Shown in pieces: positions 1-64,000 of a stretch of DNA of 64,000 nucleotides (position 1 is the stretch's first letter; the number at the start of each line of letters is the position of its first letter). Location of the stretch: positions 1-64,000 of the forward strand of contig DASXGW010000004.1 of NCBI GenBank assembly GCA_036488875.1. Direction: 5' to 3'. The stretch is from Candidatus Baltobacteraceae bacterium. GTDB taxonomy: Bacteria; Vulcanimicrobiota; Vulcanimicrobiia; Vulcanimicrobiales; Vulcanimicrobiaceae. The position numbers and the translations under genes are program-made. Below the pieces are notes generated by a model. That model searched no databases and was not told where the DNA came from. It was given only the letters and a program-made list of their open reading frames with translations.

Positions 1-1
1 A

Positions 2-433
2 AAGGTCGCGATCGCGCGCGTCGTCATCCGCACGAAGGAAACGATCGCCGCGGTGAAACCGAGCGGTAAAGCACTCGTCCTCGAACTGATGCACTGGGCC
101 GAAGAACTGGTCGAGCAAGGCGATCTGGATTTTCCGGGCGACGTCAAGTTGCCCGAGCCCGAGATGAAGATGGCCAAGATGCTCATCGATTCGATGACGG
201 TTGACGAATTCGAGCCCGATAAGTTCACGAACCGCTATCACGACGAAATGCTCGCGATGATCGAAGCGCGCGCCGCCGGCAAAGAGCTGCCCGAACCCAA
301 GAAGGTCTCGAAGCCGTCGAAGGTCGTCAACCTCATGGACGTGCTCGCGCAATCGCTGGAAGAAAGCAAGAAGCGCCGCACCGCGTCTCAAGACAAACCG
401 GCCCCGAAGCGCAAGAAAAAGACTGCAGCTTAG
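2..433 (+). CDS. ku: Ku DNA-end-binding protein, C-terminal part (truncated by window edge)
   Basis: The open frame enters from the left edge with no start in the window. It reads KVAIARVVIRTKETIAAVKP and then LVLELMHWAEEL, which matches the end of the bacterial Ku core (family knowledge: Ku homodimers bind double-strand ends and recruit LigD for non-homologous end joining). A variable tail follows, ending in a lysine/arginine-rich stretch (KKRRTASQ, KRKKK) typical of the DNA-binding or LigD-interacting extension. The LigD partner is not visible here. The stop is followed within 10 bases by the long inverted repeat at 443-555. Confidence 0.85.
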   Translation, partial: KVAIARVVIRTKETIAAVKPSGKALVLELMHWAEELVEQGDLDFPGDVKLPEPEMKMAKMLIDSMTVDEFEPDKFTNRYHDEMLAMIEARAAGKELPEPKKVSKPSKVVNLMDVLAQSLEESKKRRTASQDKPAPKRKKKTAA

Positions 434-442
434 CGCAACGGT

Positions 443-555
443 TGTCATCCTGAGCGTAGGCGCGAAGCGCCGAAGTCGAAGGGCAGGCGAATCACAACAT
501 GCGCCTGCCCTTCGACTTCGCTCGGCGCATTGCGCCTCGCTACGCTCAGGATGAC
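443..555. repeat. Long imperfect inverted repeat between convergent genes
   Basis: The left arm (443-489) begins TGTCATCCTGAGCGTAG. The right arm (502-555) ends CTACGCTCAGGATGACA. The arms are complementary over their whole length except for two 4-base gaps, with a loop of about 12 bases. The repeat fills the gap between the Ku gene (+) and the AIM24 gene (-), so its transcript could be a large bidirectional terminator hairpin. Its length and outer termini also fit a dispersed, non-autonomous repeat. No second copy was noticed in the window. Confidence 0.85.
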
Positions 556-564
556 AGTCCCGAG

Positions 565-1329
565 CTAGTTTCCGAACATATCCTTTAAGACGGCGCCGGC
601 GATGCCGCCCGCAACTCCGGCTTGCGTGGTCTGCACCGCAGTTTCTTTGCCCATGTACGGCAGCAGGGCGTGGGCGAGATTCGGAAGCGTGAGCGTTTGG
701 AGCCACACTTTTCCGGGACCGGTCAGATGCGCGATAAAGAGTCCGTCGCCTCCGAAGAGGGCGTTGGTGATGCCGCGCATCATGCGAATGTCGAAGTTGA
801 CGGAGTCTTGGAACATGCCGATGTGGCCGGGATGAACTTGAATCGACTCACCCGGCTGCAAATCGTAAATGACGACTTCACCGCCGAGCTCGACCCAAGC
901 CGAACTCGTGCCGGCAAGCTTCTGCATGATGAATCCGTTGCCGCCGAAGATTCCGGCGCCGAGCGACTGCTGGAAACCGATCGAGAGTTCGAGGCCGTGC
1001 GTCGCGCAGAGAAATCCATGCCGGTGAATCATGAAACCGTGGCCGGGCTGCACGTCGACTTGCACGATTTGACCGGGTACTTTTGCGGCGAACGCGATCA
1101 AACCGTTTCCGGCAGGCGCGGTGTACTCGGTCATGAAGAGGCCGCCGCCGGAAAGCGCGCGTCCCAACACGCCAAAAATACCTTTTGCGCCCGCGGTCAT
1201 GGTGGTGGTCTTGAGTTGGACGTTCTCGGTCATCCACGAAAATTCGCCGGGCTCGGCGACGATCGTATCACCGGGCTCGAGCCCGATCTCGAGAACGGGG
1301 AGGGTGGTTCCCGTGATCTTGCTTTTCAT
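565..1329 (-). CDS. AIM24 / TIGR00266 family protein
   Basis: 254 residues with the glycine-rich beta-strand pattern of the AIM24 family, including TVVAEPGEFSWM-like and FGGDGLFIAHLTGPGKVWLQTL segments. The family is widespread and poorly understood: the yeast member is a mitochondrial inner-membrane assembly factor, and bacterial roles are unknown. No signal peptide is visible, so it is probably cytoplasmic. The ATG overlaps the stop of the upstream MFS gene in a TAATG junction, making it the third gene of the protease-MFS-AIM24 operon. Confidence 0.8.
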   Translation of the reverse strand: MKSKITGTTLPVLEIGLEPGDTIVAEPGEFSWMTENVQLKTTTMTAGAKGIFGVLGRALSGGGLFMTEYTAPAGNGLIAFAAKVPGQIVQVDVQPGHGFMIHRHGFLCATHGLELSIGFQQSLGAGIFGGNGFIMQKLAGTSSAWVELGGEVVIYDLQPGESIQVHPGHIGMFQDSVNFDIRMMRGITNALFGGDGLFIAHLTGPGKVWLQTLTLPNLAHALLPYMGKETAVQTTQAGVAGGIAGAVLKDMFGN

Positions 1330-2543
1330 TATTCAAGCGCCTCCTTGAGTGGGGACGAAGCCTGTTCGCCGCGTCCGCTGACAATACCCATGGCAAGCGC
1401 GATCGCCGCAAACCCCAGCGATTCGATACTCGCGAAGCGCGCTCCGTAGGTAGCAAGCAAGCCGGTCGAAACCGGGGGCGCGACGATTCCCGAGAGCGAG
1501 TCGAGCGACGAACTCGTCCCCAGCACGGTGCCTTGTTCGCGATCCGAGGCGGCATTGCTGATGAGCGCCGTGATGCCGGTGTTCGTGAACGCCATCCCGA
1601 TGGAAAACAGCACCATCGTTATCAGCATGGTTGCGAGCGTGTGAACGAACGGGACGCCGGCAAACGATCCAACGAGCGCTGCCAACCCGACGTTCGACAT
1701 TGTCCGGTCGCCCAGCCGCGCCGACGCGCGACCGACGACGAAGCCGTTCATGGCGACGTTGAACACGGCAAACGCGGAGAACAGATAATCCGTTTCCGTG
1801 AGCCCGTATCCGAGTTGCCGTTGCAAGAACAGCGCGAAGGCCGCGAACCATCCGTACTGACCCATCGAGATCGCCAGCTTCTGCCAGAGGAGGCGTCCCA
1901 AGCGCGGCCGGCCGAACGAGGCCAAGATCTCGCGCAAGCCGACGCCTTTCGATTCGGCCTCCTCGTCTTTGGTGCGCGACTCCGGCAGCATGACGATGGT
2001 GAGCACGAGCGTTACGCACTGCAGGCCGGCTGCGGCTAAGAACGGGACCGCGAATCCGAAATGCGCGAACAGAACGCCGCCCGCGAACGGACCGAAGACC
2101 ATGCCGGCGGCGAACATCGCCATGATGAGACCGAACGCGCGCGAGCGGTCTTTGGCTTCGACGAGATCCGCGACGTATGCTTGCGTGATGCTGATGTTTC
2201 CGCCGGAGACGCCTTCGACGACGCGCGCGACGAAAACGACGCCCATGACCGGTAAGCCGAGACTAACGGCGATGTTCGGAGCGACGCCGAGCATCGCCCA
2301 GCCGATCGTAGCGCCGATCTGACTGATGATCAGCACCCGCTTGCGACCGAGGCGGTCGGAGATGTTGCCCCACATCGGCGCCGAGACGAGCTGGCAGAAC
2401 GAAAAGGTCGCGAACAGCACGCCGACGACGAACGCCGACGCGCCGAAGTGCGTCACGAAGTACGGCAGCATCGGAATCAGCATGCTGAATCCGAGGATGT
2501 CGATGAACGTAACGCCGAGGATCGGTAAAAGCTTGCGAATCAT
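1329..2543 (-). CDS. MFS transporter (tetracycline-resistance / multidrug-exporter type)
   Basis: 404 residues, the usual length for a 12-helix major facilitator. The motif-A loop after helix 2 reads [13 protein letters not shown], and the 4th-5th helix region carries [20 protein letters not shown], as in TetA-like drug:H+ antiporters. The substrate cannot be told from sequence. Its ATG overlaps the stop of the upstream protease by ATGA and its stop overlaps the AIM24 start by TAATG, so all three genes should be co-translated. Confidence 0.85.
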
Positions 2544-3487
2544 TCTGGCGACTCTACCGCCAAGATTATCGGTGAGAGTCGCTCGCTCTTGCGAAGGAGG
2601 TCGAGTTTGTAGGGGCGGCTCAAATCAATGGTGGTCATGAGCCGGTGCAGCGCGTCGAGTCCAGTCAAGCGCTGGCCCTCTAGCGCAACGAGGACGTCGC
2701 CCGCTTGCAGGCGCGCGATATTCGCTGGGCTTCCCGGTTCGACCGAATCGATGAGGATCGCGCGCCGGTCGTCGAGTCCGAAACGCCGCGCGGCGGCCGG
2801 CGCCAGCACGACGTCCTGCGCCGCGATTCCAAGGTAGCCGCGGCGCACCTTACCGTCGCGGATCAGCAGCGCGGCAACGTGCTTAGCGGTGTTGATGCCG
2901 ATCGCAAAGCACAAACCTTGTCCGGGCAGCACGGCGGTGTTCACGCCGATAACGCTTCCGTCGCTCGAGACGAGCGGTCCGCCGGAGTTGCCGGGATTGA
3001 GCGCCGCGTCGGTTTGAACGATGTTGTCCATCATGCGGCCGGACTGCGAGCGCAGGCTGCGTCCGAGTGCGCTGACGACGCCGGCCGTTACCGTATAGGC
3101 AAGTCCGAACGGGTTGCCGACGGCAACGACGAGTTGGCCCGGTCGCAGCGCCGATGAATCGCCGAGCGTCGCGTGCGCGAGTTCGGGCGCGTCGATGCGC
3201 AGCACGGCCAAGTCGGAGTGGAGGTCGTCGCCGATGAGCCGCGCCGGCAGCTCGCGCCCGTCGAGCAGCGCAACAGTGACGTGGTCGGCGTCGTGCACGA
3301 CGTGGCTGTTGGTCAGCACGAAACCGTCGGGAGTAAAGATGAAGCCCGAACCGTTTCCGCCGTGCCGGCCGCTGCGGGCTTCGATACAGACGACCGCCGG
3401 ACTGACGCGCTCGGCCGCCGCGGTAACAGCCTCCGAGTACGGATCGAGCAGAGTAGGCGCTTCCGCGCCGACGAGGGTGAGGGGCAT
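2540..3487 (-). CDS. HtrA/DegP-like serine protease with C-terminal PDZ domain
   Basis: 315 residues from the chosen ATG. The trypsin-like catalytic triad is complete: His62 in TNSHVV, Asp92 in HSDLAVL and Ser168 in [12 protein letters not shown] domain occupies roughly residues 215-310 ([25 protein letters not shown]). A longer frame reaches 3571 but would overlap the divergent Uma2 start, so the ATG at 3487 is preferred. No signal peptide or membrane anchor is visible, so a cytoplasmic or leaderless form is possible. It is the first gene of the three-gene minus-strand operon. Confidence 0.85.
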
Positions 3488-3569
3488 CGTAGTCTCTGCA
3501 AACCTGCCCCCCGGGCGGAGGTTTCGCCCTTGCCGCCGGCCGCCGTTCGCGTGATACGATACCGGAGCC

Positions 3570-4124
3570 ATGGCACGTACGGCACTGCTGACCTACGCCG
3601 ACCTCGAGCGGTTCCCGGAAGACCACGTACGGCGGGAGCTCATCGAAGGAGAGCTGCTCGTGTCGCCCAGCGCCGTCCCCGCGCACCAGTTCGTCGTCGG
3701 AGAGATCTTCGTGCGCCTTCATGAGTACGCTGCTCGGCACGGCGCGGTCGCGTTCTGCGCGGAGGTGGACGTCGTCTTCGGCGACCGCGACGTGACGGCG
3801 CCGGATCTCACCTACATCGGATCCGAGCGCCGCGAGATTATCGGCGAGAAGGCGATTCTCGGCGCCCCGTCATTACTGGTCGAGGTAATCTCGCCGTCGA
3901 GCGCGAGCGCCGACCGCGTTCGCAAGCGTGCGCTCTACGCGCGCTACGGCGTCTGCGAATATTGGATCGTCGACATCGCGCGCAAGACGATCGAGCGCTG
4001 CGCGCGCCCGGTGGGGGAATCGTATGAAGAGGTGCAGGCGTTTAACGGCGGCTCGATGCCGTCGGCCACGCTCGAAGGTCTGAGTCTCGACCTCGACGCC
4101 GTCTTCGCATGGCCGCCGAAGTAG
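3570..4124 (+). CDS. Uma2 family (DUF820) putative restriction-endonuclease-fold protein
   Basis: 184 residues with the PD-(D/E)xK layout of Uma2 proteins: an early ELIEGEL strand, VTAPDLTYI with the acidic residue, [10 protein letters not shown] as the E-x-(S/K) strand, and a late [13 protein letters not shown] helix-strand. Such proteins are abundant in cyanobacteria and soil bacteria. Nuclease activity is predicted from the fold; the cellular role is unknown. It is divergent from the HtrA operon with an 82-base gap and shows no obvious partner gene. Confidence 0.85.
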
Positions 4125-4177
4125 CGCCCGAGGCAGGGCCGGCGCCCGCCGACGCGAATCGGGTGCGGTCGCGCCGT

Positions 4178-4264
4178 GCCCAGATGGCGGAATTGGTAGA
4201 CGCGCTGGTTTCAGGTATCAGTGGTGGCAACATCGTGGGGGTTCGAGTCCCTTTCTGGGCACCA
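4178..4264 (+). tRNA. tRNA-Leu, anticodon CAG
   Basis: The acceptor arms GCCCAGA (4178-4184) and TCTGGGC (4254-4260) pair perfectly, followed by discriminator A and an encoded CCA (4262-4264). The anticodon stem CTGGT/ATCAG holds the loop TTCAGGT, giving anticodon CAG for codon CUG. A long variable arm and a GGTTCGAGTCC T-loop region confirm a class II tRNA. It lies between the Uma2 gene and a convergent SDR gene, with no sign of an element inserted at its 3' end. Confidence 0.96.
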
Positions 4265-4297
4265 AAAACAACAAGCACTCGTGTGGTGCTTTTTAAA

Positions 4298-4900
4298 CTA
4301 CTCTTCGACGGAATAGACCTGTCCCGTTTGAGCGCCTTCGACGCTTTTTGCAAACGCGAGGCCTACGCGCTTTCCCGAAACGCCTTCGCTGCCGGGAAAG
4401 TACGGCCCATACGCCGCCATGGATTCTCGAAGCACGGTTGGACTGACGGCGTTGATCCGCATTCCCGGTGGAAACTCGAGCGCGGCCGCGCGTACAAAGC
4501 TTTCGAGCGCCCCATTCACGAGCGAAGCGCTGGCGCCGTAGCGGATCGGATCCCGGCTCAGCGTCCCGGCAACGAGCGTTACCGACCCTCCGGCGTTCAA
4601 GTGTTTTGCCGCTTCGAGCGCTAGATGCACCTGTCCCATGAGTTTGTCGGCGACTCCGATTCCAAGTTGCTCGGGCGTCATGTCGAGTAGCGGTCCGAAA
4701 TGCACGTTACCCGCCGCGCTGACGACTGCGTCGATCTTGCCGACCTTTTCGAACAGGCTGCGAATACTGCCAAGATCGGCGAGATCCACCTGATGGTCGC
4801 CGTGCGACCTGCCCGCGGTGACGATTTCGTGACGCTGCTTCAGCTCGTCGACGACGGCTTTACCGATGGTGCCCTTGGCTCCGATTACGAGAATTTTCAT
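4298..4900 (-). CDS. Short-chain dehydrogenase/reductase, compact type
   Basis: 200 residues, shorter than classical SDRs (about 250). The N-terminal nucleotide-binding motif is GAKGTIG, followed by TAGRS and VDLAD, then DAVVSAAGN as the NNAG-equivalent. The active-site region reads YGASASLVNGALESFVRAAALE, so the usual YxxxK lysine is replaced. This pattern is shared by the compact family annotated as PRK07578-like short-chain dehydrogenases. NAD(P) binding is likely; substrate unknown. It is divergent from the M3 peptidase across a 90-base region that holds a palindrome. Confidence 0.85.
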   Translation of the reverse strand: MKILVIGAKGTIGKAVVDELKQRHEIVTAGRSHGDHQVDLADLGSIRSLFEKVGKIDAVVSAAGNVHFGPLLDMTPEQLGIGVADKLMGQVHLALEAAKHLNAGGSVTLVAGTLSRDPIRYGASASLVNGALESFVRAAALEFPPGMRINAVSPTVLRESMAAYGPYFPGSEGVSGKRVGLAFAKSVEGAQTGQVYSVEE

Positions 4901-4908
4901 GCCCTCGT

Positions 4909-4934
4909 CAACCGGTGGCGACCCCCGCCGGTTG
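4909..4934. repeat. Palindrome in the divergent SDR / M3-peptidase promoter region
   Basis: CAACCGGTGG (4909-4918) and CCGCCGGTTG (4925-4934) pair over 10 positions, with one G-T wobble and a 6-base loop. It begins 9 bases upstream of the SDR start and about 60 bases upstream of the peptidase start, so it could be an operator shared by both genes or a 5' hairpin in the SDR mRNA. No regulator is assigned. Confidence 0.45.
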
Positions 4935-4990
4935 CGCCCTCAAGCTGCCTCGCAAGTACCTTCGAGCGGCGTGGTGAATGAGCGGTCCCT

Positions 4991-7060
4991 ATGCATAGAG
5001 TCGTTCACGTCGTTTGTGCGCTGCTGACAGCGCTGCTTCTTCCCTTGCCCGTCGCGGCAGCCGATGCCGCACCGCTTCAGCCGGCACACCCTACTGCCAT
5101 CGATTGGAACCTTACGCCCGAGCAGATCGCGTCGAGCTGCACGGCGCAGATTGCGGCGTTCGACGCGGCCGTCAAGCGGATTATGGCAGTCCGCGGGCAG
5201 CGCACGTTTGCGAATATGCTGCTTCCGCTCGAAAACGCGGAAGCCGATTTTAGCGACCGCCTGGTCGCCCAAGGCTTTCTCTTCAATATGGCGATCGACA
5301 AGCCCGTACGCGACGCTTCGGATCGCTGCAACATCGCTCAGAGCAATTACTTTGCGGCGTTTGGTGCGCGGCCGGACGTCTATCGCGCGCTGGTTGACGT
5401 CCAGCGCAGCGGCACCGCGCGCACCGATGCCGACAAAAAACTTCTGGAGTACTATCTCGTGAGCGCGCGCCAGTCCGGCGCCGGGCTCTCGGCGCAGAAG
5501 CGTCAATCGTTCGTCGCGCTCTCCAATGAATTGACCGCCCTCAGCAGCAAGTGGAGCGAAACGCTCAACAACGAGGCCACCACCGTGAACGTCACCGCCG
5601 ACCAAGCGCAGAGCTTGCCGGCGGGATTCGTAAAGACCCTAACCCACAACCCTGACGGTACCTACACCGTTAAGGTGAACGAAAGCACGGTCACCCCGTT
5701 TTTGCAAAACGAACGCGACGCGGTCGCACGGAAGACCTATTACCTCGCATACAACAATCGCGCCGCGTCCAACGTCACCGTGCTCGAAAACGCCATCAGC
5801 GTGCGAGATCGGTTGGCAAAGTTGCTCGAATACGACTCGTGGGCGGCGTATCGGCTAGCCGACCGGATGGCAAAGACACCCGATCGCGTGTTGACGTTCG
5901 AACGTTCGCTGGACGAAAAGCTCATGCCGCAAGCCAAGCGCGACATCGCGGGATTGGCGCAGCTCAAAGCGCAGGACACCGGCGACCCCAATGCCACGAT
6001 CGACCCGTGGGACGTCTCGTACTACTACAACCAGCTGGTCAAGACGAAGTACTCGGTCGACAACGAGGAAATCCGGCAATACTTCCCGGTGGACGTCGTC
6101 ATCGACCGCATCATGAATCTGTATCACAAGATTCTCGGCGTGACGTTCGTGAAAGTTCCCGATCCTAAGGCTTGGGCTCCCGACGTCATCAGCTACAACG
6201 TCTTCGATACCAAGAGCGGCAAGTTCATCGGCACCACCTTCTTCGATCTCTATCCGCGGCCCGGAAAGTTCACGCACTTTGCGAACTGGCCGCTGCTGCC
6301 CGCGCGTGAACTGTCCGACGGATCGTACCGGCCGCCGGTCACGGCGATCTTAGGCAACTGGCCGCGCCCGGCTCCGGGTTCGCCCGCATTGCTTTCGCAT
6401 CAAGACGTGATCACGTTCTTCCACGAGTTCGGGCACAACTTAGCCGCGCTGCTCGGAACCGCGCCGTATGAAACACTCAGCGGCGGATTCCGTCAGGATT
6501 TCGTCGAGGCGCCTTCGCAGATGCTCGAAAACTTCATGTGGGAGCCGTCGATTCTCAAGGAAATCAGTTCCAACGTTACGACCGGCGCGCCGCTGCGCGA
6601 CGATCTGATCGCGAAAATGATCGCGGCACGTTACGTCGACGAAGCGTACTTCACGACCGGCCAGATCAAACTCGGAATGGTCGACATGGCGTATCACTCG
6701 AGCGGGCCGAGGGTCGATACCACGGCGATCTGGGCCCAGATCTCTTCGGAGTACACGCCGCTCGCCATGGTTGCGGGAACGCATCCGCAAGCAGCCTTCG
6801 GGCATCTCTTCGGGTACGATGCGGGTTACTACAGCTATTTGTGGGCCCTCGTGTACGCACAAGACATGTTCACCGCGTTCAAAAACGGCGGATTGGAAAA
6901 CCCGGCCGTCGGCGAACGATACCGTAAGACGATCTTGGAGCCGGCGCGTACGTACGAACCCGACGTCGAGGTCCGCAACTTCCTAGGACGGCCGATGAGT
7001 TCGGACGCGTTCTACAAGCAGTTTGAGACGGTTCCGGAGCCTACGCCCACGCCGCATTGA
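4991..7060 (+). CDS. Secreted M3-family (thimet/oligopeptidase-like) zinc metallopeptidase
   Basis: 689 residues. The first ~24 form a signal peptide (hydrophobic core LLTALLLPLPVAAA), so the enzyme is exported, probably to the periplasm. The zinc motif HEFGH lies at residues 478-482 (ITFFHEFGHNLAALLG), and the third ligand glutamate is in FVEAPSQMLENF about 25 residues later, as in M3 peptidases. Length fits the family. Typical substrates are short peptides. The gene stands alone; the stop is followed by a short imperfect hairpin before the next gene. Confidence 0.9.
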   Translation: MHRVVHVVCALLTALLLPLPVAAADAAPLQPAHPTAIDWNLTPEQIASSCTAQIAAFDAAVKRIMAVRGQRTFANMLLPLENAEADFSDRLVAQGFLFNMAIDKPVRDASDRCNIAQSNYFAAFGARPDVYRALVDVQRSGTARTDADKKLLEYYLVSARQSGAGLSAQKRQSFVALSNELTALSSKWSETLNNEATTVNVTADQAQSLPAGFVKTLTHNPDGTYTVKVNESTVTPFLQNERDAVARKTYYLAYNNRAASNVTVLENAISVRDRLAKLLEYDSWAAYRLADRMAKTPDRVLTFERSLDEKLMPQAKRDIAGLAQLKAQDTGDPNATIDPWDVSYYYNQLVKTKYSVDNEEIRQYFPVDVVIDRIMNLYHKILGVTFVKVPDPKAWAPDVISYNVFDTKSGKFIGTTFFDLYPRPGKFTHFANWPLLPARELSDGSYRPPVTAILGNWPRPAPGSPALLSHQDVITFFHEFGHNLAALLGTAPYETLSGGFRQDFVEAPSQMLENFMWEPSILKEISSNVTTGAPLRDDLIAKMIAARYVDEAYFTTGQIKLGMVDMAYHSSGPRVDTTAIWAQISSEYTPLAMVAGTHPQAAFGHLFGYDAGYYSYLWALVYAQDMFTAFKNGGLENPAVGERYRKTILEPARTYEPDVEVRNFLGRPMSSDAFYKQFETVPEPTPTPH

Positions 7061-7131
7061 CACCCGAGATTTCCGGATGCTCGTCGAAATCGGGGCCTCC
7101 CGTTCGACGTAGCTGGTGAAAGGGAATTACC

Positions 7132-7548
7132 ATGAACGTCATTACCGTCATCGTCCGCGTCCTCGTCGGCCTGATCTTCGTCGTCGCCGGCGTATTCGCG
7201 TTCGTCTTTACCAATCCGCCGCCGCTCCCGGGTATGGCCGGCGCGTTTAACGACGCGTTCGTTCACTCGCACTGGTCGATGTTCGTCGGTGCGGCGCAAT
7301 TCACGGCGGGCGTTCTCTTGCTCGCCAATCGCTATGTGACGATCGCCCTCATCATTTTGGCTGGATTTCTCTACAACAGCTTGGCTTTTCACGTCACGAT
7401 GATGCCGGTCGGCCTCTTTTTTGCGATCCCCGTCATGGTGCTGTGGGCATTTCTCTGCTGGCGCAACCGAGCGTCGTTCGCGGCGCTGGCCGCCGGCGTC
7501 AATGTTTCGGGCGGTAGCGGAGGACTTTCGCCAGATCGATCCCGCTGA
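7132..7548 (+). CDS. DoxX-like small integral membrane protein
   Basis: 138 residues with about four hydrophobic helices and the DoxX-like pattern of an early helix (VRVLVGLIFVVAGVFAF), a proline-rich loop, then FVGAAQFTAGVLLLANRY and further helices. Function in this family is poorly defined (membrane redox or quinone-linked roles have been proposed). AAAGGGA lies just upstream of the ATG as ribosome site. The last ~17 codons overlap the convergent lipoprotein gene, so the tail beyond the fourth helix may be dispensable. Confidence 0.75.
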   Translation: MNVITVIVRVLVGLIFVVAGVFAFVFTNPPPLPGMAGAFNDAFVHSHWSMFVGAAQFTAGVLLLANRYVTIALIILAGFLYNSLAFHVTMMPVGLFFAIPVMVLWAFLCWRNRASFAALAAGVNVSGGSGGLSPDRSR

Positions 7549-8095
7549 CGACGTTGTCCGCGTGATAGGTTAAGCCCCACGAATCGATCGACGACAGATC
7601 CGGGAAGATGCACGCATCCAGATCGACGTCGGCGGCGCCTTCGAGCACCCAGGCGCCTTCGGCGACGCCCACGTCGTTGAACCTATCCGATCCGCCCACG
7701 TACGTGCAGTAGCACGAGGCCGGGTCGCCGGCGTTGCACGATTTCGGAACTTTAGGCGCTTTGTAATAGGCGAGCGCCGCTAACGTCGGCTTCGTTGCAT
7801 ACAACGTGCTCACCAGCACGTAGATGCGCGAGTTCTTCTTTGCGTACATACAGAACTGGGCGCTGCCGGCGAGCACGAGCTCTTGCTTCGAGGAAGAATC
7901 GTCCGTACCGGAGACCGGTATGCGCTTTTGCACCTGACCGCCGGTGGATCGGCAGTACTTGGCCGCAGCCGAGGCATCCGGTTGTTGTACGTGCTGTGAC
8001 TGTTGCGCCATGCCGGCGTCGGGACCGGAAACGAGCGGGGCGCATCCGGCAATCAACGCGACCGCGAAAGCCGCTGCAACGAAACGTGTAATCAT
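7499..8095 (-). CDS. Putative lipoprotein with DUF333-like segment
   Basis: 198 residues. The N-terminal lipobox LIAGC predicts lipidation at Cys18 after signal peptidase II cleavage. Residues ~45-85 (AAAKYCRSTGGQVQKR ... AQFCMY) resemble the short cysteine-containing DUF333 repeat of putative haemolysin-type lipoproteins. A second cysteine cluster (KSCNAGDPASCYCTY) follows and may form disulphides outside the cytoplasm. Function unknown. The 3' end overlaps the convergent DoxX-like gene. Confidence 0.7.
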   Translation of the reverse strand: MITRFVAAAFAVALIAGCAPLVSGPDAGMAQQSQHVQQPDASAAAKYCRSTGGQVQKRIPVSGTDDSSSKQELVLAGSAQFCMYAKKNSRIYVLVSTLYATKPTLAALAYYKAPKVPKSCNAGDPASCYCTYVGGSDRFNDVGVAEGAWVLEGAADVDLDACIFPDLSSIDSWGLTYHADNVVSGIDLAKVLRYRPKH

Positions 8096-8134
8096 GTCAC
8101 AGGTTTCGCGAGCGGCTTTGCGTTGCCCCCGCCG

Positions 8135-8791
8135 TTACGGTTTGACGGTCGGGTTCTTCTCGGCGAAGGCGCCGCTGGGATTGGGCTTGACCCAAACGAT
8201 CAAATCCCAGATTCCCGGAAACTCAAACACCGTGGCGACGTCTTTTGCGTTGGGTACCTTTTTCATGGCAACTAACGTCGCCGCAGTCGGATGGCTCAAG
8301 TCACCACCGGCTTTGACGAACGCCGGATTCAACGCATAGTGATCGTACGTGAGCTTACCGGTTGCGGGGTCGCGCCCCACCCAGTGAATGTGACCGTCGA
8401 ACTCGTACCAACGTCCGGGATCGACGCCCCACAGCACCGGCCGCTTGGGACTCGTAGTCGTCAGCACCGAGAAGTCCGCGCCGAGCAGCTGACCGTTCTT
8501 GTCGTACCACAACTGACTGGGATGCTTGGGATCGGTCGACGCCCACTTCAGGTTGGCGTAGCTGATCGCGCCGGTGTTGTCTTCGTTGGTGTACCGGAAG
8601 TAGCCGGCGCGCTCGGCGTCGGCCGCGGTCGCAAAGCGCCCCATGAGGTCGCTCTGAATCGCCACGACGAAGGCCTTCTCGGAGGGCGATAGCGCTCCGG
8701 CGGTCTTGGTGGGATTTTGGTCGGCCGGCGCCGCTGTAGACGTGATGACGACTGCTGCGAGCAGGGCATACACAATACGCTTCATGGCCAC
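8135..8791 (-). CDS. Secreted protein of unknown function
   Basis: 218 residues beginning MAMKRIVYALLAAVVITSTAAPA, a clear signal peptide. Starts at the first or third codon are both possible. The mature part is rich in Trp, Tyr and His (WYEFDGHIHWVGRD, YDHYALNP, FEFPGIWDLIVWVKPNPSG) with no motif I recognise. It lies 39 bases upstream of the lipoprotein gene on the same strand, so the two may be co-transcribed. Confidence 0.65.
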   Translation of the reverse strand: MAMKRIVYALLAAVVITSTAAPADQNPTKTAGALSPSEKAFVVAIQSDLMGRFATAADAERAGYFRYTNEDNTGAISYANLKWASTDPKHPSQLWYDKNGQLLGADFSVLTTTSPKRPVLWGVDPGRWYEFDGHIHWVGRDPATGKLTYDHYALNPAFVKAGGDLSHPTAATLVAMKKVPNAKDVATVFEFPGIWDLIVWVKPNPSGAFAEKNPTVKP

Positions 8792-8882
8792 ATTCTAGCG
8801 GTGGTGGGAGGCTCCGGCCATCAACGTACGCTCAAAGTCACGCGAGGACGGCTTTTGGACGGGTTCCGGCTAGACTGCCGGT

Positions 8883-9266
8883 ATGCTGGCACCGATCCTA
8901 GCCTTTGCCATCACCGTCGGCGGCGACGGCCCGATGAGCGTGATTTGCGACATGGTCGAGCAGCCCGACGAACGTCACGACGTGACCATGAAGTTCGAGC
9001 TCGCCAACTACAGCGGCTTTGCAATCGATCGCGTGTGGATTCGCATCTACGAACCGGATTGGGAGGGCTTCGAGACCGATCCGCCGTCGATCGCGCAGCT
9101 CGACGGAGCGATTCCCGCGCACGGAACGGTCGTTCGGACCGATTCCGTTAAAGCGCCGCCGGGGTTTCGCATGTTGAAGTTTTCGTCGTTGACGTGCACC
9201 GTGCAAGCGGTGCGGTTTGCCGACGGCACGCAATGGCAGGCCGCCGGCAATCAGAATCCGCTATAA
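8883..9266 (+). CDS. Hypothetical protein, probably secreted
   Basis: 127 residues with a short hydrophobic start (MLAPILAFAITVGG) that could act as a signal. The body has alternating strands (VTMKFELANYSGFAIDRVWIRIYEPDW ... SSLTCTVQAVRFADGTQW), suggesting an immunoglobulin-like beta sandwich; two cysteines could pair. GC-rich third positions support coding. No family recognised. It ends 7 bases from the convergent M56 gene. Confidence 0.6.
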   Translation: MLAPILAFAITVGGDGPMSVICDMVEQPDERHDVTMKFELANYSGFAIDRVWIRIYEPDWEGFETDPPSIAQLDGAIPAHGTVVRTDSVKAPPGFRMLKFSSLTCTVQAVRFADGTQWQAAGNQNPL

Positions 9267-9273
9267 TCGAACG

Positions 9274-10524
9274 CTATGGTGCGAAGCGAGCATAGAAGAG
9301 GTACGTGCCTTGCACCGCGACGCAGTTTACGATCTTAGGCGAGTACGTCGACTTTTCGGCGGCAGTTAGAACCGCCTTATCGATGGCAGCATTTCCGCTC
9401 GATTTATAGATCTTCGCACCGGCGACGCTGCCGCTCGGGGTAATCGTCACTCCGACTACCGCCGAAACCACGCGCGTTATTCTAAATGGAACCTGTGGGG
9501 CCGCCGGATTCACGGCGGCGGGGTCTGCGTTTGGTTTCGTGCACGCCGCCGCGACGACCGCTGCAGTCGATGACGTTTGCACCGGCGAGGCGTTTGCCGG
9601 CGTGGGAACGAGTGCTTGAAAGACGAGCGTGAGGGCAGCGAAGAGCATCGAGATACCTCCTACGGCAAGATAGTTAATACGTGCGTTGCCGGGCGAACCG
9701 TCGCTCATCAGGCGTTCGATCCGCGCGACCAGCGAGTTGCGCGTTCCGAACGCGCCGGGGGTGAGCAGCGGTGCGCTGCGTTCGGCGATGCGTCGTCCGA
9801 GTGTGGCCAGACAGAGCGCGTACTCGCGCGCTCCGCCGATCCGCAGTGCGGCGCGATCGTCGCACGCCGCCTCGCGTTCGGCCGAGAGCCGGCGTCCGGC
9901 GATCTGCACCCAGGGATTCCAGAAGAACACGGCTTCGACGATGCGCTGCAGCGCGTTGACGGCCACGTCGCAGCGCCGCACGTGTGCGAGCTCGTGCTCG
10001 ATCGTGCACCGTACGCCGGCGGGATCGAGCGACTCGACGAGTTCAGCCGGCAGCAGAATGGCGGGCGACCACAGCCCGGTTGCAATCGGGATCGCGAGAT
10101 CGCGCGAGCTCAACACCGGTACGCCGTCGACGGTCGAGTGCGGCGTTGCGCCGGCAACGAGCCGGACGATGCGAGAGAGACTGACGGCGAGGCGTCCCAA
10201 ACCGATCGCCGCTCCCGCGAACCACAGCGCGACCACAATGCGCTCGAGATTCGGATTGGCCGCTTCGCTCGTCAAGGTTCCCGCGAGTGTCAGCGAATAC
10301 GTACCGCGGCCCGACGCGCCGTGTGCGACGGCGGCCACGAGCTGCGAACCGAAATGCGTCCAAACGGTAAGCGCCGGAATCGTCACGAGCGCCGCGAGGG
10401 TGAGAAGCCACGCGGCATATCGCGTCGCCGCGTCGCGCATCGGCACGAGTCGCAGCAGCAGCGCGGTCAGCGCAACGGCGACGAGGCCTTGCCACAACGA
10501 GTTGACGAGGAACGTAACGATCAT
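9274..10524 (-). CDS. BlaR1-like M56 membrane metallopeptidase with TonB C-terminal domain
   Basis: 416 residues. The start at 10524 overlaps the BlaI stop by ATGA; longer upstream reading is BlaI in another frame. N-terminal helices (LWQGLVAVALTALLLRLV, YAAWLLTLAALVTIPALTVW) precede the M56 motif EHELAHVRRCD and the downstream EREAACDDRAA ligand segment. The C-terminal ~80 residues (VGVTITPSGSVAGAKIYKSSGNAAIDKAVLTAA) are a TonB energy-transducing domain instead of the penicillin-binding sensor of true BlaR1. By family knowledge it senses an envelope signal and cleaves or triggers loss of the BlaI partner. Confidence 0.85.
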   Translation of the reverse strand: MIVTFLVNSLWQGLVAVALTALLLRLVPMRDAATRYAAWLLTLAALVTIPALTVWTHFGSQLVAAVAHGASGRGTYSLTLAGTLTSEAANPNLERIVVALWFAGAAIGLGRLAVSLSRIVRLVAGATPHSTVDGVPVLSSRDLAIPIATGLWSPAILLPAELVESLDPAGVRCTIEHELAHVRRCDVAVNALQRIVEAVFFWNPWVQIAGRRLSAEREAACDDRAALRIGGAREYALCLATLGRRIAERSAPLLTPGAFGTRNSLVARIERLMSDGSPGNARINYLAVGGISMLFAALTLVFQALVPTPANASPVQTSSTAAVVAAACTKPNADPAAVNPAAPQVPFRITRVVSAVVGVTITPSGSVAGAKIYKSSGNAAIDKAVLTAAEKSTYSPKIVNCVAVQGTYLFYARFAP

Positions 10525-10907
10525 CGCGCTGCCTTTCGTTTGCGAGCGAGTGATTTTTGAATGCGCGCCAAGTCGTCGTGGCTGAGACGCGCTTCGTCGA
10601 GCAAGGTGACCGCGAGCTTTCCGGGCGAGTTTCCAAAAAAACGCTGCAGCAGTTGACGGACGGCCGAGTCGGCGGCTTGCGTTTGCGCGACCAGCGGACG
10701 ATAGACGAACGCGCGACCGTCTTCTTCGTGGTCGACGTATCCCTTTTGCTCGAGGGTGCGCAACGTCGTGAGCACCGTGTTGTAAGCCAGCGGCGGCGAA
10801 CCAACGCCGGCGGTGACTTCGGCCACCGTCGCCGTGCCGGTGTTCCACAGCACTTCCATCAGGCGAAGCTCGTGGTCGGTCAAGGTCGCGGAGCGCTTAC
10901 GCGGCAT
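10521..10907 (-). CDS. BlaI/MecI/CopY-family transcriptional repressor
   Basis: 128 residues with the winged-helix segment LTDHELRLMEVLWNTGTATVAEVTAGV and LAYNTVLTTLRTLEQKGYVDHEEDGRAFVYRP, the family signature, followed by a helical dimerisation region. It is co-translated with the M56 peptidase, the standard signal-transduction pair. Two copies of a 14-base repeat flank its promoter and suggest autoregulation. No beta-lactamase gene is adjacent, so the regulated target is probably elsewhere or is the operon itself. Confidence 0.9.
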   Translation of the reverse strand: MPRKRSATLTDHELRLMEVLWNTGTATVAEVTAGVGSPPLAYNTVLTTLRTLEQKGYVDHEEDGRAFVYRPLVAQTQAADSAVRQLLQRFFGNSPGKLAVTLLDEARLSHDDLARIQKSLARKRKAAR

Positions 10908-10916
10908 CGATTGTTA

Positions 10917-10977
10917 CAACTAGATTCATAGGTGTAGATGGTAGCCGGAAAGTTCGGGTTTGTCAACTAGATTCATA
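10917..10977 (-). promoter_or_regulatory. blaI-type promoter with two operator-like direct repeats
   Basis: On the minus strand, -35 TTGACA (10961-10966) and -10 TACCAT (10938-10943) are separated by exactly 17 bases. The 14-base sequence TATGAATCTAGTTG occurs twice without mismatch: once overlapping the -35 box (plus-strand 10964-10977) and once between the -10 box and the start codon (10917-10930). The core AATCTAGTT is nearly palindromic. The arrangement is what an autorepressor would need. Confidence 0.7.
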
Positions 10978-10981
10978 AGAG

Positions 10982-11533
10982 TTATGTCCGGTGCAGCGAT
11001 TCCCAATCGGCGCGGCCGATGGCGTACACGTAAATCGGGATCCCCAGCGCGTTGACGTCGAGCCGCTTGATGCGTGTCATTCCGTTGCGCTCGGCGACGC
11101 GCATCGACGGCTCGTTCGCGAGCGCGATGAACGACACGACGCGATCGAGGTCTAACCGCTCGAACGCCCAGTCGCGGCACGCGCGCGCCGCTTCGGTCGC
11201 GTATCCCTTGCCCCAGGCCTCGGCAGCGAGCATATAGGCGACCTCCACGTCCTCGCGGCCGTCGACGTCGTTCCAGCGGAGAAGCCCGATCTGGCCGAGG
11301 TAGACACCGTCGGATTTGCGCTCGACGACGAGCACCGAGTAGCCGTTCTCGTCGTACGAGCGCAGAATGTTGCCGATCATGCGGGTGACGCGGTCGCGAT
11401 CGTACACCGCCGGATAGTAGCGCATAACGCGCGGATCCCCGGTCAACCGGTACGCGTTTTCGAAATCGTCCTTGCGGTATCTGCGCAACCGCAGGCGTTC
11501 GGTCTCCAGTGCTTCGAGCACGGGTTTAGGCAT
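10982..11533 (-). CDS. GNAT acetyltransferase, RimJ/RimL-like
   Basis: 183 residues from MPKPVLEALETERLRLR. The opening LETERLRLRRYRKDDFENAYRL and the later EVAYMLAAEAWGKGYATEAARACRDWAFERL (acetyl-CoA loop GKGYATEA) and NEPSMRVAERNGM are classical for the Acetyltransf_3 group, which acetylates ribosomal-protein N-termini or small molecules. Substrate unknown. The upstream VOC gene overlaps its start by 8 bases. Confidence 0.88.
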   Translation of the reverse strand: MPKPVLEALETERLRLRRYRKDDFENAYRLTGDPRVMRYYPAVYDRDRVTRMIGNILRSYDENGYSVLVVERKSDGVYLGQIGLLRWNDVDGREDVEVAYMLAAEAWGKGYATEAARACRDWAFERLDLDRVVSFIALANEPSMRVAERNGMTRIKRLDVNALGIPIYVYAIGRADWESLHRT

Positions 11534-11894
11534 GCGGCCGCGGTGCGCTTCGCAGCTCGATCGAGTTACCGCTCGGATCGCGTACGTAGAACGACGTGCG
11601 ATCGCCTTCGACGCGCTCTTCGCCGATGTCGATGCCGTGCGACTGAAGGTGCGCGCGAAGCGCGCCGGCATCGTGGGACGCAACCGCCAGCGCGACGTGA
11701 TCGACGTTGCGGCCACCGAGTATTTCCGGCCGCGCCCACGCGCCTTCGGACGCGGAGATGTCGACGAGGTCGAGATGCGACTCGCCCGCGCAAAGCTCGA
11801 TCATCGCGTACTGCGGCAATCGCGTTTCGACCGAACACCCCACGACCTTCTCGTAAAACGCCAGAGCCTTCTCGAGATCGGCGACGAGAAGCAA
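11526..11894 (-). CDS. VOC-superfamily (glyoxalase/bleomycin-resistance fold) protein, start uncertain
   Basis: At least 122 residues with the VOC pattern LEKALAFYEKVVG ... DHVALAVA ... SFYVRDPSGNSIELR. The only standard in-frame start (TTG 11894) falls inside the first beta strand. The frame continues upstream through GIDHV, which carries the usual first metal-ligand His, to about 11930 without ATG, GTG or TTG. AGGAGG (11939-11944) sits at the right distance for a start near codon GTC at 11930. The real gene is therefore probably ~12 residues longer with a non-standard start, or the start codon has mutated. Confidence 0.75.
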   Translation of the reverse strand: MLLVADLEKALAFYEKVVGCSVETRLPQYAMIELCAGESHLDLVDISASEGAWARPEILGGRNVDHVALAVASHDAGALRAHLQSHGIDIGEERVEGDRTSFYVRDPSGNSIELRSAPRPHA

Positions 11895-11941
11895 GACGTG
11901 ATCGATCCCGCGGAGCTCGAGCGGCTTGACGGCAGTGCCTC

Positions 11942-12583
11942 CTATTCGTGCAGCACGAGCGATACGACGTCGGCGAAGCCGTGATTGTAACCGTCGGCGC
12001 CGGCGCGCGTCAGGACGATCTTAACGATTGCCGAGCGCGTACCTTTGGGCACAGTGCCGCCGGCCTGCTCGTTGAGCAGCGCGGTGTTGAGCAGCCGCTG
12101 CTGGGCGTTGACCGGCCCGATAGCGTCGCTTGCAAGCGTCTTGCCGGTTGCATCGAGGAAGCTCAGGTCGACCGCCGCGGAATCGTCGAGCGCGCCGAAG
12201 CCGCCGAGCTTTCCCGAAAGCTCGTACTTGACGTTCCCGCTATCGATCTGCGACGTAAACGGCGCGAGCGAAACGGCTTGCGTCGCCGTCGACAGCGCAG
12301 CGTTTCCCCCGGCGAAAAACTCGAGCTCGCCGTTCGTGCTTCCCGGCGTCGCGTTATCCGGAAACTCGCCCTTCGCGCCGTATTGCACGACGGAGAATTC
12401 GCCGGTCGTTTCCCAGCGGCTGGGTTTCACGACGCGCGACGCGTCGCTTGCGCCGAAGTTTGCCTCGGCATCGCCGTTGATCAGAAGGTTCGTTCCAAGC
12501 TGCGGCGCCGCCGAAGTTTGTGCGCCGGCTGAAGCGCTTAACGCAAACGTAACGGTACAGAGAATGAACGCGATTCTTTGCAT
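11942..12583 (-). CDS. Secreted protein of the 'NLLINGDAE' carbohydrate-binding-like type
   Basis: 213 residues with signal peptide MQRIAFILCTVTFALSASAGAQT. The mature protein begins LGTNLLINGDAEANFG, the signature opening of beta-sandwich surface modules related to DUF642/CBM-like domains, and ends in GADGYNHGFADVVSLVLHE, the matching last strand. It probably acts at the cell surface or outside the cell. Its stop overlaps the ribosome site of the VOC gene. Confidence 0.7.
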   Translation of the reverse strand: MQRIAFILCTVTFALSASAGAQTSAAPQLGTNLLINGDAEANFGASDASRVVKPSRWETTGEFSVVQYGAKGEFPDNATPGSTNGELEFFAGGNAALSTATQAVSLAPFTSQIDSGNVKYELSGKLGGFGALDDSAAVDLSFLDATGKTLASDAIGPVNAQQRLLNTALLNEQAGGTVPKGTRSAIVKIVLTRAGADGYNHGFADVVSLVLHE

Positions 12584-12699
12584 GGTGGCGAAGATATGCG
12601 TGAGAGCGCCCGGTCGTCCTTTCCACTCTTAAGGGAGCATAAACGAAGCCTACGGCGACAACTATGGCGAGCGGGGCGCGAATTCGAGAAACTGCTTTC

Positions 12700-12981
12700 G
12701 TGAAGACCAAGGTTCAGCTCGTCGCCGCTTCGCTCGTACTTGCGTGTACCGCTCCGGCTTTGGCAGCGGTCGTCGATTCCAACATGATTCCCGACGGGCA
12801 ATACGTCGTTAAAGTGGAGCGCGTTCAAGACGCACACCACGTGCTCGTTCTAATGAGCAACGGCGTCGAAACGGTGCTGGTGGCGCGCGGCGACGTCGAC
12901 TTTTCGAAGCTCAAACCGAACGATAGCGTGCGAGTTGCGCTCGTCAAAGGGGTCGTGCCGGTCTTCGAGCCGCTTCAATAG
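12700..12981 (+). CDS. Small periplasmic protein of unknown function
   Basis: 93 residues from the GTG at 12700, which gives a clean signal peptide (KTKVQLVAASLVLACTAPALA); an ATG 36 bases upstream adds a poor N-terminus. The mature ~70 residues (DGQYVVKVERVQDAHHVLVLMSNGVETVLVARGDVDFSKLKPNDSVRVAL) look like a single small beta barrel. No family recognised. A GC-rich hairpin follows the stop. Confidence 0.65.
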   Translation: MKTKVQLVAASLVLACTAPALAAVVDSNMIPDGQYVVKVERVQDAHHVLVLMSNGVETVLVARGDVDFSKLKPNDSVRVALVKGVVPVFEPLQ

Positions 12982-12995
12982 CGGCATAGAACCAA

Positions 12996-13015
12996 CGCGC
13001 GGCGAAGGCCGCGCG
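12996..13015. terminator. GC-rich hairpin, terminator-like
   Basis: CGCGCGGC and GCCGCGCG pair perfectly around a GAAG tetraloop, 15 bases after the stop of the small periplasmic protein gene. No U-run follows, so intrinsic termination is uncertain. Confidence 0.35.
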
Positions 13016-13035
13016 ATGCGCTCGCGGTCGGCGCG

Positions 13036-13218
13036 ATGCCGATCGCCGAAACCGACGCCGTCAACGCCACCGCGGTGGTGCGGTATTTTGGGGCCTCGAG
13101 CGAACACGGCGCCGGGGAAGCGCTGCTCAAAGACGCCGCGCTGCTGCAAAGCCTCGGCGTGCCCGCCGCCACGGCGCGCGCGCTCGTGAGCGACCTCACG
13201 CAGTTCAAAGCACCGTAG
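13036..13218 (+). CDS. Possible 60-residue protein
   Basis: A short frame with strongly GC-rich third positions, which argues for real coding, encoding an acidic helical peptide (VVRYFGASSEHGAGEALLKDAALLQSLG ... ALVSDLTQFKAP). No ribosome site stands out. It may be a complete small protein or the tail of a decayed gene. It ends 2 bases before the convergent DUF2283-like gene. Confidence 0.35.
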   Translation: MPIAETDAVNATAVVRYFGASSEHGAGEALLKDAALLQSLGVPAATARALVSDLTQFKAP

Positions 13219-13220
13219 CG

Positions 13221-13343
13221 CTACTCCGCGGGAAGCGGCGGCAAGTTCTCGACGTCGGTGAACTCGGTCGCGTTTTCGAAGTCGATTCCTATGACCTTGC
13301 CGTTGGCATCGAAGTCGAAAATAACGCCGATCGGACGGTTCAT
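13221..13343 (-). CDS. DUF2283-like small protein (40 residues)
   Basis: The frame reads MNRPIGVIFDFDANGKVIG and then IDFENATEFTDVENLPPLPAE. The segment 'D.DANGKVIGIDFENA' matches the C-terminal half of DUF2283 (usually D-x-D/E-G-x-V-V-G-I-E-I). The N-terminal half of the usual ~60-residue domain is missing. An in-frame ATG 21 bases upstream (13364) adds only MAANHIT. Either a minimal member or a decayed remnant. It is divergent from the SDR gene. Confidence 0.5.
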   Translation of the reverse strand: MNRPIGVIFDFDANGKVIGIDFENATEFTDVENLPPLPAE

Positions 13344-13393
13344 TGTTATATGATTGGCAGCCATTCGAGTGCGTCCCGGCGAAAGCGCCACGC

Positions 13394-14134
13394 ATGGTCG
13401 TCCTTTTAACCGGGGGTTCTCGCGGCATCGGTGCTTCGGCGGTGCGCGCGCTGCATCGCGACGGTGCCGAGGTGGCGTTCACCTACGCCAGCAATGCCGA
13501 ATCGGCGATGGCGCTCGCCCGCGAGCTCGGCGATCGTGCGGTCGCGCTGCACTGCGATCTCGCCGACTACGACGCGCTGCCGGCGCTCGTCGAAGGGTGC
13601 GTCGATCGTTTCGGACGTATCGACGTGCTGATCAATAACGGCGCGATTTTCGAGGAAAATCCGTTCTTCGACACCGACTACGCGGCGTGGCGCCGCGGTT
13701 GGGACCGGACGTTTTCGATCAACCTCTTCGGCGGCGTTCATTTGACGTATCTCGTGCTGCAGCACATGCGCGCGCAGGGAGCGGGGAAAATCGTCAACGT
13801 CGCTTCGCGTTCGGCCCATCGCGGAGAGCTCTCGGTAGCGGACTACGGCGCCAGTAAAGCGGCTTTAGTCAATTTTACGAAGTCGATCGCGCGCTCGTGC
13901 GGACGCTACGGGATCAAGGCCCTCGCCATCGCGCCGGGCTTCATCGAGACGGATATGGCGGCGCCGGATCTTTCGAACTCAACGCGCCGGGCCGAACTCG
14001 AGGCCGAAGTTCCGCTGGGATATATCGGAAGCGCCGGGGAGGTGGGAGACATCATCGCGTTCTTTGCCTCGAGCAAAGGCGATTACGCGAGCGGCGCCAC
14101 GATCGACCTCAACGGCGGAAGTTACGTGCGGTGA
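13394..14134 (+). CDS. SDR oxidoreductase, FabG-like
   Basis: 246 residues starting at the ATG of MVVLLTGGSRGIGASAV. TGGSRGIG, NNGAIF, the serine of VNVASRSAH, and Y-x3-K in DYGASKAALV are all present, with the C-terminal GATIDLNGGS typical of 3-oxoacyl-ACP-reductase-like SDRs. The earlier start at 13343 lacks a plausible N-terminus. Its stop overlaps the next start by GTGA, opening an SDR-GNAT-amidinotransferase operon. Confidence 0.88.
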   Translation: MVVLLTGGSRGIGASAVRALHRDGAEVAFTYASNAESAMALARELGDRAVALHCDLADYDALPALVEGCVDRFGRIDVLINNGAIFEENPFFDTDYAAWRRGWDRTFSINLFGGVHLTYLVLQHMRAQGAGKIVNVASRSAHRGELSVADYGASKAALVNFTKSIARSCGRYGIKALAIAPGFIETDMAAPDLSNSTRRAELEAEVPLGYIGSAGEVGDIIAFFASSKGDYASGATIDLNGGSYVR

Positions 14135-14733
14135 AAGACGGCTACACAGCGCTTCCGCCCGGCAAGATCGCCAACGTGGTGACCGACCTCGAAATGTTTG
14201 CGGCTCCGGCGCCGCGAGCGGAAAGAACCGCCACCGTGCTGACGTCCGTACGCTGGGAGCGTCCCCCGCTCGACGAGTACCGCGCGCTGTTTCGCCTCGT
14301 CGGCGCGCCGTATCTGTGGTTTTCGCGTCTCGAGCTCGACGACGGCGCGCTGGCAGCCATCATTCACGATCCCGACTGCGAGATTTACGTCGCGCGCGAC
14401 GCGGGCGAAGTGGCCGGCTGGTTCGAGCTGGACTTTCACCAGCCGGGTGAGTGCGAGCTGCGCTTCTTCGGACTGGTTCCCGAAGCGATTGGAACGGGCG
14501 CCGGACGGTGGCTGATGAATCGTGTGATCGAGCGCGCCTGGGCGCGGCCGATCCGGCGTTTCTGGCTGCATACGTGCACGCTCGATCACCCCGACGCCGT
14601 CGATTTTTATCGCCGCTCGGGATTTACGCCGTTCAGACTGGAAATCGAAATCAGCGACGATCCGCGCCTCACCGGTTTGCTGCCGCGCGACGCCGCGCCG
14701 AACGTTCCAATTATCGAAAGAAAGGCCGTATGA
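14131..14733 (+). CDS. GNAT family acetyltransferase
   Basis: 200 residues from the GTG that overlaps the SDR stop. The core runs AGEVAGWFELDFHQPGECELRFFGLVPEAIGTGAGRWLMNRVIERAW (acetyl-CoA loop GTGAGRWL), then LHTCTLDHPDAVDFYRRSGF, the standard fourth motif. Substrate unknown. Its stop overlaps the amidinotransferase ATG by ATGA, so the three products are made together and may act on the same nitrogenous compound. Confidence 0.85.
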   Translation: MKDGYTALPPGKIANVVTDLEMFAAPAPRAERTATVLTSVRWERPPLDEYRALFRLVGAPYLWFSRLELDDGALAAIIHDPDCEIYVARDAGEVAGWFELDFHQPGECELRFFGLVPEAIGTGAGRWLMNRVIERAWARPIRRFWLHTCTLDHPDAVDFYRRSGFTPFRLEIEISDDPRLTGLLPRDAAPNVPIIERKAV

Positions 14734-15578
14734 TCGATATCAGCCACCGCCGCGTGTTGATGTGCCCGCCGGACTACTTCACGGTGCGAGACGTCAAGAA
14801 CCCGTTCATGGCATCCGGCGAGCCGGTCGATCGCGACCTTGCGAAGCGGCAATGGAGCGCGCTCGAGGACGCGTTTGCCACCGCCGGAGTGACGGTCGAA
14901 AGAATCGACGCCGCCGACGATCTGGAAGACATGACTTTCGCTGCTAACCAAGCGTTCGTCGGCGTCGACAGCAGCGGCACGCGCTTCTTCGTGCCCAGCG
15001 CGATGCGATATCCTTCGCGGGCGCGCGAAGTGCCCCACTACGTACAGTGGTTCAAACAGCACGGCTTTCGTTCGATCAATCTTCGCCTCGATTGCGAAGC
15101 GGGAGACTTTCTCGAGGGTGGCGGCGATCTTCTTTGGCATCCGAATCATCCGCACGTCTGGGCGGGCTACGGCTTTCGGTCATCGCAAGCCGGGGTGCGT
15201 AAGTTCGCCGAAGCGATGGAGCGCGAGGAAATCGGCGTAACGCCGCTCGAGCTGGTCGACGAAACGTTCTACCATCTGGATACGTGTTTTGCGCCGCTGA
15301 GCTCGCATGCCGCGTTGATATATGCGCCCGCGCTCTCGCCGGCGGCGATCGCGTCGCTGCGAGGCGTCTTCAAGCGGCTGCATGAGGTTTCGCAGGCGGA
15401 CGCGATGCGCTTCGCTTGCAACGGCATTGCGGTAAACGGATATTTCATTGCGTCGCACGTCTCGGACGAGCTGTCGACGATCGCGCGCAGGGAAGGCCTC
15501 AAACCCCTGATCGTGGATACGTCGGAATTCGAAAAGGCGGGGGGCAGCGTCTTCTGTCTGAAAAACTTTTTGGACTAA
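14730..15578 (+). CDS. Amidinotransferase/dimethylargininase-superfamily protein
   Basis: 282 residues of the pentein fold. Recognisable elements are MCPPDYF near the start, EDMTFAANQAFVG, CEAGDFLEGGGDLLW with the conserved acidic pair, the catalytic-type His in YHLDTCFAPL, and the catalytic-type Cys276 in SVFCLKNFLD. Relatives hydrolyse or transfer guanidino groups (arginine, methylarginine or ornithine chemistry). The exact substrate is not fixed by sequence. It ends 14 bases from a convergent second pentein gene. Confidence 0.82.
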   Translation: MIDISHRRVLMCPPDYFTVRDVKNPFMASGEPVDRDLAKRQWSALEDAFATAGVTVERIDAADDLEDMTFAANQAFVGVDSSGTRFFVPSAMRYPSRAREVPHYVQWFKQHGFRSINLRLDCEAGDFLEGGGDLLWHPNHPHVWAGYGFRSSQAGVRKFAEAMEREEIGVTPLELVDETFYHLDTCFAPLSSHAALIYAPALSPAAIASLRGVFKRLHEVSQADAMRFACNGIAVNGYFIASHVSDELSTIARREGLKPLIVDTSEFEKAGGSVFCLKNFLD

Positions 15579-15592
15579 AAACGTTGGGCTTT

Positions 15593-16372
15593 CTAAAAAC
15601 GGATCGACAAGCAGCTTAAACCGCCGTCCATTTTTTGGTATTCCGATACGTCGAGGGTAACGACCCGCAGTCCGCGCTGTTCGATCGCCGATTGCAGTTG
15701 CGGAAATCCGGCCGGCAGCAGAACGACGTCGTTGACGCGCACGCAGTTGGCGGCATAGGCCTCGCCGGCAGAAGGAACGATGACGTCGGCACGGTCGAGC
15801 GGCACCCGCGAGCGCAGCGCTTCGTCGACCACGTAGATTCCGTCGCCAAGGTACGACATGCCGCTCTTGAGGTGCAGAATGAAGTCGAGGTCGCGAATAT
15901 CCACGCAGATCGTCTCGAGGCCCGATTCGCTTAGCCACCTCGCGAGCTGTTCGGCACCGTTGCCATTCGTGCGATGCGAGATGCCGACAAAAGCGCGGTC
16001 GTCGCTTTCGCAGACGTCGCCGCCGTCGACCGTTCCCGGCGGTACGATCGAAGCGATGCCGTCGAAACGTCCGGCGAGCGCCGCCCGAATGACGGTCGTT
16101 TCACCGGCGCGGCTTTGCGCGCCCGGACGCGTGACGATCGCGCGGCCGTGCGCGACGATCGCCGTATCTTCCACGAACGTCGAATCGGGAAATGCGTCGT
16201 CGGCATCGAGCACGGTCACGTCGACGCCGGCGTCGCGCAGAGCCGCGCAGTAGGCGCGATGCTGCGCCAGCGTCGTCGCGAGATCGGGGGCACCGAGCGT
16301 CGCAGAGGTCAGGCCCTGTGCAAACGACGTTCCGGGCGTGCGCGCGAGCGCGCGCGAGAAACGGTAGCTCAC
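15593..16372 (-). CDS. Dimethylarginine dimethylaminohydrolase-like protein (DDAH)
   Basis: 259 residues from the GTG that overlaps the MFS stop. The DDAH hallmarks FPDSTFVEDTAIV, GTVDGGDV, the active-site His in LHLKSGMSYLGDG and Cys254 in GGLSCLSIRF are all in place. By family knowledge it converts methylated arginine to citrulline plus methylamines. Coupling to an MFS carrier suggests uptake or release of the substrate or product. Confidence 0.85.
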   Translation of the reverse strand: MSYRFSRALARTPGTSFAQGLTSATLGAPDLATTLAQHRAYCAALRDAGVDVTVLDADDAFPDSTFVEDTAIVAHGRAIVTRPGAQSRAGETTVIRAALAGRFDGIASIVPPGTVDGGDVCESDDRAFVGISHRTNGNGAEQLARWLSESGLETICVDIRDLDFILHLKSGMSYLGDGIYVVDEALRSRVPLDRADVIVPSAGEAYAANCVRVNDVVLLPAGFPQLQSAIEQRGLRVVTLDVSEYQKMDGGLSCLSIRF

Positions 16373-17604
16373 GACGATTTCACCGTCGAAGCGAAGCGCG
16401 CCATGAAGGCCGCCGCCATCAGCGCGGGCGGAATTCCGGCGAGCTGCAGTATGCCCAGACCGCGCCACGCGAACGGAAAGCCGTAGACTTCGGCTATCGC
16501 TCCGAAGAGCGTCGGCGCGACGAACGCCGCGAAGAAGACCCACGTCAGCGCGACGCCGAGCGCGCTGCCGCAATGCTCCTCGCCGCCGATTTCCGCGAAT
16601 CCGAGCACTGCGACGCCGAACCATCCTTCGGCGGCGAATCCGAGCGCCGCGCAGACGACCCCGATCAGCCAAAGCGGCGTCGACGGCGTCATGAAAGAGA
16701 ACAGTATCGCGAGCACCGCGGTGACGACGCAGACGGTTGCCAGCGGCAGCGCGCGTTTGCCGCCGAAAATTCTATCGCTCGACCATCCCCAGAACACGCG
16801 TCCGCCGATCGCCGCAAGCTGCGAAATCGTGAACATGCCGATCGCTACCGCCAGTGGGGCATTCGCTTCGTGAACGATCGTGAGCGTGAGAAAGGCCATC
16901 ACCGCAAGCTGCGAGCAGACGAGTACCATCGAAACGAGCGTCATCAGAATCAGGCGCGCGTCGCGCGCCATGACCACCATTTCGGCGAACATGTTGCGTG
17001 CGGAGACGGGCTCGCCTTCCAGCTCGACGGGCTCGCGATAGAGCAGCGAGGCGACGCCGCAGGCAACGATCGTCGCGATTCCGGCAGCTGCGAGCGTCCA
17101 CTGATAATCGAAATGCAGCGCGATCGCCGGAAGCACGATCGATCCGATAACGCCGGCGATCGGAACGCCGCATTGGCGAATCCCCATGGCGAGCCCGCGC
17201 TCTTCCTTTTTGAAGAAGTAGACGATCGCGTGGCTTCCCGACGGCGTGACCGCCGCAAAACCAATCCCGTACATCAGCAGCCAGACGAGCAGCCAACCGA
17301 AGTCGTGTACGGCCGACGCCGCCAACAGCGCGACGCCCATGAAGAGACCGCTCCACAACACGACCGCTTTGTCGCCGAAGCGGTCGGTCAGCATTCCCGC
17401 GACCGCAGTCATGAGCAGCGAGCCCGCCATCTGCACCGAGAGCACGAGCCCGAGCTGAGTTTGGCCCAAGTGGAACGCGGTCTCGAAGAATGGCATGAGC
17501 GCTCCGGTCGCCATGACGAACAGCGATGCGCCGATCATCGCGCCGGTAAAGAGCGCGAGCACTTCGTAGCGCGATTCGGGCATCGGGTTGTGCGGTCGGA
17601 CCAT
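16369..17604 (-). CDS. MFS transporter
   Basis: 411 residues with 12 hydrophobic segments; motif A is GMLTDRFGDKAVV after helix 2. Candidate starts are ATG 17604 (used) and ATG 17583; the frame runs further upstream but into the divergent lipid-kinase gene. GTGA coupling to the DDAH gene implies a shared substrate, possibly methylarginine or a breakdown product (inference). Confidence 0.82.
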   Translation of the reverse strand: MVRPHNPMPESRYEVLALFTGAMIGASLFVMATGALMPFFETAFHLGQTQLGLVLSVQMAGSLLMTAVAGMLTDRFGDKAVVLWSGLFMGVALLAASAVHDFGWLLVWLLMYGIGFAAVTPSGSHAIVYFFKKEERGLAMGIRQCGVPIAGVIGSIVLPAIALHFDYQWTLAAAGIATIVACGVASLLYREPVELEGEPVSARNMFAEMVVMARDARLILMTLVSMVLVCSQLAVMAFLTLTIVHEANAPLAVAIGMFTISQLAAIGGRVFWGWSSDRIFGGKRALPLATVCVVTAVLAILFSFMTPSTPLWLIGVVCAALGFAAEGWFGVAVLGFAEIGGEEHCGSALGVALTWVFFAAFVAPTLFGAIAEVYGFPFAWRGLGILQLAGIPPALMAAAFMARFASTVKSS

Positions 17605-17641
17605 AAAGGGTTGTGCGCGCACCGCGCGGCAGGTACCTGCG

Positions 17642-18478
17642 ATGCGCGCGCTGTTACTGCTCAATCCGCAATCGCGCCGGGGCCGTGAGATGGCGCCTGC
17701 GCTGCGCGCAGATTTGCGGAGCTGCGGTGTCGAGACGATCGACGGCGCAGTGGGCCAAAGCGCGAAAGTCGACTGCGTTATCTCGGCCGGCGGCGACGGA
17801 ACGCTCACGCGTGCGATGGCGCGCGCGATCGAACTGAACGTTCCGATCGGTGTCGTGCCGTTGGGAACGTTCAACGATCTGGCGCGGACGCTGAAGATTC
17901 CGTTCGACGTCGCGGGGGCGTGCGCGACGATCCGCGCCGGTCACACGCGTACCATCGACGTCGCGCGCGTCAACGGCGTGTATTACGCCAGCGAGGCCAG
18001 CATCGGTGTCTCCAGCCGAATCGCTCGGCTCCAGACTCCGCAAGAAAAGCGGCGCTTCGGAACGCTGGCCGTCATTGCGACGGCGTTACAGGCGTTTCGT
18101 TACGTGCGGCCGATGAACGTGGCGCTTTCCTTCGACGGAAGGACCGAGCGCTTCAAGACCGTGCAGCTGACGGTAGCGAATAGCCACCGGTTCGGCGGCG
18201 TCTTTAGCGTGGCGGACGCCGCCATCGACGACGGATGGCTCGACGTCTATTCGATCGAGATCGACAACGCGCGCGAGGCGCTCTCGGTCGCGCGCGCGGT
18301 CTTGAGCGGACAATGGCAGGACGCTCCCGGATTGCGAACCTACCGTTCGACGGCGTTCCACGTGCACACGCGCCATCGTCACCACATCAGCGCCGACGGA
18401 GAACCCGCCGGCGAGACGCCCGCGACCTTCCAGGTTCTTCCCAAGGCGCTGCGCGTCTACGTTCCTTCGGAGCAATAA
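17642..18478 (+). CDS. Diacylglycerol/lipid kinase, YegS-DagK type
   Basis: 278 residues. The catalytic-domain signature ISAGGDGTLTRAMA, with the GGDGT nucleotide loop, is followed by IGVVPLGTFNDLART, as in bacterial DagK/YegS proteins, and a C-terminal beta sandwich with SADGEPAGETPATF. It should phosphorylate a membrane diacylglycerol-like lipid at the cytoplasmic face. It starts 37 bases from the divergent MFS gene and is followed after 2 bases by the aldo/keto reductase. Confidence 0.87.
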   Translation: MRALLLLNPQSRRGREMAPALRADLRSCGVETIDGAVGQSAKVDCVISAGGDGTLTRAMARAIELNVPIGVVPLGTFNDLARTLKIPFDVAGACATIRAGHTRTIDVARVNGVYYASEASIGVSSRIARLQTPQEKRRFGTLAVIATALQAFRYVRPMNVALSFDGRTERFKTVQLTVANSHRFGGVFSVADAAIDDGWLDVYSIEIDNAREALSVARAVLSGQWQDAPGLRTYRSTAFHVHTRHRHHISADGEPAGETPATFQVLPKALRVYVPSEQ

Positions 18479-18480
18479 CG

Positions 18481-19455
18481 ATGCGATATCGATCTTTAGG
18501 ACACTCCGGTCTCAAGCTGTCGACCATCGGGCTCGGCTCGTGGCTGACGTACGGAAACACGGTGGAGCGCGAAACCGCGCGCGCGTGCATTCTGCGCGCG
18601 TGGGAACTCGGCGTCAACTTTATCGACACGGCGAACGTCTACGCAAGCGGTGCCGCCGAGGAGACGCTCGGACCGATCGTCGCGGAGCTGGAACGCGGCG
18701 AGCTCGTCTTGGCGACGAAAGTGTACTTTTCGATCGGCGAGGGCGCCAATCAGCGCGGTCTGTCGCGTAAGCACATTCGCGACCAAATCGACCGCTCTCT
18801 CGCGCGCTTGCGAGTCGACTACGTGGATCTCTATCAATGTCACCGGTACGACGTGACGACGCCGCTCGAAGAGACGTGCGGGGCGATGAACGATTTGGTT
18901 AGGGCCGGGAAGATTCTCTATTGGGGTGTTTCGGAGTGGAACGCGGATCAAATCGCCGCGGCGGTAACGCTCTGTACCTCGCGCGGCTGGTCTGCGCCGA
19001 TCGGCAATCAGCCGCAGTATAGCGCGCTGTGGCGGCGCATCGAAGAGCGCGTGTTGCCGGTGTGCCGCCGGTACGGCATCGGTAACGTCGTGTGGTCGCC
19101 GCTGGCGATGGGCATTCTCAGCGGGAAGTATACCGACGCGTCGCGGCCGCCGTCGGGATCGCGCGCGTCGAGCGCGTACAAGGAGATGATGGAGGATTAC
19201 TTCACGCAGCCGGTGCTCGATGCGGTACGGTCGCTTGCGCCGTTGGCGGCGCGTGCCGGTTGTTCGCAAAGCCAGCTCGCGCTAGCGTGGTGTCTGCGTC
19301 AGCCCGAGGTAACCAGTGCGATCGTCGGTGCTACAAAGGTGGCGCAGGTCGAGGAAAACGTGGCGGCGGCGGACTTGGACGTGGATCCCGCAATCTTCGC
19401 GGAGATGGACCGTATCCTCGCGCCGGTAGTGCCGCACGAGCCGTATTTAGCTTAG
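18481..19455 (+). CDS. Aldo/keto reductase (Kv-beta/YghZ-like subgroup)
   Basis: 324 residues opening MRYRSLGHSGLKLSTIGLGSW. Catalytic residues are visible as Asp in FIDTANVY with the Tyr, Lys in LATKVYF, and His in YQCHRYD. The NADPH-binding end reads TSAIVGATKVAQVEENVAA. The physiological carbonyl substrate is unknown. It directly follows the lipid kinase and its last bases overlap the small peptide gene on the other strand. Confidence 0.9.
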   Translation: MRYRSLGHSGLKLSTIGLGSWLTYGNTVERETARACILRAWELGVNFIDTANVYASGAAEETLGPIVAELERGELVLATKVYFSIGEGANQRGLSRKHIRDQIDRSLARLRVDYVDLYQCHRYDVTTPLEETCGAMNDLVRAGKILYWGVSEWNADQIAAAVTLCTSRGWSAPIGNQPQYSALWRRIEERVLPVCRRYGIGNVVWSPLAMGILSGKYTDASRPPSGSRASSAYKEMMEDYFTQPVLDAVRSLAPLAARAGCSQSQLALAWCLRQPEVTSAIVGATKVAQVEENVAAADLDVDPAIFAEMDRILAPVVPHEPYLA

Positions 19456-19580
19456 TTCCAGCGAGTCGGGCCCCAGCCCGTGAATCCCGTGAGGCGAGGT
19501 GCGGCTTCTATCACGCGCGTGAAGGAGAGTACCGGGGCTTCTTCCTTCGAGGTTGCGACTTTTTTCCGAGGGGCGTTCAT
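19452..19580 (-). CDS. 42-residue peptide with C-terminal GWGP motif
   Basis: The frame starts MNAPRKKVATSKEEAPVL, continues SFTRVIEAAPRLTGF, and ends TGWGPTRWN. GAAGGA lies 9 bases upstream of the ATG, a good ribosome site. The N-terminal half is polar and charged, and the last 14 residues are rich in Gly and Trp, a leader-plus-core look. The tail shares GWGP with another small ORF at 29647-29766. It lies 61 bases downstream of the DUF5916 gene on the same strand. Function unknown; a bioactive-peptide precursor or small membrane-associated protein is possible. Confidence 0.6.
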   Translation of the reverse strand: MNAPRKKVATSKEEAPVLSFTRVIEAAPRLTGFTGWGPTRWN

Positions 19581-19641
19581 CTCAAGTGTCCTTCCGTACT
19601 CATCGTACACCCGCACCTACGGGAACTCGATGACGTTTGTT

Positions 19642-21873
19642 TCACGTTCCGGCGTCGGCGCCGGCGTGGAAAATATACTTGACGATCAGCCGGTCGACGG
19701 TCGCGCCGGCAGCGGGACTGCCGTAATTGACGTAGAGCTCGTTGCCGCCGCGGAAGCGCTCGTGAAACGCGACGGCCAGATTGTTGCCGACTTGCGTCGC
19801 GAAGCCCCCATAGCCGTTAATATCGCGTAACGCGACGGTAAACGTACTTTCGTCGCTGAGGTTGACGGCAACCGAGACGCTGCGCAGCCACTGCGAGTCG
19901 AGCACGCCGGTCGACTGCGAGCGTTCGTAAGTGCCGTCGTAGTTTAAACCCAAGGTCACGATGCGAGCGACCGGGCGAGCCGTCGACAGCGTGAACAGGT
20001 GCACGTAATCCCCGCCGAAGGGCCCCCACGTGTAGTTTGCGTCGACGGGCGACGGCGTGCCGTCGCCGTAGCCGATCGGTATCTGATAAAAGTTGTACGG
20101 CTGCGTCACCCCGTCGCGGTAACACGGATAGCCGGTGAAAGTCGATTGGTAAACGATCGGGCCCGTACAGTCCGGACCGGACGGAATTCCGTATTGACGG
20201 AGCTGGCCGACGGCGATACCGGCACCGTCTATCGAGAAGTTATTCTTGAAGACGACGTTGAGAAACGATTGCGTGTCGGCTTGATGGACCTCACCGGTCT
20301 GATCGATAAAGCGATCGGCGCCCGTGAACCAACTCCAGTTCTTGATGCCCGGCGTCGATCCGACGAAGTTGAGGAACGCCATCGGGCCGCGAACGTCGGA
20401 GATGGGCGTGTAACCGTCGATCGGATCGTAGTTCGGCGCCGTGTCCATATAGCTGGTGAAAATTTCCCAGTTCGGCCGGTGAATGTCGAGACTCGCCTGC
20501 GAAAAATCGGCGTGTCCCTGCGGTACCCAGCTGCCGTCCTCGAACGCGTGATCGACGAACCACACGAGTCCGTTGTGATAGTTGCGCCCTTGCGCGCCGA
20601 CCTCGACCGTATCGTCGTCGCCCGAGATGCTGTGGTGTGCCAGGACGCCGTCGCTCCAATAATAGAACGTACCGTCGGGCATCGCGTGCTCGTAGCCGTA
20701 CGCTTCGTCGGAAAACGTATTTCCGGTCGTCTGATCGAACCCGCGAAACGCGAGAACGCCGAAACTCTGCTGCCCGAAGGTGCCTTCGGTCTTCGCGCCC
20801 CAGTCGAACGGACCGATGTTCGGCGAATAGAAAATGAGATTCGGTGCGGTCGTGATGCCGCCGCTGGGCGTCCGCGAGCCGGAAGACGCGTTGATGAAGC
20901 TCGCGCCCTGCGCGAAGAAGGGGCGGTACTCGACGAGCTGGCGCTGGAACTCTTGCGGTACGATCGTCTGCTGGTCGATCTCGACGTTGGAGAAATCCGG
21001 GTTGGCCGTACCGACGAAGTTGATCGTCGGGGTCAGCGGATAACTCACGTCGATCCCGTAGTTGCGGACCTTCATCGGCAAAAACTGGCCGTCGGCTTGT
21101 TGGAAGAGGTTGCGCTCGCCGCCGATGCTTTCTAGGCCGTAGACGTCCGCGCGGCCGTGACCCCGCTGGCCGGCAAGCTTGATGCCGGTCGCCGACGGCC
21201 AAAAGCGCGTGTCGATGAACTGCGGCCAGTTGCCGGCCGGCGCATCCTGCATGATGCCGCTGAAGCCCCACACGAAGTGCTCGCCACGCGCGGCGACCGC
21301 GCGGACGAACTGGATGTGCCAGGTTTGTGACCCACCAATTTTCAGCGCGGACAGCGGAACGACCATAACGGCGTTCCAACTCCCGTCGGCGATCTTAGCG
21401 ACGGCCTGCCAGCGAGGACGGTACCGGACGTTCTCGTTGGCCTGTTCGTAACGAACCCCGCGCGGGGTCGTCTCGAAGTAGTAGGCATCGCTTCCGCCGC
21501 CGCCCGTCGCGATGCCGATACCCACGAAATCATCGATCCCGAAGCCGTTATCGTTGGTCGACTGCGTGGCCGTGATCGGCGTCCCTCGCTGGGCCGCCTT
21601 GAACGCGACGTAGAGATTGCGGTCGTCGTACAGGACGTACGCGGTGGTCTCGTGCTGCGCCGGCGACCGGGTGGTGACGTTCTCCCACGGGCCGTTGCCG
21701 TTAGGCACCTGCCCGGCCGCCCATGCCGGATCGCTCAGCGACGGATCGAGCGGCAAGGGATGAGGTGCGCGGGCCATCGGAAACGAAAACTTTGGCTCCA
21801 CAACGGCGTATACAGGGGTAGCGGAGAACGCCACCCACAGAAGCGTCGCGAGGACGAGACCGAAAGGTTTCAT
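19642..21873 (-). CDS. DUF5916 / CBM9-like outer-membrane-type protein
   Basis: 743 residues with a signal peptide ending near TPVYA. The N-terminal third (LDPSLSDPAWAAGQ ... TAYVLYDDRNLYVAFKA ... NDNGFGIDDFVGIGI) is the carbohydrate-binding-module-9-like domain found before DUF5916. The rest (NPDFSNVEIDQQTIVPQEFQRQLVEYRPFFAQGASF) is DUF5916, which ends in amphipathic strands suggestive of an outer-membrane barrel. Probably a surface glycan- or polymer-binding protein. It is divergent from a winged-helix regulator across 59 bases. Confidence 0.8.
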   Translation of the reverse strand: MKPFGLVLATLLWVAFSATPVYAVVEPKFSFPMARAPHPLPLDPSLSDPAWAAGQVPNGNGPWENVTTRSPAQHETTAYVLYDDRNLYVAFKAAQRGTPITATQSTNDNGFGIDDFVGIGIATGGGGSDAYYFETTPRGVRYEQANENVRYRPRWQAVAKIADGSWNAVMVVPLSALKIGGSQTWHIQFVRAVAARGEHFVWGFSGIMQDAPAGNWPQFIDTRFWPSATGIKLAGQRGHGRADVYGLESIGGERNLFQQADGQFLPMKVRNYGIDVSYPLTPTINFVGTANPDFSNVEIDQQTIVPQEFQRQLVEYRPFFAQGASFINASSGSRTPSGGITTAPNLIFYSPNIGPFDWGAKTEGTFGQQSFGVLAFRGFDQTTGNTFSDEAYGYEHAMPDGTFYYWSDGVLAHHSISGDDDTVEVGAQGRNYHNGLVWFVDHAFEDGSWVPQGHADFSQASLDIHRPNWEIFTSYMDTAPNYDPIDGYTPISDVRGPMAFLNFVGSTPGIKNWSWFTGADRFIDQTGEVHQADTQSFLNVVFKNNFSIDGAGIAVGQLRQYGIPSGPDCTGPIVYQSTFTGYPCYRDGVTQPYNFYQIPIGYGDGTPSPVDANYTWGPFGGDYVHLFTLSTARPVARIVTLGLNYDGTYERSQSTGVLDSQWLRSVSVAVNLSDESTFTVALRDINGYGGFATQVGNNLAVAFHERFRGGNELYVNYGSPAAGATVDRLIVKYIFHAGADAGT

Positions 21874-21932
21874 CGATATATCAGCGTCACTCGCATCTGG
21901 GGGCGACGTCCTCAGAAACCCATCAAAGATTT

Positions 21933-23354
21933 ATGGAGCGCGTGATGAGCGTCTACGAATTCGGACCATTTGTGCTCGACTCCGAGCGCCTGCTGTTGCT
22001 CGATCGCGGCGAACCGGTCGCGCTCGGACCGAAAGTCGTCGAGACCCTGCTCGCCCTCGTCGAGCACCCCGGCGAAGTGCTCACCAAGAGCGCGCTGCTG
22101 GATCGCATTTGGCCCGAAGGCTATGTCGACGAGGCTAACCTCGCGCAGAACGTCTACGTCCTGCGCAAGACGCTGCGCGCTCGCTGGGATACCGACGCCA
22201 TCGAAACGATACCGCGCCGCGGCTATCGCTTCACGCGCGACGTCGTTCGACGCGAACACGTGCCGCTGGCCGAACCGGTCGCGGCGCGTCGCCGCCGCCC
22301 GTTCTGGGGACTTGCCGCAGCCGCGAGCATCGCCGTCGCGTTTTTGGCTGCGCTCTTTACGGGTGCGCTGGCGCCGCATAGCGCTACGACCCATACCGCG
22401 CTGTCGCCCGACGGCGCGCGCTTATACGAAATCGGCCGCTATTACTGGAATATGCGCACGCCCGACGGCATGCGGAAAAGCTTGCAGTACTTCACGCGCG
22501 TCGTCGATACGGATCCGCACAACTCGCGCGGCTACGCCGCGCTGGCGTCGGCCAACGCGCTGATGGCGGATTACGAATACGGCACCGCCGCGCCGAAGAC
22601 GTATTTCGCCCGCGCACAAGCGTACGCGCGTAAGGCGCTCGCGATCGATCCCAGTTCGGGCGAAGCCTATGCCGTGCTCGGCATGATCGGCTCGATGAGG
22701 TACGCGTCGAACGCGCAGATGGCAAACGCGCTCGACGAGCTCGAGCGCGCGATCGCGCTCGATCCGGGCAGCGGGCCGGCCCACGAATGGTATGGCGTCG
22801 CGCTGTTGGAACGCGGCCGCTTCAACGACGCGTATTATCAGCTGCGAACGGCCGCCGATCTCGATCCGCTTTCGGTCGCCACTACGGCATGGCTGAGCAG
22901 TGCGGCCTATCACGAACATCGCTACGACGATGCGATCGCCTACGCGCGCGAGACGCTCGACCTCTCGCCGCAGCGACACGACGTCTTGCAGACGCTGGGC
23001 TTGTCGTACGAAGCGCTCGGCGACCAGGAGCGCGCGCTCGGGGCGTACCGCGAGTTTGCTCGCAGCTGTTCGGACTGCCGCGCTCAAGCGGCGGCGCTCA
23101 TGGCGGGGCTCTTCGCGCGGTCGAATCGCATCGCCGCGGCGCGCGCCGAGTTGGCCATCGCGCAAGCGAATCCCAAGGAGGTTGCACCCGACGATCTTGC
23201 GCTGGCCCTGGCGGGTATCGGCGAACGCGCGACCGCCCTGTCGCTGCTCAGCCGCGCGCCGCACGAGTTCACGCGTGCCGAAATGGCGAGCGATCCGCGC
23301 TTTGCGGTGCTGCGCGCCGATCCGCACATCAAGAAGATCGGGATCGGGTCTTAG
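21933..23354 (+). CDS. OmpR/CadC-type winged-helix regulator with membrane segment and TPR-like repeats
   Basis: 473 residues. Residues ~5-105 are a trans_reg_C DNA-binding domain (FGPFVLDSERLLLLDRGEPVALGPKVVETLLALV, ANLAQNVYVLRKTL, TIPRRGYRF). A single membrane helix (FWGLAAAASIAVAFLAALFTGALA) follows, then TPR-like helical pairs (ALAIDPSSGEAYAVLG, AIALDPGSGPAHEWYG). This is a one-component membrane-bound regulator with an exported sensing domain. An ATG 12 bases downstream is also possible. It probably controls the divergent DUF5916 gene. Confidence 0.82.
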   Translation: MERVMSVYEFGPFVLDSERLLLLDRGEPVALGPKVVETLLALVEHPGEVLTKSALLDRIWPEGYVDEANLAQNVYVLRKTLRARWDTDAIETIPRRGYRFTRDVVRREHVPLAEPVAARRRRPFWGLAAAASIAVAFLAALFTGALAPHSATTHTALSPDGARLYEIGRYYWNMRTPDGMRKSLQYFTRVVDTDPHNSRGYAALASANALMADYEYGTAAPKTYFARAQAYARKALAIDPSSGEAYAVLGMIGSMRYASNAQMANALDELERAIALDPGSGPAHEWYGVALLERGRFNDAYYQLRTAADLDPLSVATTAWLSSAAYHEHRYDDAIAYARETLDLSPQRHDVLQTLGLSYEALGDQERALGAYREFARSCSDCRAQAAALMAGLFARSNRIAAARAELAIAQANPKEVAPDDLALALAGIGERATALSLLSRAPHEFTRAEMASDPRFAVLRADPHIKKIGIGS

Positions 23355-24883
23355 TTCGTTCCCGTCGCGCGAGCGACGACGCGCTCGACTTTCACCAACC
23401 GCGTCTTGGTCCACCGGTCGTGTAAAAGCACGCGCCGTTTGAACAGGCTCACCGCGATGATGAGCCACCATAGGAATCCCACCATCAGATAGCGCACGAT
23501 GGTTTGCGCCACGCGAGGCTTGTGAAAGTCCGTGGTCACCACACGCAATCCCGTAATCATCATGCCGAACGACTGTCCGGCGATAGCGACGAGTACGCCG
23601 AGATAAATCGGAAACCAGAAGTAGAATCCCAAGCCGTTGAGCCAGCGCGCGACTCCCTCGCTGCTGAGCGGAACTCCCTCGAGCATCAGACCATTGGCTT
23701 CGTCAATCGAGAACGGCCCGACGCGGAACGGCGTCGCCGTGGGCGTGGGCGACGCGGTAGCCGTCGGTTGGGCGGTCGGTGCCGGCGTCGTGATCGTCAC
23801 CGCACTTTTTCCCTTGCGATCTCTTCCGTTGATGTGGATCGTTTCGCCGCCGGGGATGTTGATATTGACGTGTCCCGGCGAAACCGAGGCGACGTCTGAA
23901 TCGTCGGTTGTGGTAGTGACTCGCACCGGCGCGACGTTTCCGCCGAATGACGTAATGAGCGCGCTGACGACGATCGCGTCGATGGCGTACGCCGCAAAGC
24001 GGCGCCACCAGCCCGCGCAGTCGCGCTCGACGACGGTGGTCGTTCCCGGCGCCGCGATGGCGGGCGGCTCCTCGCCGCGCTCGCGTAAAAACCATCCCCG
24101 CGCGGACTCGTACGCGGGCGTGGTCATGAACGCGCGCAGCGACGCGATCCGGGTGGTGGCGTACGGTTCGCTGCCGAGCCAGACACCCCAACGGAAGATC
24201 GTATCCGATTCGATTTCCGCTTGCTGCTGCGCGAAGACGTCGAAGTCGACTTTGCGCGCGAACTCGTGAAACGCGCTCACACCCATCGCGCGTATCGCCG
24301 CGTCGAGCGAGCCGCAGCACAACAAACCGACCTTGTCGCAGGTCATGGTGCAGCGGCGCAGCCAGCCGCCGAAAATCAGCGAGACGATGGGGTTTTCGTT
24401 GCCGTTGACGCTGAGCAGCGAGAGAAACCGCGTGTGTCCCGCGGCGATATGCCCGAGCTCGCGACCGATCGCGAACGCCAGCTCGTCGTCTTCGAAGACT
24501 TCGATCCAGTGGCTCGAGCACACCAGCGAGTACGGTTCCCCGAAGCCCAGAGCGGCCACCGGTACGAAGCTGTCTTCTCGCACGAAGATCAGCGGCATCG
24601 GAATCTCGAGCGCCGCGCACGCATCTTTGACGATCGAAAAAACGCGCGGATACTGGGCTTCGTGCACGCGAACGCTCGAGCCCAGAAGCCGTCCGCGGGC
24701 CAAGGTCACGTACACCATCGCCACCACGATGAAGAGCGCGACTTGCGACGCGCCGATCGATTCGTGCAAAACGTAGCCGATGAGCAGGGCGGCCGGAAGC
24801 GCCAGAACGGCGGTCGCCCCAAACGAGATCCGCTCGGAGGGGTCGCGGAGGCTGAACGGACCTTCGAAGAGCGGCATCGCCAT
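23351..24883 (-). CDS. M48-like peptidase domain fused to RDD membrane domain
   Basis: 510 residues from MAMPLFEGPF. Two N-terminal helices are followed by an M48-like domain whose zinc motif is altered: FAIGRELGHIAAGH has Arg where HExxH needs its first His, so peptidase activity is doubtful. A proline/threonine-rich linker (PAPTAQPTATASPTPTATP) leads to a C-terminal RDD segment (GQSFGMMITGLRVVTTD and further helices). A role in envelope stress or membrane scaffolding is possible. A ~200-base untranslated leader precedes it. Confidence 0.72.
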   Translation of the reverse strand: MAMPLFEGPFSLRDPSERISFGATAVLALPAALLIGYVLHESIGASQVALFIVVAMVYVTLARGRLLGSSVRVHEAQYPRVFSIVKDACAALEIPMPLIFVREDSFVPVAALGFGEPYSLVCSSHWIEVFEDDELAFAIGRELGHIAAGHTRFLSLLSVNGNENPIVSLIFGGWLRRCTMTCDKVGLLCCGSLDAAIRAMGVSAFHEFARKVDFDVFAQQQAEIESDTIFRWGVWLGSEPYATTRIASLRAFMTTPAYESARGWFLRERGEEPPAIAAPGTTTVVERDCAGWWRRFAAYAIDAIVVSALITSFGGNVAPVRVTTTTDDSDVASVSPGHVNINIPGGETIHINGRDRKGKSAVTITTPAPTAQPTATASPTPTATPFRVGPFSIDEANGLMLEGVPLSSEGVARWLNGLGFYFWFPIYLGVLVAIAGQSFGMMITGLRVVTTDFHKPRVAQTIVRYLMVGFLWWLIIAVSLFKRRVLLHDRWTKTRLVKVERVVARATGTN

Positions 24884-24899
24884 TGTTGCGGGTTTTTTG

Positions 24900-25050
24900 G
24901 TTGGCTTTGGCTGCGGTACCCCCTCACCGGCCGGGGACGCGCGCCTTTTCGCCTCGTGCGAAAGGCTACTAGTTTCCTCTGAGCTCTCGCCATCCGTGGC
25001 TCCGCTCAGACTTCTCGCGGATAAGGTGGTTCCTCGCCGACGGGCCACCA
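24900..25050 (-). promoter_or_regulatory. Candidate structured 5' leader of the M48-RDD gene
   Basis: No gene is seen in 24884-25179. On the minus strand the stretch can form several strong helices: GGTGG/CCACC (25025-25029 with 25045-25049), a 7-bp perfect stem between 25004-25010 and 24978-24984, and a 9-bp stem with one bulge between 24958-24966 and 24943-24952. No known riboswitch consensus could be matched by eye. The region also holds the palindrome GGGGATCCCC (25130-25139) and an AT-rich run with repeated ATAACT before the next gene. Confidence 0.35.
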
Positions 25051-25179
25051 AAGTCTTTGGGAAGCGTGGCGGGAGCAGCTAAGCATTGAAAGGGTACTCC
25101 TTTTAACGCAGGCGGGTCCGTACACACGTGGGGATCCCCGCGCTTGCTAAAACTGCTAATAACTGATAACTAATAACAA

Positions 25180-25392
25180 ATGCGTAAGGGCGCTGAGTCC
25201 AGTGGCTTCGTCCCGATATGCGTGAGCGTTACACCTACGCGGCGTGGCGAACTCCGCGACCTGGCGCAGCGGCACGACACGTCGGTAAGTGCCATTGTGA
25301 ACGCCGCTTTGGACGATCTGCTCGCTGTCCAAAAGTACGAGGACGTAAAGGGGCGATTGGACAGTGCGCCATTGCGAAGGCCAAAGGCGTAG
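25180..25392 (+). CDS. Ribbon-helix-helix (CopG-like) small DNA-binding protein
   Basis: 70 residues. A short beta strand (VPICVSVTP) is followed by two helices, TRRGELRDLAQRHDTSVSAIVNAALDDLL, the CopG/Arc ribbon-helix-helix pattern used by antitoxins and plasmid regulators. It heads a run of same-strand genes (ASCH, PIN-GNAT fusion, kinase) separated by 30 bases or less or overlapping, so it is the likely autoregulator of that unit. Confidence 0.62.
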   Translation: MRKGAESSGFVPICVSVTPTRRGELRDLAQRHDTSVSAIVNAALDDLLAVQKYEDVKGRLDSAPLRRPKA

Positions 25393-25422
25393 CGCGTGCA
25401 GACTGACAGAGGAGTACAGCTA

Positions 25423-25848
25423 GTGCTAGACCTATCGGATCGTGACGTGATCTTCAGTATCAAACCGAAATACGCCGACCGCATCATGGAGGGCGTGAAG
25501 ACGGTTGAGCTGCGTCGTCGCTTCGCTAACGAGGCGCCGATCGGGGCTCGCGCGTTCATCTATTCGTCGGGGCCGACGAAAGCAATGCTCGGCTATGCGA
25601 TCATCGCTGACGTCCGACGTCTCCGACTAGAAGACATCTGGAACCAGTACGCCGGCGCGGCCTCCGTCTCAAGGACGGAGTTCGACGCATACTTCGACGG
25701 ACTCACACACGGATACGTCATCGCGCTCCGCGATCCGCGACGTTTCAAGAAATCTGCCTCGATAACGTACCTTCGCGAGCGGTTCGGGTTTCGCGCACCC
25801 CAATCGTATCGGTATGCCGGGATCGAGTACCGCGTGTTGATCGGATAG
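25423..25848 (+). CDS. ASCH-domain protein
   Basis: 141 residues from the GTG at 25423, chosen because AGAGGAG lies 8 bases upstream; a GTG at 25396 adds nine residues without such a site. The PUA-like/ASCH pattern is clear: VIFSIKPKYADRIMEGVKTVELRRRF, IGARAFIYSSGPTKAMLGYAIIADV, and FDAYFDGLTHGYVIAL. ASCH and PUA-like domains bind RNA or modified nucleotides. One base separates it from the PIN-GNAT fusion gene. Confidence 0.8.
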   Translation: MLDLSDRDVIFSIKPKYADRIMEGVKTVELRRRFANEAPIGARAFIYSSGPTKAMLGYAIIADVRRLRLEDIWNQYAGAASVSRTEFDAYFDGLTHGYVIALRDPRRFKKSASITYLRERFGFRAPQSYRYAGIEYRVLIG

Positions 25849-25849
25849 C

Positions 25850-27358
25850 GTGGCGCAGGGGCGGTCGTTCCTCATTGATACGAACGTCATCATTCAACTC
25901 GAAGACGACAAGCCTGTCCAGGCCAAGTTCTCGGAGATGGTGCGGCGCGCCCAGGAAAGTGGCGTGACACTTTACGTTCACGAGGCCTCCGAAGAAGATA
26001 TCAGACGCGATAAGGATGCAGCGCGTCGAGATGTCACGTTATCGAAGATCGCCAAGTTTCCCCGGATCTCCAACGTACCGATGCCTCCCGAACTTGTGCT
26101 CGAGAGCCGCTTCGGCAAGGCGGCGAACGATCACGACCGCGTCGATGTCCAGATGCTAAATGCGCTCGATCGAAAGGTCGTCGATTTCCTCGTTACGGAG
26201 GATCTCGGCCTGCATCGTCGAGCGAGAAACGCTGGTTTCCAGGACCGCGTCCTGCGCGTACGCGACGCGGTCGATTGGCTTACGCGCACGTTCGAGCCGG
26301 CGGCGGTGCCGCTTCAGCACATCGTCGAGAAAAAGTGCTATCAGCTCGACAGAAGCGACCCCATCTTCGACACGCTTCGCGACGGTTACCCCGAGTTCGA
26401 CGAATGGATAGACCGAAATCCGCAGCGCGCTTGCTGGTGTCTCGAAGTCGACGGCGCGACGGCGGGAATCGTCATCCGCAAGGACAACGAATCGCGTGCC
26501 GAAACCGATGCAACGTTGCCGGGCGACAAGATCCTGAAAGTATCGACGTTCAAGGTCAAGGAAGAGTACCGCGGCGAGAAGTTCGGGGAGCATCTTCTCA
26601 AGCAAATCTTGTGGTACGCGCAACGCAACCGATATGACCTCGTTTACCTGACCGCATTCAAGGAACAGCAGGAAGTGCTTGCCGACCTGCTCGTTCAGTA
26701 TGGCTTCAAGGAAACGGGCACCAAGAAGAGCACGGGCGAAACACTTTACGAAAAGCAGATGTATCGCGGGCCAGTTCGCGCCGTCGGCGTTCCGCTCGGC
26801 GACGACTACGCGCAATATCCTTGCTTCCGTGAGGATAACAAGGTGAAGGTGCTTTGCGTCCCGATCCAACCGCGGTGGTATCGGGTGCTCTTTCCAGAAA
26901 ACGCGCCGGAGCCGCTTTTGCTTCCCGGGCACCATCAGGGCGGCGCGGAACGAACGCCTGGTAACACCATTCGCAAGGTGTACCTCTGCAAGGCGCAGAT
27001 GCGTAATGTTAATGCAGGCGACGTTCTGCTTTTCTACATGTCCGGCAACGAAATCGGCTCTGGAGCTGTCCGAACCGTCGGTATCGTCGAGAACTACCGC
27101 GAGATCTACGGCGCGGAAGACTTGCTGCGCGCTACGGGCCGCCGATCCGTGTATAGCGCCGACGAGCAGATGGACATGATCAAAGGCTCACCCGTCAAGG
27201 TCCTCGACTTTCTGCTCATCGGTCACCTCGACGATCCAATTCCGCTGGGGCTTCTCAATGCCACCGGCGCGATCAAAGGGGTGCCGCAGAGCATCCGGAC
27301 AGTCGACAAGACCGCGTATGCGCAGCTGGGCGTTCACGAGAACCTCGGATACGCATGA
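25850..27358 (+). CDS. PIN nuclease - GNAT - PUA/EVE-like three-domain fusion
   Basis: 502 residues. Residues ~5-135 are a PIN domain (FLIDTNVIIQLEDD at the first acidic strand; VDFLVTEDLGLHRRARNAGF at the last). Residues ~170-305 are a GNAT domain (KVSTFKVKEEYRGEKFGEHLLKQILWYA, LLVQYGFKETGT). Residues ~345-495 resemble a PUA/EVE/ASCH domain (NAGDVLLFYMSGNEIGSGAVRTVGIVENY). An RNase, an acyltransferase and an RNA- or base-reading module in one chain suggest RNA targeting. The stop overlaps the kinase ATG by ATGA. Confidence 0.8.
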   Translation: MAQGRSFLIDTNVIIQLEDDKPVQAKFSEMVRRAQESGVTLYVHEASEEDIRRDKDAARRDVTLSKIAKFPRISNVPMPPELVLESRFGKAANDHDRVDVQMLNALDRKVVDFLVTEDLGLHRRARNAGFQDRVLRVRDAVDWLTRTFEPAAVPLQHIVEKKCYQLDRSDPIFDTLRDGYPEFDEWIDRNPQRACWCLEVDGATAGIVIRKDNESRAETDATLPGDKILKVSTFKVKEEYRGEKFGEHLLKQILWYAQRNRYDLVYLTAFKEQQEVLADLLVQYGFKETGTKKSTGETLYEKQMYRGPVRAVGVPLGDDYAQYPCFREDNKVKVLCVPIQPRWYRVLFPENAPEPLLLPGHHQGGAERTPGNTIRKVYLCKAQMRNVNAGDVLLFYMSGNEIGSGAVRTVGIVENYREIYGAEDLLRATGRRSVYSADEQMDMIKGSPVKVLDFLLIGHLDDPIPLGLLNATGAIKGVPQSIRTVDKTAYAQLGVHENLGYA

Positions 27359-27904
27359 AGACGATCGGCGTATTGAATCTCCGGCGTCGGCAAGACCACG
27401 TTCATCAACGTGCTCATCGCGAAACAGCCGAGCTGGCTCGGGATTTCCGCGGGCACGCTCCTCCAGGAACGCCTCACTGACGTCGCCCGCGACGCGCTTC
27501 GGGTTTGCACGGAGGGCGGCATCCTAAGCAATCAGGAGATCATCGTCCGTGGCCTATCAACTTGGCGGATGAGAACCGAATGCGATGCAGTGTTCTTCGA
27601 CGGACATCTTCTCATCGATACCGATTCCGCAATCGTAGAAATTCCTTACGATGTCATCCGTCGCCTCGAACTTGATGCCATGGTCTTCGTGCACGAAGAG
27701 GCGGCCGAAATTGAGCGACGAAAGGCGAACGATGCGAGCCGTATGCGAGCCTTTCGCTCGAAAGAATGGCTTGCCGCAGAGCAACAAAAGGCAATGAAGC
27801 TGGCCGAGCAGTATGCGCGAGAACTACGCATCCCACTATTTATTGTAAGGTCGGATGAGGCTGCTGATGTCCAGGCCAGAATCGCCTCTCTCGTCATCCA
27901 ATGA
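27355..27904 (+). pseudogene. P-loop nucleotide kinase (archaeal adenylate-kinase-like), frameshifted near its start
   Basis: The ATG at 27355, overlapping the fusion gene's stop, reads MKTIGVL. The P-loop ISGVGKTTF (from 27377) and everything after it are in another frame, with TGA at 27374-27376 just before it. Restoring one reading gives a ~180-residue kinase: P-loop, LGISAGTLLQ, DAVFFDGHLLIDT, LDAMVFVHEEAAEIERRKAND, IPLFIVRSDEA, similar in layout to AdkA-type kinases. A small indel in 27358-27376 has broken the gene, or the assembly has an error. An internal GTG at 27410 would lack the P-loop. Confidence 0.75.
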
Positions 27905-27984
27905 ATCGGCGCGGAAGCGTCCGTATTTATGTCGAGTAGCGAGGGCCGGGTGTGGTGTGGGAGATGTCTCTTGCGTCGGGGTGC

Positions 27985-28893
27985 CTAGCCCTCGAGGTCG
28001 CTAAGAAGGTTGTAGTTTGCGAAGCCCATCTCAGGCGAACTTTGGCCGGGCTCCCTTTTTGCAAAAAAGCTTTGTTGTTTCACCACGAACGGGTCATAAA
28101 GCGGGCTGCGGCCCCCGCGTTTTTCGAGCCATAGTTTGTACCCAGCTATGTCTGGATCGGCATAACCGATCGCATACTCCGTGCCGAATAGACACAGCAC
28201 TGAATACACCGATGCCTTTTCGGGCGCCAGCCAAATCAAGAGCGGCGTCCATTCCCAGACGAGCTGCTGTGCATTCGATACGAGCGAAAAAAACGGCTGG
28301 TTCTCACCGTAGATCGTCCGCTCACCGTACTCCCAGTTGCCGCCGGAGCCGCGCCGCGCCCAGTTGCGAATGGGATCGAACTCAACGTTGTCGATGATAA
28401 ACGTCTCCCAAGAGTCCCTAACCATTACGCGACCCGTCAGCATACCCAACGCGATCTTCGCCAGCAGTCTACTCATGAGGGTCCTATTCTGCAACTCTTC
28501 GAGCCGCGGTACGATGCGGATTGATCGCGGATTGTCTATCACCCGCTGAAAAATGTCGGGAGTTACATCCAATTGGGGAATGCGAACCTTGTGGCGGGGA
28601 GGCGGCATCTGCATCGTCCCTGGGCGTCGCAGCCCATCCGTCAGGTCAGCGACTACCATCCCTGACCGCGGTATGTGCCCTTTCTTACTCTCCACGCGCT
28701 GTCGTCCGCGAAGATCGCTGAAAAACGGCTCCGCGAGAAGCGGTTGTTCGATCTTCCTCGCGAAATAGTTGTTGCAGCCGTCGCAAACGACGCCTCGCGG
28801 AAGCACAGCCTTCGAATTTCCGAGAGACTCCGGAATGACATGCTCGACGCTGCTCGAGCGGTCCGAAGTCTCCTTGCAAAAAATGCATCGCAT
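27985..28893 (-). CDS. HNH-type endonuclease-like protein
   Basis: 302 residues. The N-terminal zinc/HNH segment is CIFCKETSDRSSSVEHVIPESLG followed by GVVCDGCNNYFARKIEQPLL: two CxxC pairs, the EHVIP histidine and the DGCNNYF asparagine, as in HNH_5-like proteins. The remaining ~240 residues match no family I know (VWEWTPLLIWLAPEKASVYSVLCLFGTEYAIGY). It is convergent with the kinase pseudogene and probably belongs to the same accessory island. Confidence 0.72.
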   Translation of the reverse strand: MRCIFCKETSDRSSSVEHVIPESLGNSKAVLPRGVVCDGCNNYFARKIEQPLLAEPFFSDLRGRQRVESKKGHIPRSGMVVADLTDGLRRPGTMQMPPPRHKVRIPQLDVTPDIFQRVIDNPRSIRIVPRLEELQNRTLMSRLLAKIALGMLTGRVMVRDSWETFIIDNVEFDPIRNWARRGSGGNWEYGERTIYGENQPFFSLVSNAQQLVWEWTPLLIWLAPEKASVYSVLCLFGTEYAIGYADPDIAGYKLWLEKRGGRSPLYDPFVVKQQSFFAKREPGQSSPEMGFANYNLLSDLEG

Positions 28894-29560
28894 ATTGTCA
28901 GTACTCCCCGCGTGCCATCAGTCGAGCGTCTCCCATGGATTCGAACTGCGACGCTGTGCGAAGCCACTACTTGCCTAGACGGCGCTGCTTTCCATGTCCT
29001 CCACGATCCTACGTTCCTAAGGCTCCATGCTGCTCTTGTACCGAAGCCGCGTCTTGTTAGACGGGAGTCTATGGTGAGGGCGATCGACCCATTGCGTAGT
29101 GCTGAATCACCATTTCCCGGTAGAGAGCTGCGCGTCGAAGGCTGCGTTCACTGCTACTTGGCGACTCAGAAGTCCTGACACTGTGAGAGCATAGGTCGAA
29201 TCAGGTCGCACGGGACTTGCTGCCAGACGCGCCGCACCTCGTGTAGTTCTGGGTGGAACGAATCGGTTAGAATTACGCTTGCACAAGGTTGCTCGAACCC
29301 CAAATTGTACCGTGGGCGCAGGCGCTGGGCTCGGGTTGGAAGTTCGGCGGCAAGCACCACATGGGTCAAGAGCGGTCGAAGCCGGCCCTCATAATCTTGC
29401 AGAGATCTTCTCGCACGCAGTACAGGCTGATGAGCTCCGAAAAACGCTCGGGCATGGACCGACGACGTCGCTTGTCCAAAGTTCACCCCGCGGGCAACGC
29501 CCCGAATGCGTTCTAGCCGTGCCAGCGACGCATTTTCTGGGCTTTTCTCACAAAGGGGGG
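28894..29560. other. No convincing gene (about 670 bases)
   Basis: Short frames exist on both strands (for example 29166-29486 on minus) but none has a ribosome site, recognisable domain or steady GC-rich third positions. The sequence 28934-28943 reads GGATTCGAAC, the complement of a tRNA T-loop-like string, but no tRNA can be folded around it. The region may be decayed accessory DNA at the island's right edge. Confidence 0.5.
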
Positions 29561-29589
29561 TTGACGGGGGCGTATGGATGCACTATTGT
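29561..29589 (+). promoter_or_regulatory. Sigma70-type promoter of the peptide/GntR/ABC operon
   Basis: TTGACG (29561-29566) and TATTGT (29584-29589) are separated by exactly 17 bases. The -10 box is overlapped by the inverted-repeat operator, and the first gene starts at 29647. Confidence 0.7.
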
Positions 29590-29607
29590 ACTAGTGTACT
29601 AGTACAA
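29586..29607. promoter_or_regulatory. Perfect inverted-repeat operator, probable GntR/YtrA binding site
   Basis: The arms TTGTACTAGT and ACTAGTACAA are perfect reverse complements with a 2-base spacer (GT). The site covers the -10 box and the expected transcription start, so binding would block RNA polymerase. An extra half-site TTGGTACTAG follows at 29615-29624. The YtrA-type repressor encoded 175 bases downstream is the natural ligand. Confidence 0.72.
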
Positions 29608-29646
29608 CAACAGATTGGTACTAGGCAGACTGAAAGGACAGCCACC

Positions 29647-29766
29647 ATGACCCGGTTCACGACCGCCCGCCCCGACTCCGAGATGGCCCGCGAGGCCCGT
29701 ACCCCCGTCCGTCTTCCCGAGCAGATGTCTGCCGGTTTGTTCCAAGGCTGGGGCCCGAAGTTCTAA
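29647..29766 (+). CDS. 39-residue peptide with C-terminal GWGP motif
   Basis: The frame begins MTRFTTARPDSEMAREARTP, continues VRLPEQMSAGLF, and ends QGWGPKF. AAAGGA lies 8 bases before the ATG. It is the first gene after the strong operator-controlled promoter and 15 bases before the GntR repressor gene. The charged first half and the Gly/Trp tail resemble a leader plus core. The GWGP tail recurs in the unlinked peptide at 19452-19580. It could be the exported or sensed peptide of the ABC system, a RiPP precursor, or a small regulatory protein. Confidence 0.65.
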   Translation: MTRFTTARPDSEMAREARTPVRLPEQMSAGLFQGWGPKF

Positions 29767-29781
29767 GGTTCCGCAACTAAG

Positions 29782-30189
29782 ATGCCGGCCGTACTCACGG
29801 TCGATCCGCGCAGCGGAGTTCCGATCTACTTGCAGATCATCGAACAGGTCAAGCGATCCGTCGCTCTGGGGATCCTGCAAGCCGGCGAGCAACTCCCAAC
29901 CGTCAAGCAGCTCGCGCTGGATCTGACCGTCAACCCCAACACCGTTGCGCGAGCGTATCGCGAACTCGAGCGCGACAGCGTGATCGAAACCTCCCCCGGA
30001 CGGGGCTCGTTCGTCCGCGGTAACGGTGTGGCGTCTTCGGCTAAAGCCGCCGCGAACGACGTCGCACGCGACGCCCTCGACTCGGCGCTCCGCGAAGTCA
30101 AATCGGTCGGACTCTCTCGCAGCGACCTGCGCGAACTCATCGATGCCGCCGTTAACCGGTGGTTTCCGGAGGAACAGCAGCTTCCATGA
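29782..30189 (+). CDS. GntR-family transcriptional regulator, YtrA subfamily
   Basis: 135 residues. The winged helix VPIYLQIIEQVKRSVALGILQAGEQLPTVKQLALDLTVNPNTVARAYRELERDSVIETSPGRGSFV is the diagnostic YtrA/GntR sequence, with only a short C-terminal helical tail and no ligand-binding domain. Such repressors normally control the ABC transporter genes beside them. The stop overlaps the ATPase start by ATGA. Confidence 0.9.
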   Translation: MPAVLTVDPRSGVPIYLQIIEQVKRSVALGILQAGEQLPTVKQLALDLTVNPNTVARAYRELERDSVIETSPGRGSFVRGNGVASSAKAAANDVARDALDSALREVKSVGLSRSDLRELIDAAVNRWFPEEQQLP

Positions 30190-31100
30190 GCACGATTCAA
30201 ATTTCACACCTGCGCAAAACGTACGGAACGTTTGCGGCCGTTGACGATCTGTCGCTGGAAATTCCAAGCGGTACCGTTTTCGGTCTGCTCGGGCCCAACG
30301 GCGCCGGTAAAACGACGACCTTTAAATGCATGCTCGACTTGGCGCGCGCGAACGACGGCACCGTTCTCTACGACGGGAAGCCGCTCGTGCCCGAAACGTT
30401 CGAGCGCATCGCCTACGTTCCCGAGCGCAGCGTTCTGTACGAATGGATGAACGTCGCCGAACACGTCGAGATGAACCGGCGGGCGTTTGCGAAGTTCGAT
30501 CCCGCTCGCGCCGCCGAGTTGCTGACGGCGTTCAGCATCGACCGGCGTAAGAAGACGCGCACGCTCTCCAAAGGCATGCGCACCGCGGTGATGGTTGCGA
30601 TGGCCTTTGCTCGCAATGCCGATATCCTGATTCTCGACGAGCCGACCAGCGGGCTCGATCCGGTCAATCAGCGCCACGTGCTCAGCCTCATCATCAACGA
30701 AGCGGCGCGTGGGTGCACGATCCTCTTCTCATCGCATCAGATCGGCCAAGTCGAACGCGCGGCCGAGCAGATCGCGGTCGTCGATAAGGGACGGCTCATC
30801 CTGCAAGGCGCAGTCGACGATCTCAAAGCCGATCGCAAAATCGTCGAGGGCATCCTGCCCGACGCAAACTATCCGCTCAACGGCATCGCGGGCGATTCGC
30901 GCGTGCTGCGCGCGGATCGTACCGAGCGCATCGTGCGGCTGCTCGTGGGCAGCGACGCAGACGCCATCGCCGCGCAGCTCACCGCCGCCGGCGCAAGCGG
31001 CGTGCGCGTCGTCGACCTCAACCTCGAAGACATCTTCCTTTACGCGGTCTCGCCGGCGGACGCAACGGCAGACGTGATCGCCAGGGAAAACGCGCAATGA
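30186..31100 (+). CDS. ABC transporter ATP-binding protein
   Basis: 304 residues from MSTIQISHLRKTYGTFAAVDD. Walker A is GPNGAGKTT, the signature loop is LSKGMRTAV (a common LSGGQ variant) and Walker B is ILILDEPTSGLDP; a C-terminal extension of about 80 residues is typical of YtrB/CcmA-like exporters. It energises the two downstream permeases. The ATGA overlaps on both sides show translational coupling. Confidence 0.92.
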   Translation: MSTIQISHLRKTYGTFAAVDDLSLEIPSGTVFGLLGPNGAGKTTTFKCMLDLARANDGTVLYDGKPLVPETFERIAYVPERSVLYEWMNVAEHVEMNRRAFAKFDPARAAELLTAFSIDRRKKTRTLSKGMRTAVMVAMAFARNADILILDEPTSGLDPVNQRHVLSLIINEAARGCTILFSSHQIGQVERAAEQIAVVDKGRLILQGAVDDLKADRKIVEGILPDANYPLNGIAGDSRVLRADRTERIVRLLVGSDADAIAAQLTAAGASGVRVVDLNLEDIFLYAVSPADATADVIARENAQ

Positions 31101-32158
31101 ACTACGTTGAGTGGCTGCGCGTTCGCGGTTGTCTAAAGTGGACGGCCATCGTTCTGGCGGCGTGCGTTGCGCTGGTGCTGTTCGCGCGGTTTACGTATCT
31201 CGATATCCGTCCCAACGCGCACGGCTTTTCGGGCATCTTCATCGACGAAAAGGATTTGCCCGACTTCGAATCCACTTCAAACAAGACGCAGGTCAAGCTT
31301 CCGGATGGGACGTTACGCACCATCATCAATAATGCCGCCACCGGCACGCGCATCACGATCGACGACCATGGCTACTGGGGCAAGCACGTCGAAATTTTTG
31401 AAAAGAAACCCGCGAACACGCATTCGTCGAAGATGGATTTCGGCGACGTCCACGCGGAACGTACGTTTGTTGCGGGCGGCAGCCTGGTAAAGATCGATAC
31501 GGGCGCGCTGGTCCCCGAAGACCTCAACTACTATTTCGCTTTTGCAACCCTAGTCGCGCTAATCGTAGCGACGCTCCTAGGCGCACCGTTCGCTCGTGAG
31601 AACGAAGGACACCTCGAGCTCGCGCTCACCAGGCCGGTCACGCGCATCAACTTCGCGCTGCAAACGGTCTTGGCCGACTTCGCGGGTATCGCCGCCGCCT
31701 TCACCATGACCGTGGTGTTTTTGATCGTCGGTCACACGATCTTCGAGGCACCGAACTACACGTACGGTCCCACCGATACCGTCGTGATCGCCATCGGGCT
31801 CGTGGGCGCGTTTGCCTGGTACGGGATGCTCAACGCCTCGACCGCGTCGATGAAGCGCGCGTACGGCGGCGTACTCGGCATCGCGTGGCCCGTTGCGCTC
31901 GGCCTCGGCGGCATCGCTCACGCTCCGCTCGGGGACTCGCCGCTCGCCGAGTTCGTTCACCGAATCGGCTCGACGCTGCTGTGGCTGTTCCCGACGTCGT
32001 ACCTGCACTTCAGTTTCATGTCCGGCATGGGGTCGGAGGAGCACCGCCGCGCGCTGACGGCATCGGTGCCGCCCCAAACCGATCTCGTTATTCTGGCCTG
32101 TCTCGCTCTCGTTTACGGTGCGTTGGCCATCTATCAGTGGCAACGCGTGGAGGCATAA
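31097..32158 (+). CDS. ABC-2-type permease (copy 1)
   Basis: 353 residues with an N-terminal helix, a ~100-residue extracytoplasmic segment and about five further helices (LVALIVATLLGAPFARENEGHLELALTRPV, FAGIAAAFTMTVVFLIVG). The start NYVEWLRVRGCLKWTAI is nearly identical to that of the second permease, showing tandem duplication. The pair probably forms a heterodimer with the ATPase. Substrate unknown; peptide export is an attractive guess from context. Confidence 0.82.
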   Translation: MNYVEWLRVRGCLKWTAIVLAACVALVLFARFTYLDIRPNAHGFSGIFIDEKDLPDFESTSNKTQVKLPDGTLRTIINNAATGTRITIDDHGYWGKHVEIFEKKPANTHSSKMDFGDVHAERTFVAGGSLVKIDTGALVPEDLNYYFAFATLVALIVATLLGAPFARENEGHLELALTRPVTRINFALQTVLADFAGIAAAFTMTVVFLIVGHTIFEAPNYTYGPTDTVVIAIGLVGAFAWYGMLNASTASMKRAYGGVLGIAWPVALGLGGIAHAPLGDSPLAEFVHRIGSTLLWLFPTSYLHFSFMSGMGSEEHRRALTASVPPQTDLVILACLALVYGALAIYQWQRVEA

Positions 32159-32164
32159 ACCGTC

Positions 32165-32317
32165 ATGGAGATCCTTGGAACCAACTTCACCATCTCGCTG
32201 GGCGCCTGGCGCTTACGCTTCGTGCTCGCTATCGAAGACACGGATAGTGTGCCGATGCCCAAACCTCAGGTTCCGCACCGCATGCGCGTCGTTCCGGAAG
32301 ACGAGTACGTCCGCTAG
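32165..32317 (+). CDS. 50-residue small protein inside the ABC operon
   Basis: The frame reads MEILGTNFTISLGAWRLRF, then VLAIEDTDSVPMPKPQVPHRM and ends PEDEYVR. It starts 6 bases after permease 1 and stops immediately before the permease 2 ATG, so it fits the operon exactly. A short amphipathic start is followed by a proline-rich, charged tail. No family recognised; a small transporter subunit or a peptide substrate are both possible. Confidence 0.6.
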   Translation: MEILGTNFTISLGAWRLRFVLAIEDTDSVPMPKPQVPHRMRVVPEDEYVR

Positions 32318-33352
32318 ATGGCCTACGTCGAATGGCTGCGGGTTCGCGGCTGTCTGAAGTGGACCGGAATCGTGCTCGGTGCACTCTTTCTGGTTGCCGT
32401 CGTTTTACGCATCGCGGCAATGGGCGTGGAACACGATTTGAACGGCCGGCTCGACGATATGAGACGCGATCCTGGCTCACAAGTGAGCGAAGTCGTCCTT
32501 CCCGACGGCACGCATCGTACGACGATCTACGATCTCGTCAAGAAGACGCGCGCCGTCATTGACGATCGCGGCTGGAACGGGAAACATATCGTCGTCGACG
32601 ACTGGTCGCCGACGGCCAAAAAAGATTTAACGCGGGATTGGAGGTCCGGAGTCGTACATTTCCGGTTCGAACCCGATCGACACGGTAGAAGCCAGCGTTA
32701 CGACGTTACGATCGACGGGCCGACGCCGCTCTACGTCTACCTCGTGACCGGTCTGATCGTCGCAATGATCGTAGCGACGATCTTGGGGGCGCCGTTCGCT
32801 CGCGAAGCTGAAGGCCACTTGGAGATTGCGCTCACCAAACCCATATCGCGCGAGCTTCTTGCGGTACGAACGATTCTGGCCGATTGGGCCGGCATGGTGG
32901 CGGCCTTTATCGGAGGCAGCGTACTTGCCATCGCCGTCCATGCCATCTTCGACATGCCGCACATTTCGTTTGACGTACGGGATTCGATCGCGTTGGGCGC
33001 GGGCATCTTCGCGCCTTTGGCATGGTACGCGATGCTGGCGGCGGCGACGACGTCGCTCAGGCGGGGCTACGGCGCCGTCCTAGGCTTTGCTTGGCCTGTG
33101 GCGGGCATCGTCGTTGCCCTTTCGGGCATCTCTCCAAACGGCAGTATGGTACTGACCGCCGTACGCGACGGGGCGTGGGCGCTGAGCTTCATCGATCCGC
33201 TGCGCTACATGCACTTCGGCTCGCCGACCACCTCAGTAGCCGGCGGGTTCGTCACAGACGCGACGGCTGCTCGTCACATAGGAATTCTTGCGGCGTTAGC
33301 GCTTGCATACGGTATCGTTGCGATCGTGCAGTGGCGGCGCATCGAAGCGTAG
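32318..33352 (+). CDS. ABC-2-type permease (copy 2)
   Basis: 344 residues, paralogous to copy 1: the same AYVEWLRVRGCLKWTGI start, a charged extracytoplasmic segment (DDRGWNGKHIVVDDW matches DDHGYWGKHVEIFE in copy 1), then LIVAMIVATILGAPFAREAEGHLEIALTKPISREL and further helices. Divergence is greatest outside the membrane, as expected for a heterodimer recognising one substrate. Confidence 0.82.
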   Translation: MAYVEWLRVRGCLKWTGIVLGALFLVAVVLRIAAMGVEHDLNGRLDDMRRDPGSQVSEVVLPDGTHRTTIYDLVKKTRAVIDDRGWNGKHIVVDDWSPTAKKDLTRDWRSGVVHFRFEPDRHGRSQRYDVTIDGPTPLYVYLVTGLIVAMIVATILGAPFAREAEGHLEIALTKPISRELLAVRTILADWAGMVAAFIGGSVLAIAVHAIFDMPHISFDVRDSIALGAGIFAPLAWYAMLAAATTSLRRGYGAVLGFAWPVAGIVVALSGISPNGSMVLTAVRDGAWALSFIDPLRYMHFGSPTTSVAGGFVTDATAARHIGILAALALAYGIVAIVQWRRIEA

Positions 33353-33454
33353 TTCAAAAGTCCCAGCCCGTTAGCAGATACGTACTTACCCTGATGCCGG
33401 CTTGACTGATACCGGTTAACGTGACAGTGGGCCGGATAAGGATGTATCTTCGTA

Positions 33455-33748
33455 ATGGCTAGCTCGAACGAACGCTTCTACGTCCTGGACGAGGGATATA
33501 GGTTAATATTGGCGCCGCCGCCGGCGCCCGACGATCCCATGAACGCGCTTTACGAAGCGACGACGGCCGCCGACGCGTTGCCGCCGGAGATCGACCGCGT
33601 GGTGCGCACGTTGACGAAAGGGTGGGAGCGCGAATCTGCACCTACCGAAGCGTCGGCGTCGGTTCGCGGAATGAACGTGCTCGTTTCGCCGCTTCAGGGA
33701 CCGGTCGGTCCGCATTTCGCCATTCGCGTCGAGCGCGCTATCGCTTAA
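33455..33748 (+). CDS. 97-residue protein of unknown function upstream of TfuA/YcaO
   Basis: The sequence (NERFYVLDEGYRLILAPPPAPDDPMNALYEATTAADALP ... VRGMNVLVSPLQGPVGPHFAIRVERA) looks like a compact PAS-like sensory fold, strand-rich with an aromatic core, but without an effector domain. It is separated from the TfuA gene by ~34 bases that contain the 12-base palindrome TGCAGGCCTGCA (33757-33768). It may be a small signal-binding or peptide-recognition protein for the modification genes. Confidence 0.62.
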   Translation: MASSNERFYVLDEGYRLILAPPPAPDDPMNALYEATTAADALPPEIDRVVRTLTKGWERESAPTEASASVRGMNVLVSPLQGPVGPHFAIRVERAIA

Positions 33749-33782
33749 CATTACACTGCAGGCCTGCATTACCGTGCCGCGT

Positions 33783-34415
33783 ATGAGCGTGCGCTCGCTT
33801 TGCGTTTTCTGCGGTCCTTCGTTGCCGCCGGAAGATCGCGTCGCTCACAACTCCGTAACGTACCTGCGACCGGCCTCTCGCGGAGACGTCGCGCGAGCCG
33901 CCGAGCACTTCGATACGATGCTGATTATCGACGGCGTCTTTCATCACGACCTCGCTCCGACGCCGCGTGAAGTGTACGATGCGCTCGAACGCGTAACAAT
34001 TTTCGGCGCATCGAGCATGGGCGCGCTTCGCGCAGCCGAGTGCGCGCCGTACGGCGCGGTTCCGCTGGGCGCGATCGCGCGGTGGTACGTTCGCGAGCTG
34101 ATCGACGGTGACGACGAGGTCGCGGTGCTCGTCGACCCGGAATCGCAGCGCGCGTTAACGGTACCGAGCGTCAACGTACGGTACGTCGCGAAATTGGGCG
34201 TGCGCCGCGGACTGATGAATCGCCCGGTCTCCGAGGCATGGGTGCGCGATGCGCGCGACATCTTTTACATGGATCGCACGTGGGAGGGCGCCATCGCACT
34301 CGCGCCGCCGAACGTTCGGAGTGCCTTGCACGAGATCGCGAGCGAGGAAGGCGATCTCAAACGTTGGGACGCGCGCTTCGCCCTTCGTTCGGTGCTGAGG
34401 CGTTTAGCGGCATGA
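33783..34415 (+). CDS. TfuA-like protein (YcaO partner)
   Basis: 210 residues from the ATG at 33783; GTG 33774 is an alternative. It opens LCVFCGPSLPPEDR and contains DTMLIIDGVFHHDLAPTPREVYDALERVTIFGASSMGALRAAEC and ...GVRRGLMNR, the defining features of the TfuA core. By established knowledge, TfuA proteins pair with YcaO enzymes to install peptide thioamides (thioviridamide-type RiPPs, McrA thioglycine), probably by handling the sulfur. It overlaps the YcaO ATG by ATGA. Confidence 0.88.
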   Translation: MSVRSLCVFCGPSLPPEDRVAHNSVTYLRPASRGDVARAAEHFDTMLIIDGVFHHDLAPTPREVYDALERVTIFGASSMGALRAAECAPYGAVPLGAIARWYVRELIDGDDEVAVLVDPESQRALTVPSVNVRYVAKLGVRRGLMNRPVSEAWVRDARDIFYMDRTWEGAIALAPPNVRSALHEIASEEGDLKRWDARFALRSVLRRLAA

Positions 34416-35677
34416 CGTTGCGTATGCCCTCATCGGAGCCCAAAGCGCCCGGTTCGTACGATCGCAGCGTTTCGATAGAGAGAACTCTGGCGCTCGTGCC
34501 CGAGCTGCGCAAGCGTTTCGGCATCACGCGGATTGCCGATACCACGCGGCTAGACCGGCCGGATATCCCGACGTTCTCGGCGGTCGTTCCGCACTCGGAT
34601 CTTCTGAGCGTTTTTAACGGTAAGGGTGCGACGCGCGAAGCTGCGCTCGTCAGCGCCGTGATGGAAGCGGTCGAACGCCAAGTCATGGGTGCGCCCTCCG
34701 TTGAGACACACCGCCGCTGCCTGCGCGAAATTAGCCGCGTGCTGGATCTAGACGCGTTGGGACTATTGCCGGAGGCACGCGATCTTGAAGCGGAGTGCGC
34801 GTGGGGCACCGACTTGCTCGGCGGCGATAACGTACCCGTGCCGATGCACGCGATCCAGTGTCCGTGGTACGGGCAGCGCCTCTTTTCGGGTTCGAGCAGC
34901 AATGGCGTCGCCTCGGGAAATACGCTTACCGAGGCGCTCTATCACGGTCTGGCCGAGCTCGTCGAGCGTCACGTGTGGTCGCTGTTCCACGTACGGTGCG
35001 AGCTCGTTCCGCGCTTTTACCGGCGTGGTGCTCCCGATACCGTCGCCGCCGAAATGTTCGCTTTCCCTAGCGGCGATGATTATCTCGACCGACTCGCTCG
35101 CTCCATCGAAGAGGCAGGACTGACGCTGCGCGTGATGATTCTCCAGGAGGACGATCTTCCGGTCGTAGCACTCGCGACGACAGCTGAGCCCGGTTCGGAT
35201 CCGCCGATGGCTCATCAGGGGATGGGATGCAGCCTGTCGCCTGCGCACGCAGTTGGCCGCGCCATCACGGAATGCGTTCAGAGCCGCGTCGTCGACATTG
35301 CGGGAGCACGCGACGATCTATTGCGCCCCGACGATCCTCCGCGAGTCACCGGCGAACATACCCGACGTCCGCGCTTATTGCCGAAGGGTCGCTGGTTTCT
35401 CGACCTGCCGGCGCGCGAGGTGAGGTTGGATCAGCTTCGAGACCGATGCAGCACCGATCTCGCGCACGATTTGCAGCTCGTGCTCGACGTACTACGAGCC
35501 GACGGCCTCGGTCCCGTTATAGCGATCGAGATTTCGCCGGACGATGTCCCCGTTAGCGTCGTTCGCATCGTCGCGCCGAACCTCGAGACTACCTTTAGCA
35601 ACGGTAGAATCGGCCGGCACGGGACGGCGCTTTTTAGCCCATTCCGGATCGTCAAGGAGAAAACGATATGCCCATGA
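34412..35677 (+). CDS. YcaO-family ATP-dependent peptide-backbone-modifying enzyme
   Basis: 421 residues from the ATG that overlaps the TfuA stop. The YcaO ATP/Mg-binding elements are present: SVFNGKGATREAALVSAVMEAVERQ, SSSNGVASGNTLTEALYHGLAELVERHVW, and AHQGMGCSLSPAHAVGRAITECVQSR. YcaO enzymes activate backbone amides with ATP to give azolines, amidines or, with TfuA, thioamides. The immediate partner here is TfuA, so thioamidation is the leading prediction. The 3' end overlaps the small leader-like ORF. Confidence 0.9.
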   Translation: MTLRMPSSEPKAPGSYDRSVSIERTLALVPELRKRFGITRIADTTRLDRPDIPTFSAVVPHSDLLSVFNGKGATREAALVSAVMEAVERQVMGAPSVETHRRCLREISRVLDLDALGLLPEARDLEAECAWGTDLLGGDNVPVPMHAIQCPWYGQRLFSGSSSNGVASGNTLTEALYHGLAELVERHVWSLFHVRCELVPRFYRRGAPDTVAAEMFAFPSGDDYLDRLARSIEEAGLTLRVMILQEDDLPVVALATTAEPGSDPPMAHQGMGCSLSPAHAVGRAITECVQSRVVDIAGARDDLLRPDDPPRVTGEHTRRPRLLPKGRWFLDLPAREVRLDQLRDRCSTDLAHDLQLVLDVLRADGLGPVIAIEISPDDVPVSVVRIVAPNLETTFSNGRIGRHGTALFSPFRIVKEKTICP

Positions 35678-35964
35678 CCCAACAGCAAATCAAAAACGTT
35701 GCTACCGGATTCGTTCACGTACTCATCAAGCATTCCGAGGTGTATGACGCATGGGTTCCGGTGGCCCGCACCGGGGACATCGCCGGCATCGCTACGTTTC
35801 TCCAGGAATGCATGTTCCTACAAAGCGTGCCCACTGCCGCCGAGATTGAAGCCATGGACGCTCACCTCGGCGCTGAGATGCAGCAAGACGTCGAGGCCTT
35901 TAGAGATGCGCGCCCAGATGCTCCGGTCGTCATCGGCGTGTGCGGAGAAGAGCACGGCCCGTAG
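35668..35964 (+). CDS. Candidate RiPP precursor / leader-like protein downstream of YcaO
   Basis: 98 residues. AAGGAG lies 8 bases before the ATG at 35668, a much better ribosome site than its neighbours have, implying high expression. A second ATG (35674) makes an ATGA overlap with the YcaO stop. The first ~80 residues are helical and acidic (GFVHVLIKHSEVYDAWVPVARTGDIAGIATFLQ ... AAEIEAMDAHLGAEMQQDVEAFRDA). The last 13 (PVVIGVCGEEHGP) differ sharply and could be a core peptide. Being the smallest gene, last, and well translated beside YcaO/TfuA fits a precursor; an accessory protein is the alternative. Confidence 0.6.
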   Translation: MPMTQQQIKNVATGFVHVLIKHSEVYDAWVPVARTGDIAGIATFLQECMFLQSVPTAAEIEAMDAHLGAEMQQDVEAFRDARPDAPVVIGVCGEEHGP

Positions 35965-35968
35965 TCGC

Positions 35969-38638
35969 CTAGTTGCCTGCGTCGAGTCGCACGAACCACG
36001 TTGCGAGCTGCGTGCGCGAGGTGGCGCCGATCTTATTGAAAAGGTTGGAAATGTGCACTTCGACCGTACGCTGACTCAAAACCAGCTCGTCGGCGATTTG
36101 TTGATTGCTCTTTCCTTCCGCTACAAGGGCGGCGACTTGAAGCTCGCGCGCGGTAGGTTTCAGGAAGACATCCTTGACCGGTTTAGCTGTGCCTGACCAT
36201 TTGATGCCCAGCGCGGAAAGCCGCGAACTCGCGAGCGCATCGGTTTTGCTTTGCATCGTCGCAGCCAGGTCGGCATACACGTTGAGTCCGAGTTCGCGAG
36301 CGTGCGCTACCGTCGTGCTCATTTCGACGTCGGGGTGCCGGCCCAATAGGCAGGCTGCGATCCCGCGCGCAAGGTTGTCGTGAACCCTGTGCCACGGCAT
36401 ATCGGGCTTATAACCCGCGTGGGAAGCGAGAAGCACGAGACTTGCATCGTCGCGAAGACGATGCGCGAGCAATACGAGCACCAACCTCGGTAAGTATACG
36501 TGGGGATCGCCGGCCTTATCTAGTTGCGAGAGAAGGTGCGCGAGCACCGTCCGGGCCGTTTTCGGTTCTGATTGGGCCGTAGCCACCGCCCACCAAGCCG
36601 CCAGCGGAACGTACCAGCCTTCGCGTCGCCCCGCGAGGAACGCCGCAACATCGGTTTCGATTCCTTTGCTATAGGGTGAATTGCTATGCCGAAGCGCAGC
36701 AATTGCCGCCGCCAAGCTGAAAAATCGTCGCCGTCCCGTAGGACTGACATTGTGATCGAGGGTTTCTGCAATTCGCATCTCGACACGATCCCAGCTGCCG
36801 CCTAGAAATTCCGAAAGCGCGAGAAAGTACTCGCCGGCGGGCGTTACGCCGATGTCGCCAAAATTGCGCAGGCGTTCTCCGACGAGCGGTTCGAGAATGC
36901 GCGTTCCGTATTCGAAGAGACTCAGTAACAGACGTGGCCAGTCACGCTGGTTGGTCGAAATTCCAACGTGACCCAGGAGCGTTGCTTCGTTGACGATTGC
37001 GGCAGCTTCGTCCAGCAGGGCCATCGCCTCGTTGTGCCTCCCCCGCTGCGCCAACACGAAGGCTCTAAAGTTCCGCATTCTTATCTTAGCCGAAAGCGGT
37101 AATTCGCAGGTACATTTAAGCAGCTGCTCTTCAAGGTCGTCTGCAAGTTCCATGTCCGCGCGGCACGCTGCGAACCAGATTGCCGCGGAGATCACGTGCG
37201 CGCGTTCGGCGTCGCCGTTCATCAACGGAAGGAAACGGGCATACGTCGATTCTGCCGACGTCAGTTGATCGTTAAAGCTTTGCGCGAGCATGAGGCGGCC
37301 GATGGCTGCTCCGGGGATCCCCGTCCCGGCAGCGTCAAAGAGCCGGAGTGCGCGTTCGAGGACGGCAATTGCCTCGGAATCCCGATCGAGCGCGAACAGT
37401 GCATCGGCGTAATCTGGAAAAAACGTACGCGCGACGTCGGACGAGGGTTCGGCAAACGTCAGCGCACGCGCCGACGCGCTGGCCGTGAGGCGCGTTTGAC
37501 CCGAGGCCGCCGCTTTCTGCGCCACGTCTGCCAACACGTTAAACGCTCCGACGCGATCGCCGCACTCGGCTTTTTGTGAGGCAAGTATCTGGAGATCCTC
37601 GAGCGCTGGTGACTCGAGACGCTCCAGCGCGGCGACGATCCGTCTTCGATACGGAATCGGCACCGCAATCGTATGACGGATGCCCTCGGCAATGAGCGCG
37701 TGATCGAACTCTATCCCGAGCTCCGTGACGCGAAGATATCGACCGACTGCGGACCTGACGAGAGCGTCGAGTTTCTCGGGTTGCGGCCAAAGTTGTTCCA
37801 AGGCGTAATAGCGGACAGGTCCGTCGATAAGCGAGCACACTTGAAGAAACTCGCGCAGATCGGGTGATGCCGCTTGCACGTCGCGCGCGATTGCGCTGCG
37901 ACGGCTGGACGCGACGTCGTCAACCGACGGACGATCGACTCGTGCGATTGCCGTGGAGAGCGCGACGATATCGAGCGGAGAGCCACGTGCGTGATTGACT
38001 ACGGCGCCAACGATTTCGTCCGAAACTTCGGGGAGAAGATGGCGCGCGACGGCGCTTGCAGCGGCCTCGTCGAGGGGTTGCAATGGTACGACTATCTCAG
38101 GCTTAGGCGTCGCGTATTCTTCGCGAGAACGGGTCGCATACAGCGCAGCGACCGCGCGATCTCCTAAAGAAGCCATCGTTTCGTCGAGCAGTTGCAACGA
38201 GTCCCGATCGCCCCACTGCGCATCGTCGAGCGCCAGTACGACCGGCCGATCCAACGTGACGCCTTCGAGGAGACGAGCAAATGCGTGCGCTGCGGATTCG
38301 GGCTTTGGGCTCTCGAGAACGGCTTGCAGACCCGTAGCGTAGCGCGCGCGCTCGTCTCCGATCGCCTCGAGCAAACTGCGTAAGAGTTGTCGCACGACCG
38401 TTAACGGGATCGGCTGTTGTACGGCGTAGCACGTCGCGGTCGCGACGATCCACTTATCCCCTCGTGCATGCGCCGCGGCGGCGTGTAGCAGCGTCGACTT
38501 GCCGATACCGGGTTCTCCCTCGATCCCGATGACGAGCGGAACGCCGTCCTTGCGCGAACGCTCGAGCGCGCGCGCGATACTATCGAGCTCGCGCGCACGG
38601 CCTATCAGCTCCGTTGCAGAGCGCTCTTCGGCGTGCAT
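35969..38638 (-). CDS. LuxR-family regulator with N-terminal AAA ATPase (MalT/LAL type)
   Basis: 889 residues. The N-terminal ATPase has Walker A GEPGIGKSTLL and Walker B VVLALDDAQWGD; a long helical-repeat middle follows; the C-terminal LuxR helix-turn-helix is LKPTARELQVAALVAEGKSNQQIADELVLSQRTVEVHISNLFNKIG. Such large ATP-dependent activators often govern antibiotic or carbohydrate gene clusters. It converges on the leader-like gene with a 4-base gap and is divergent from the oligopeptide-binding protein gene. Confidence 0.92.
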   Translation of the reverse strand: MHAEERSATELIGRARELDSIARALERSRKDGVPLVIGIEGEPGIGKSTLLHAAAAHARGDKWIVATATCYAVQQPIPLTVVRQLLRSLLEAIGDERARYATGLQAVLESPKPESAAHAFARLLEGVTLDRPVVLALDDAQWGDRDSLQLLDETMASLGDRAVAALYATRSREEYATPKPEIVVPLQPLDEAAASAVARHLLPEVSDEIVGAVVNHARGSPLDIVALSTAIARVDRPSVDDVASSRRSAIARDVQAASPDLREFLQVCSLIDGPVRYYALEQLWPQPEKLDALVRSAVGRYLRVTELGIEFDHALIAEGIRHTIAVPIPYRRRIVAALERLESPALEDLQILASQKAECGDRVGAFNVLADVAQKAAASGQTRLTASASARALTFAEPSSDVARTFFPDYADALFALDRDSEAIAVLERALRLFDAAGTGIPGAAIGRLMLAQSFNDQLTSAESTYARFLPLMNGDAERAHVISAAIWFAACRADMELADDLEEQLLKCTCELPLSAKIRMRNFRAFVLAQRGRHNEAMALLDEAAAIVNEATLLGHVGISTNQRDWPRLLLSLFEYGTRILEPLVGERLRNFGDIGVTPAGEYFLALSEFLGGSWDRVEMRIAETLDHNVSPTGRRRFFSLAAAIAALRHSNSPYSKGIETDVAAFLAGRREGWYVPLAAWWAVATAQSEPKTARTVLAHLLSQLDKAGDPHVYLPRLVLVLLAHRLRDDASLVLLASHAGYKPDMPWHRVHDNLARGIAACLLGRHPDVEMSTTVAHARELGLNVYADLAATMQSKTDALASSRLSALGIKWSGTAKPVKDVFLKPTARELQVAALVAEGKSNQQIADELVLSQRTVEVHISNLFNKIGATSRTQLATWFVRLDAGN

Positions 38639-38703
38639 GGTCGTTCCATAAAGCTACGGTGGCGGGGGCAGGCGACCTGCCGTCGCTCACGGTAAAACGC
38701 CAT

Positions 38704-40320
38704 ATGCGAAAGGCGCTTTTGACGTTTCTCGGTCTCCTTTTGCTTGCCCGTTGCGGCGGCACGAAGGCGAGACTCGTCCACCTGGGCCAACGCGCGGCCC
38801 CGGGTCTGTTGCGGATCGCTACGATCGCCGATCCCACCACGCTAAATCCCTATCTTACGACCAGCGACATCGGCTACGATCTCGCTTCGCTGACCTACTC
38901 GTACCTCGTGGAATCCGACGACCGGGGTCACCTTATCGGAGATCTCGCGACGGAGGTTCCGACGACCGCTAACGGCGGAATCTCCACGGACGGCCGCACC
39001 TACGTGTATCATCTGCGTCGAGGCGTGCGCTGGCAGGACGGCGTGCCCTTTACGGGTCGCGACGTCGCGGCCTCGTGGCGCGCGATCGTCGATCCCGGTC
39101 ATCCCGTCGTCGAGCGGGAGGGCTACGATCGCATCGCCTCGATCGGTCTGCCGGATCCGTGGACGCTCGTCGTTCGCTTACGCGATCGCTACCCGCCGTT
39201 CGTCACGCGGTTCTTCGCACCGTTGCAAGACGGCGGAAAGCCGGTATTGGCCGAACACGTTTTGAAACGCCTTCGCAATTTTACTACCGGCGAGTTGGCG
39301 ACGAACGCCGTCGGCACCGGACCGTTTCGGTTCGCGTCGTGGGCGCGCGGCGACCGCGTGACGTTCGTTCGTAACGAGAACTACTTCCGCGGCCGGCCGC
39401 ACGTGGCAAGAATCGTTGTGCAGTTGATTCCCGACGCACAAACCGCGGCGCTCGCGCTGACGACCGATAGTGTGGACCTCATCGTCGAGGCACAGCCGGC
39501 GCTCCTGGCACAGTATCGCTCCGTCGCAGGCGCGAGCGTGCGAACCGTGCCGTTCAACGCGCAAGTTCAACTGCTCATCGATTGCGCGCGGCCGTTTCTC
39601 AAAGACGCCGCCGTGCGTCGTGCCATCGCGCACGCGATCCCGTATTCCGTCATACTCGGGAGCATCATGCACGGCGTGGAGGCCAGAGCCAGCAGCATGC
39701 TGGCACCGAGCGCTCTGGGTTACGAACCGCTCCCCGCTCACGCGTACGATGTGAAAAAAGCTGCGGCGGAACTCGACGAGGCGGGATGGCACGCGGCGGC
39801 GGGCGGCATTCGCGAGCGTCGCGGCGAGCGCTTGGAAATGACGCTTGCAACGCTTGCGGGTGCGCCGACGTTCGAACGCATCGCGCTCGTCGTTCAGTCG
39901 TCACTTCGTAAAGCCGGCATCGACGCGACGATTAAACCGTACGGATATCAGATGCTCGACGCGCCGAACGGACCGATCCTCAGCGGCACCTACGATCTGT
40001 CGCTCTTCGGTAATTCGCTGAACTGGGATCCCGATGCCTACGATACGTATGCGTGCGACCGCTGGTACCCGCATGGCGCCAACCTGACGCGGTTTTGCGA
40101 CAAGCGAGTCGATGTGCTCGAGCGAGCCGGCCTGCAAACCGACGACGCAGCCGAGCGTACGGCAATCTATCGCCACGCAGCGCGGATACTCTGGTCGGAT
40201 CTGCCCTACGTGCCTCTCAATGACGGCAGGCGGCTCGTCGTTACCTCACGGCGCTTGCGCAACTATCGTCCGAATCCGACGGTGACGCCGTGGTGGAACG
40301 CGTGGCAGTGGTCGGTTTAA
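38704..40320 (+). CDS. Oligopeptide ABC transporter substrate-binding lipoprotein (SBP family 5)
   Basis: 538 residues from MRKALLTFLGLLLLARCGG, which gives a lipobox-like LLARC; an upstream start at 38614 would run into the LuxR gene. The DppA/OppA pattern is strong: LRIATIADPTTLNPYLTT, GRTYVYHLRRGVRWQDGVPFTGRDVAASW, GTGPFRFASW, and the terminal NPTVTPWWNAWQW. It binds peptides or related ligands outside the membrane. No permease genes adjoin. It may scavenge or sense peptides next to the peptide-modification locus. Confidence 0.88.
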   Translation: MRKALLTFLGLLLLARCGGTKARLVHLGQRAAPGLLRIATIADPTTLNPYLTTSDIGYDLASLTYSYLVESDDRGHLIGDLATEVPTTANGGISTDGRTYVYHLRRGVRWQDGVPFTGRDVAASWRAIVDPGHPVVEREGYDRIASIGLPDPWTLVVRLRDRYPPFVTRFFAPLQDGGKPVLAEHVLKRLRNFTTGELATNAVGTGPFRFASWARGDRVTFVRNENYFRGRPHVARIVVQLIPDAQTAALALTTDSVDLIVEAQPALLAQYRSVAGASVRTVPFNAQVQLLIDCARPFLKDAAVRRAIAHAIPYSVILGSIMHGVEARASSMLAPSALGYEPLPAHAYDVKKAAAELDEAGWHAAAGGIRERRGERLEMTLATLAGAPTFERIALVVQSSLRKAGIDATIKPYGYQMLDAPNGPILSGTYDLSLFGNSLNWDPDAYDTYACDRWYPHGANLTRFCDKRVDVLERAGLQTDDAAERTAIYRHAARILWSDLPYVPLNDGRRLVVTSRRLRNYRPNPTVTPWWNAWQWSV

Positions 40321-41114
40321 GCTAGCTCCCACAAGATCCGCGTGTAGAGCACCTCGAATCCGCAGGCGCGGAAGTTCTTTTCCGACGTGCTGCCGATCGG
40401 CGCGGATGCGCGCGCGTAGCGGGCACCCGCTTCACGTGCCCGCGCGAGGCGGTCGAGAACCATCGCGCGATGATAACCGTTTCCTCGGTGCCCGTCTAGG
40501 GTCGAACCCGCGATGAGACTGGCGAGTTCCTCGTACACGATCAGCGCGCCGGTGGCGACAATGGCGTCGCCGTTGCGAGCCGCCAGCGCGACGATGCCCG
40601 TCTGCGACGCGATTGTCGTGGCGAGGAAAATGCCCTCGTCTCCGGTGAGGTAGCGATTGCTGAATCCCTCGTACGAGGCGCGTCCCCATGCGGTGCGATC
40701 GCTCTCCTCGGCAATGCGTTCGTCGCGAGCCGCCGCCGCCGTGGACAAGTCGACCGCCAATACGTTGTTGCGAACGCGCGGTACGTAAGCCGCTCCCGCG
40801 AGCTCGCGTTCCAGCGACGGATCCGCCAGCGGATTCACCCAAACGCGCGGCGGCGCGCCGCGATCGCGATAGAACCGAGTCAGTTGCTCGATTTCCGCGC
40901 CCGTCACGGGATCGTTGAGCGCGATGCTGGTCGCTTGCGAGAGCGGTGACCCAACACCCGTGAAGGTCGCCAGCCCGCCGGCGATCTCCAGGCAGTCGAA
41001 ACCGCCATCGGGACGGAACCGCTTTGCCGATTCCAAAAACCCGCGTAACAGACGGCACTCCGACGCCTCGATGAGCGCCGCCAACTCGCGCGTCGGGAGC
41101 GGCTCGCGCTTCAA
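40317..41114 (-). CDS. GNAT acetyltransferase
   Basis: 265 residues in two halves; the C-terminal half is the GNAT core (ASLIAGSTLDGHRGNGYHRAMVLDRLARAREAGARYARASAPIGSTSEKNFRACGFEVLYTRILWE, with the acetyl-CoA loop HRGNGYH). It is the last gene of the long minus-strand operon, and its ATG overlaps the preceding stop by ATGA. Substrate unknown. Confidence 0.82.
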   Translation of the reverse strand: MKREPLPTRELAALIEASECRLLRGFLESAKRFRPDGGFDCLEIAGGLATFTGVGSPLSQATSIALNDPVTGAEIEQLTRFYRDRGAPPRVWVNPLADPSLERELAGAAYVPRVRNNVLAVDLSTAAAARDERIAEESDRTAWGRASYEGFSNRYLTGDEGIFLATTIASQTGIVALAARNGDAIVATGALIVYEELASLIAGSTLDGHRGNGYHRAMVLDRLARAREAGARYARASAPIGSTSEKNFRACGFEVLYTRILWELA

Positions 41115-42307
41115 AAAACGAATCCCGTTCGGATAGCCGGGCGCTCGTATTTAAAGCCCTCTTTGTGTACGCTATAGAGGTAGATGTCCGGGATGAGCGG
41201 ATCGCCGCTGATGTTGAATCGGAACTGCCCGACCAGCGTCGTGAACGTGCCGCCCTGCTGCATCGACGTCAACAGCGAAAAGCGCGACGTGGCTTGGGAG
41301 CGCTGCTGCGCCGCCATGATGAGTTGCGTCGCCGCATACGCGTAGGCGGAGAAGGCCGTGACTTGACCGACTTTGCGCTCGAAATCGTTGAGCAGGTAGA
41401 CGGCGCTCGGCACGTGGTCGAGCGGCGGCATCGACGACGCGACGAGCGAGCCGTCGAGAATACGCTGGTAGCGATCGATCGTGTCGGGATTGTAGAAACC
41501 GTCGCTCGCCCCGAAGTCTCCCGTATAACCCGCTAAGCGCAGCGCTTCGGCGACCGGGCCGAGATCGGCCGTCTTTCCCGCGAGAAAGACGTAGTTGGGG
41601 TTGCGGTCGAGCACCGTGCGCGCCGCCTCAGCCGGATCGGTCTTGTCATGCGGAAAGAGCAAGACGTCGGCGCTGCGATGGTCGGCCTTGGCTTGCTGGA
41701 CGAACGCGCGTGCGACGTCGTAACCGTAATCGCCGTCAAGCGCGACCGCAATGCAAGCGGAGTTCTTTTTCGATAGGGCGCCGCTGGCAAACAGCTGGCC
41801 GGAACTGCTGTCGCTGGCGGGGAGGCGGTAGACGTTATGAAATCCGCGCCGCGTAATCGCGTCGGCCGTCAAGGTTGGGACGACGAGCGCGAAGTTCTGA
41901 TTGGCGTACTGCGAGAGGGCGTCGAGCGTCAACGGCGTCGTCAGATTCCCGATCATCGCGACGACCGTGGCGTCGGCCGCGGCCGCGCTGACGTTGCTGC
42001 GCGCTAATCCCGTGCTGCCTTGGTCGTCGAACGCGCGCCACGCCCACACGTACAGCGCCGACGGCGTATAGAGATTGGCTTCGTCAATCGCGGCTTGGAC
42101 GCCGCGAATGATTTCTTGGCCGTACTTCTGGAGCGGACCGGAGAGCGTGACGTTGATGCCGATCGTCAGCTGGCGCAAGAACTGCGCGTTCGGCGGAATC
42201 GGATTCGGCGTGACGAAGACCTGCGCGCTCGCAGGAGCAAGCGTACTGGCTGCCGCGCCCGCGGCCGCCGCCAAGAACGAACGTCGCGCGATCCTAGCGG
42301 AAGGCAT
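41111..42307 (-). CDS. LivJ-type periplasmic ligand-binding protein with Tat signal
   Basis: 398 residues. ARRSFLAAAAGAAAS is a twin-arginine export signal. The mature protein is a type-1 periplasmic binding fold (LTIGINVTLSGPLQKYGQEIIRGVQAAIDEAN; VVAMIGNLTTPLTLDALSQYANQNFALVVPT; SACIAVALDGDYGYDVARAFV) as in branched-chain amino-acid receptors. No ABC permease is nearby, so it may be a sensor or may use a distant transporter. It overlaps UbiA by 14 bases and GNAT by 4. Confidence 0.85.
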   Translation of the reverse strand: MPSARIARRSFLAAAAGAAASTLAPASAQVFVTPNPIPPNAQFLRQLTIGINVTLSGPLQKYGQEIIRGVQAAIDEANLYTPSALYVWAWRAFDDQGSTGLARSNVSAAAADATVVAMIGNLTTPLTLDALSQYANQNFALVVPTLTADAITRRGFHNVYRLPASDSSSGQLFASGALSKKNSACIAVALDGDYGYDVARAFVQQAKADHRSADVLLFPHDKTDPAEAARTVLDRNPNYVFLAGKTADLGPVAEALRLAGYTGDFGASDGFYNPDTIDRYQRILDGSLVASSMPPLDHVPSAVYLLNDFERKVGQVTAFSAYAYAATQLIMAAQQRSQATSRFSLLTSMQQGGTFTTLVGQFRFNISGDPLIPDIYLYSVHKEGFKYERPAIRTGFVF

Positions 42308-43148
42308 AACCAGCCGCCGTGGTTACCAAAAAGACGATGGAGAACACCATGTTCGCGATGAAGATGCGCTCGTTGAGCACGAAGACGTTGCCGGCTCTGT
42401 CGAAGAGCCGGTCTTCATAAAGGACGAGCGCGGCGGCGGCGACGACGCCGAGATAGTACGCGTATCCCGCGACGTCGATAAAGCCGGCGAGCGCGAGCAG
42501 CACGACCATCGCCGAATGGAGCAGCCCGGGAAGTATGCGTCCGGTGGACTCACCGAAGTGTGCCGGCAGCGAGCGCAGGCCTTGGGCGCGATCGACCCGG
42601 ACGTCCATGAGCGCGTAGATGACGTCGAAACCCGCGACCCAGATGGTGACCGCAAGAAAGAGAAAGATGGCCGGCCAGGTGACGGTGCCGGCGACGCCGA
42701 TGTACGCGCCCAGCGGTGCGAGCGCGTCGACCGCGCCCAAGACGAAATGCACCAGCCACGTAAACCGCTTGCACAACGGATAGACCAGCAGAAGCAGCAC
42801 CGCGATCGGCATCAGCTTGACGCACAGCGGGTTGAGCATCCAGGCCGCCCACAACAGCACGCCCAGTCCGATGACGATGGCCCAGACCATCGATGCCGGC
42901 GAGAGCGCGCCGCTGGCAACGGCGCGTCGCGCGGTGCGCGGATTGCGCGCGTCGATGTCGCGGTCGAGGAAGCGGTTTGCGGCCATGGCCGCGGTGCGTG
43001 CACCCAGAACGGCCAACGTGATCCAGCCCAGCGACGACCACGATGGTACACCGTGCGCGGCCATGAACGCACCGACGTACGCAAACGGCAACGCGAAGAG
43101 CGTGTGCTCGATGCGGATCTCGCGTAAAAAAAGCGCGACCTTCGTCAT
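42294..43148 (-). CDS. UbiA-family prenyltransferase (menaquinone-type)
   Basis: 284 residues from MTKVALFLREIRIEHTLFALPFAYVGA. The Mg/diphosphate motif is NRFLDRDIDARNPRTARR, and the second aspartate motif is DVIYALMDVRVDRAQGLRS. Several helices span the membrane. Together with the overlapping UbiD gene this looks like the prenylation step of quinone synthesis; MqnP of the futalosine pathway is the likely identity, inferred from the pairing. ATGA overlap with UbiD. Confidence 0.87.
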   Translation of the reverse strand: MTKVALFLREIRIEHTLFALPFAYVGAFMAAHGVPSWSSLGWITLAVLGARTAAMAANRFLDRDIDARNPRTARRAVASGALSPASMVWAIVIGLGVLLWAAWMLNPLCVKLMPIAVLLLLVYPLCKRFTWLVHFVLGAVDALAPLGAYIGVAGTVTWPAIFLFLAVTIWVAGFDVIYALMDVRVDRAQGLRSLPAHFGESTGRILPGLLHSAMVVLLALAGFIDVAGYAYYLGVVAAAALVLYEDRLFDRAGNVFVLNERIFIANMVFSIVFLVTTAAGYAFR

Positions 43149-44656
43149 TTGAAAAGGCGGCCGTACGCCACGGGTCCCTGGCCCGACCAATCGTCGGGCC
43201 GCAAGGCCGCGGCGATAGAATCGAGACCGAACTCTTTCCAGCGTTTGGTGACGCGCTCGCGCGTCGCCGTATCCATGACCATGTCCGGCGGCCACTCGCG
43301 CGTATACCCCTCGGACGCGTCCTTACGCGTCGCGTCGACGCCGATCTTGGTGCCGTACGCAACCGTGTACGAGCCGTGATCGAGATCGTCGACCGGCCCC
43401 GGCATCATCACGAGGTCGCGATCCGGCGCGAGGTTGTTGAGCACGAACCACGCCACACTGCGCGTGTCCTGCACGTCGACGTCGGCGTCGACGATCACGA
43501 GCACGCGGGTCAGCATCATCATGTGTCCCAAACCCCACAGCGCGTTCATGACTTTCTTGCCGTGACCGGGGTAGGCCTTACGGATCGACACGATTGCCAG
43601 GTTGTGAAAACCGCCCTCGACCGGCAAGTTCATGTCGACGACTTCCGGCAGCACCATCTGCAGCAGCGGTAAGAAGATGCGCTCCGTCGCCTTACCGAGC
43701 CACGCGTCTTCCATCGGCGGTTTGCCGACGACGGTCGCGGGATAGATCGGGTTGCGCCGATGCGTGACGCACGTTACGTGAAACGTCGGATACGTGTCGG
43801 CAAGACTGTACACGCCGGTGTGATCGCCGAACGGACCCTCGACGCGCAGATCGTCGTTGTCGACATACCCTTCCAGCACGAACTCGGCTTCGGCCGGTAC
43901 CTTGAGGTCGACGGTCTTCGCCCGTACGAGTTTCACCGGCTCGCCGCGCAGGAGTCCGGCAAACGCAAACTCGTCGAGTACCGGCGGGAGCGGCGCGGTC
44001 GCCGCATACGTGAGCACGGGTTCGGTGCCGATCGCGACGGCGACCGGGACTTTCTTACCCCATGCGGCGGCGTGCGCGCGCCCTTGTTTGTGACGCTGCC
44101 AATGCATTCCGGTTTCACGCTTGCCGAAAAGCTGCATGCGATACATGCCGACGTTTGGACGATCGGTGTGCGGGTCTTTGGTGATGACCAGCGGCAAGGT
44201 CACGAACGGCCCCGCGTCGAGCGGCCACGTCGTGAGAATCGGAAGTTTGGTGAGATCGGGTTCGCGCACGACGACGTCGTGCACGGGTGCGTCGCGCACC
44301 GTTTTCGGAATCGCGTTGGCCAACGGCGCCAGCCGCATGAGGGCGCCGATCTTTTCCGCGAACGACGCACCCGGCGGCGAAACGTCGAGCAGTCCCCGAA
44401 CGCGGGCGGCTACCTCGTCGAGCGAACTCGCGTCGAGCGCCATCGCCATGCGGCGCTGCGAGCCGAACTGATTCGTGAGTACCGGAAACTTCGAGCCTTT
44501 AACGTTGGCGAACAGCAGCGCAGGGCCGCCCGCTTTGACGACGCGGTCGGTAATCTCGGCGATCTCCAACCGCGGGTCGACGGTAGCGTCGATGGCGTGG
44601 AGCTCGCCGGCGTTGCGTAAAGCGTCGACGAAGGCGCGCAAAGACGCGAAGGGCAT
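43145..44656 (-). CDS. UbiD-family prenylated-FMN decarboxylase (menaquinone-type)
   Basis: 503 residues, full length for UbiD. Core segments include VGMYRMQLFGKRETGMHWQRHKQG, EFVLEGYVDNDDLRVEGPFGDHTGVYS, VVGKPPMEDAWLGKATERIFLP and DVDVQDTRSVAWFVLNN. It probably decarboxylates the aromatic acid intermediate of quinone biosynthesis. It starts 29 bases after the histidine kinase gene on the same strand, so quinone synthesis is linked to the upstream two-component system. Confidence 0.9.
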   Translation of the reverse strand: MPFASLRAFVDALRNAGELHAIDATVDPRLEIAEITDRVVKAGGPALLFANVKGSKFPVLTNQFGSQRRMAMALDASSLDEVAARVRGLLDVSPPGASFAEKIGALMRLAPLANAIPKTVRDAPVHDVVVREPDLTKLPILTTWPLDAGPFVTLPLVITKDPHTDRPNVGMYRMQLFGKRETGMHWQRHKQGRAHAAAWGKKVPVAVAIGTEPVLTYAATAPLPPVLDEFAFAGLLRGEPVKLVRAKTVDLKVPAEAEFVLEGYVDNDDLRVEGPFGDHTGVYSLADTYPTFHVTCVTHRRNPIYPATVVGKPPMEDAWLGKATERIFLPLLQMVLPEVVDMNLPVEGGFHNLAIVSIRKAYPGHGKKVMNALWGLGHMMMLTRVLVIVDADVDVQDTRSVAWFVLNNLAPDRDLVMMPGPVDDLDHGSYTVAYGTKIGVDATRKDASEGYTREWPPDMVMDTATRERVTKRWKEFGLDSIAAALRPDDWSGQGPVAYGRLFK

Positions 44657-44685
44657 GGCCCCTTATCGTACGCTGGTGCTCTGGG

Positions 44686-45609
44686 CTACGCCTGTATGTG
44701 TGCCGGAAGCGTTGCGACGAAGCGAGCGCCGCCGCCGGGCGCCGCGTCGACCACGACCGTTCCGTCGTGGGCGCTTGCGATCCAGCGGACGATCGCCAAA
44801 CCGAGACCGGTGCCGCTGTGATCCTGCGTGCGCCGGTAGAAGCGCTCGAAGACGCGCTCGCGCTCGTCGGGGGCGACCCCGTCGCCGTCGTCCTCGACGA
44901 CGATGGAGCAGGTACGGCCGTTACGCGACGACGCGATGCTCACGCGGCTGCGCGCGTGCCGGACCGCATTCTCGAGCAAGTTGCGTGCGAGCTCGCGCAG
45001 CCGCCGCTCGTCGCCGTCGACGATCGCGCTGTCGGTAACCGCTTCGATGCGGACGTTTCGCGCGTTCGCGGCGGCGGCGGCGTCGCGCGTGCACGTCGTG
45101 ACGACGAGCGCCAAGTCGACGGGTTCGCATTGCAGCACGGCGCGGCCCGGATTGCGTGCGAGCGTCAACAGATCCGAAATCAGTGCGGAGGCTTCGAGCG
45201 CGTCGTGCGTGATCGCGTCGAACGCCTGCGTGCTCTCGGGCGGCGGCTGATTGCGCGATGCTTGCGCGACGCTCGCGATCGCCGCTAGCGGCGAACGAAG
45301 CTCGTGCGCGGCGTCGGCGGCGAAGACTCGCTCGCGCTCGCGCGCCGCGGCCAGCGGCGCGATCGTGAGCCGCGCCATCGCGTACGACGCCGCCCCGACG
45401 ACCACGATCAGCGGCACATCGATCGCGAGAATCGAAACGGACACCGAGCGCATTGCGGTCGCGAGGCCTCTCGCGCCCTCCGGCGTTCCCAGCGCCGGGC
45501 CGAGCGCCGACGCATATTCGCGCTGCATGAACAAGAATGCGCCGGCATCGAGGGCGGCGAGAACGCAAACGAAGATGAGGAGATAGAGGGCGGTAGTGCG
45601 AGCGATCAA
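44686..45609 (-). CDS. Sensor histidine kinase
   Basis: 307 residues from a TTG that overlaps the response-regulator stop (TTGA); further upstream the frame is that of the regulator. Two membrane helices (ALYLLIFVCVLAALDAGAFLF and VSILAIDVPLIVVVGAASYAM) bracket a short ~30-residue external loop. The H-box is FAADAAHELRSPLAAI, followed by N-box LARNLLENAVRHA, DDGDGV and GTGLGLAIV. The tiny periplasmic loop suggests sensing within the membrane. Confidence 0.9.
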   Translation of the reverse strand: MIARTTALYLLIFVCVLAALDAGAFLFMQREYASALGPALGTPEGARGLATAMRSVSVSILAIDVPLIVVVGAASYAMARLTIAPLAAARERERVFAADAAHELRSPLAAIASVAQASRNQPPPESTQAFDAITHDALEASALISDLLTLARNPGRAVLQCEPVDLALVVTTCTRDAAAAANARNVRIEAVTDSAIVDGDERRLRELARNLLENAVRHARSRVSIASSRNGRTCSIVVEDDGDGVAPDERERVFERFYRRTQDHSGTGLGLAIVRWIASAHDGTVVVDAAPGGGARFVATLPAHIQA

Positions 45610-46277
45610 GTTTGCAGGCGGTAACCGACGCCCCACACCGTTTCGATGATGCCGTTGGCGCCGAGTTTCTTGAGTTTGCGGCGCAGCTGGCTGACGTACA
45701 CGTCGACGATGTTGCTCGATCCCTCGAAGTCGTAATCCCAAATGCGTTCGAGCACTTGCGCGCGCGACAGCGCGATGCCGGCATTGCGCGCGAAGAGCTC
45801 GAGCAGCCGAAACTCGGTCGCGCCCAACTCGAGCGCACGCGCGTCGTACGTCGCCGTACGCGCACCGACGTCGACCCGCAGTTTCCCGACTTCCAGGGTA
45901 CTGACCAGCGGTCGATCGCCGCGTCGCAAAATCGCGCGCAGCCGCGCGATCAGCTCTTGCTCGACGAACGGCTTGGGAAGATAGTCGTCGGCGCCGCAAT
46001 CCAAGCCGTGCACACGATCCTCGACGGCGTCCCGCGCGGTGAGCATGAGGATCGGCGTTTGAACGCCTTCGGCGCGCGCGTTGCGCGCGACCGTGAAGCC
46101 GTCCATGCCGGGCAGCCCCACGTCGACGATCGCGGCGTCGTAGCTCTGACGCAGCAGGTGATCGAGACCGGCCTCGCCGTCGGTCACGACGTTCGCGGCG
46201 AACTTCTGCGATTCGAGCATGGTTTGCACCGCTCGCGCGATCGAGAGATTGTCCTCGACGACCAGGATGCGCATCAT
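45606..46277 (-). CDS. OmpR-family response regulator
   Basis: 223 residues beginning MMRILVVEDN (either Met can start). The receiver phosphoacceptor Asp lies in AAIVDVGLPGMDGF, with LTARD and the KPF lysine following; the C-terminal winged helix ends VSQLRRKLKKLGANGIIETVWGVGYRLQ. It starts 23 bases after the cytochrome-like gene and is co-translated with its kinase. Location inside a cupredoxin operon suggests copper- or redox-responsive control. Confidence 0.93.
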   Translation of the reverse strand: MMRILVVEDNLSIARAVQTMLESQKFAANVVTDGEAGLDHLLRQSYDAAIVDVGLPGMDGFTVARNARAEGVQTPILMLTARDAVEDRVHGLDCGADDYLPKPFVEQELIARLRAILRRGDRPLVSTLEVGKLRVDVGARTATYDARALELGATEFRLLELFARNAGIALSRAQVLERIWDYDFEGSSNIVDVYVSQLRRKLKKLGANGIIETVWGVGYRLQT

Positions 46278-46300
46278 CTCAGGATTCGCAGGCCTCCGTC

Positions 46301-47452
46301 TCAATACTTCAAGGGACCGCAGCAGGCGATGGTCAGGGCGCCCCCCAGGCTCGGCTTTTGACCCGGTGCGGCGATCGGAGCGACCTCCTGGACCAGGAGG
46401 CGAACCGGGCCGACCATGCCCGCCGCATAGTACGTGAAGTCGCGCGTGACGGCCGGATTGGCTTGGGCGTCATAGCGGACGCCCAGATAGGCGTGCGAGA
46501 CCGGATAGATCTTCAAACGGGCGTAGCCGCCGCTGGTCAATTGATTCGTTCCGGCACCGTCGGCGTTGTGATCGTCGCCCCACCACTGCTCGGCTTGCAG
46601 ATCGACCTTCCATAGCGACGCGTGCGCGAGCAGACCGTAGCGTTGGTACGGATCGTCGAACGGTTTGCTGCCGGCCAGCAAGATGTTGCGCGAACCGTTG
46701 AGGACTGCGCCGCCGAAATCAAACTCGACGTTTTTACGCTGCACGGCGGTTTCGTCAAGCCACAATCCCGTTTCGGGAACGGCCGGGGTTGTGGTCTCGC
46801 CGGTGTTCACCGGCTTTCCGCCGTAGGCTGCGCCCTTGAACTCACTGACCGCGAAGGTGAAATCCGCGCGAAGGTTTCCGATTTGCCGCTGCGTCCACTG
46901 ACCCCAGCGCGGCGACGCGAGCGGAAGATCGTTGAGCCCCACGTGCGCGGTGTAATATCCATACGGCTGCAGATCGTCCAACCGCTCCCCCGGCGATTGC
47001 GCCAGCGGCAACTCGAAGAGCCCGAACCGATACGATGAGTTCGTGCGCTCGTTGTAGTTCGTAAGGAATCCTAAGTAGAGTCCCGACGGTCCGCCGCCCG
47101 CGCCCAGACTGTAATGAACGAACAGCGACACCCTTCCGAAGTCTTCGTTGCCGAGTAGGATGCCGCCGGGAGTCCAGCGGCGCGAGCCGGGTGCCGGATC
47201 TTGCGCGTACGCCATTTGGTAGCGTACCGCGAGTATCGTCGTACCGTGCTTGGGCAGCGGCAGCCGGTAGCCGTGCTGCCGAAAGTAGACGCCGAACGCG
47301 TTAAGCTCGGGCAGCACCGAGTGACACGCGGTGCAGCGCAGACCGTAACGTTGCGCGAAAATCGGGATCGCGCTTGCCGGTGCGGCGCTTGCCAGCATAA
47401 AAAGCAACGCCGCCAGGACGGCTACGACGCCGCCGAACACGTTATTGCGCAA
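46301..47452 (-). CDS. Outer-membrane-type protein with one CxxCH haem motif
   Basis: 383 residues from a TTG preceded by GAGGAG at 7 bases. A signal peptide (VVAVLAALLFMLASAAPASA) leads to FAQRYGLRCTACHSVLPELNAFG, a single c-type haem site, and then alternating strands (VSLFVHYSLGAGGGPSGLYLGFLTNYNERTNSSYRFGLFELPL) suggesting a beta barrel. It resembles porin-cytochrome fusions thought to carry electrons across the outer membrane. It overlaps the upstream cupredoxin gene by 11 bases. Confidence 0.75.
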   Translation of the reverse strand: MRNNVFGGVVAVLAALLFMLASAAPASAIPIFAQRYGLRCTACHSVLPELNAFGVYFRQHGYRLPLPKHGTTILAVRYQMAYAQDPAPGSRRWTPGGILLGNEDFGRVSLFVHYSLGAGGGPSGLYLGFLTNYNERTNSSYRFGLFELPLAQSPGERLDDLQPYGYYTAHVGLNDLPLASPRWGQWTQRQIGNLRADFTFAVSEFKGAAYGGKPVNTGETTTPAVPETGLWLDETAVQRKNVEFDFGGAVLNGSRNILLAGSKPFDDPYQRYGLLAHASLWKVDLQAEQWWGDDHNADGAGTNQLTSGGYARLKIYPVSHAYLGVRYDAQANPAVTRDFTYYAAGMVGPVRLLVQEVAPIAAPGQKPSLGGALTIACCGPLKY

Positions 47453-47924
47453 CGATGGCTCCTCGCATGTTCGCGGAGTAATGATAGAAGCAGCCGTACA
47501 GATACGTGCCGGCCTTATCGGCGAGGACCGTTTGCGACGTCGCGCCGGCCTGCAGCGCGCCGCTGCTCCAGCCACCGGATAGCGTCGTTCCGCTTTCCGT
47601 CAACGCGCTCGCGCCGAGCGGAGAGGCGCTGGGAAACTTCGTCTCGCCGTTGGTGCTGCTCAGGGGCAGCGACGAACTGGTGTGGTTGAACCCGTCGGCG
47701 TTCTTGAAGACGATCGTATCGCCCACCGCGACGTCGAGGATCGGCGGTTTGATCGCAATACTCGGTCCGTACGGCGTGCTCGTCGGGTTTTGATAGACGG
47801 TCAGGTTGAGGTCCACGGTGTGGACGACTCCGCCGCCGGTTCCTCCCCCACCGCTCGACGGAATTCCGTTGGGCGTACACGATGCGAGCGCGGCCGCCAG
47901 CGCCGCTATGCGGGCAGTTCTCAT
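47442..47924 (-). CDS. Cupredoxin-domain lipoprotein (type 1 copper)
   Basis: 160 residues. Lipobox-like ALASC predicts lipidation. The copper ligands are a His in DGFNHTSSS and the C-x2-H-x4-M cluster GCFYHYSANM, as in plastocyanin/pseudoazurin-like domains. It probably shuttles electrons or copper at the envelope. Overlaps with SCO upstream (ATGA) and the CxxCH gene downstream. Confidence 0.85.
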   Translation of the reverse strand: MRTARIAALAAALASCTPNGIPSSGGGGTGGGVVHTVDLNLTVYQNPTSTPYGPSIAIKPPILDVAVGDTIVFKNADGFNHTSSSLPLSSTNGETKFPSASPLGASALTESGTTLSGGWSSGALQAGATSQTVLADKAGTYLYGCFYHYSANMRGAIVAQ

Positions 47925-48445
47925 CGTGCGGCAACCTGCGGTTGCGCGAGCGCGTCGACGACGTCGTCCGACAAGCCGCTCGACGCGAGCATCGTCTTGA
48001 CGAGCTTTCCGTCGGCGTCGAGGACGTAGACGAACGTCGTGTGTGCCTCCCGATAGCCGTTCTTACCGCTCGTCGCGATGACGCCGAACTGGTTCATGAC
48101 GGTGCCGACGTCGCGCACGTTACCGCCGGCGATCAGCCAGTGGTGCGGGTCGGCTGAGAACTCGCGCGCGATCTTTCGCATATCGGCGAGCGAATCGTGC
48201 GCGGGATCGAGCGTGACCGTCAGCAGCGCGGCGTTAATTTTCCGTCGTGCAATAACCTGCGCGGCCTGCGCGAACTGGGCGTCGATCAACGGGCACGCAT
48301 CGGTGCAATGTGCCGACACGAACGTCACCGCGATTGGGCGGCCGTGCAGCGAAGCGAGCGTAAACGTGTGGCCGTTTTGATCGACGAGCTGCGGTGCGGC
48401 GCTTTGCGCGAACAGCGCGACGAGGATGGCTAGAAGACGAATCAA
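47921..48445 (-). CDS. SCO1/SenC-family copper chaperone
   Basis: 174 residues with a signal peptide and thioredoxin fold. The copper-binding CxxxC is SAHCTDACPLID and the conserved His lies in EAHTTFVYVLD. SCO proteins deliver copper to the CuA site of cytochrome oxidases or keep cysteines reduced. It is flanked by cupredoxin genes with ATGA overlaps on both sides. Confidence 0.88.
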   Translation of the reverse strand: MIRLLAILVALFAQSAAPQLVDQNGHTFTLASLHGRPIAVTFVSAHCTDACPLIDAQFAQAAQVIARRKINAALLTVTLDPAHDSLADMRKIAREFSADPHHWLIAGGNVRDVGTVMNQFGVIATSGKNGYREAHTTFVYVLDADGKLVKTMLASSGLSDDVVDALAQPQVAAR

Positions 48446-49017
48446 GGCTGGAAATCCGGGCCCGGCGTCGCGCCGGCTTTAACGACGATGACGTCGCGCA
48501 TGCCTTCCTGATAGTGGAAGGCGCAGCCGATCAAGTACGTACCGGCTTTTACGAGTTTTGCCTTAACCGATTGTCCGCCGCCGATAATGCCGCTCGCGTA
48601 ACCGATCCCGAGTTTGCCGCCCCCTTTTGCGCTAAACGATAGCGACGGATTCGCCGGGAAATGGGCCGGCGGCTTGCCGGCTTTTCCAATGACGTTGAAC
48701 GTGTGCTCGTCGGTCTTCGTGAGGTTACGAATCGTGACGGTGGTGCCCGGTGGAAACGCGAGCACTTGCGCTTTCTTGGTTTGCGTGAAGCCGCCCACCT
48801 TACCCCACGTGGGATCCTTTTTCGATCCCACTCCTTCGGTAGGAAGTTCTTCGCCGATCGTGTGCTTCGGCAGTTTGTCGGGAAGCGCGAACGAGATCGT
48901 ATACGGCATCGACGGCGTCAGCGGCGAGGAAGGCGCCCCCGTGCGGCCGCCGCACGCTGCAAGCGCAGATCCCAGCGCCAGCGAAACCGCGATGAGTCGA
49001 ATGTTCTTCATCTTCAT
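48442..49017 (-). CDS. Cupredoxin-domain lipoprotein (type 1 copper), paralogue A
   Basis: 191 residues. SALAACGG is a lipobox. Copper ligands: His in TDEHTFNV and the cluster GCAFHYQEGM (C-x2-H-x4-M). A long N-terminal segment (LPKHTIGEELPTEG) has a match in paralogue B (LPKHSFGETLPS). It heads the long operon running down to 40317; the 85-base upstream gap holds a terminator and an AT-rich motif. Confidence 0.85.
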   Translation of the reverse strand: MKMKNIRLIAVSLALGSALAACGGRTGAPSSPLTPSMPYTISFALPDKLPKHTIGEELPTEGVGSKKDPTWGKVGGFTQTKKAQVLAFPPGTTVTIRNLTKTDEHTFNVIGKAGKPPAHFPANPSLSFSAKGGGKLGIGYASGIIGGGQSVKAKLVKAGTYLIGCAFHYQEGMRDVIVVKAGATPGPDFQP

Positions 49018-49032
49018 GCGACGACTCTACGG

Positions 49033-49056
49033 GCGCAACATGAAAAAAGTATAAAT
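49033..49056 (-). promoter_or_regulatory. AT-rich motif upstream of cupredoxin A, shared with cupredoxin B
   Basis: On the minus strand this 24-base stretch begins ATTTATACTTT and continues TTTCAT. It matches the stretch at 49801-49824 at 18 of 24 positions. It ends 15 bases before the start codon, so if it is a promoter element the mRNA is nearly leaderless; otherwise it may be a regulator site. Confidence 0.4.
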
Positions 49057-49066
49057 GGAGAAAGAA

Positions 49067-49092
49067 GAACGGCCGCTGGTCGGCGGCCGTTC
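49067..49092 (-). terminator. Intrinsic terminator after cupredoxin B
   Basis: GAACGGCCGC (49067-49076) and GCGGCCGTTC (49083-49092) pair perfectly across a 6-base loop. On the minus strand TTCTTTCTCC follows. It lies 10 bases after the stop at 49103 and separates the cupredoxin B transcript from the long operon. Confidence 0.75.
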
Positions 49093-49102
49093 GAGCTTGT
49101 CT

Positions 49103-49756
49103 CTAGTGAGTGGGGTCCCAGCCGCCGCTGCCCGGAGGCGTCGGCGTCGCACCGCCGCCGCCGTTCGACGGAGGCGTCGCTTGCGGACCGGGCTTAGCGC
49201 CGGCCTTCACAAGGAGAATGTCGCGCATGTTGTTCGACTTGTAGTGGAACGCGCAGCCGATCAAGTACGTACCGGCCTTTGCAAGTACGATGGTGACCGA
49301 ATGTCCGGGATTAATCGGGCCGCTTGCGTATCCCGCTTCGAGTCTGTCTCCGCCGCTGGCGGTAAGACGCAAGGTTGGGCTCTTCGGGAAGCGCACCTGC
49401 GTTCCGGAGATTTCTTTAATCACGTTGAACGTGTGCTGGTCGGTCTTCGACAGGTTGTGAATCGTGATCTTCGTGCCCGGCGGAAACGCGAGCGTCTGCG
49501 ACCACTTGGACTGCGTGAATCCGCCTACGACGGCGTCGTTCCAGTTCTTCATCTTAACCGTGCCGAGCGTTGACGGCAGGGTCTCGCCGAACGAATGTTT
49601 CGGCAGCGTCGCGTCGACGGTGAGATCGCCCATCGGCGGAAGCGCGTACGACGTGCCCCCGCCCATGCCGCTAGGCGCCATTCCGTGGCCGCCACCGCAG
49701 GCAGCTAGGATGCCTGCCGCGAGGGCTAGCGAGAGTATTGAAAGCTTTCTGAGCAT
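49103..49756 (-). CDS. Cupredoxin-domain lipoprotein (type 1 copper), paralogue B
   Basis: 217 residues with lipobox GILAACGG and a strong GGAGG ribosome site. Ligands are His in TDQHTFNV and the cluster GCAFHYKSNNM, with one extra residue between His and Met relative to paralogue A. A Gly/Pro-rich tail (PPSNGGGGATPTPPGSGGWDPTH) extends beyond the domain. It is transcribed separately from paralogue A, judging by the terminator. Confidence 0.85.
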   Translation of the reverse strand: MLRKLSILSLALAAGILAACGGGHGMAPSGMGGGTSYALPPMGDLTVDATLPKHSFGETLPSTLGTVKMKNWNDAVVGGFTQSKWSQTLAFPPGTKITIHNLSKTDQHTFNVIKEISGTQVRFPKSPTLRLTASGGDRLEAGYASGPINPGHSVTIVLAKAGTYLIGCAFHYKSNNMRDILLVKAGAKPGPQATPPSNGGGGATPTPPGSGGWDPTH

Positions 49757-49800
49757 TGGAATCCTCCGGGAGCGTCTGTTCGTACGGTCCTAGCGTAGCG

Positions 49801-49824
49801 ATGCGAAATGAAGAAAGTTTAAAT
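49801..49824 (-). promoter_or_regulatory. AT-rich motif upstream of cupredoxin B, shared with cupredoxin A
   Basis: On the minus strand the stretch begins ATTTAAACTTT and continues CTTCAT, matching the one at 49033-49056 at 18 of 24 positions. It ends 44 bases before the start codon and overlaps the last 6 bases of the TPR gene. A shared regulator or alternative sigma factor for both cupredoxin genes is the simplest explanation. Confidence 0.4.
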
Positions 49825-50637
49825 CGCGATGCTGTCGCGCATCGCGGCGGCGATGTTTTGCAGGGCGGGGTCGCCCGTAGCGTCGTGAAGCGTCCGGACG
49901 AATGCTTCACGGGCCTCCGAACGGCGCCCCTGACGCAAAAGGACGGCGCCGAGCGCGAACTCGGCGCGCGCGTAGTTAGGCGAAAGGGCGAGTGCGGCGC
50001 GCAACTCGCGTTCGGCCGCGTCGAGTTGTCCAAGACGCTCCTCGGCGAGCGCGAGGTCGTAGTGCGCCACGGCATACGCCGGGTTGGCTTTCAACAGTTT
50101 GCCGAAGTCCTCGCGCGCGGTCGCGGAATCGCCGGCCTGCAGCGCGACGATGCCTCGGGCGTAGAGCGCGCGCGCCGAGTCGGGTGCGAGCGCCGTGAAC
50201 CGATCGGCGATGCTGCGGGCTTCGCGGAGGTCGCCGCGTTGGAGATCGACCGCAATGAGGTTGGCCATAGCCGCCAAGAATCCGGGATCCAACGCGATTG
50301 CGTCGCGCAGCTGGTGCGCGGCGTCGTCGGTGCGGCCGAGATTGGCATCGGCGATAGCGAGGTCGTAACGCGCGGTCGAGCCTTTAGGCTCGGGGGGATC
50401 GAGCGCGACTATCCGCGTGAATTCGTCCGCGGCGCCCTTCCAGTCGTGTCCGGCCAGGTCGTCGAGACCGATTCGGAAGCGTTCCTCGACCTCGCGCTGG
50501 GTGGCGAACGCACGAAGGGCCGGCGCCGAGGTCGTGCGGGGCACGGGCGTCGTCGAGGGGTAGGTCTGGGCGAACGCGACTGCGGGGAGGAGGACGGTTG
50601 TCAGGGTCGCGAGCGCGCCGGTGAGAGCGACCCGCAT
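49819..50637 (-). CDS. Exported TPR-repeat protein
   Basis: 272 residues with signal peptide MRVALTGALATLTTVLLPAVAFA. At least five TPR units follow (DWKGAADEFTRIVALDP, RTDDAAHQLRDAIALDPGF, DLREARSIADRFTALAPDS, QLDAAERELRAALALSPNYARAEF). Such periplasmic scaffolds mediate protein-protein contacts. It is 3 bases downstream of a small secreted-protein gene on the same strand. Confidence 0.82.
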   Translation of the reverse strand: MRVALTGALATLTTVLLPAVAFAQTYPSTTPVPRTTSAPALRAFATQREVEERFRIGLDDLAGHDWKGAADEFTRIVALDPPEPKGSTARYDLAIADANLGRTDDAAHQLRDAIALDPGFLAAMANLIAVDLQRGDLREARSIADRFTALAPDSARALYARGIVALQAGDSATAREDFGKLLKANPAYAVAHYDLALAEERLGQLDAAERELRAALALSPNYARAEFALGAVLLRQGRRSEAREAFVRTLHDATGDPALQNIAAAMRDSIAI

Positions 50638-50640
50638 GCG

Positions 50641-50898
50641 TTAGCGGGAAGCCGGCTCTGTCGGAAGTTCGGCGGAGCTAACCGCAGGCGCCGCGGCAGC
50701 GTGCTCGGGCATGCAATCCCAGCCTTTCCGGCCGGCCGAAGTGATCGCACCCAGCAGTGCGGGCGAAGCTGAGGGAATAAGCTGCCCGGCCAGCAGATCT
50801 TCGGCCTGGGCGGCGCCCGCCAGAGCGGTGCGCCCGCAGAAGAAGGTTCCCGCTAGGAAAGCGGCTACGAGGAACGAGCGACCGAGGGCACTTGACAT
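50641..50898 (-). CDS. Small exported protein, function unknown
   Basis: 85 residues from the ATG (a GTG one codon earlier is possible). The N-terminus ALGRSFLVAAFLAGTFFCGRTALA is hydrophobic and export-like, with a possible lipobox Cys in FFCG. The mature ~55 residues are Ala/Pro rich with one CMPEH. No family recognised. It is divergent from the TonB-receptor-like gene and next to the TPR gene. Confidence 0.5.
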   Translation of the reverse strand: MSSALGRSFLVAAFLAGTFFCGRTALAGAAQAEDLLAGQLIPSASPALLGAITSAGRKGWDCMPEHAAAAPAVSSAELPTEPASR

Positions 50899-50917
50899 CA
50901 CTTTCGATTATAGCCGA

Positions 50918-52768
50918 ATGTCTAAAGAATCCGTGAAAAGCAGCTTAGCTGTGCCGGCGGTGCTGGGGCTCCTGGTTTTCAGCACCCCGGCGGTCGCACA
51001 GGTGCCCCTTGTCGTTGGCTCCGTGCGCGACCAGCGTGGCGTTCCGGTCGCCGGCGCGCGAGTAACGGCAGCGACGCCCGCGGGCCCTCGCTCGATTGCC
51101 ACGGAGGCCGACGGAACCTTCGCCCTTCCCGCGGGTGGGGCAACGTCGGTCACCGTCACGTGCCGCTTTTGTGCGGCCGCGACCGTGGCGAGCGTCCCAG
51201 GTGAGCCCGTCGTGGTCATCGTCGCGCGCTACGCTGCGTTGAACGATGCTTCTCCGTCGTCCGAGGACGTCGCTGCGCTGCCGTACGGCGACGTCGAGTC
51301 GGCGATCGCACTGCGGCCCTTTACGCTTTTGCGCCAGACGACGCATTACTATCCCGGTTCGCAGCTAAGCGACCGCGGCTTGTTGCCGGCCGGCGCATTG
51401 GTCGTCGACGCTGGAGTTCCGGATTACGATATCGTCTTCGGCTCGTCGTCGTACGCGACGATTCCGTCGCACTACGAAAGCGGTACCGACGTTCGCTCGG
51501 CTTCCGATGCGTTTCTCTACGGCGATCAAGCTGGCTCGGGAATCGTAACGCTCGACCCATTCGGTTCCGGCGGCAGCGGCGTCGCGCTCTATGGCAGCGA
51601 TTCGATTTTCCACGCGACGTCGGAAGAAAACGGAAACGGTTTCGCGATTGGTTCGTCGAGCAACTGGCAAGATTCGCGGCAGCGCGCCGACGGCGAACTG
51701 ACGTTGCCGCTCTCGGGCGCGCAAAGCGTGCGTCTCGGTGCCGGATCGTCGCAGGGGTACCAATACCAGCCCAGCGCGTACCGCGCGTCGGCGAACTTCT
51801 CGTATGCCGATGCCACATTCGACGACGTTGCGCCGACGATCGATCTTTACGCTAATGCCGTTTACGACCGCGGCGATTACGCCGCGCGGTTCGACGACTC
51901 GCCCTTGACCGACGTTTGGTCGGACGGTCAGCTGAGTGCGGGCGTGCGAACGCGGGGACCGGTGTCGGTATTTGCCGACGTCGCCAGCCGAATCTCCACC
52001 GGCATCTACGACGCGCAATCCGTCGGAGCGCCCCGCATCGGTGCCGCGCTGCAGCAGAACCGCGTCGATGCGGGCGTAACGGCGACGGGCTCGTTTTACG
52101 ACGCAACCGCCGGCGTCGGCGCTTTCGATTTCAACTATAGCGGTGGAACCGGCGGCTATTCGTCGCCGTCGCACGGAACGTTGTTGACGCCGTCGCTGCA
52201 CGTAGATCTTTTTCCGCAGTCGAAGTTCGGTGCGACGTTCGAGGCCGCCGATTCGTTCGATCTGCCGACGCTTTGGCAGCAGTACGCGTTCGACGAGAAC
52301 TACGGCATGAACACGTACGATCGCGCCGATCTCTACTCCGCGCAGCTAACGTATACCGACGAGCGCCGCGTGCGCGTGTCGTGGGAAGAAGCCTGGCAGT
52401 TCGTGCGCGGCTTCGCCAACGGCCAAGTAACGTCTAGCGGCGTCTCGGCAACGTGGCAGGTCGCACCCACCGTATCGCTGCGCACCTGGACAATGGTTGC
52501 GAGCAACTCTGCGGCTGCATCCGGACAGACCCCGTACCTTCCCAGCGGCACGCAGCCCAGCGTCGGCGCGGTGTGGCTGACCTATCAAAACGGCGGAGCG
52601 GTGCGCTTCGACGCGATCTATCGCAAGGACGTGCTCGACGGAGCGCCCTTTTACCACTTCGACGGCGACGTCTCGGGCCCAATCTCGAGCACGCTGCGCT
52701 GGTACGCCGGCGTGGAAGACCGCTTGGCGTCGACGCGCGTGGACGCCGGTTTGCAGTTCGGCCGCTAA
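50918..52768 (+). CDS. TonB-dependent-receptor-like outer-membrane protein with CarboxypepD_reg-like N-domain
   Basis: 616 residues from MSKESVKSSLAVPAVLGLL; the earlier frame runs back over the divergent small gene. After a signal peptide ending VAQ, residues ~30-100 (GSVRDQRGVPVAGARVTAATPAGPRSIATEADGTFALP) form a carboxypeptidase-regulatory-like domain. The remainder is beta-barrel-like, with many aromatic/Gly strands (YANAVYDRGDYAARFDDSPLTDV, VRFDAIYRKDVLDGAPFYHFDGDV) ending LQFGR. A clear plug domain is not obvious. Confidence 0.75.
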   Translation: MSKESVKSSLAVPAVLGLLVFSTPAVAQVPLVVGSVRDQRGVPVAGARVTAATPAGPRSIATEADGTFALPAGGATSVTVTCRFCAAATVASVPGEPVVVIVARYAALNDASPSSEDVAALPYGDVESAIALRPFTLLRQTTHYYPGSQLSDRGLLPAGALVVDAGVPDYDIVFGSSSYATIPSHYESGTDVRSASDAFLYGDQAGSGIVTLDPFGSGGSGVALYGSDSIFHATSEENGNGFAIGSSSNWQDSRQRADGELTLPLSGAQSVRLGAGSSQGYQYQPSAYRASANFSYADATFDDVAPTIDLYANAVYDRGDYAARFDDSPLTDVWSDGQLSAGVRTRGPVSVFADVASRISTGIYDAQSVGAPRIGAALQQNRVDAGVTATGSFYDATAGVGAFDFNYSGGTGGYSSPSHGTLLTPSLHVDLFPQSKFGATFEAADSFDLPTLWQQYAFDENYGMNTYDRADLYSAQLTYTDERRVRVSWEEAWQFVRGFANGQVTSSGVSATWQVAPTVSLRTWTMVASNSAAASGQTPYLPSGTQPSVGAVWLTYQNGGAVRFDAIYRKDVLDGAPFYHFDGDVSGPISSTLRWYAGVEDRLASTRVDAGLQFGR

Positions 52769-52772
52769 GCGG

Positions 52773-53591
52773 TTACGGAATATGTAAAACGCTGCGCACC
52801 ATGTTGTCGCGCAGCCGGTGCGGGAGCGCGGCGACGACGGCTTGCACGTGCGCTTGTTTGCCGACCACGTATCGCGCGCGCGGGCGCGGCGCACGCAGCG
52901 CCGACGCGATCGCGCCGGCGACTGCGGCAACGTCGAGTCCCACGCGCTCTTCGCGATCGATTTGCCGCATTGCCGCTTCGACCAGCGGCGCGTAGTCGTC
53001 TAGCGCTTGGGCCGGCAGGCGCGCGGTCAAATCGTCTTTGAGCTCGCGGCCTTTCTGCCAAATCGGCGTCTTCACGGCGGCGAACTCGAAGAGGGAGACC
53101 GATATGCCCGCCGGCGCGAGTTCGAACCGAAGCGAGTCCATTAACATGGCCAGCGCCGCCTTCGACGCGCAGTACGGACCGAGGAACGGCGCACCGAATC
53201 GGCTGGCGATCGATCCGATCGTAACGATGCGTCCGTGGGTCTTACGCAGCAGCGGGATCGCGGCTTGCGTTACGGCGACGGTCCCGATCACGTTGACTTC
53301 GAGTTGTTTGCGCAAATCCGCAAGCGGCAGGTGTTCGAGTGGGCCGCCGAGCGCGATCCCCGCGTTGTTGATCAAACCGTGAAGCGGAACCCCGCTCGCG
53401 CGAACGACGTCGAAGGCGTGCGCGACGCTGCCGGCATCGGTAACGTCGAGTTGCACCGGACGAATCGATTCGTGGTCGGAGGCGAGCCGCGTCAGATCGC
53501 GCTCGCTGCGCGCCCCCGCAAACACGATGAAACCGTCCCGTGCCAATTGCAAAGCCGTCGCGTGTCCGATGCCACTCGAGGCACCGGTCAC
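52773..53591 (-). CDS. SDR-family oxidoreductase, start uncertain
   Basis: At least 272 residues with TGASSGIG, NNAGIALGG, IGSIASRFGAP and Y-x3-K in PYCASKAALAML, a classical SDR. The only standard start outside the preceding pnp gene is the GTG at 53591, which removes the first beta strand (AVVV before TGASSG). The frame continues upstream through pnp to a GTG at 53738. The true start is probably a non-standard codon around the pnp stop. Confidence 0.8.
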   Translation of the reverse strand: MTGASSGIGHATALQLARDGFIVFAGARSERDLTRLASDHESIRPVQLDVTDAGSVAHAFDVVRASGVPLHGLINNAGIALGGPLEHLPLADLRKQLEVNVIGTVAVTQAAIPLLRKTHGRIVTIGSIASRFGAPFLGPYCASKAALAMLMDSLRFELAPAGISVSLFEFAAVKTPIWQKGRELKDDLTARLPAQALDDYAPLVEAAMRQIDREERVGLDVAAVAGAIASALRAPRPRARYVVGKQAHVQAVVAALPHRLRDNMVRSVLHIP

Positions 53592-53616
53592 AACGACGGC
53601 TTGCGTGTCGTTCGGT

Positions 53617-55878
53617 TTAGTCTTCGTGATGGCCGTGAGGTTTGCGACGGCGACGCATCGGCGGTGCGCCCGGTGCGCTTGCCGACGGCGTAAACTCACG
53701 ATCCTCGCGCGGAGCGCGATCTCTGCGGCGGTATTCACCGTCGCCGTCGCCGTTGGACGAAGCGCCCGCGAGCAGCGCCTTGCGCGAGAGATTGAGGCGG
53801 CCTTGACCGTCGATCTCCATGACCTTGACCATCACCTCGTCGCCGACACTGACGACGTCTTCAACCTTCTCGACGCGCTGCGGCGCGAGCTGGCTGATGT
53901 GCACGAGCCCTTCCTTGCCGGGAAGAATCTGCACGAACGCGCCGATGTTGATGATGCGCGTGACGGTGCCGAGATACGTCTCGCCCGCCTTGATCTCTTT
54001 GGTGAGGTTCTCCACCCAGGTCTTGGCCTTGTCACCCGACTCGCCGTCGAGCGAGGTGATGAATACGGAGCCGTCGTCCTCGATGTCGATTTTCTCGACG
54101 CCGGTCTCGGCGATGATTTTGTTGATCACCTTGCCGCCGGGGCCGATGACGTCCTTGATCTTCGCGGGATCGATCTTGATCACGATCATTCGCGGCGCGA
54201 ACTTGGAAAGTTCGGCTCGCGGCTCCGCGATCGTTTCGGCGAGCTTGTCGATGATGAAGAATCGCGACTTCTTCGCCTCGGCCATCGCTTCGCGCATGAT
54301 GTCGATCGTGATGCCTTGCACCTTGATGTCCATCTGGATCGCGGTGATACCCTTTTTGGTTCCCGCGACTTTGAAGTCCATCTCGCCGAGTGCGTCCTCG
54401 AGGCCCTGAATGTCGGTGAGGATCGCGTACTTGTCGCCCTTGAGAATCAATCCCATGGCGACGCCGGCGACGTGCTCGCGGATCGGCACGCCTGCGTCCA
54501 TCAGCGCGAGCGTCGAACCGCAGACCGACGCCATCGACGACGATCCGTTGGATTCGAGCACTTCGCTCATCAGGCGCATCGTGTACGGGAACTCGTCCTT
54601 GGGCGGAAGCACCGGCAGCAGCGCGCGCTCGGCCAGCAGACCGTGACCGATCTCGCGACGGCCCGGACCACGCATCGGACGCGTTTCGCCCACCGAGTAG
54701 GGCGGGAAGTTGTAGAAGTGCATGTAGCGCTTGTCTTCGAGCGCCACGACGCCGTCGAGCCGCTGCGCGTCGCTCGTCGAGCCGAGCGTACAGGCCGTGA
54801 AGACCTGCGTTTGGCCGCGCGTGAAGATTCCGGATCCGTGAACGCGCGGCACGTAATGCACCTTGCTCCAGATCGGCCGGATTTCGGTGGGCTTGCGGCC
54901 GTCGGGACGAATCTTCTCGTCCACGACCATGACGCGCAGCTCGTCCTCCTCCATCGCCTTGACGATCTTGTGGAACTCCTTGGCGGTCGCGGAGTCCTCG
55001 AGCAGCGCGCGGACGTCTTCGTCCTTCTTGCCGCAGCGCGCGAGCGCTTCGTTGACGTTAATCTCGGCGAACGCTTCTTCGCGCGCGCCTTTCTCGACGA
55101 CGCGCATCGCCTTGGCGACGTCTTTGCCGAAGTTCTTGCGTACCCATTTGTCGAGGTCGGAGTTGACCTTCAACAGCGGAAACTCGCGCTTCTTCTTGCC
55201 GTTTTTCTTCGCCAGCTGATCGATCGCTTTAACGATCTTGCGGATCTCGGCGTGTGCGAACTCGACCGCGCCGAGGAACTCGTCCTCGGTAATTTCGTGG
55301 CAGCTGCCTTCGACCATCATGACGGCGTCGGCGGTGCCGGCGATGACGATCTCCATGCCGCCGGTGGCGTATTGCGGCAGCGATGGATTGCAGACGTAGT
55401 TGCCGTTTTCGTCGCGTCCGACGCGCACGGCGGCGACGGTCTTGTCGAACGGAATATCGCTCAGCGCGAGCGCCGCGCCCGCGGCGCAGACGCCGAGCAC
55501 GTCGGCGTCGAGCTCCGGGTCGATCGAAAGAACGGTTGCGACGACTTGAATGTCGTTACGAAAACCGTCGGGGAAAAGAGGACGAATGGGACGATCGATT
55601 TGGCGCGAGCTGAGCACGGCGTGCTCGGACGGACGTCCTTCGCGCTTGATGAAACCGCCCGGAATCTTTCCGGCGGCGTACATCTTCTCTTCGAAATCGC
55701 AGGTCAGTGGAAAAAAGTCGATGCCTTCGCGAGGTTTTGCGGAGGCTGTCACGGCGCAGAGCACGACGTTTTGATCGCCATAACGAACCAAAGCGGAGCC
55801 GTTAGCTTGCTTTGCGAGTTCGCCGGTCTCGATGACCATCGTGCGCCCGCCGACCTCTAAGGTCACGGATTCGGGCAC
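53617..55878 (-). CDS. pnp: Polynucleotide phosphorylase
   Basis: 753 residues from a GTG with AGGAG 5 bases upstream. Two RNase PH-like halves are seen (FFPLTCDFEEKMYAAGKIPGGFIKREGRPSEHAVLSSRQIDRPIRPLFP; FYNFPPYSVGETRPMRGPGRREIGHGLLAERAL), then the KH domain (IKDVIGPGGKVINKI) and S1 domain (LGTVTRIINIGAFVQILPGKEGLVHISQLA), with a basic disordered tail. It degrades RNA phosphorolytically. It is not next to rpsO, its usual partner, which lies 6.2 kb away. Confidence 0.97.
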   Translation of the reverse strand: MPESVTLEVGGRTMVIETGELAKQANGSALVRYGDQNVVLCAVTASAKPREGIDFFPLTCDFEEKMYAAGKIPGGFIKREGRPSEHAVLSSRQIDRPIRPLFPDGFRNDIQVVATVLSIDPELDADVLGVCAAGAALALSDIPFDKTVAAVRVGRDENGNYVCNPSLPQYATGGMEIVIAGTADAVMMVEGSCHEITEDEFLGAVEFAHAEIRKIVKAIDQLAKKNGKKKREFPLLKVNSDLDKWVRKNFGKDVAKAMRVVEKGAREEAFAEINVNEALARCGKKDEDVRALLEDSATAKEFHKIVKAMEEDELRVMVVDEKIRPDGRKPTEIRPIWSKVHYVPRVHGSGIFTRGQTQVFTACTLGSTSDAQRLDGVVALEDKRYMHFYNFPPYSVGETRPMRGPGRREIGHGLLAERALLPVLPPKDEFPYTMRLMSEVLESNGSSSMASVCGSTLALMDAGVPIREHVAGVAMGLILKGDKYAILTDIQGLEDALGEMDFKVAGTKKGITAIQMDIKVQGITIDIMREAMAEAKKSRFFIIDKLAETIAEPRAELSKFAPRMIVIKIDPAKIKDVIGPGGKVINKIIAETGVEKIDIEDDGSVFITSLDGESGDKAKTWVENLTKEIKAGETYLGTVTRIINIGAFVQILPGKEGLVHISQLAPQRVEKVEDVVSVGDEVMVKVMEIDGQGRLNLSRKALLAGASSNGDGDGEYRRRDRAPREDREFTPSASAPGAPPMRRRRKPHGHHED

Positions 55879-55974
55879 AATAACTCCTAATTTCTGTTCT
55901 TGTTGCTTCTTTTTTGAACCGGGCGCGATTCTCGGCGGCCGCCACTGCGACCTGCCCGGGAGGGCCGCCCTTGC

Positions 55975-56361
55975 TTAGGCTAGGGCGTTGAGGCTGCCGT
56001 AGCTGCCGGACTTGCCGGCCGCCAGGATCTGCTGCGCCGTCTCATTGAGGCCCTGATAATAGGCCTGAGTCGAGCCGAAGGCCGCCGCCGGCTGCAGCGG
56101 CTGATACCCGTTGAGGGCGCTCTGGATCAGGAACGTGTCCGCCGTGACCTTGAACGCGTCGAGGGCTTGCTGGTACTGCGAGGGGCCGGCGGGCTGTGCG
56201 GCCGGCGCCGGCTGCAGAACGTTGAAGCCGGCTGGGGTCGACGAGTTTGCCGGGTCGGACGCGCTCGAGGGCAGCAGCGAATTCAACGACGAGGCGATGC
56301 TGCTCGGGCTACCGGGGTCGAACGTATTGAGCCAGCTCGGGGCCGTCACGGAAGCGCTCAT
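55975..56361 (-). CDS. Hypothetical low-complexity protein
   Basis: 128 residues rich in Ala, Ser, Pro and Gln (SSIASSLNSLLPSSASDPANSSTP, QPAPAAQPAGPSQYQQALDAF) with a helical middle (FKVTADTFLIQSALNGYQPL). No signal peptide and no family recognised; it vaguely resembles flagellar or secretion-apparatus accessory proteins. It lies 96 bases upstream of pnp on the same strand and 87 bases from the divergent GGT gene. Confidence 0.55.
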   Translation of the reverse strand: MSASVTAPSWLNTFDPGSPSSIASSLNSLLPSSASDPANSSTPAGFNVLQPAPAAQPAGPSQYQQALDAFKVTADTFLIQSALNGYQPLQPAAAFGSTQAYYQGLNETAQQILAAGKSGSYGSLNALA

Positions 56362-56448
56362 AAAGCGCCCTCAGTGTACCATTCCGTGGACTCCAGGATG
56401 GGCATGTCGGCCGAATCTTAACCCCGAAGGCGGCGCTAGGGGGTCGTA

Positions 56449-58158
56449 ATGCGTAGTCTCTGCTGTCTCTTAGCGCTGTCGCTCCTTACCGCCGCGGGTC
56501 CGCCTGCGTCGCGGCCGCCGGCCATTGGTCGCGAAGCGATGGTTGCGACCGAACAGCATTATGCGACGCAAGCCGGCGTCGACGTGTTGCGAGCCGGCGG
56601 AAATGCCGTCGACGCGGCGGTCGCCGTTGCTTACGCGCTCGCCGTCGTCGACTCGTGCTGCGGCAACATCGGCGGCGGCGGTTTTATGTTGATTCGCATG
56701 CACGACGGTCGCGAACGTTTCATCGATTTTCGCGAAAAGGCGCCGTTGCGCGCGCGGCCCGGCATGTATCTCGACAAAAACGGAAACGTCATTTCGCGCG
56801 CCTCGACCAAGGGCTGGCTCGCCGTCGGCGTTCCTGGTACCGTTGCCGGAATGGAAACGGCGCGCCGCGAGTACGGGACGATGTCGCGGCAACGTTTGAT
56901 CGCACCGGCCATCGCGCTCGCGCGCAACGGTTTCGTTTTTTCAGAAGGCGATTTGATTCCGTTCAAAGGCTCGCCTACCGAAGGGTACTCGGGCGCCGAA
57001 CTGTTCAAACAGCGAAACGTCGCCGCGATCTTTTTGCCGGGCGGAAGCTATCCGAAGTCCGGAACGCTTTTCAAGCAGCCGCAGCTCGCGCGCACGCTCG
57101 AGCTGATTTCGAAAGACGGAGAAGACGCATTCTACCGCGGGCCGATTGCCCGCGCGGTGGTTGCTGCCGGCACCGCCGGCGGCGGTATCCTGACCCTCGA
57201 CGATTTCGCGCGATACACCGTCGAAGAATCGGCGCCGCTGCACTGCTCGTATCACGGATACGACATTACCACCGCGCCGCCGCCGAGTTCGGGCGGCATT
57301 ACGCTGTGCGAGATTCTCAACGTCGTGGCTCCCTATCCCTTGAACGCGTGGGGTTGGCACACGGCAAATAGCTTGCACTACGTAACCGAGGCCGAGCGCC
57401 GTGCGTTCGCCGATCGCAATACGTATCTCGGCGATCCAGACTTCGTGCGCAATCCCGTGGCACAGCTTTTATCGCCGGAATACGCGGCAAAAATACGGTC
57501 GGAGATTTCGCCGTCAGCGACAACGCCGTCCGTGGACGTCAAACCCGGTTTGGGACCGCTCGCACACGAGCACGACGAGACGACGCATTACTCAATCGTC
57601 GACGCTTCGGGCAACGCCGTCGGCGTTACGTACACGCTCAACGATTGGTTCGGCGCGGCGGTCATTGCCGGAGATACGGGATTCTTTTTAAACGACGAGA
57701 TGGACGACTTCACGTCGAAGCCCGGCGTGCCGAACTCGTACGGTTTGGTGCAGGGGGTGCGTAACGACATCGAGCCGGGGAAACGCCCGTTGTCTTCGAT
57801 GACGCCCACGATAGTAACGCGCGACGGTAAAGTGACGATGGTTACCGGAAGCAACGGCGGCTCGCGCATCATCACGGTTGCGTTAGAGACGATTTTGAAC
57901 GTTCTCGTGTACGGGATGAACGCGCAACAAGCCGTCGACGCGCCGCGTACGCACATGCAGTGGCTTCCCGACCGTATCGACTACCAGCCGGGCGCGATCG
58001 ACGACGGTGTGATGGCGCAACTCAAGGCGATGGGATACAACTTCAATCTCATTCCGCGGTGGGGATCGGCACAAGCGATCGTCGTCGATCCGTCGACTGG
58101 CCGGATCTACGGTGGAAGCGACCGGCGGCGCCCGCAAGGTGCTGCTATCGGCTACTAG
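56449..58158 (+). CDS. ggt: Gamma-glutamyltransferase
   Basis: 569 residues with a signal peptide. The large-subunit arginine and glycine segments (GREAMVATEQHYATQAGVDVLRAGGNAVDAAVAVAYAL, GGGGFMLIRMHDG) are followed by the autoprocessing site TTHYSIVD, the nucleophile being Thr378. The small subunit carries LNDEMDDF, PLSSMTPTIV and GSNGGSRI. It cleaves or transfers the gamma-glutamyl group of glutathione in the periplasm. Confidence 0.95.
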   Translation: MRSLCCLLALSLLTAAGPPASRPPAIGREAMVATEQHYATQAGVDVLRAGGNAVDAAVAVAYALAVVDSCCGNIGGGGFMLIRMHDGRERFIDFREKAPLRARPGMYLDKNGNVISRASTKGWLAVGVPGTVAGMETARREYGTMSRQRLIAPAIALARNGFVFSEGDLIPFKGSPTEGYSGAELFKQRNVAAIFLPGGSYPKSGTLFKQPQLARTLELISKDGEDAFYRGPIARAVVAAGTAGGGILTLDDFARYTVEESAPLHCSYHGYDITTAPPPSSGGITLCEILNVVAPYPLNAWGWHTANSLHYVTEAERRAFADRNTYLGDPDFVRNPVAQLLSPEYAAKIRSEISPSATTPSVDVKPGLGPLAHEHDETTHYSIVDASGNAVGVTYTLNDWFGAAVIAGDTGFFLNDEMDDFTSKPGVPNSYGLVQGVRNDIEPGKRPLSSMTPTIVTRDGKVTMVTGSNGGSRIITVALETILNVLVYGMNAQQAVDAPRTHMQWLPDRIDYQPGAIDDGVMAQLKAMGYNFNLIPRWGSAQAIVVDPSTGRIYGGSDRRRPQGAAIGY

Positions 58159-58206
58159 CGATAAAGCGCGTAGGGCTCGTCCGGGCACGAATGGTATAAC
58201 GCCGAA

Positions 58207-59064
58207 ATGCAGACCCTCACCCCGGAACGCCTCAAAGAGCTCGAGCTCAAGGCCAACGACGTACGCGAAGGCATCATTCGCTCGCTGCTCGCCGCCGGCT
58301 CCGGCCACTCGGCCGGTCCGCTCGACATGGCCGACGTTTTTACGGCCCTCTACGGTTTCTTGATGCGGCACGATCCCAAGCGTCCCGATTGGGAAGATCG
58401 CGATCGCCTGCTGCTCTCGTGCGGGCACATCGCGCCCGTGCGCTACTCCGCGATGGCCAACTTCGGCTACTTTCCGGTCGAGGAACTGCTCACGCTGCGC
58501 AAGTTCGGAACGCGGCTGCAGGGCCACCCCGAACGCGTGAAGTTGCCGTCGGTGGAAACGACGTCGGGACCGTTGGGTGAAGGGTTGGCGCAAGGCACCG
58601 GCATGGCGCTGGGTGCGAAAATGGATCGCAAAGACTTTCGCGTCTGGGTCGTCACGTCGGACGCCGAGCACCAATGCGGTTTGCATTGGGAAGCCACGAT
58701 GACCGCCGCCAAGTTCGGTCTCGACAACCTGACGTGCATTATCGACCGCAACTTCATTCAAATCGACGGCAGCACCGAAGACATCATGCCGCTCGAGCCG
58801 CTGGCGGATAAGTATCGCGCGTTCAACTGGGAAGTGCTCGAGTGCGACGGCAACGACATGGCCGACTTCATCGAAACGGCGCAGCGCGCGCGTAAGGTCG
58901 AGGGACGGCCGCAAGTGATTATCGCGCGCACGTGTCCCGGCAAGGGCGTCTCCTATATGGAAGGCGACTACACGTGGCACGGCAAGCCGCCCAACGCCGC
59001 GCAGGCCGAAGAGGCGCTCAAAGAGCTGCACGCCCAGCGCGAAAGGATCCTCGCCAATGCGTAG
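58207..59064 (+). CDS. Transketolase, N-terminal (thiamine-diphosphate-binding) subunit
   Basis: 285 residues. The ThDP-binding half is recognised by SGHSAGPLDMADVFTALY, LLSCGHIAPVRY, GPLGEGLAQGTGMALG, the metal motif region TSDAEHQCGLHWEATMTAAKFGLDNLTCIIDRN and GKGVSYMEGDYTWHGKPP. This is the archaeal-like split form. The stop overlaps the C-terminal subunit start by 8 bases. Role: non-oxidative pentose phosphate pathway. Confidence 0.93.
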   Translation: MQTLTPERLKELELKANDVREGIIRSLLAAGSGHSAGPLDMADVFTALYGFLMRHDPKRPDWEDRDRLLLSCGHIAPVRYSAMANFGYFPVEELLTLRKFGTRLQGHPERVKLPSVETTSGPLGEGLAQGTGMALGAKMDRKDFRVWVVTSDAEHQCGLHWEATMTAAKFGLDNLTCIIDRNFIQIDGSTEDIMPLEPLADKYRAFNWEVLECDGNDMADFIETAQRARKVEGRPQVIIARTCPGKGVSYMEGDYTWHGKPPNAAQAEEALKELHAQRERILANA

Positions 59065-60061
59065 CGATGTAGCCGGCGCACCCGCCGCGATGCATCTCGT
59101 CGATTATCGTAGCGGCGAGATCAAACAAGTCCCAACGCGCAACGGATTCGGCGAAGGGCTGCTCGAGATGGGCGGCAAGAACAAAAACGTCGTCGGTATC
59201 TGCGCCGATCTGTCGGAATCGACGCGCTTCGAAGCGTTCAAGAAAGCCTATCCGCAACAATACGTCGCGATCGGCGTGGCCGAGCAGCTGCTCGTCGCCA
59301 TGGCGGGCGGTCTCGCCTCGGTCGGAAAGATCCCGTGGATCGCGAGCTACGCGATGTTCAATCCCGGCCGTTCGTGGGAGCAAGTGCGCACCATCATGGC
59401 CCTCAACGAGACCAACGTGAAGATTGCCGGCGCGCACGCCGGCGTCTCGGTCGGTCCCGACGGCGCGACGCATCAGGCAATCGAGGACATCGCGATCATG
59501 CGCGTGATTCCGCACATGACCGTCGTGGTGCCGTGCGACTCGGTGCAGACGAAGAAGGCGACGATCGCGCTGACCGAGATGTGGGGACCGGTGTACTTGC
59601 GATTTGGTCGCGAGAAGTCTGCGGTGATTACGACCGAACAGACGCCGTTCGAAATCGGCAAGGCGCAAACGTTCCGCGAAGGCGGCGACGTCGCCATCGT
59701 TGCGTGCGGCATCCTGGTGTACAACGCACTGCTCGCGGCCGAAAAGCTGGCGCGCGAGGACGGCATCGAGTGCCGGGTCGTCAACAACCACACGGTCAAG
59801 CCGATGGATCGCGAGGCGATCGTCGACGCCGCGCGCACCTGCGGCACGGTCGTCACGGTCGAAGAGCATCAGAAGCAAGCCGGCATGGGCTCGCGCGTTG
59901 CGGAGATCTTGGCGGCCGAACACCCGGTCCCGATCGAGTTCGTCGGCGTGGACGACCGGTTCGGGCAATCCGGCGACCCCTACGAGCTGATCGAGTTTTA
60001 CGGTATGGGGGTCGAGGCTATACGGCAGGCTGCTCGGCGAGCGTACGAGCGGAAGAAATAG
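59057..60061 (+). CDS. Transketolase, C-terminal (pyrimidine-binding) subunit
   Basis: 334 residues. The pyrimidine domain includes VGICADLSESTRF, the catalytic Glu in IGVAEQLLVAMAGGLASVGKIPWIASYAMF and the GAHAGVSVGPDGATHQAIEDIAIMR loop. The C-terminal domain (VAIVACGILVYNALLAAEKLA, VTVEEHQKQAGMGSRVAE) completes the subunit. It pairs with the overlapping N-terminal subunit. Confidence 0.93.
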   Translation: MRSDVAGAPAAMHLVDYRSGEIKQVPTRNGFGEGLLEMGGKNKNVVGICADLSESTRFEAFKKAYPQQYVAIGVAEQLLVAMAGGLASVGKIPWIASYAMFNPGRSWEQVRTIMALNETNVKIAGAHAGVSVGPDGATHQAIEDIAIMRVIPHMTVVVPCDSVQTKKATIALTEMWGPVYLRFGREKSAVITTEQTPFEIGKAQTFREGGDVAIVACGILVYNALLAAEKLAREDGIECRVVNNHTVKPMDREAIVDAARTCGTVVTVEEHQKQAGMGSRVAEILAAEHPVPIEFVGVDDRFGQSGDPYELIEFYGMGVEAIRQAARRAYERKK

Positions 60062-60077
60062 CCGAAAACACTAGGGT

Positions 60078-62111
60078 ATGAATCCGATCGCGGCCGAGGG
60101 AGAGCCCGACCTCCTTACCTCGGCCCTGACCGATATTCGTGCTTTCGCCGATGCGCTGCCCCAGATCACCTGGGTGACCGGCGCTGACGAACGGCTCACG
60201 TTCGTCAACAAGGCGTGGCGCGAGTACGCCGGCCTCGAAGTGGGCGCCTCGTTTGAGGAGCGCCTCGAGCTCGTGCACCCCGACGACCGCGAGCGCATCG
60301 TCGCGCTCTTGCGCGAACGGCGCTCCGAGGGGGAGTTTCGCATTCGCCGGGCCTCCGATGAGGTCTATCGCTGGCATCTCTTCCGTTATGAATACGTGGG
60401 AAACTCGGATTCGCCGCTCTACCGCGTCGGAACCGCCATCGACGTGCACGAAAGGCGCGCGCTCACCGAGGAGCAGGCATTTTTATCGGGAGCCGCGCGA
60501 ACGATCAACGCCTCGCTCGATCTCGAGCAGACGCTGGCCGCTATCGTGAAGGAGGCCGTTCCCGCGCTAGCCGACTGGTGCGAGATCGATCTCTTCGATC
60601 GCACCGGGATCACGACGCGCGCGTTCGCGCACCGCGACGCCGACCTCGACGAGCGGTTGCAGCAGCTCGTGGGCCGCGTCCACGATGCCAATCCGTCGGC
60701 GCACTACGAACGCGTCGAAGCCGCATTGCGCAGCGGACGCACGCTCCTCACGCGTTTCGTGCTCCCCGAGATGAGCGAGGCAAACGTACGCGATCTGACG
60801 ATGCTCGAACTCTACGAGCTAGCCGGCGTTGCATCGAGCATCATCGTTCCGCTCGTCTCGCGCGATCGCGTGCTCGGCTGGATCGTATTTATGCGAATCG
60901 ATGCGGCCTACCGGTACGATGAGGAACATCTTCCGCTGACCCAAGAGTTCGCGTCGCGATCGGCGCTTGCCATCGACAACGCCCAGCTTTTCGGACGCGA
61001 GCACCGCGTTGCCGACGCCATGCAGACGGCGTCGCTGCCGCGCAAGCTTCCGAAGATTCCGGCGATCGACATGCACGCGATCTACGTGCCCGGCCAGAGC
61101 GAAGCGCAGATCGGCGGCGATTGGTACGACGCGTTTCGGCTGCGCGACGGACGGGTGGTCATCTCGATCGGCGACGTTGTCGGGAGCGGCGTCGAGGCTG
61201 CGGTAACAATGAGCAACATGCGCCAAGTGATCCGCGGCACCGCACAGCTGCACGCCGATCCGGTGCTGATGCTCGACGCGGCGGATTCGTCGCTGCGCCT
61301 GGAGGACGGCGATCGCTACGTCACCGCCTGCGTCGCGGTGATCGATCCCGTCTCGCACACGATGACCTACGCAAATGCCGGCCATCCGCCGCCGTACGTC
61401 CGCTACAGGGCGGGCCCTCCGATTGCGCTCGAGTTCGACGACTTACCGCTGGGTCTGCGCCAGCGCAACGCGCGTCACGCGCGTTCGACCGTTCTCGCGC
61501 CGGGAGCGGTGCTCGTCTTTTACACCGACGGCTTGATCGAATCGACGCACAACGTGATCGACGGCATTGCGTCGTTGGAGCATCTGATCGGTTCGCGCGC
61601 GTTTTACGACTCCGCCAATCCGGCCAAGTTCATCCGTTCGCACATGCTCGAAGGCGGTGCGCGCGACGACGTTGCGATCTTGGTGCTGCGCATGCGCAGT
61701 CCGTCGGAGCGCACGCCGGACTCGACGAAGCGGATTTATTGCTGGACGTACGATTCGATCGATCCCGACGTACTATCGAAGGTCCGCGTGCGGCTGCAGC
61801 ACGTGCTCGAGGAACACGCCGTCCGTGCCGACGCCATCGAGCGCGCCAAACTCGTACTCGGCGAGCTGGTCGGCAACGTCGCGCGTCACGCGCCCGGCGC
61901 GCTGCAGATCGTCGTCGACATGACGACGGCGGCACCGGTGCTGCACGTCGTCGACGAAGGTACGGGCTTCGAGCGCGAACCCGAACTTCCGCGCGACGTG
62001 TTGGCCGAGGGCGGCCGCGGACTGTTCATCGTCTCGGAACTGACGCAAGAATTCACGATCTCGCGTGGACCCGGCGGGGGGTCGCACGCGAGAGCGGTTC
62101 TCGATCTATAA
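60078..62111 (+). CDS. PAS-GAF-SpoIIE phosphatase with C-terminal HATPase (anti-sigma-type) domain
   Basis: 677 residues. PAS at ~20-130 (LPQITWVTGADERLTFVNKAWREYAGLE); GAF at ~150-310; PP2C/SpoIIE at ~330-545 (QIGGDWYDAFRLRDGRVVISIGDVVGSGVEA, TYANAGHPPPYV, FYTDGLIES, RDDVAILVL); HATPase_c at ~570-677 (VLGELVGNVARHAPGA, DEGTGF, GGRGLFIV), as in RsbW-like kinases. It is likely a partner-switching regulator controlling an anti-sigma antagonist, with both phosphatase and kinase in one chain. Confidence 0.9.
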   Translation: MNPIAAEGEPDLLTSALTDIRAFADALPQITWVTGADERLTFVNKAWREYAGLEVGASFEERLELVHPDDRERIVALLRERRSEGEFRIRRASDEVYRWHLFRYEYVGNSDSPLYRVGTAIDVHERRALTEEQAFLSGAARTINASLDLEQTLAAIVKEAVPALADWCEIDLFDRTGITTRAFAHRDADLDERLQQLVGRVHDANPSAHYERVEAALRSGRTLLTRFVLPEMSEANVRDLTMLELYELAGVASSIIVPLVSRDRVLGWIVFMRIDAAYRYDEEHLPLTQEFASRSALAIDNAQLFGREHRVADAMQTASLPRKLPKIPAIDMHAIYVPGQSEAQIGGDWYDAFRLRDGRVVISIGDVVGSGVEAAVTMSNMRQVIRGTAQLHADPVLMLDAADSSLRLEDGDRYVTACVAVIDPVSHTMTYANAGHPPPYVRYRAGPPIALEFDDLPLGLRQRNARHARSTVLAPGAVLVFYTDGLIESTHNVIDGIASLEHLIGSRAFYDSANPAKFIRSHMLEGGARDDVAILVLRMRSPSERTPDSTKRIYCWTYDSIDPDVLSKVRVRLQHVLEEHAVRADAIERAKLVLGELVGNVARHAPGALQIVVDMTTAAPVLHVVDEGTGFEREPELPRDVLAEGGRGLFIVSELTQEFTISRGPGGGSHARAVLDL

Positions 62112-62115
62112 GGAC

Positions 62116-62385
62116 TTAGCGGCGCAGGCCGAGATCGGAAATGAGCGTGCGATAACGCTCGAGATCTTTGGCTTGCAGATAGTTGAGCAGGCGACGGCGC
62201 TGACCGACTTGCAACAGCAATCCGCGACGGCTGTGATGATCCTTCTTGTGGACCTTCAGGTGCTCGGTCAGTTGATTGATCGACGCCGTAAGAATGGCGA
62301 TCTGGACTTCGGGCGAGCCGGTGTCGTTCGACCCGCGGCCGTACTTGGCGGCGATTTCCGCCTTCTGTTCCTTGTTAAGCGGCAC
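62116..62385 (-). CDS. rpsO: 30S ribosomal protein S15
   Basis: 89 residues, exactly the family length, from a GTG with AAGGAG upstream. [51 protein letters not shown] is the S15 signature that binds 16S rRNA. Longer upstream reading in frame is rejected. It is divergent from the FMN reductase gene across 115 bases that should hold both promoters. Confidence 0.97.
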
Positions 62386-62500
62386 GAAAGAGCTCCTTAG
62401 GCAGGATGGTCTCGCTCGGGTACAGGCTGCTTTGGCCCGTCCCGGCGACCGGGATACCATACCAAAGGGCTCGCCCCGGCGCAAGCGCAATGGCCGCCGC

Positions 62501-63085
62501 ATGGAGAGCCAACTTGTCGTGCCGGTCATCTACGGCTCGGTGCGGACCGAGCGCCAGGGCATCCGCGTGGCCCGGTTCGTCGTCTCGGAACTCGCCCGCC
62601 GTGGAATGAAGCCCGTCCTCGTCGACCCGCTCGAGAAGCAGCTGCCGCTGCTCGACCGCCGCTACCGGGACTACTCGCCCGGCGAGGCGCCCGCCGTCAT
62701 GGAAGAGCTTTCGAGGCTCTTCCTTTCCGCCGACGGGTTTGCCGTCGTGTCGGGTGAGTACAATCACGGCATACCGCCCGCCCTCAAAAACTTGCTGGAT
62801 CACTTTTCGGAAGAATATTTTTGGCGGCCCGCTGCGATCGTTTCGTATTCCAGCGGGCGCTGGGGCGGCGTCCGCGCCGCCGTGCAGCTTCGCGCATGCC
62901 TAGCGGAAATGGGGATGGTAACGATTCCTTCGACCTTGCCCTTCGCCGGCGTGGGAGAGGCGTTTGCGCAAGACGGAACGCCGGCCGATTCGAAGACGCT
63001 GCCGTATGCAACCGAATTCTTCGACGAGTTCGTTTGGTACATGGAAGCCCTCAAGTCGCGCCGCGCGATGGGAGTACCCTACTGA
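62501..63085 (+). CDS. NADPH-dependent FMN reductase-like flavoprotein
   Basis: 194 residues from [27 protein letters not shown]. The flavodoxin-like fold is shown by the phosphate-binding [28 protein letters not shown] and [17 protein letters not shown]. It probably reduces FMN, quinones or azo compounds. The frame is open upstream through the divergent S15 gene, which is spurious. The stop overlaps the SDR start (TGATG). Confidence 0.9.
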
Positions 63086-63858
63086 TGGATCTAGGAATTT
63101 GCGGCCGAACCGCGCTCGTGCTCGGCGCGAGCGGTGGGCTCGGCGAAGCCGTCGCCCTCGAACTCGCACGCGAAGGCGTTTTGCTCGGGCTGGCCGCGCG
63201 CCGCATCGCCGAACTCGAGCGCGTGCGAGATGCCGCCAAAAAACTCGGCGCGCGCGACGCGCACGCGTTCGCGGTCGACCTCTCCGATAGCGATTCCATC
63301 GCACGGTTACTTACCGAAGCGGTCGAGCGTATGGGCAACGTCGACGTTCTGGTGCTCAACGGCGGCGGCCCCAAGCCCGGAAAGTTCAGTCAGATGAAGC
63401 TCGATGAATGGGATGCGGCTTATCGCCAAATTCTTCGCAGCATGCTCGCCGTCGTCGACGGCGTGCTGCCGTCGATGCGGCAACGCCGCTGGGGGCGCAT
63501 CGTTGCGCTCACGTCGACGTCGGTGAAGCAGCCGATCGATACGCTCGTGCTCTCGAACGCGTTTCGCACGGCACTCGTTTCGGCGCTGCACACGCTCGCT
63601 AACGAAGTTGCCGCTGAGGGCATCACGGTGAACAGCATTGCGACCGGCCGCATAAAGACCGCGCGATTGCGGGCGCTCTACGGTGGAAATGACGAAGAGA
63701 TGGCACGATCGGCGTCGGCCGAAGTTCCGATCGGCCGCGTTGCCGATCCGCAAGAGTTCGCTCCGCTGGTCGCCTTCTTGTGCGGCGAACCGGCACGGTA
63801 CGTGACCGGTCAGACGATTTCGATCGACGGCGGGCTCACGCGTGGTCTGTTCGGATGA
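63085..63858 (+). CDS. SDR-family oxidoreductase, atypical active site
   Basis: 257 residues. VLGASGGLGEAVALELA is the dinucleotide loop, LNGGGPKPGKF replaces NNAG, and the catalytic region reads TSTSVKQPIDTLVLSNAFRTAL, with no Tyr-x3-Lys. It ends TGQTISIDGGLTRGLF. The Lxx(S/N)xxR arrangement occurs in a known divergent SDR branch. Coupled to the flavoprotein upstream and the Rieske-type gene downstream (ATGA). Confidence 0.87.
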   Translation: MDLGICGRTALVLGASGGLGEAVALELAREGVLLGLAARRIAELERVRDAAKKLGARDAHAFAVDLSDSDSIARLLTEAVERMGNVDVLVLNGGGPKPGKFSQMKLDEWDAAYRQILRSMLAVVDGVLPSMRQRRWGRIVALTSTSVKQPIDTLVLSNAFRTALVSALHTLANEVAAEGITVNSIATGRIKTARLRALYGGNDEEMARSASAEVPIGRVADPQEFAPLVAFLCGEPARYVTGQTISIDGGLTRGLFG

Positions 63859-64000
63859 AGGAGGTTTTCCACGGACGCGAGTTCGTTCGCGCCGCGCGCC
63901 GCCACGAGGTCGCGCCAGGGCGAGGTACGATCGTTCGCGTCGGCCGCTACGACGTTGCGCTTTTCGACCTCGGCGACGGGATCGTCGCCTACGAGAACGC
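63855..64000 (+). CDS. Rieske-type 2Fe-2S protein, N-terminal part (truncated by window edge)
   Basis: 48 residues visible: MKEVFHGREFVRAARRHEVAPGR, then GTIVRVGRYDVALFDLGDGIVAYEN. The beta-strand layout 'V..G..VALFDLGDG..A.EN' is that of NirD-like/biphenyl-ferredoxin-like Rieske proteins; the CxH ligands would lie past the edge. It overlaps the SDR stop by ATGA, so the flavoprotein, SDR and Rieske proteins form one redox operon. Confidence 0.7.
   Translation, partial: MKEVFHGREFVRAARRHEVAPGRGTIVRVGRYDVALFDLGDGIVAYEN

Follow-up and report, generated by a model that had tools for sequence, protein, structure and literature searches.

The window analysed here is a 64,000-nucleotide stretch of contig DASXGW010000004.1 from a Candidatus Baltobacteraceae bacterium. 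It carries four ORFs on the same strand, encoding an RHH-like protein, an ASCH protein, a 502-residue PIN-GNAT-EVE fusion and a kinase whose ORF ends at 27904 (Table 1). These are the four genes named in the initial annotation. All four ORFs exist, and searches of the window proteins against Pfam, NCBIfam and PADLOC, together with structural models, agree with the domains first assigned to them. A convergent HNH_5 endonuclease gene follows, and the whole group sits within an inserted block.

Table 1. Coordinates of the module, its companion gene and the inserted block (window positions).
Feature	Position	Strand	Evidence
Inserted block, ~4.5 kb where same-genus G001 has ~290 bp	24968..29515	.	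Flank alignments, repeat scan
Direct repeat CTAATAAC-N6-CTAATAAC, candidate operator (tentative)	25156..25177	+	2 bases before first start codon
RHH-like small protein, 70 aa, probable operon autoregulator	25180..25392	+	PF20605
ASCH protein (PDC-M11B/GevA homologue), 150 aa, probable antitoxin or licensing partner	25396..25848	+	PDC-M11B; ZmASCH profile
PIN-GNAT-EVE fusion (PDC-M11A/GevT homologue), 502 aa, probable toxin/effector	25850..27358	+	PDC-M11A; AF2 model; invariant PIN residues
Archaeal-AdkA-like P-loop kinase gene, frame break after codon 7 (near 27376)	27355..27904	+	AAA_17; 1ki9 profile
HNH_5 endonuclease, convergent, within inserted block	27985..28893	-	PF14279, E 6.6e-11

The fusion protein matches the PADLOC model PDC-M11A across residues 6-490 (E 6.2e-120). 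Pfam recognizes its GNAT domain (PF00583, E 3.5e-6) and, below the cutoff, its EVE domain (PF01878, E 0.005), and returns no PIN match for the window protein; among 63 family members, it assigns PIN_3 to 18 and EVE to 12. An AF2 model of the whole fusion, built from 63 sequences, reaches a pLDDT of 92 and a pTM of 0.89, and its top PDB matches are GNATs and ZmASCH, the latter taken to be the EVE part. When the N-terminal 150 residues are modelled separately, the top matches are PIN folds (Utp23/24, PAE2754, VapC, SMG6, PRORP). The PIN residues D10, D54, D99 and D118 are invariant among the 63 sequences, so PIN probably retains nuclease activity. Two features of the GNAT domain are unusual. Its loop reads RGxKxGE, with lysine (K244) at position 4 of the Q/RxxGxG/A motif in 62 of the 63 sequences, and the usual tyrosine before GF is absent, since position 281, aligned with FYRKFGF of Naa50, is L, I, C or V in all 63. 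The domain may therefore still bind acetyl-CoA, while acetylation by it is uncertain.

The ASCH gene, which has an alternative start at GTG 25423, lies 1 bp from the fusion gene. Its product matches the Pfam ASCH domain (PF04266, E 1.9e-5) and the PADLOC model PDC-M11B (E 8.7e-28), and the family profile finds ZmASCH (5guq) at E 1e-34. ZmASCH is the nearest solved ASCH protein; it binds RNA and cleaves single-stranded RNA (PMC5615036). The tyrosine, lysine and serine important in ZmASCH are all present in the window protein. Gene order follows clade, with ASCH upstream of the fusion in the window's clade and downstream in others. Many relatives with ASCH upstream carry an XRE helix-turn-helix fused to it; the window ASCH is unfused and has a separate RHH-like gene upstream.

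That upstream gene encodes a 70-residue protein matching PF20605 (Antitox_RHH) at E 2.2e-4, below the curated cutoff. In the family-mate G113 (L011), a small separate ORF before ASCH resembles RHH by eye only, and at the other loci the frames preceding ASCH look mostly spurious, so the RHH gene is seen only in the window and, by eye, in G113. The direct repeat of CTAATAAC is unique in the window, where 0.04 occurrences with up to three mismatches are expected, and it is tentatively predicted to be the operator.

The kinase matches AAA_17 (Pfam, E 1.6e-6), and a PDB search with its family profile recovers adenylate kinases of archaeal type (1ki9, E 5e-20). The program-listed ORF, opening at GTG 27410, begins too late to include the P-loop. 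At its natural start, ATG 27355, the gene overlaps the fusion stop codon (ATGA), as in many relatives; this frame reads MKTIGVL and stops after 41 codons. The shift (TTG A ATC) falls at the codon of the first P-loop glycine, and the P-loop itself, ISGVGKTT(F) from 27377, and the remaining kinase lie in a different frame from the start codon. In the listed relatives, a short strand is followed by an in-frame P-loop, typically G[ILV]SGVGK[ST]. Because the other conserved kinase positions are intact in the window, the break looks like a recent mutation or a sequencing error. Either is likelier than programmed frameshifting, for which the site shows no slippery heptamer. The kinase is probably an optional accessory, and the reading frame makes its intact expression here improbable.

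The block is an insertion that was acquired horizontally. In the congener G001, which lacks the module, the flanking M48/RDD gene and the GntR-ABC genes adjoin each other. The G+C content is about 0.58 across 26-30 kb and 0.60-0.67 over the remaining window. A repeat scan of the block revealed no terminal repeat or target-site duplication, and no integrase or recombinase was seen there. Across the phylum, a full-length or nearly full-length fusion match occurs in only 2 of 149 genomes (G000 and G113); weak PDC-M11A matches, found in 67 genomes, are mostly ordinary GNATs covering profile positions of about 190-292. The module also occurs on plasmids and phages. This distribution bears on the idea that the genes form a housekeeping operon for tRNA modification or RNA repair. 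GNAT, ASCH/EVE and P-loop kinase domains do occur in RNA metabolism as well. However, such an operon should be inherited vertically and almost universally, and the scarcity within the phylum, the empty site in the congener and the plasmid and phage copies show a different pattern. We regard a housekeeping role, tRNA modification included, as very improbable on the grounds of distribution and insertion.

Neighbouring genes provide an independent test of the module, since loci were chosen by fusion-protein similarity. The set comprises 108 genes of the fusion type, taken from GTDB genomes, viral contigs, plasmids and phages, with neighbours counted within 2.5 kb of the fusion gene. A single-sequence scan of genome contigs found no relatives, and an alignment-based scan found 524, of which the best 80 were used, so the sample is biased to close relatives. 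Within this set, ASCH lies beside the fusion in 108 of 108 loci and the kinase gene in 67, an adjacency beyond chance and the co-conservation that the initial annotation had proposed as its check. Two further arrangements were observed. In six rhizobial loci (L003, L004, L005, L046, L049 and L052), the fusion gene is directly followed by another, divergent ASCH gene, which is encoded on the opposite strand and precedes the kinase. At L061, L065, L071 and L072, near the full module, a second gene matches the fusion profile weakly and is too short for three domains.

Phage records suggest which partner is the toxin. A GNAT-EVE or fusion gene occurs in 16 records of the phage collection, always with ASCH, while ASCH occurs in 28 records, of which 12 have no detectable fusion. 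A type II toxin-antitoxin system is expected to show a toxin that never occurs without its antitoxin and an antitoxin that is sometimes alone. The same asymmetry is found here, in 108 of 108 loci for the fusion with ASCH and, in phages, in 16 of 16 fusion records against 16 of 28 ASCH records. Because the fusion always travels with ASCH and ASCH is often alone, ASCH looks like the antidote and the fusion like the toxin. In psiM2, all that is left of the fusion gene is a stretch 100% identical to the last 43 codons of its psiM100 counterpart, and an intact ASCH gene comes next. In the archaeal virus psiM100 (L009), most of the PIN-GNAT-EVE gene falls within a region called "inserted fragment IFa", and the leftover codons in psiM2 (L148) make a deletion from psiM2 more probable than an insertion into psiM100. 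Phages such as Oenococcus Vinitor-27, Streptococcus Javan523 and MismyG also carry an ASCH homologue with no detectable fusion, and these could be orphan antitoxins or counter-defence proteins.

The roles could also be reversed, with ASCH acting as a toxic RNase restrained by the PIN-GNAT-EVE protein or by RHH. ASCH could be an active RNase instead of an antitoxin, considering that ZmASCH cleaves single-stranded RNA (PMC5615036) and that the three residues concerned are found here. Yet the 12 of 28 phage ASCH records without a detectable fusion, psiM2 included, would be odd for a toxin that has lost its antidote, and we judge the reversal very unlikely. The conservation of ASCH fits a non-toxic obligate complex as well.

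Clustering of all genes neighbouring the module marks the window's HNH_5 gene as one that recurs. A profile detects it at 10 of 103 loci and never more than 1.1 kb away from the fusion gene, even though just 26% of the flanking sequence lies within 2 kb. At three Bacteroidales-type loci (L103, L105 and L112), the genes for HNH, fusion and ASCH are packed together as a single operon. This recurrence lends some weight to a modification-dependent defence without an antitoxin, in which EVE and ASCH would recognize modified bases of invading DNA or of its transcripts and steer cutting by PIN, and here also by HNH_5, with ASCH as a second sensor or subunit. The nearby type I restriction systems and the ASCH-HsdS fusion described by Bell et al. 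(PMC7641849) point the same way, as does one ASCH-HsdS fusion seen here (L096). Against it, phage ASCH often persists without the fusion and never the reverse, and GNAT-EVE forms lacking PIN or HNH are known, such as GevT. We consider this a possible but rather unlikely explanation. Less probable again is a joint reading in which a five-gene variant has the HNH_5 DNase as an additional effector, acquired along with the rest, and the GNAT domain, given its altered acetyl-CoA loop and missing tyrosine, is an acetyl-CoA-binding gate on PIN instead of an acetyltransferase.

We favour, as fairly probable, an acquired, inducible toxin-antitoxin or abortive-infection module of the (PIN)-GNAT-EVE plus ASCH kind (PDC-M11, GevTA). 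Under this proposal, the PIN-GNAT-EVE protein would be the toxic effector, its EVE domain reading a modified base in RNA or DNA and its PIN domain cutting RNA, probably tRNA or mRNA. The GNAT domain might acetylate RNA or aminoacyl-tRNA, or take acetyl-CoA as a cofactor or signal. ASCH would bind nucleic acid and restrain the effector until their complex is disturbed, either by an infecting phage or by modified nucleic acid of foreign origin. RHH would repress the operon, a role whose counterpart in many relatives may be the XRE helix-turn-helix on ASCH. The kinase would be an optional accessory, with an intact product unlikely here. The initial annotation's functional reading stands in part: its RNA-targeting toxin or defence direction is supported, and tRNA modification finds no positive evidence here.

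Beyond the module, a 39-residue ORF (MTRFTTARPDSEMAREARTPVRLPEQMSAGLFQGWGPKF) at 29647-29766 (+) precedes a stretch (29782-35677) that holds a GntR regulator, an ABC ATPase, two paralogous permeases and, further along, a YcaO gene at 34238-35677. Among 41 relatives, up to 17 have similar peptides ending FQGWGP(K/R), many with weak E-values, and several of these share a contig with, and sit near, the same ABC permease. This ORF looks like a member of a RiPP precursor family.

The locus is an acquired copy of an already described, widespread candidate phage-defence or toxin-antitoxin family, whose local variations are a separate RHH gene, an HNH_5 companion and a broken kinase frame. Its first reading as an undescribed system was wrong and is ruled out by the PDC-M11A and PDC-M11B matches and by an operon class already in Bell et al. 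2020 (PMC7641849); the phage homologue GevT/GevA is known as well.

Among known systems, VapBC, a PIN toxin often paired with an RHH antitoxin, shares the PIN fold and the upstream RHH gene with the window. Unlike VapBC, the window has its PIN domain inside a 502-residue fusion, ASCH lies between RHH and fusion, and the conserved partner is ASCH; VapBC is thus ruled out on architecture, there being no stand-alone PIN directly after a small antitoxin. ZmASCH of Zymomonas mobilis (5GUQ) shares with the window ASCH the tyrosine, lysine and serine for RNA binding and cleavage. It was studied as a single protein, and the text mentions no operon or acetyltransferase partner (PMC5615036).

Escherichia phage PhiR47_2 has a prophage form of the module whose two proteins GenBank annotates as a toxin, GevT, and an antitoxin, GevA (PV340567). 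GevT is 27% identical to the GNAT-EVE part of the window fusion (E 2e-24) and GevA 30% identical to the window ASCH (E 9e-18), and the two match the PDC-M11 models at E 2e-133 and 7e-52. Unlike the window, GevT lacks PIN, ASCH is downstream, and no kinase, RHH or HNH is annotated alongside (PV340567). With L002:3971-5399 as the query, a search of 5,426 complete E. coli genomes found the pair in 274 at ≥99% identity, always on the chromosome, and this E. coli prophage homologue makes the family experimentally testable. A literature search found no paper on the PDC-M11 or GevTA names.

PADLOC lists PDC-M11 as a candidate system only. Its A protein (the fusion) and adjacent B protein (ASCH) are both present in the window and match their models over most of their length, while the window kinase, RHH and HNH_5 match no PDC-M11 model. 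The optional AAA_17 kinase gene is there and clearly homologous, with its frame interrupted ahead of the P-loop in this assembly. The XRE HTH-ASCH fusion is absent and, as an optional feature, does not count against membership.

The closest published description is that of Bell, Wolf and Koonin, who reported (PIN)-GNAT-EVE genes with ASCH, often with AAA_17, as predicted toxin-antitoxin or defence modules, and credited the class to Iyer et al. 2013 (PMC7641849). The window shares with those operons the PIN-GNAT-EVE order, the adjoining ASCH and a downstream AAA_17 kinase gene, and differs in having a separate RHH gene rather than an XRE HTH-ASCH fusion, a broken kinase frame and an adjacent HNH_5 gene. 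In that paper's text on the (PIN)-GNAT-EVE class, RHH and a neighbouring HNH gene go unmentioned, and HNH appears only as an EVE-HNH fusion (PMC7641849). The separate RHH gene and the HNH_5 gene recurring beside the module are thus details beyond the published description. With this locus, a widespread candidate family on which there is hardly any experimental work reaches another phylum, and the analysis brings new clues: a phage pattern that casts ASCH as the antidote, a non-canonical GNAT loop and a recurrent HNH companion.
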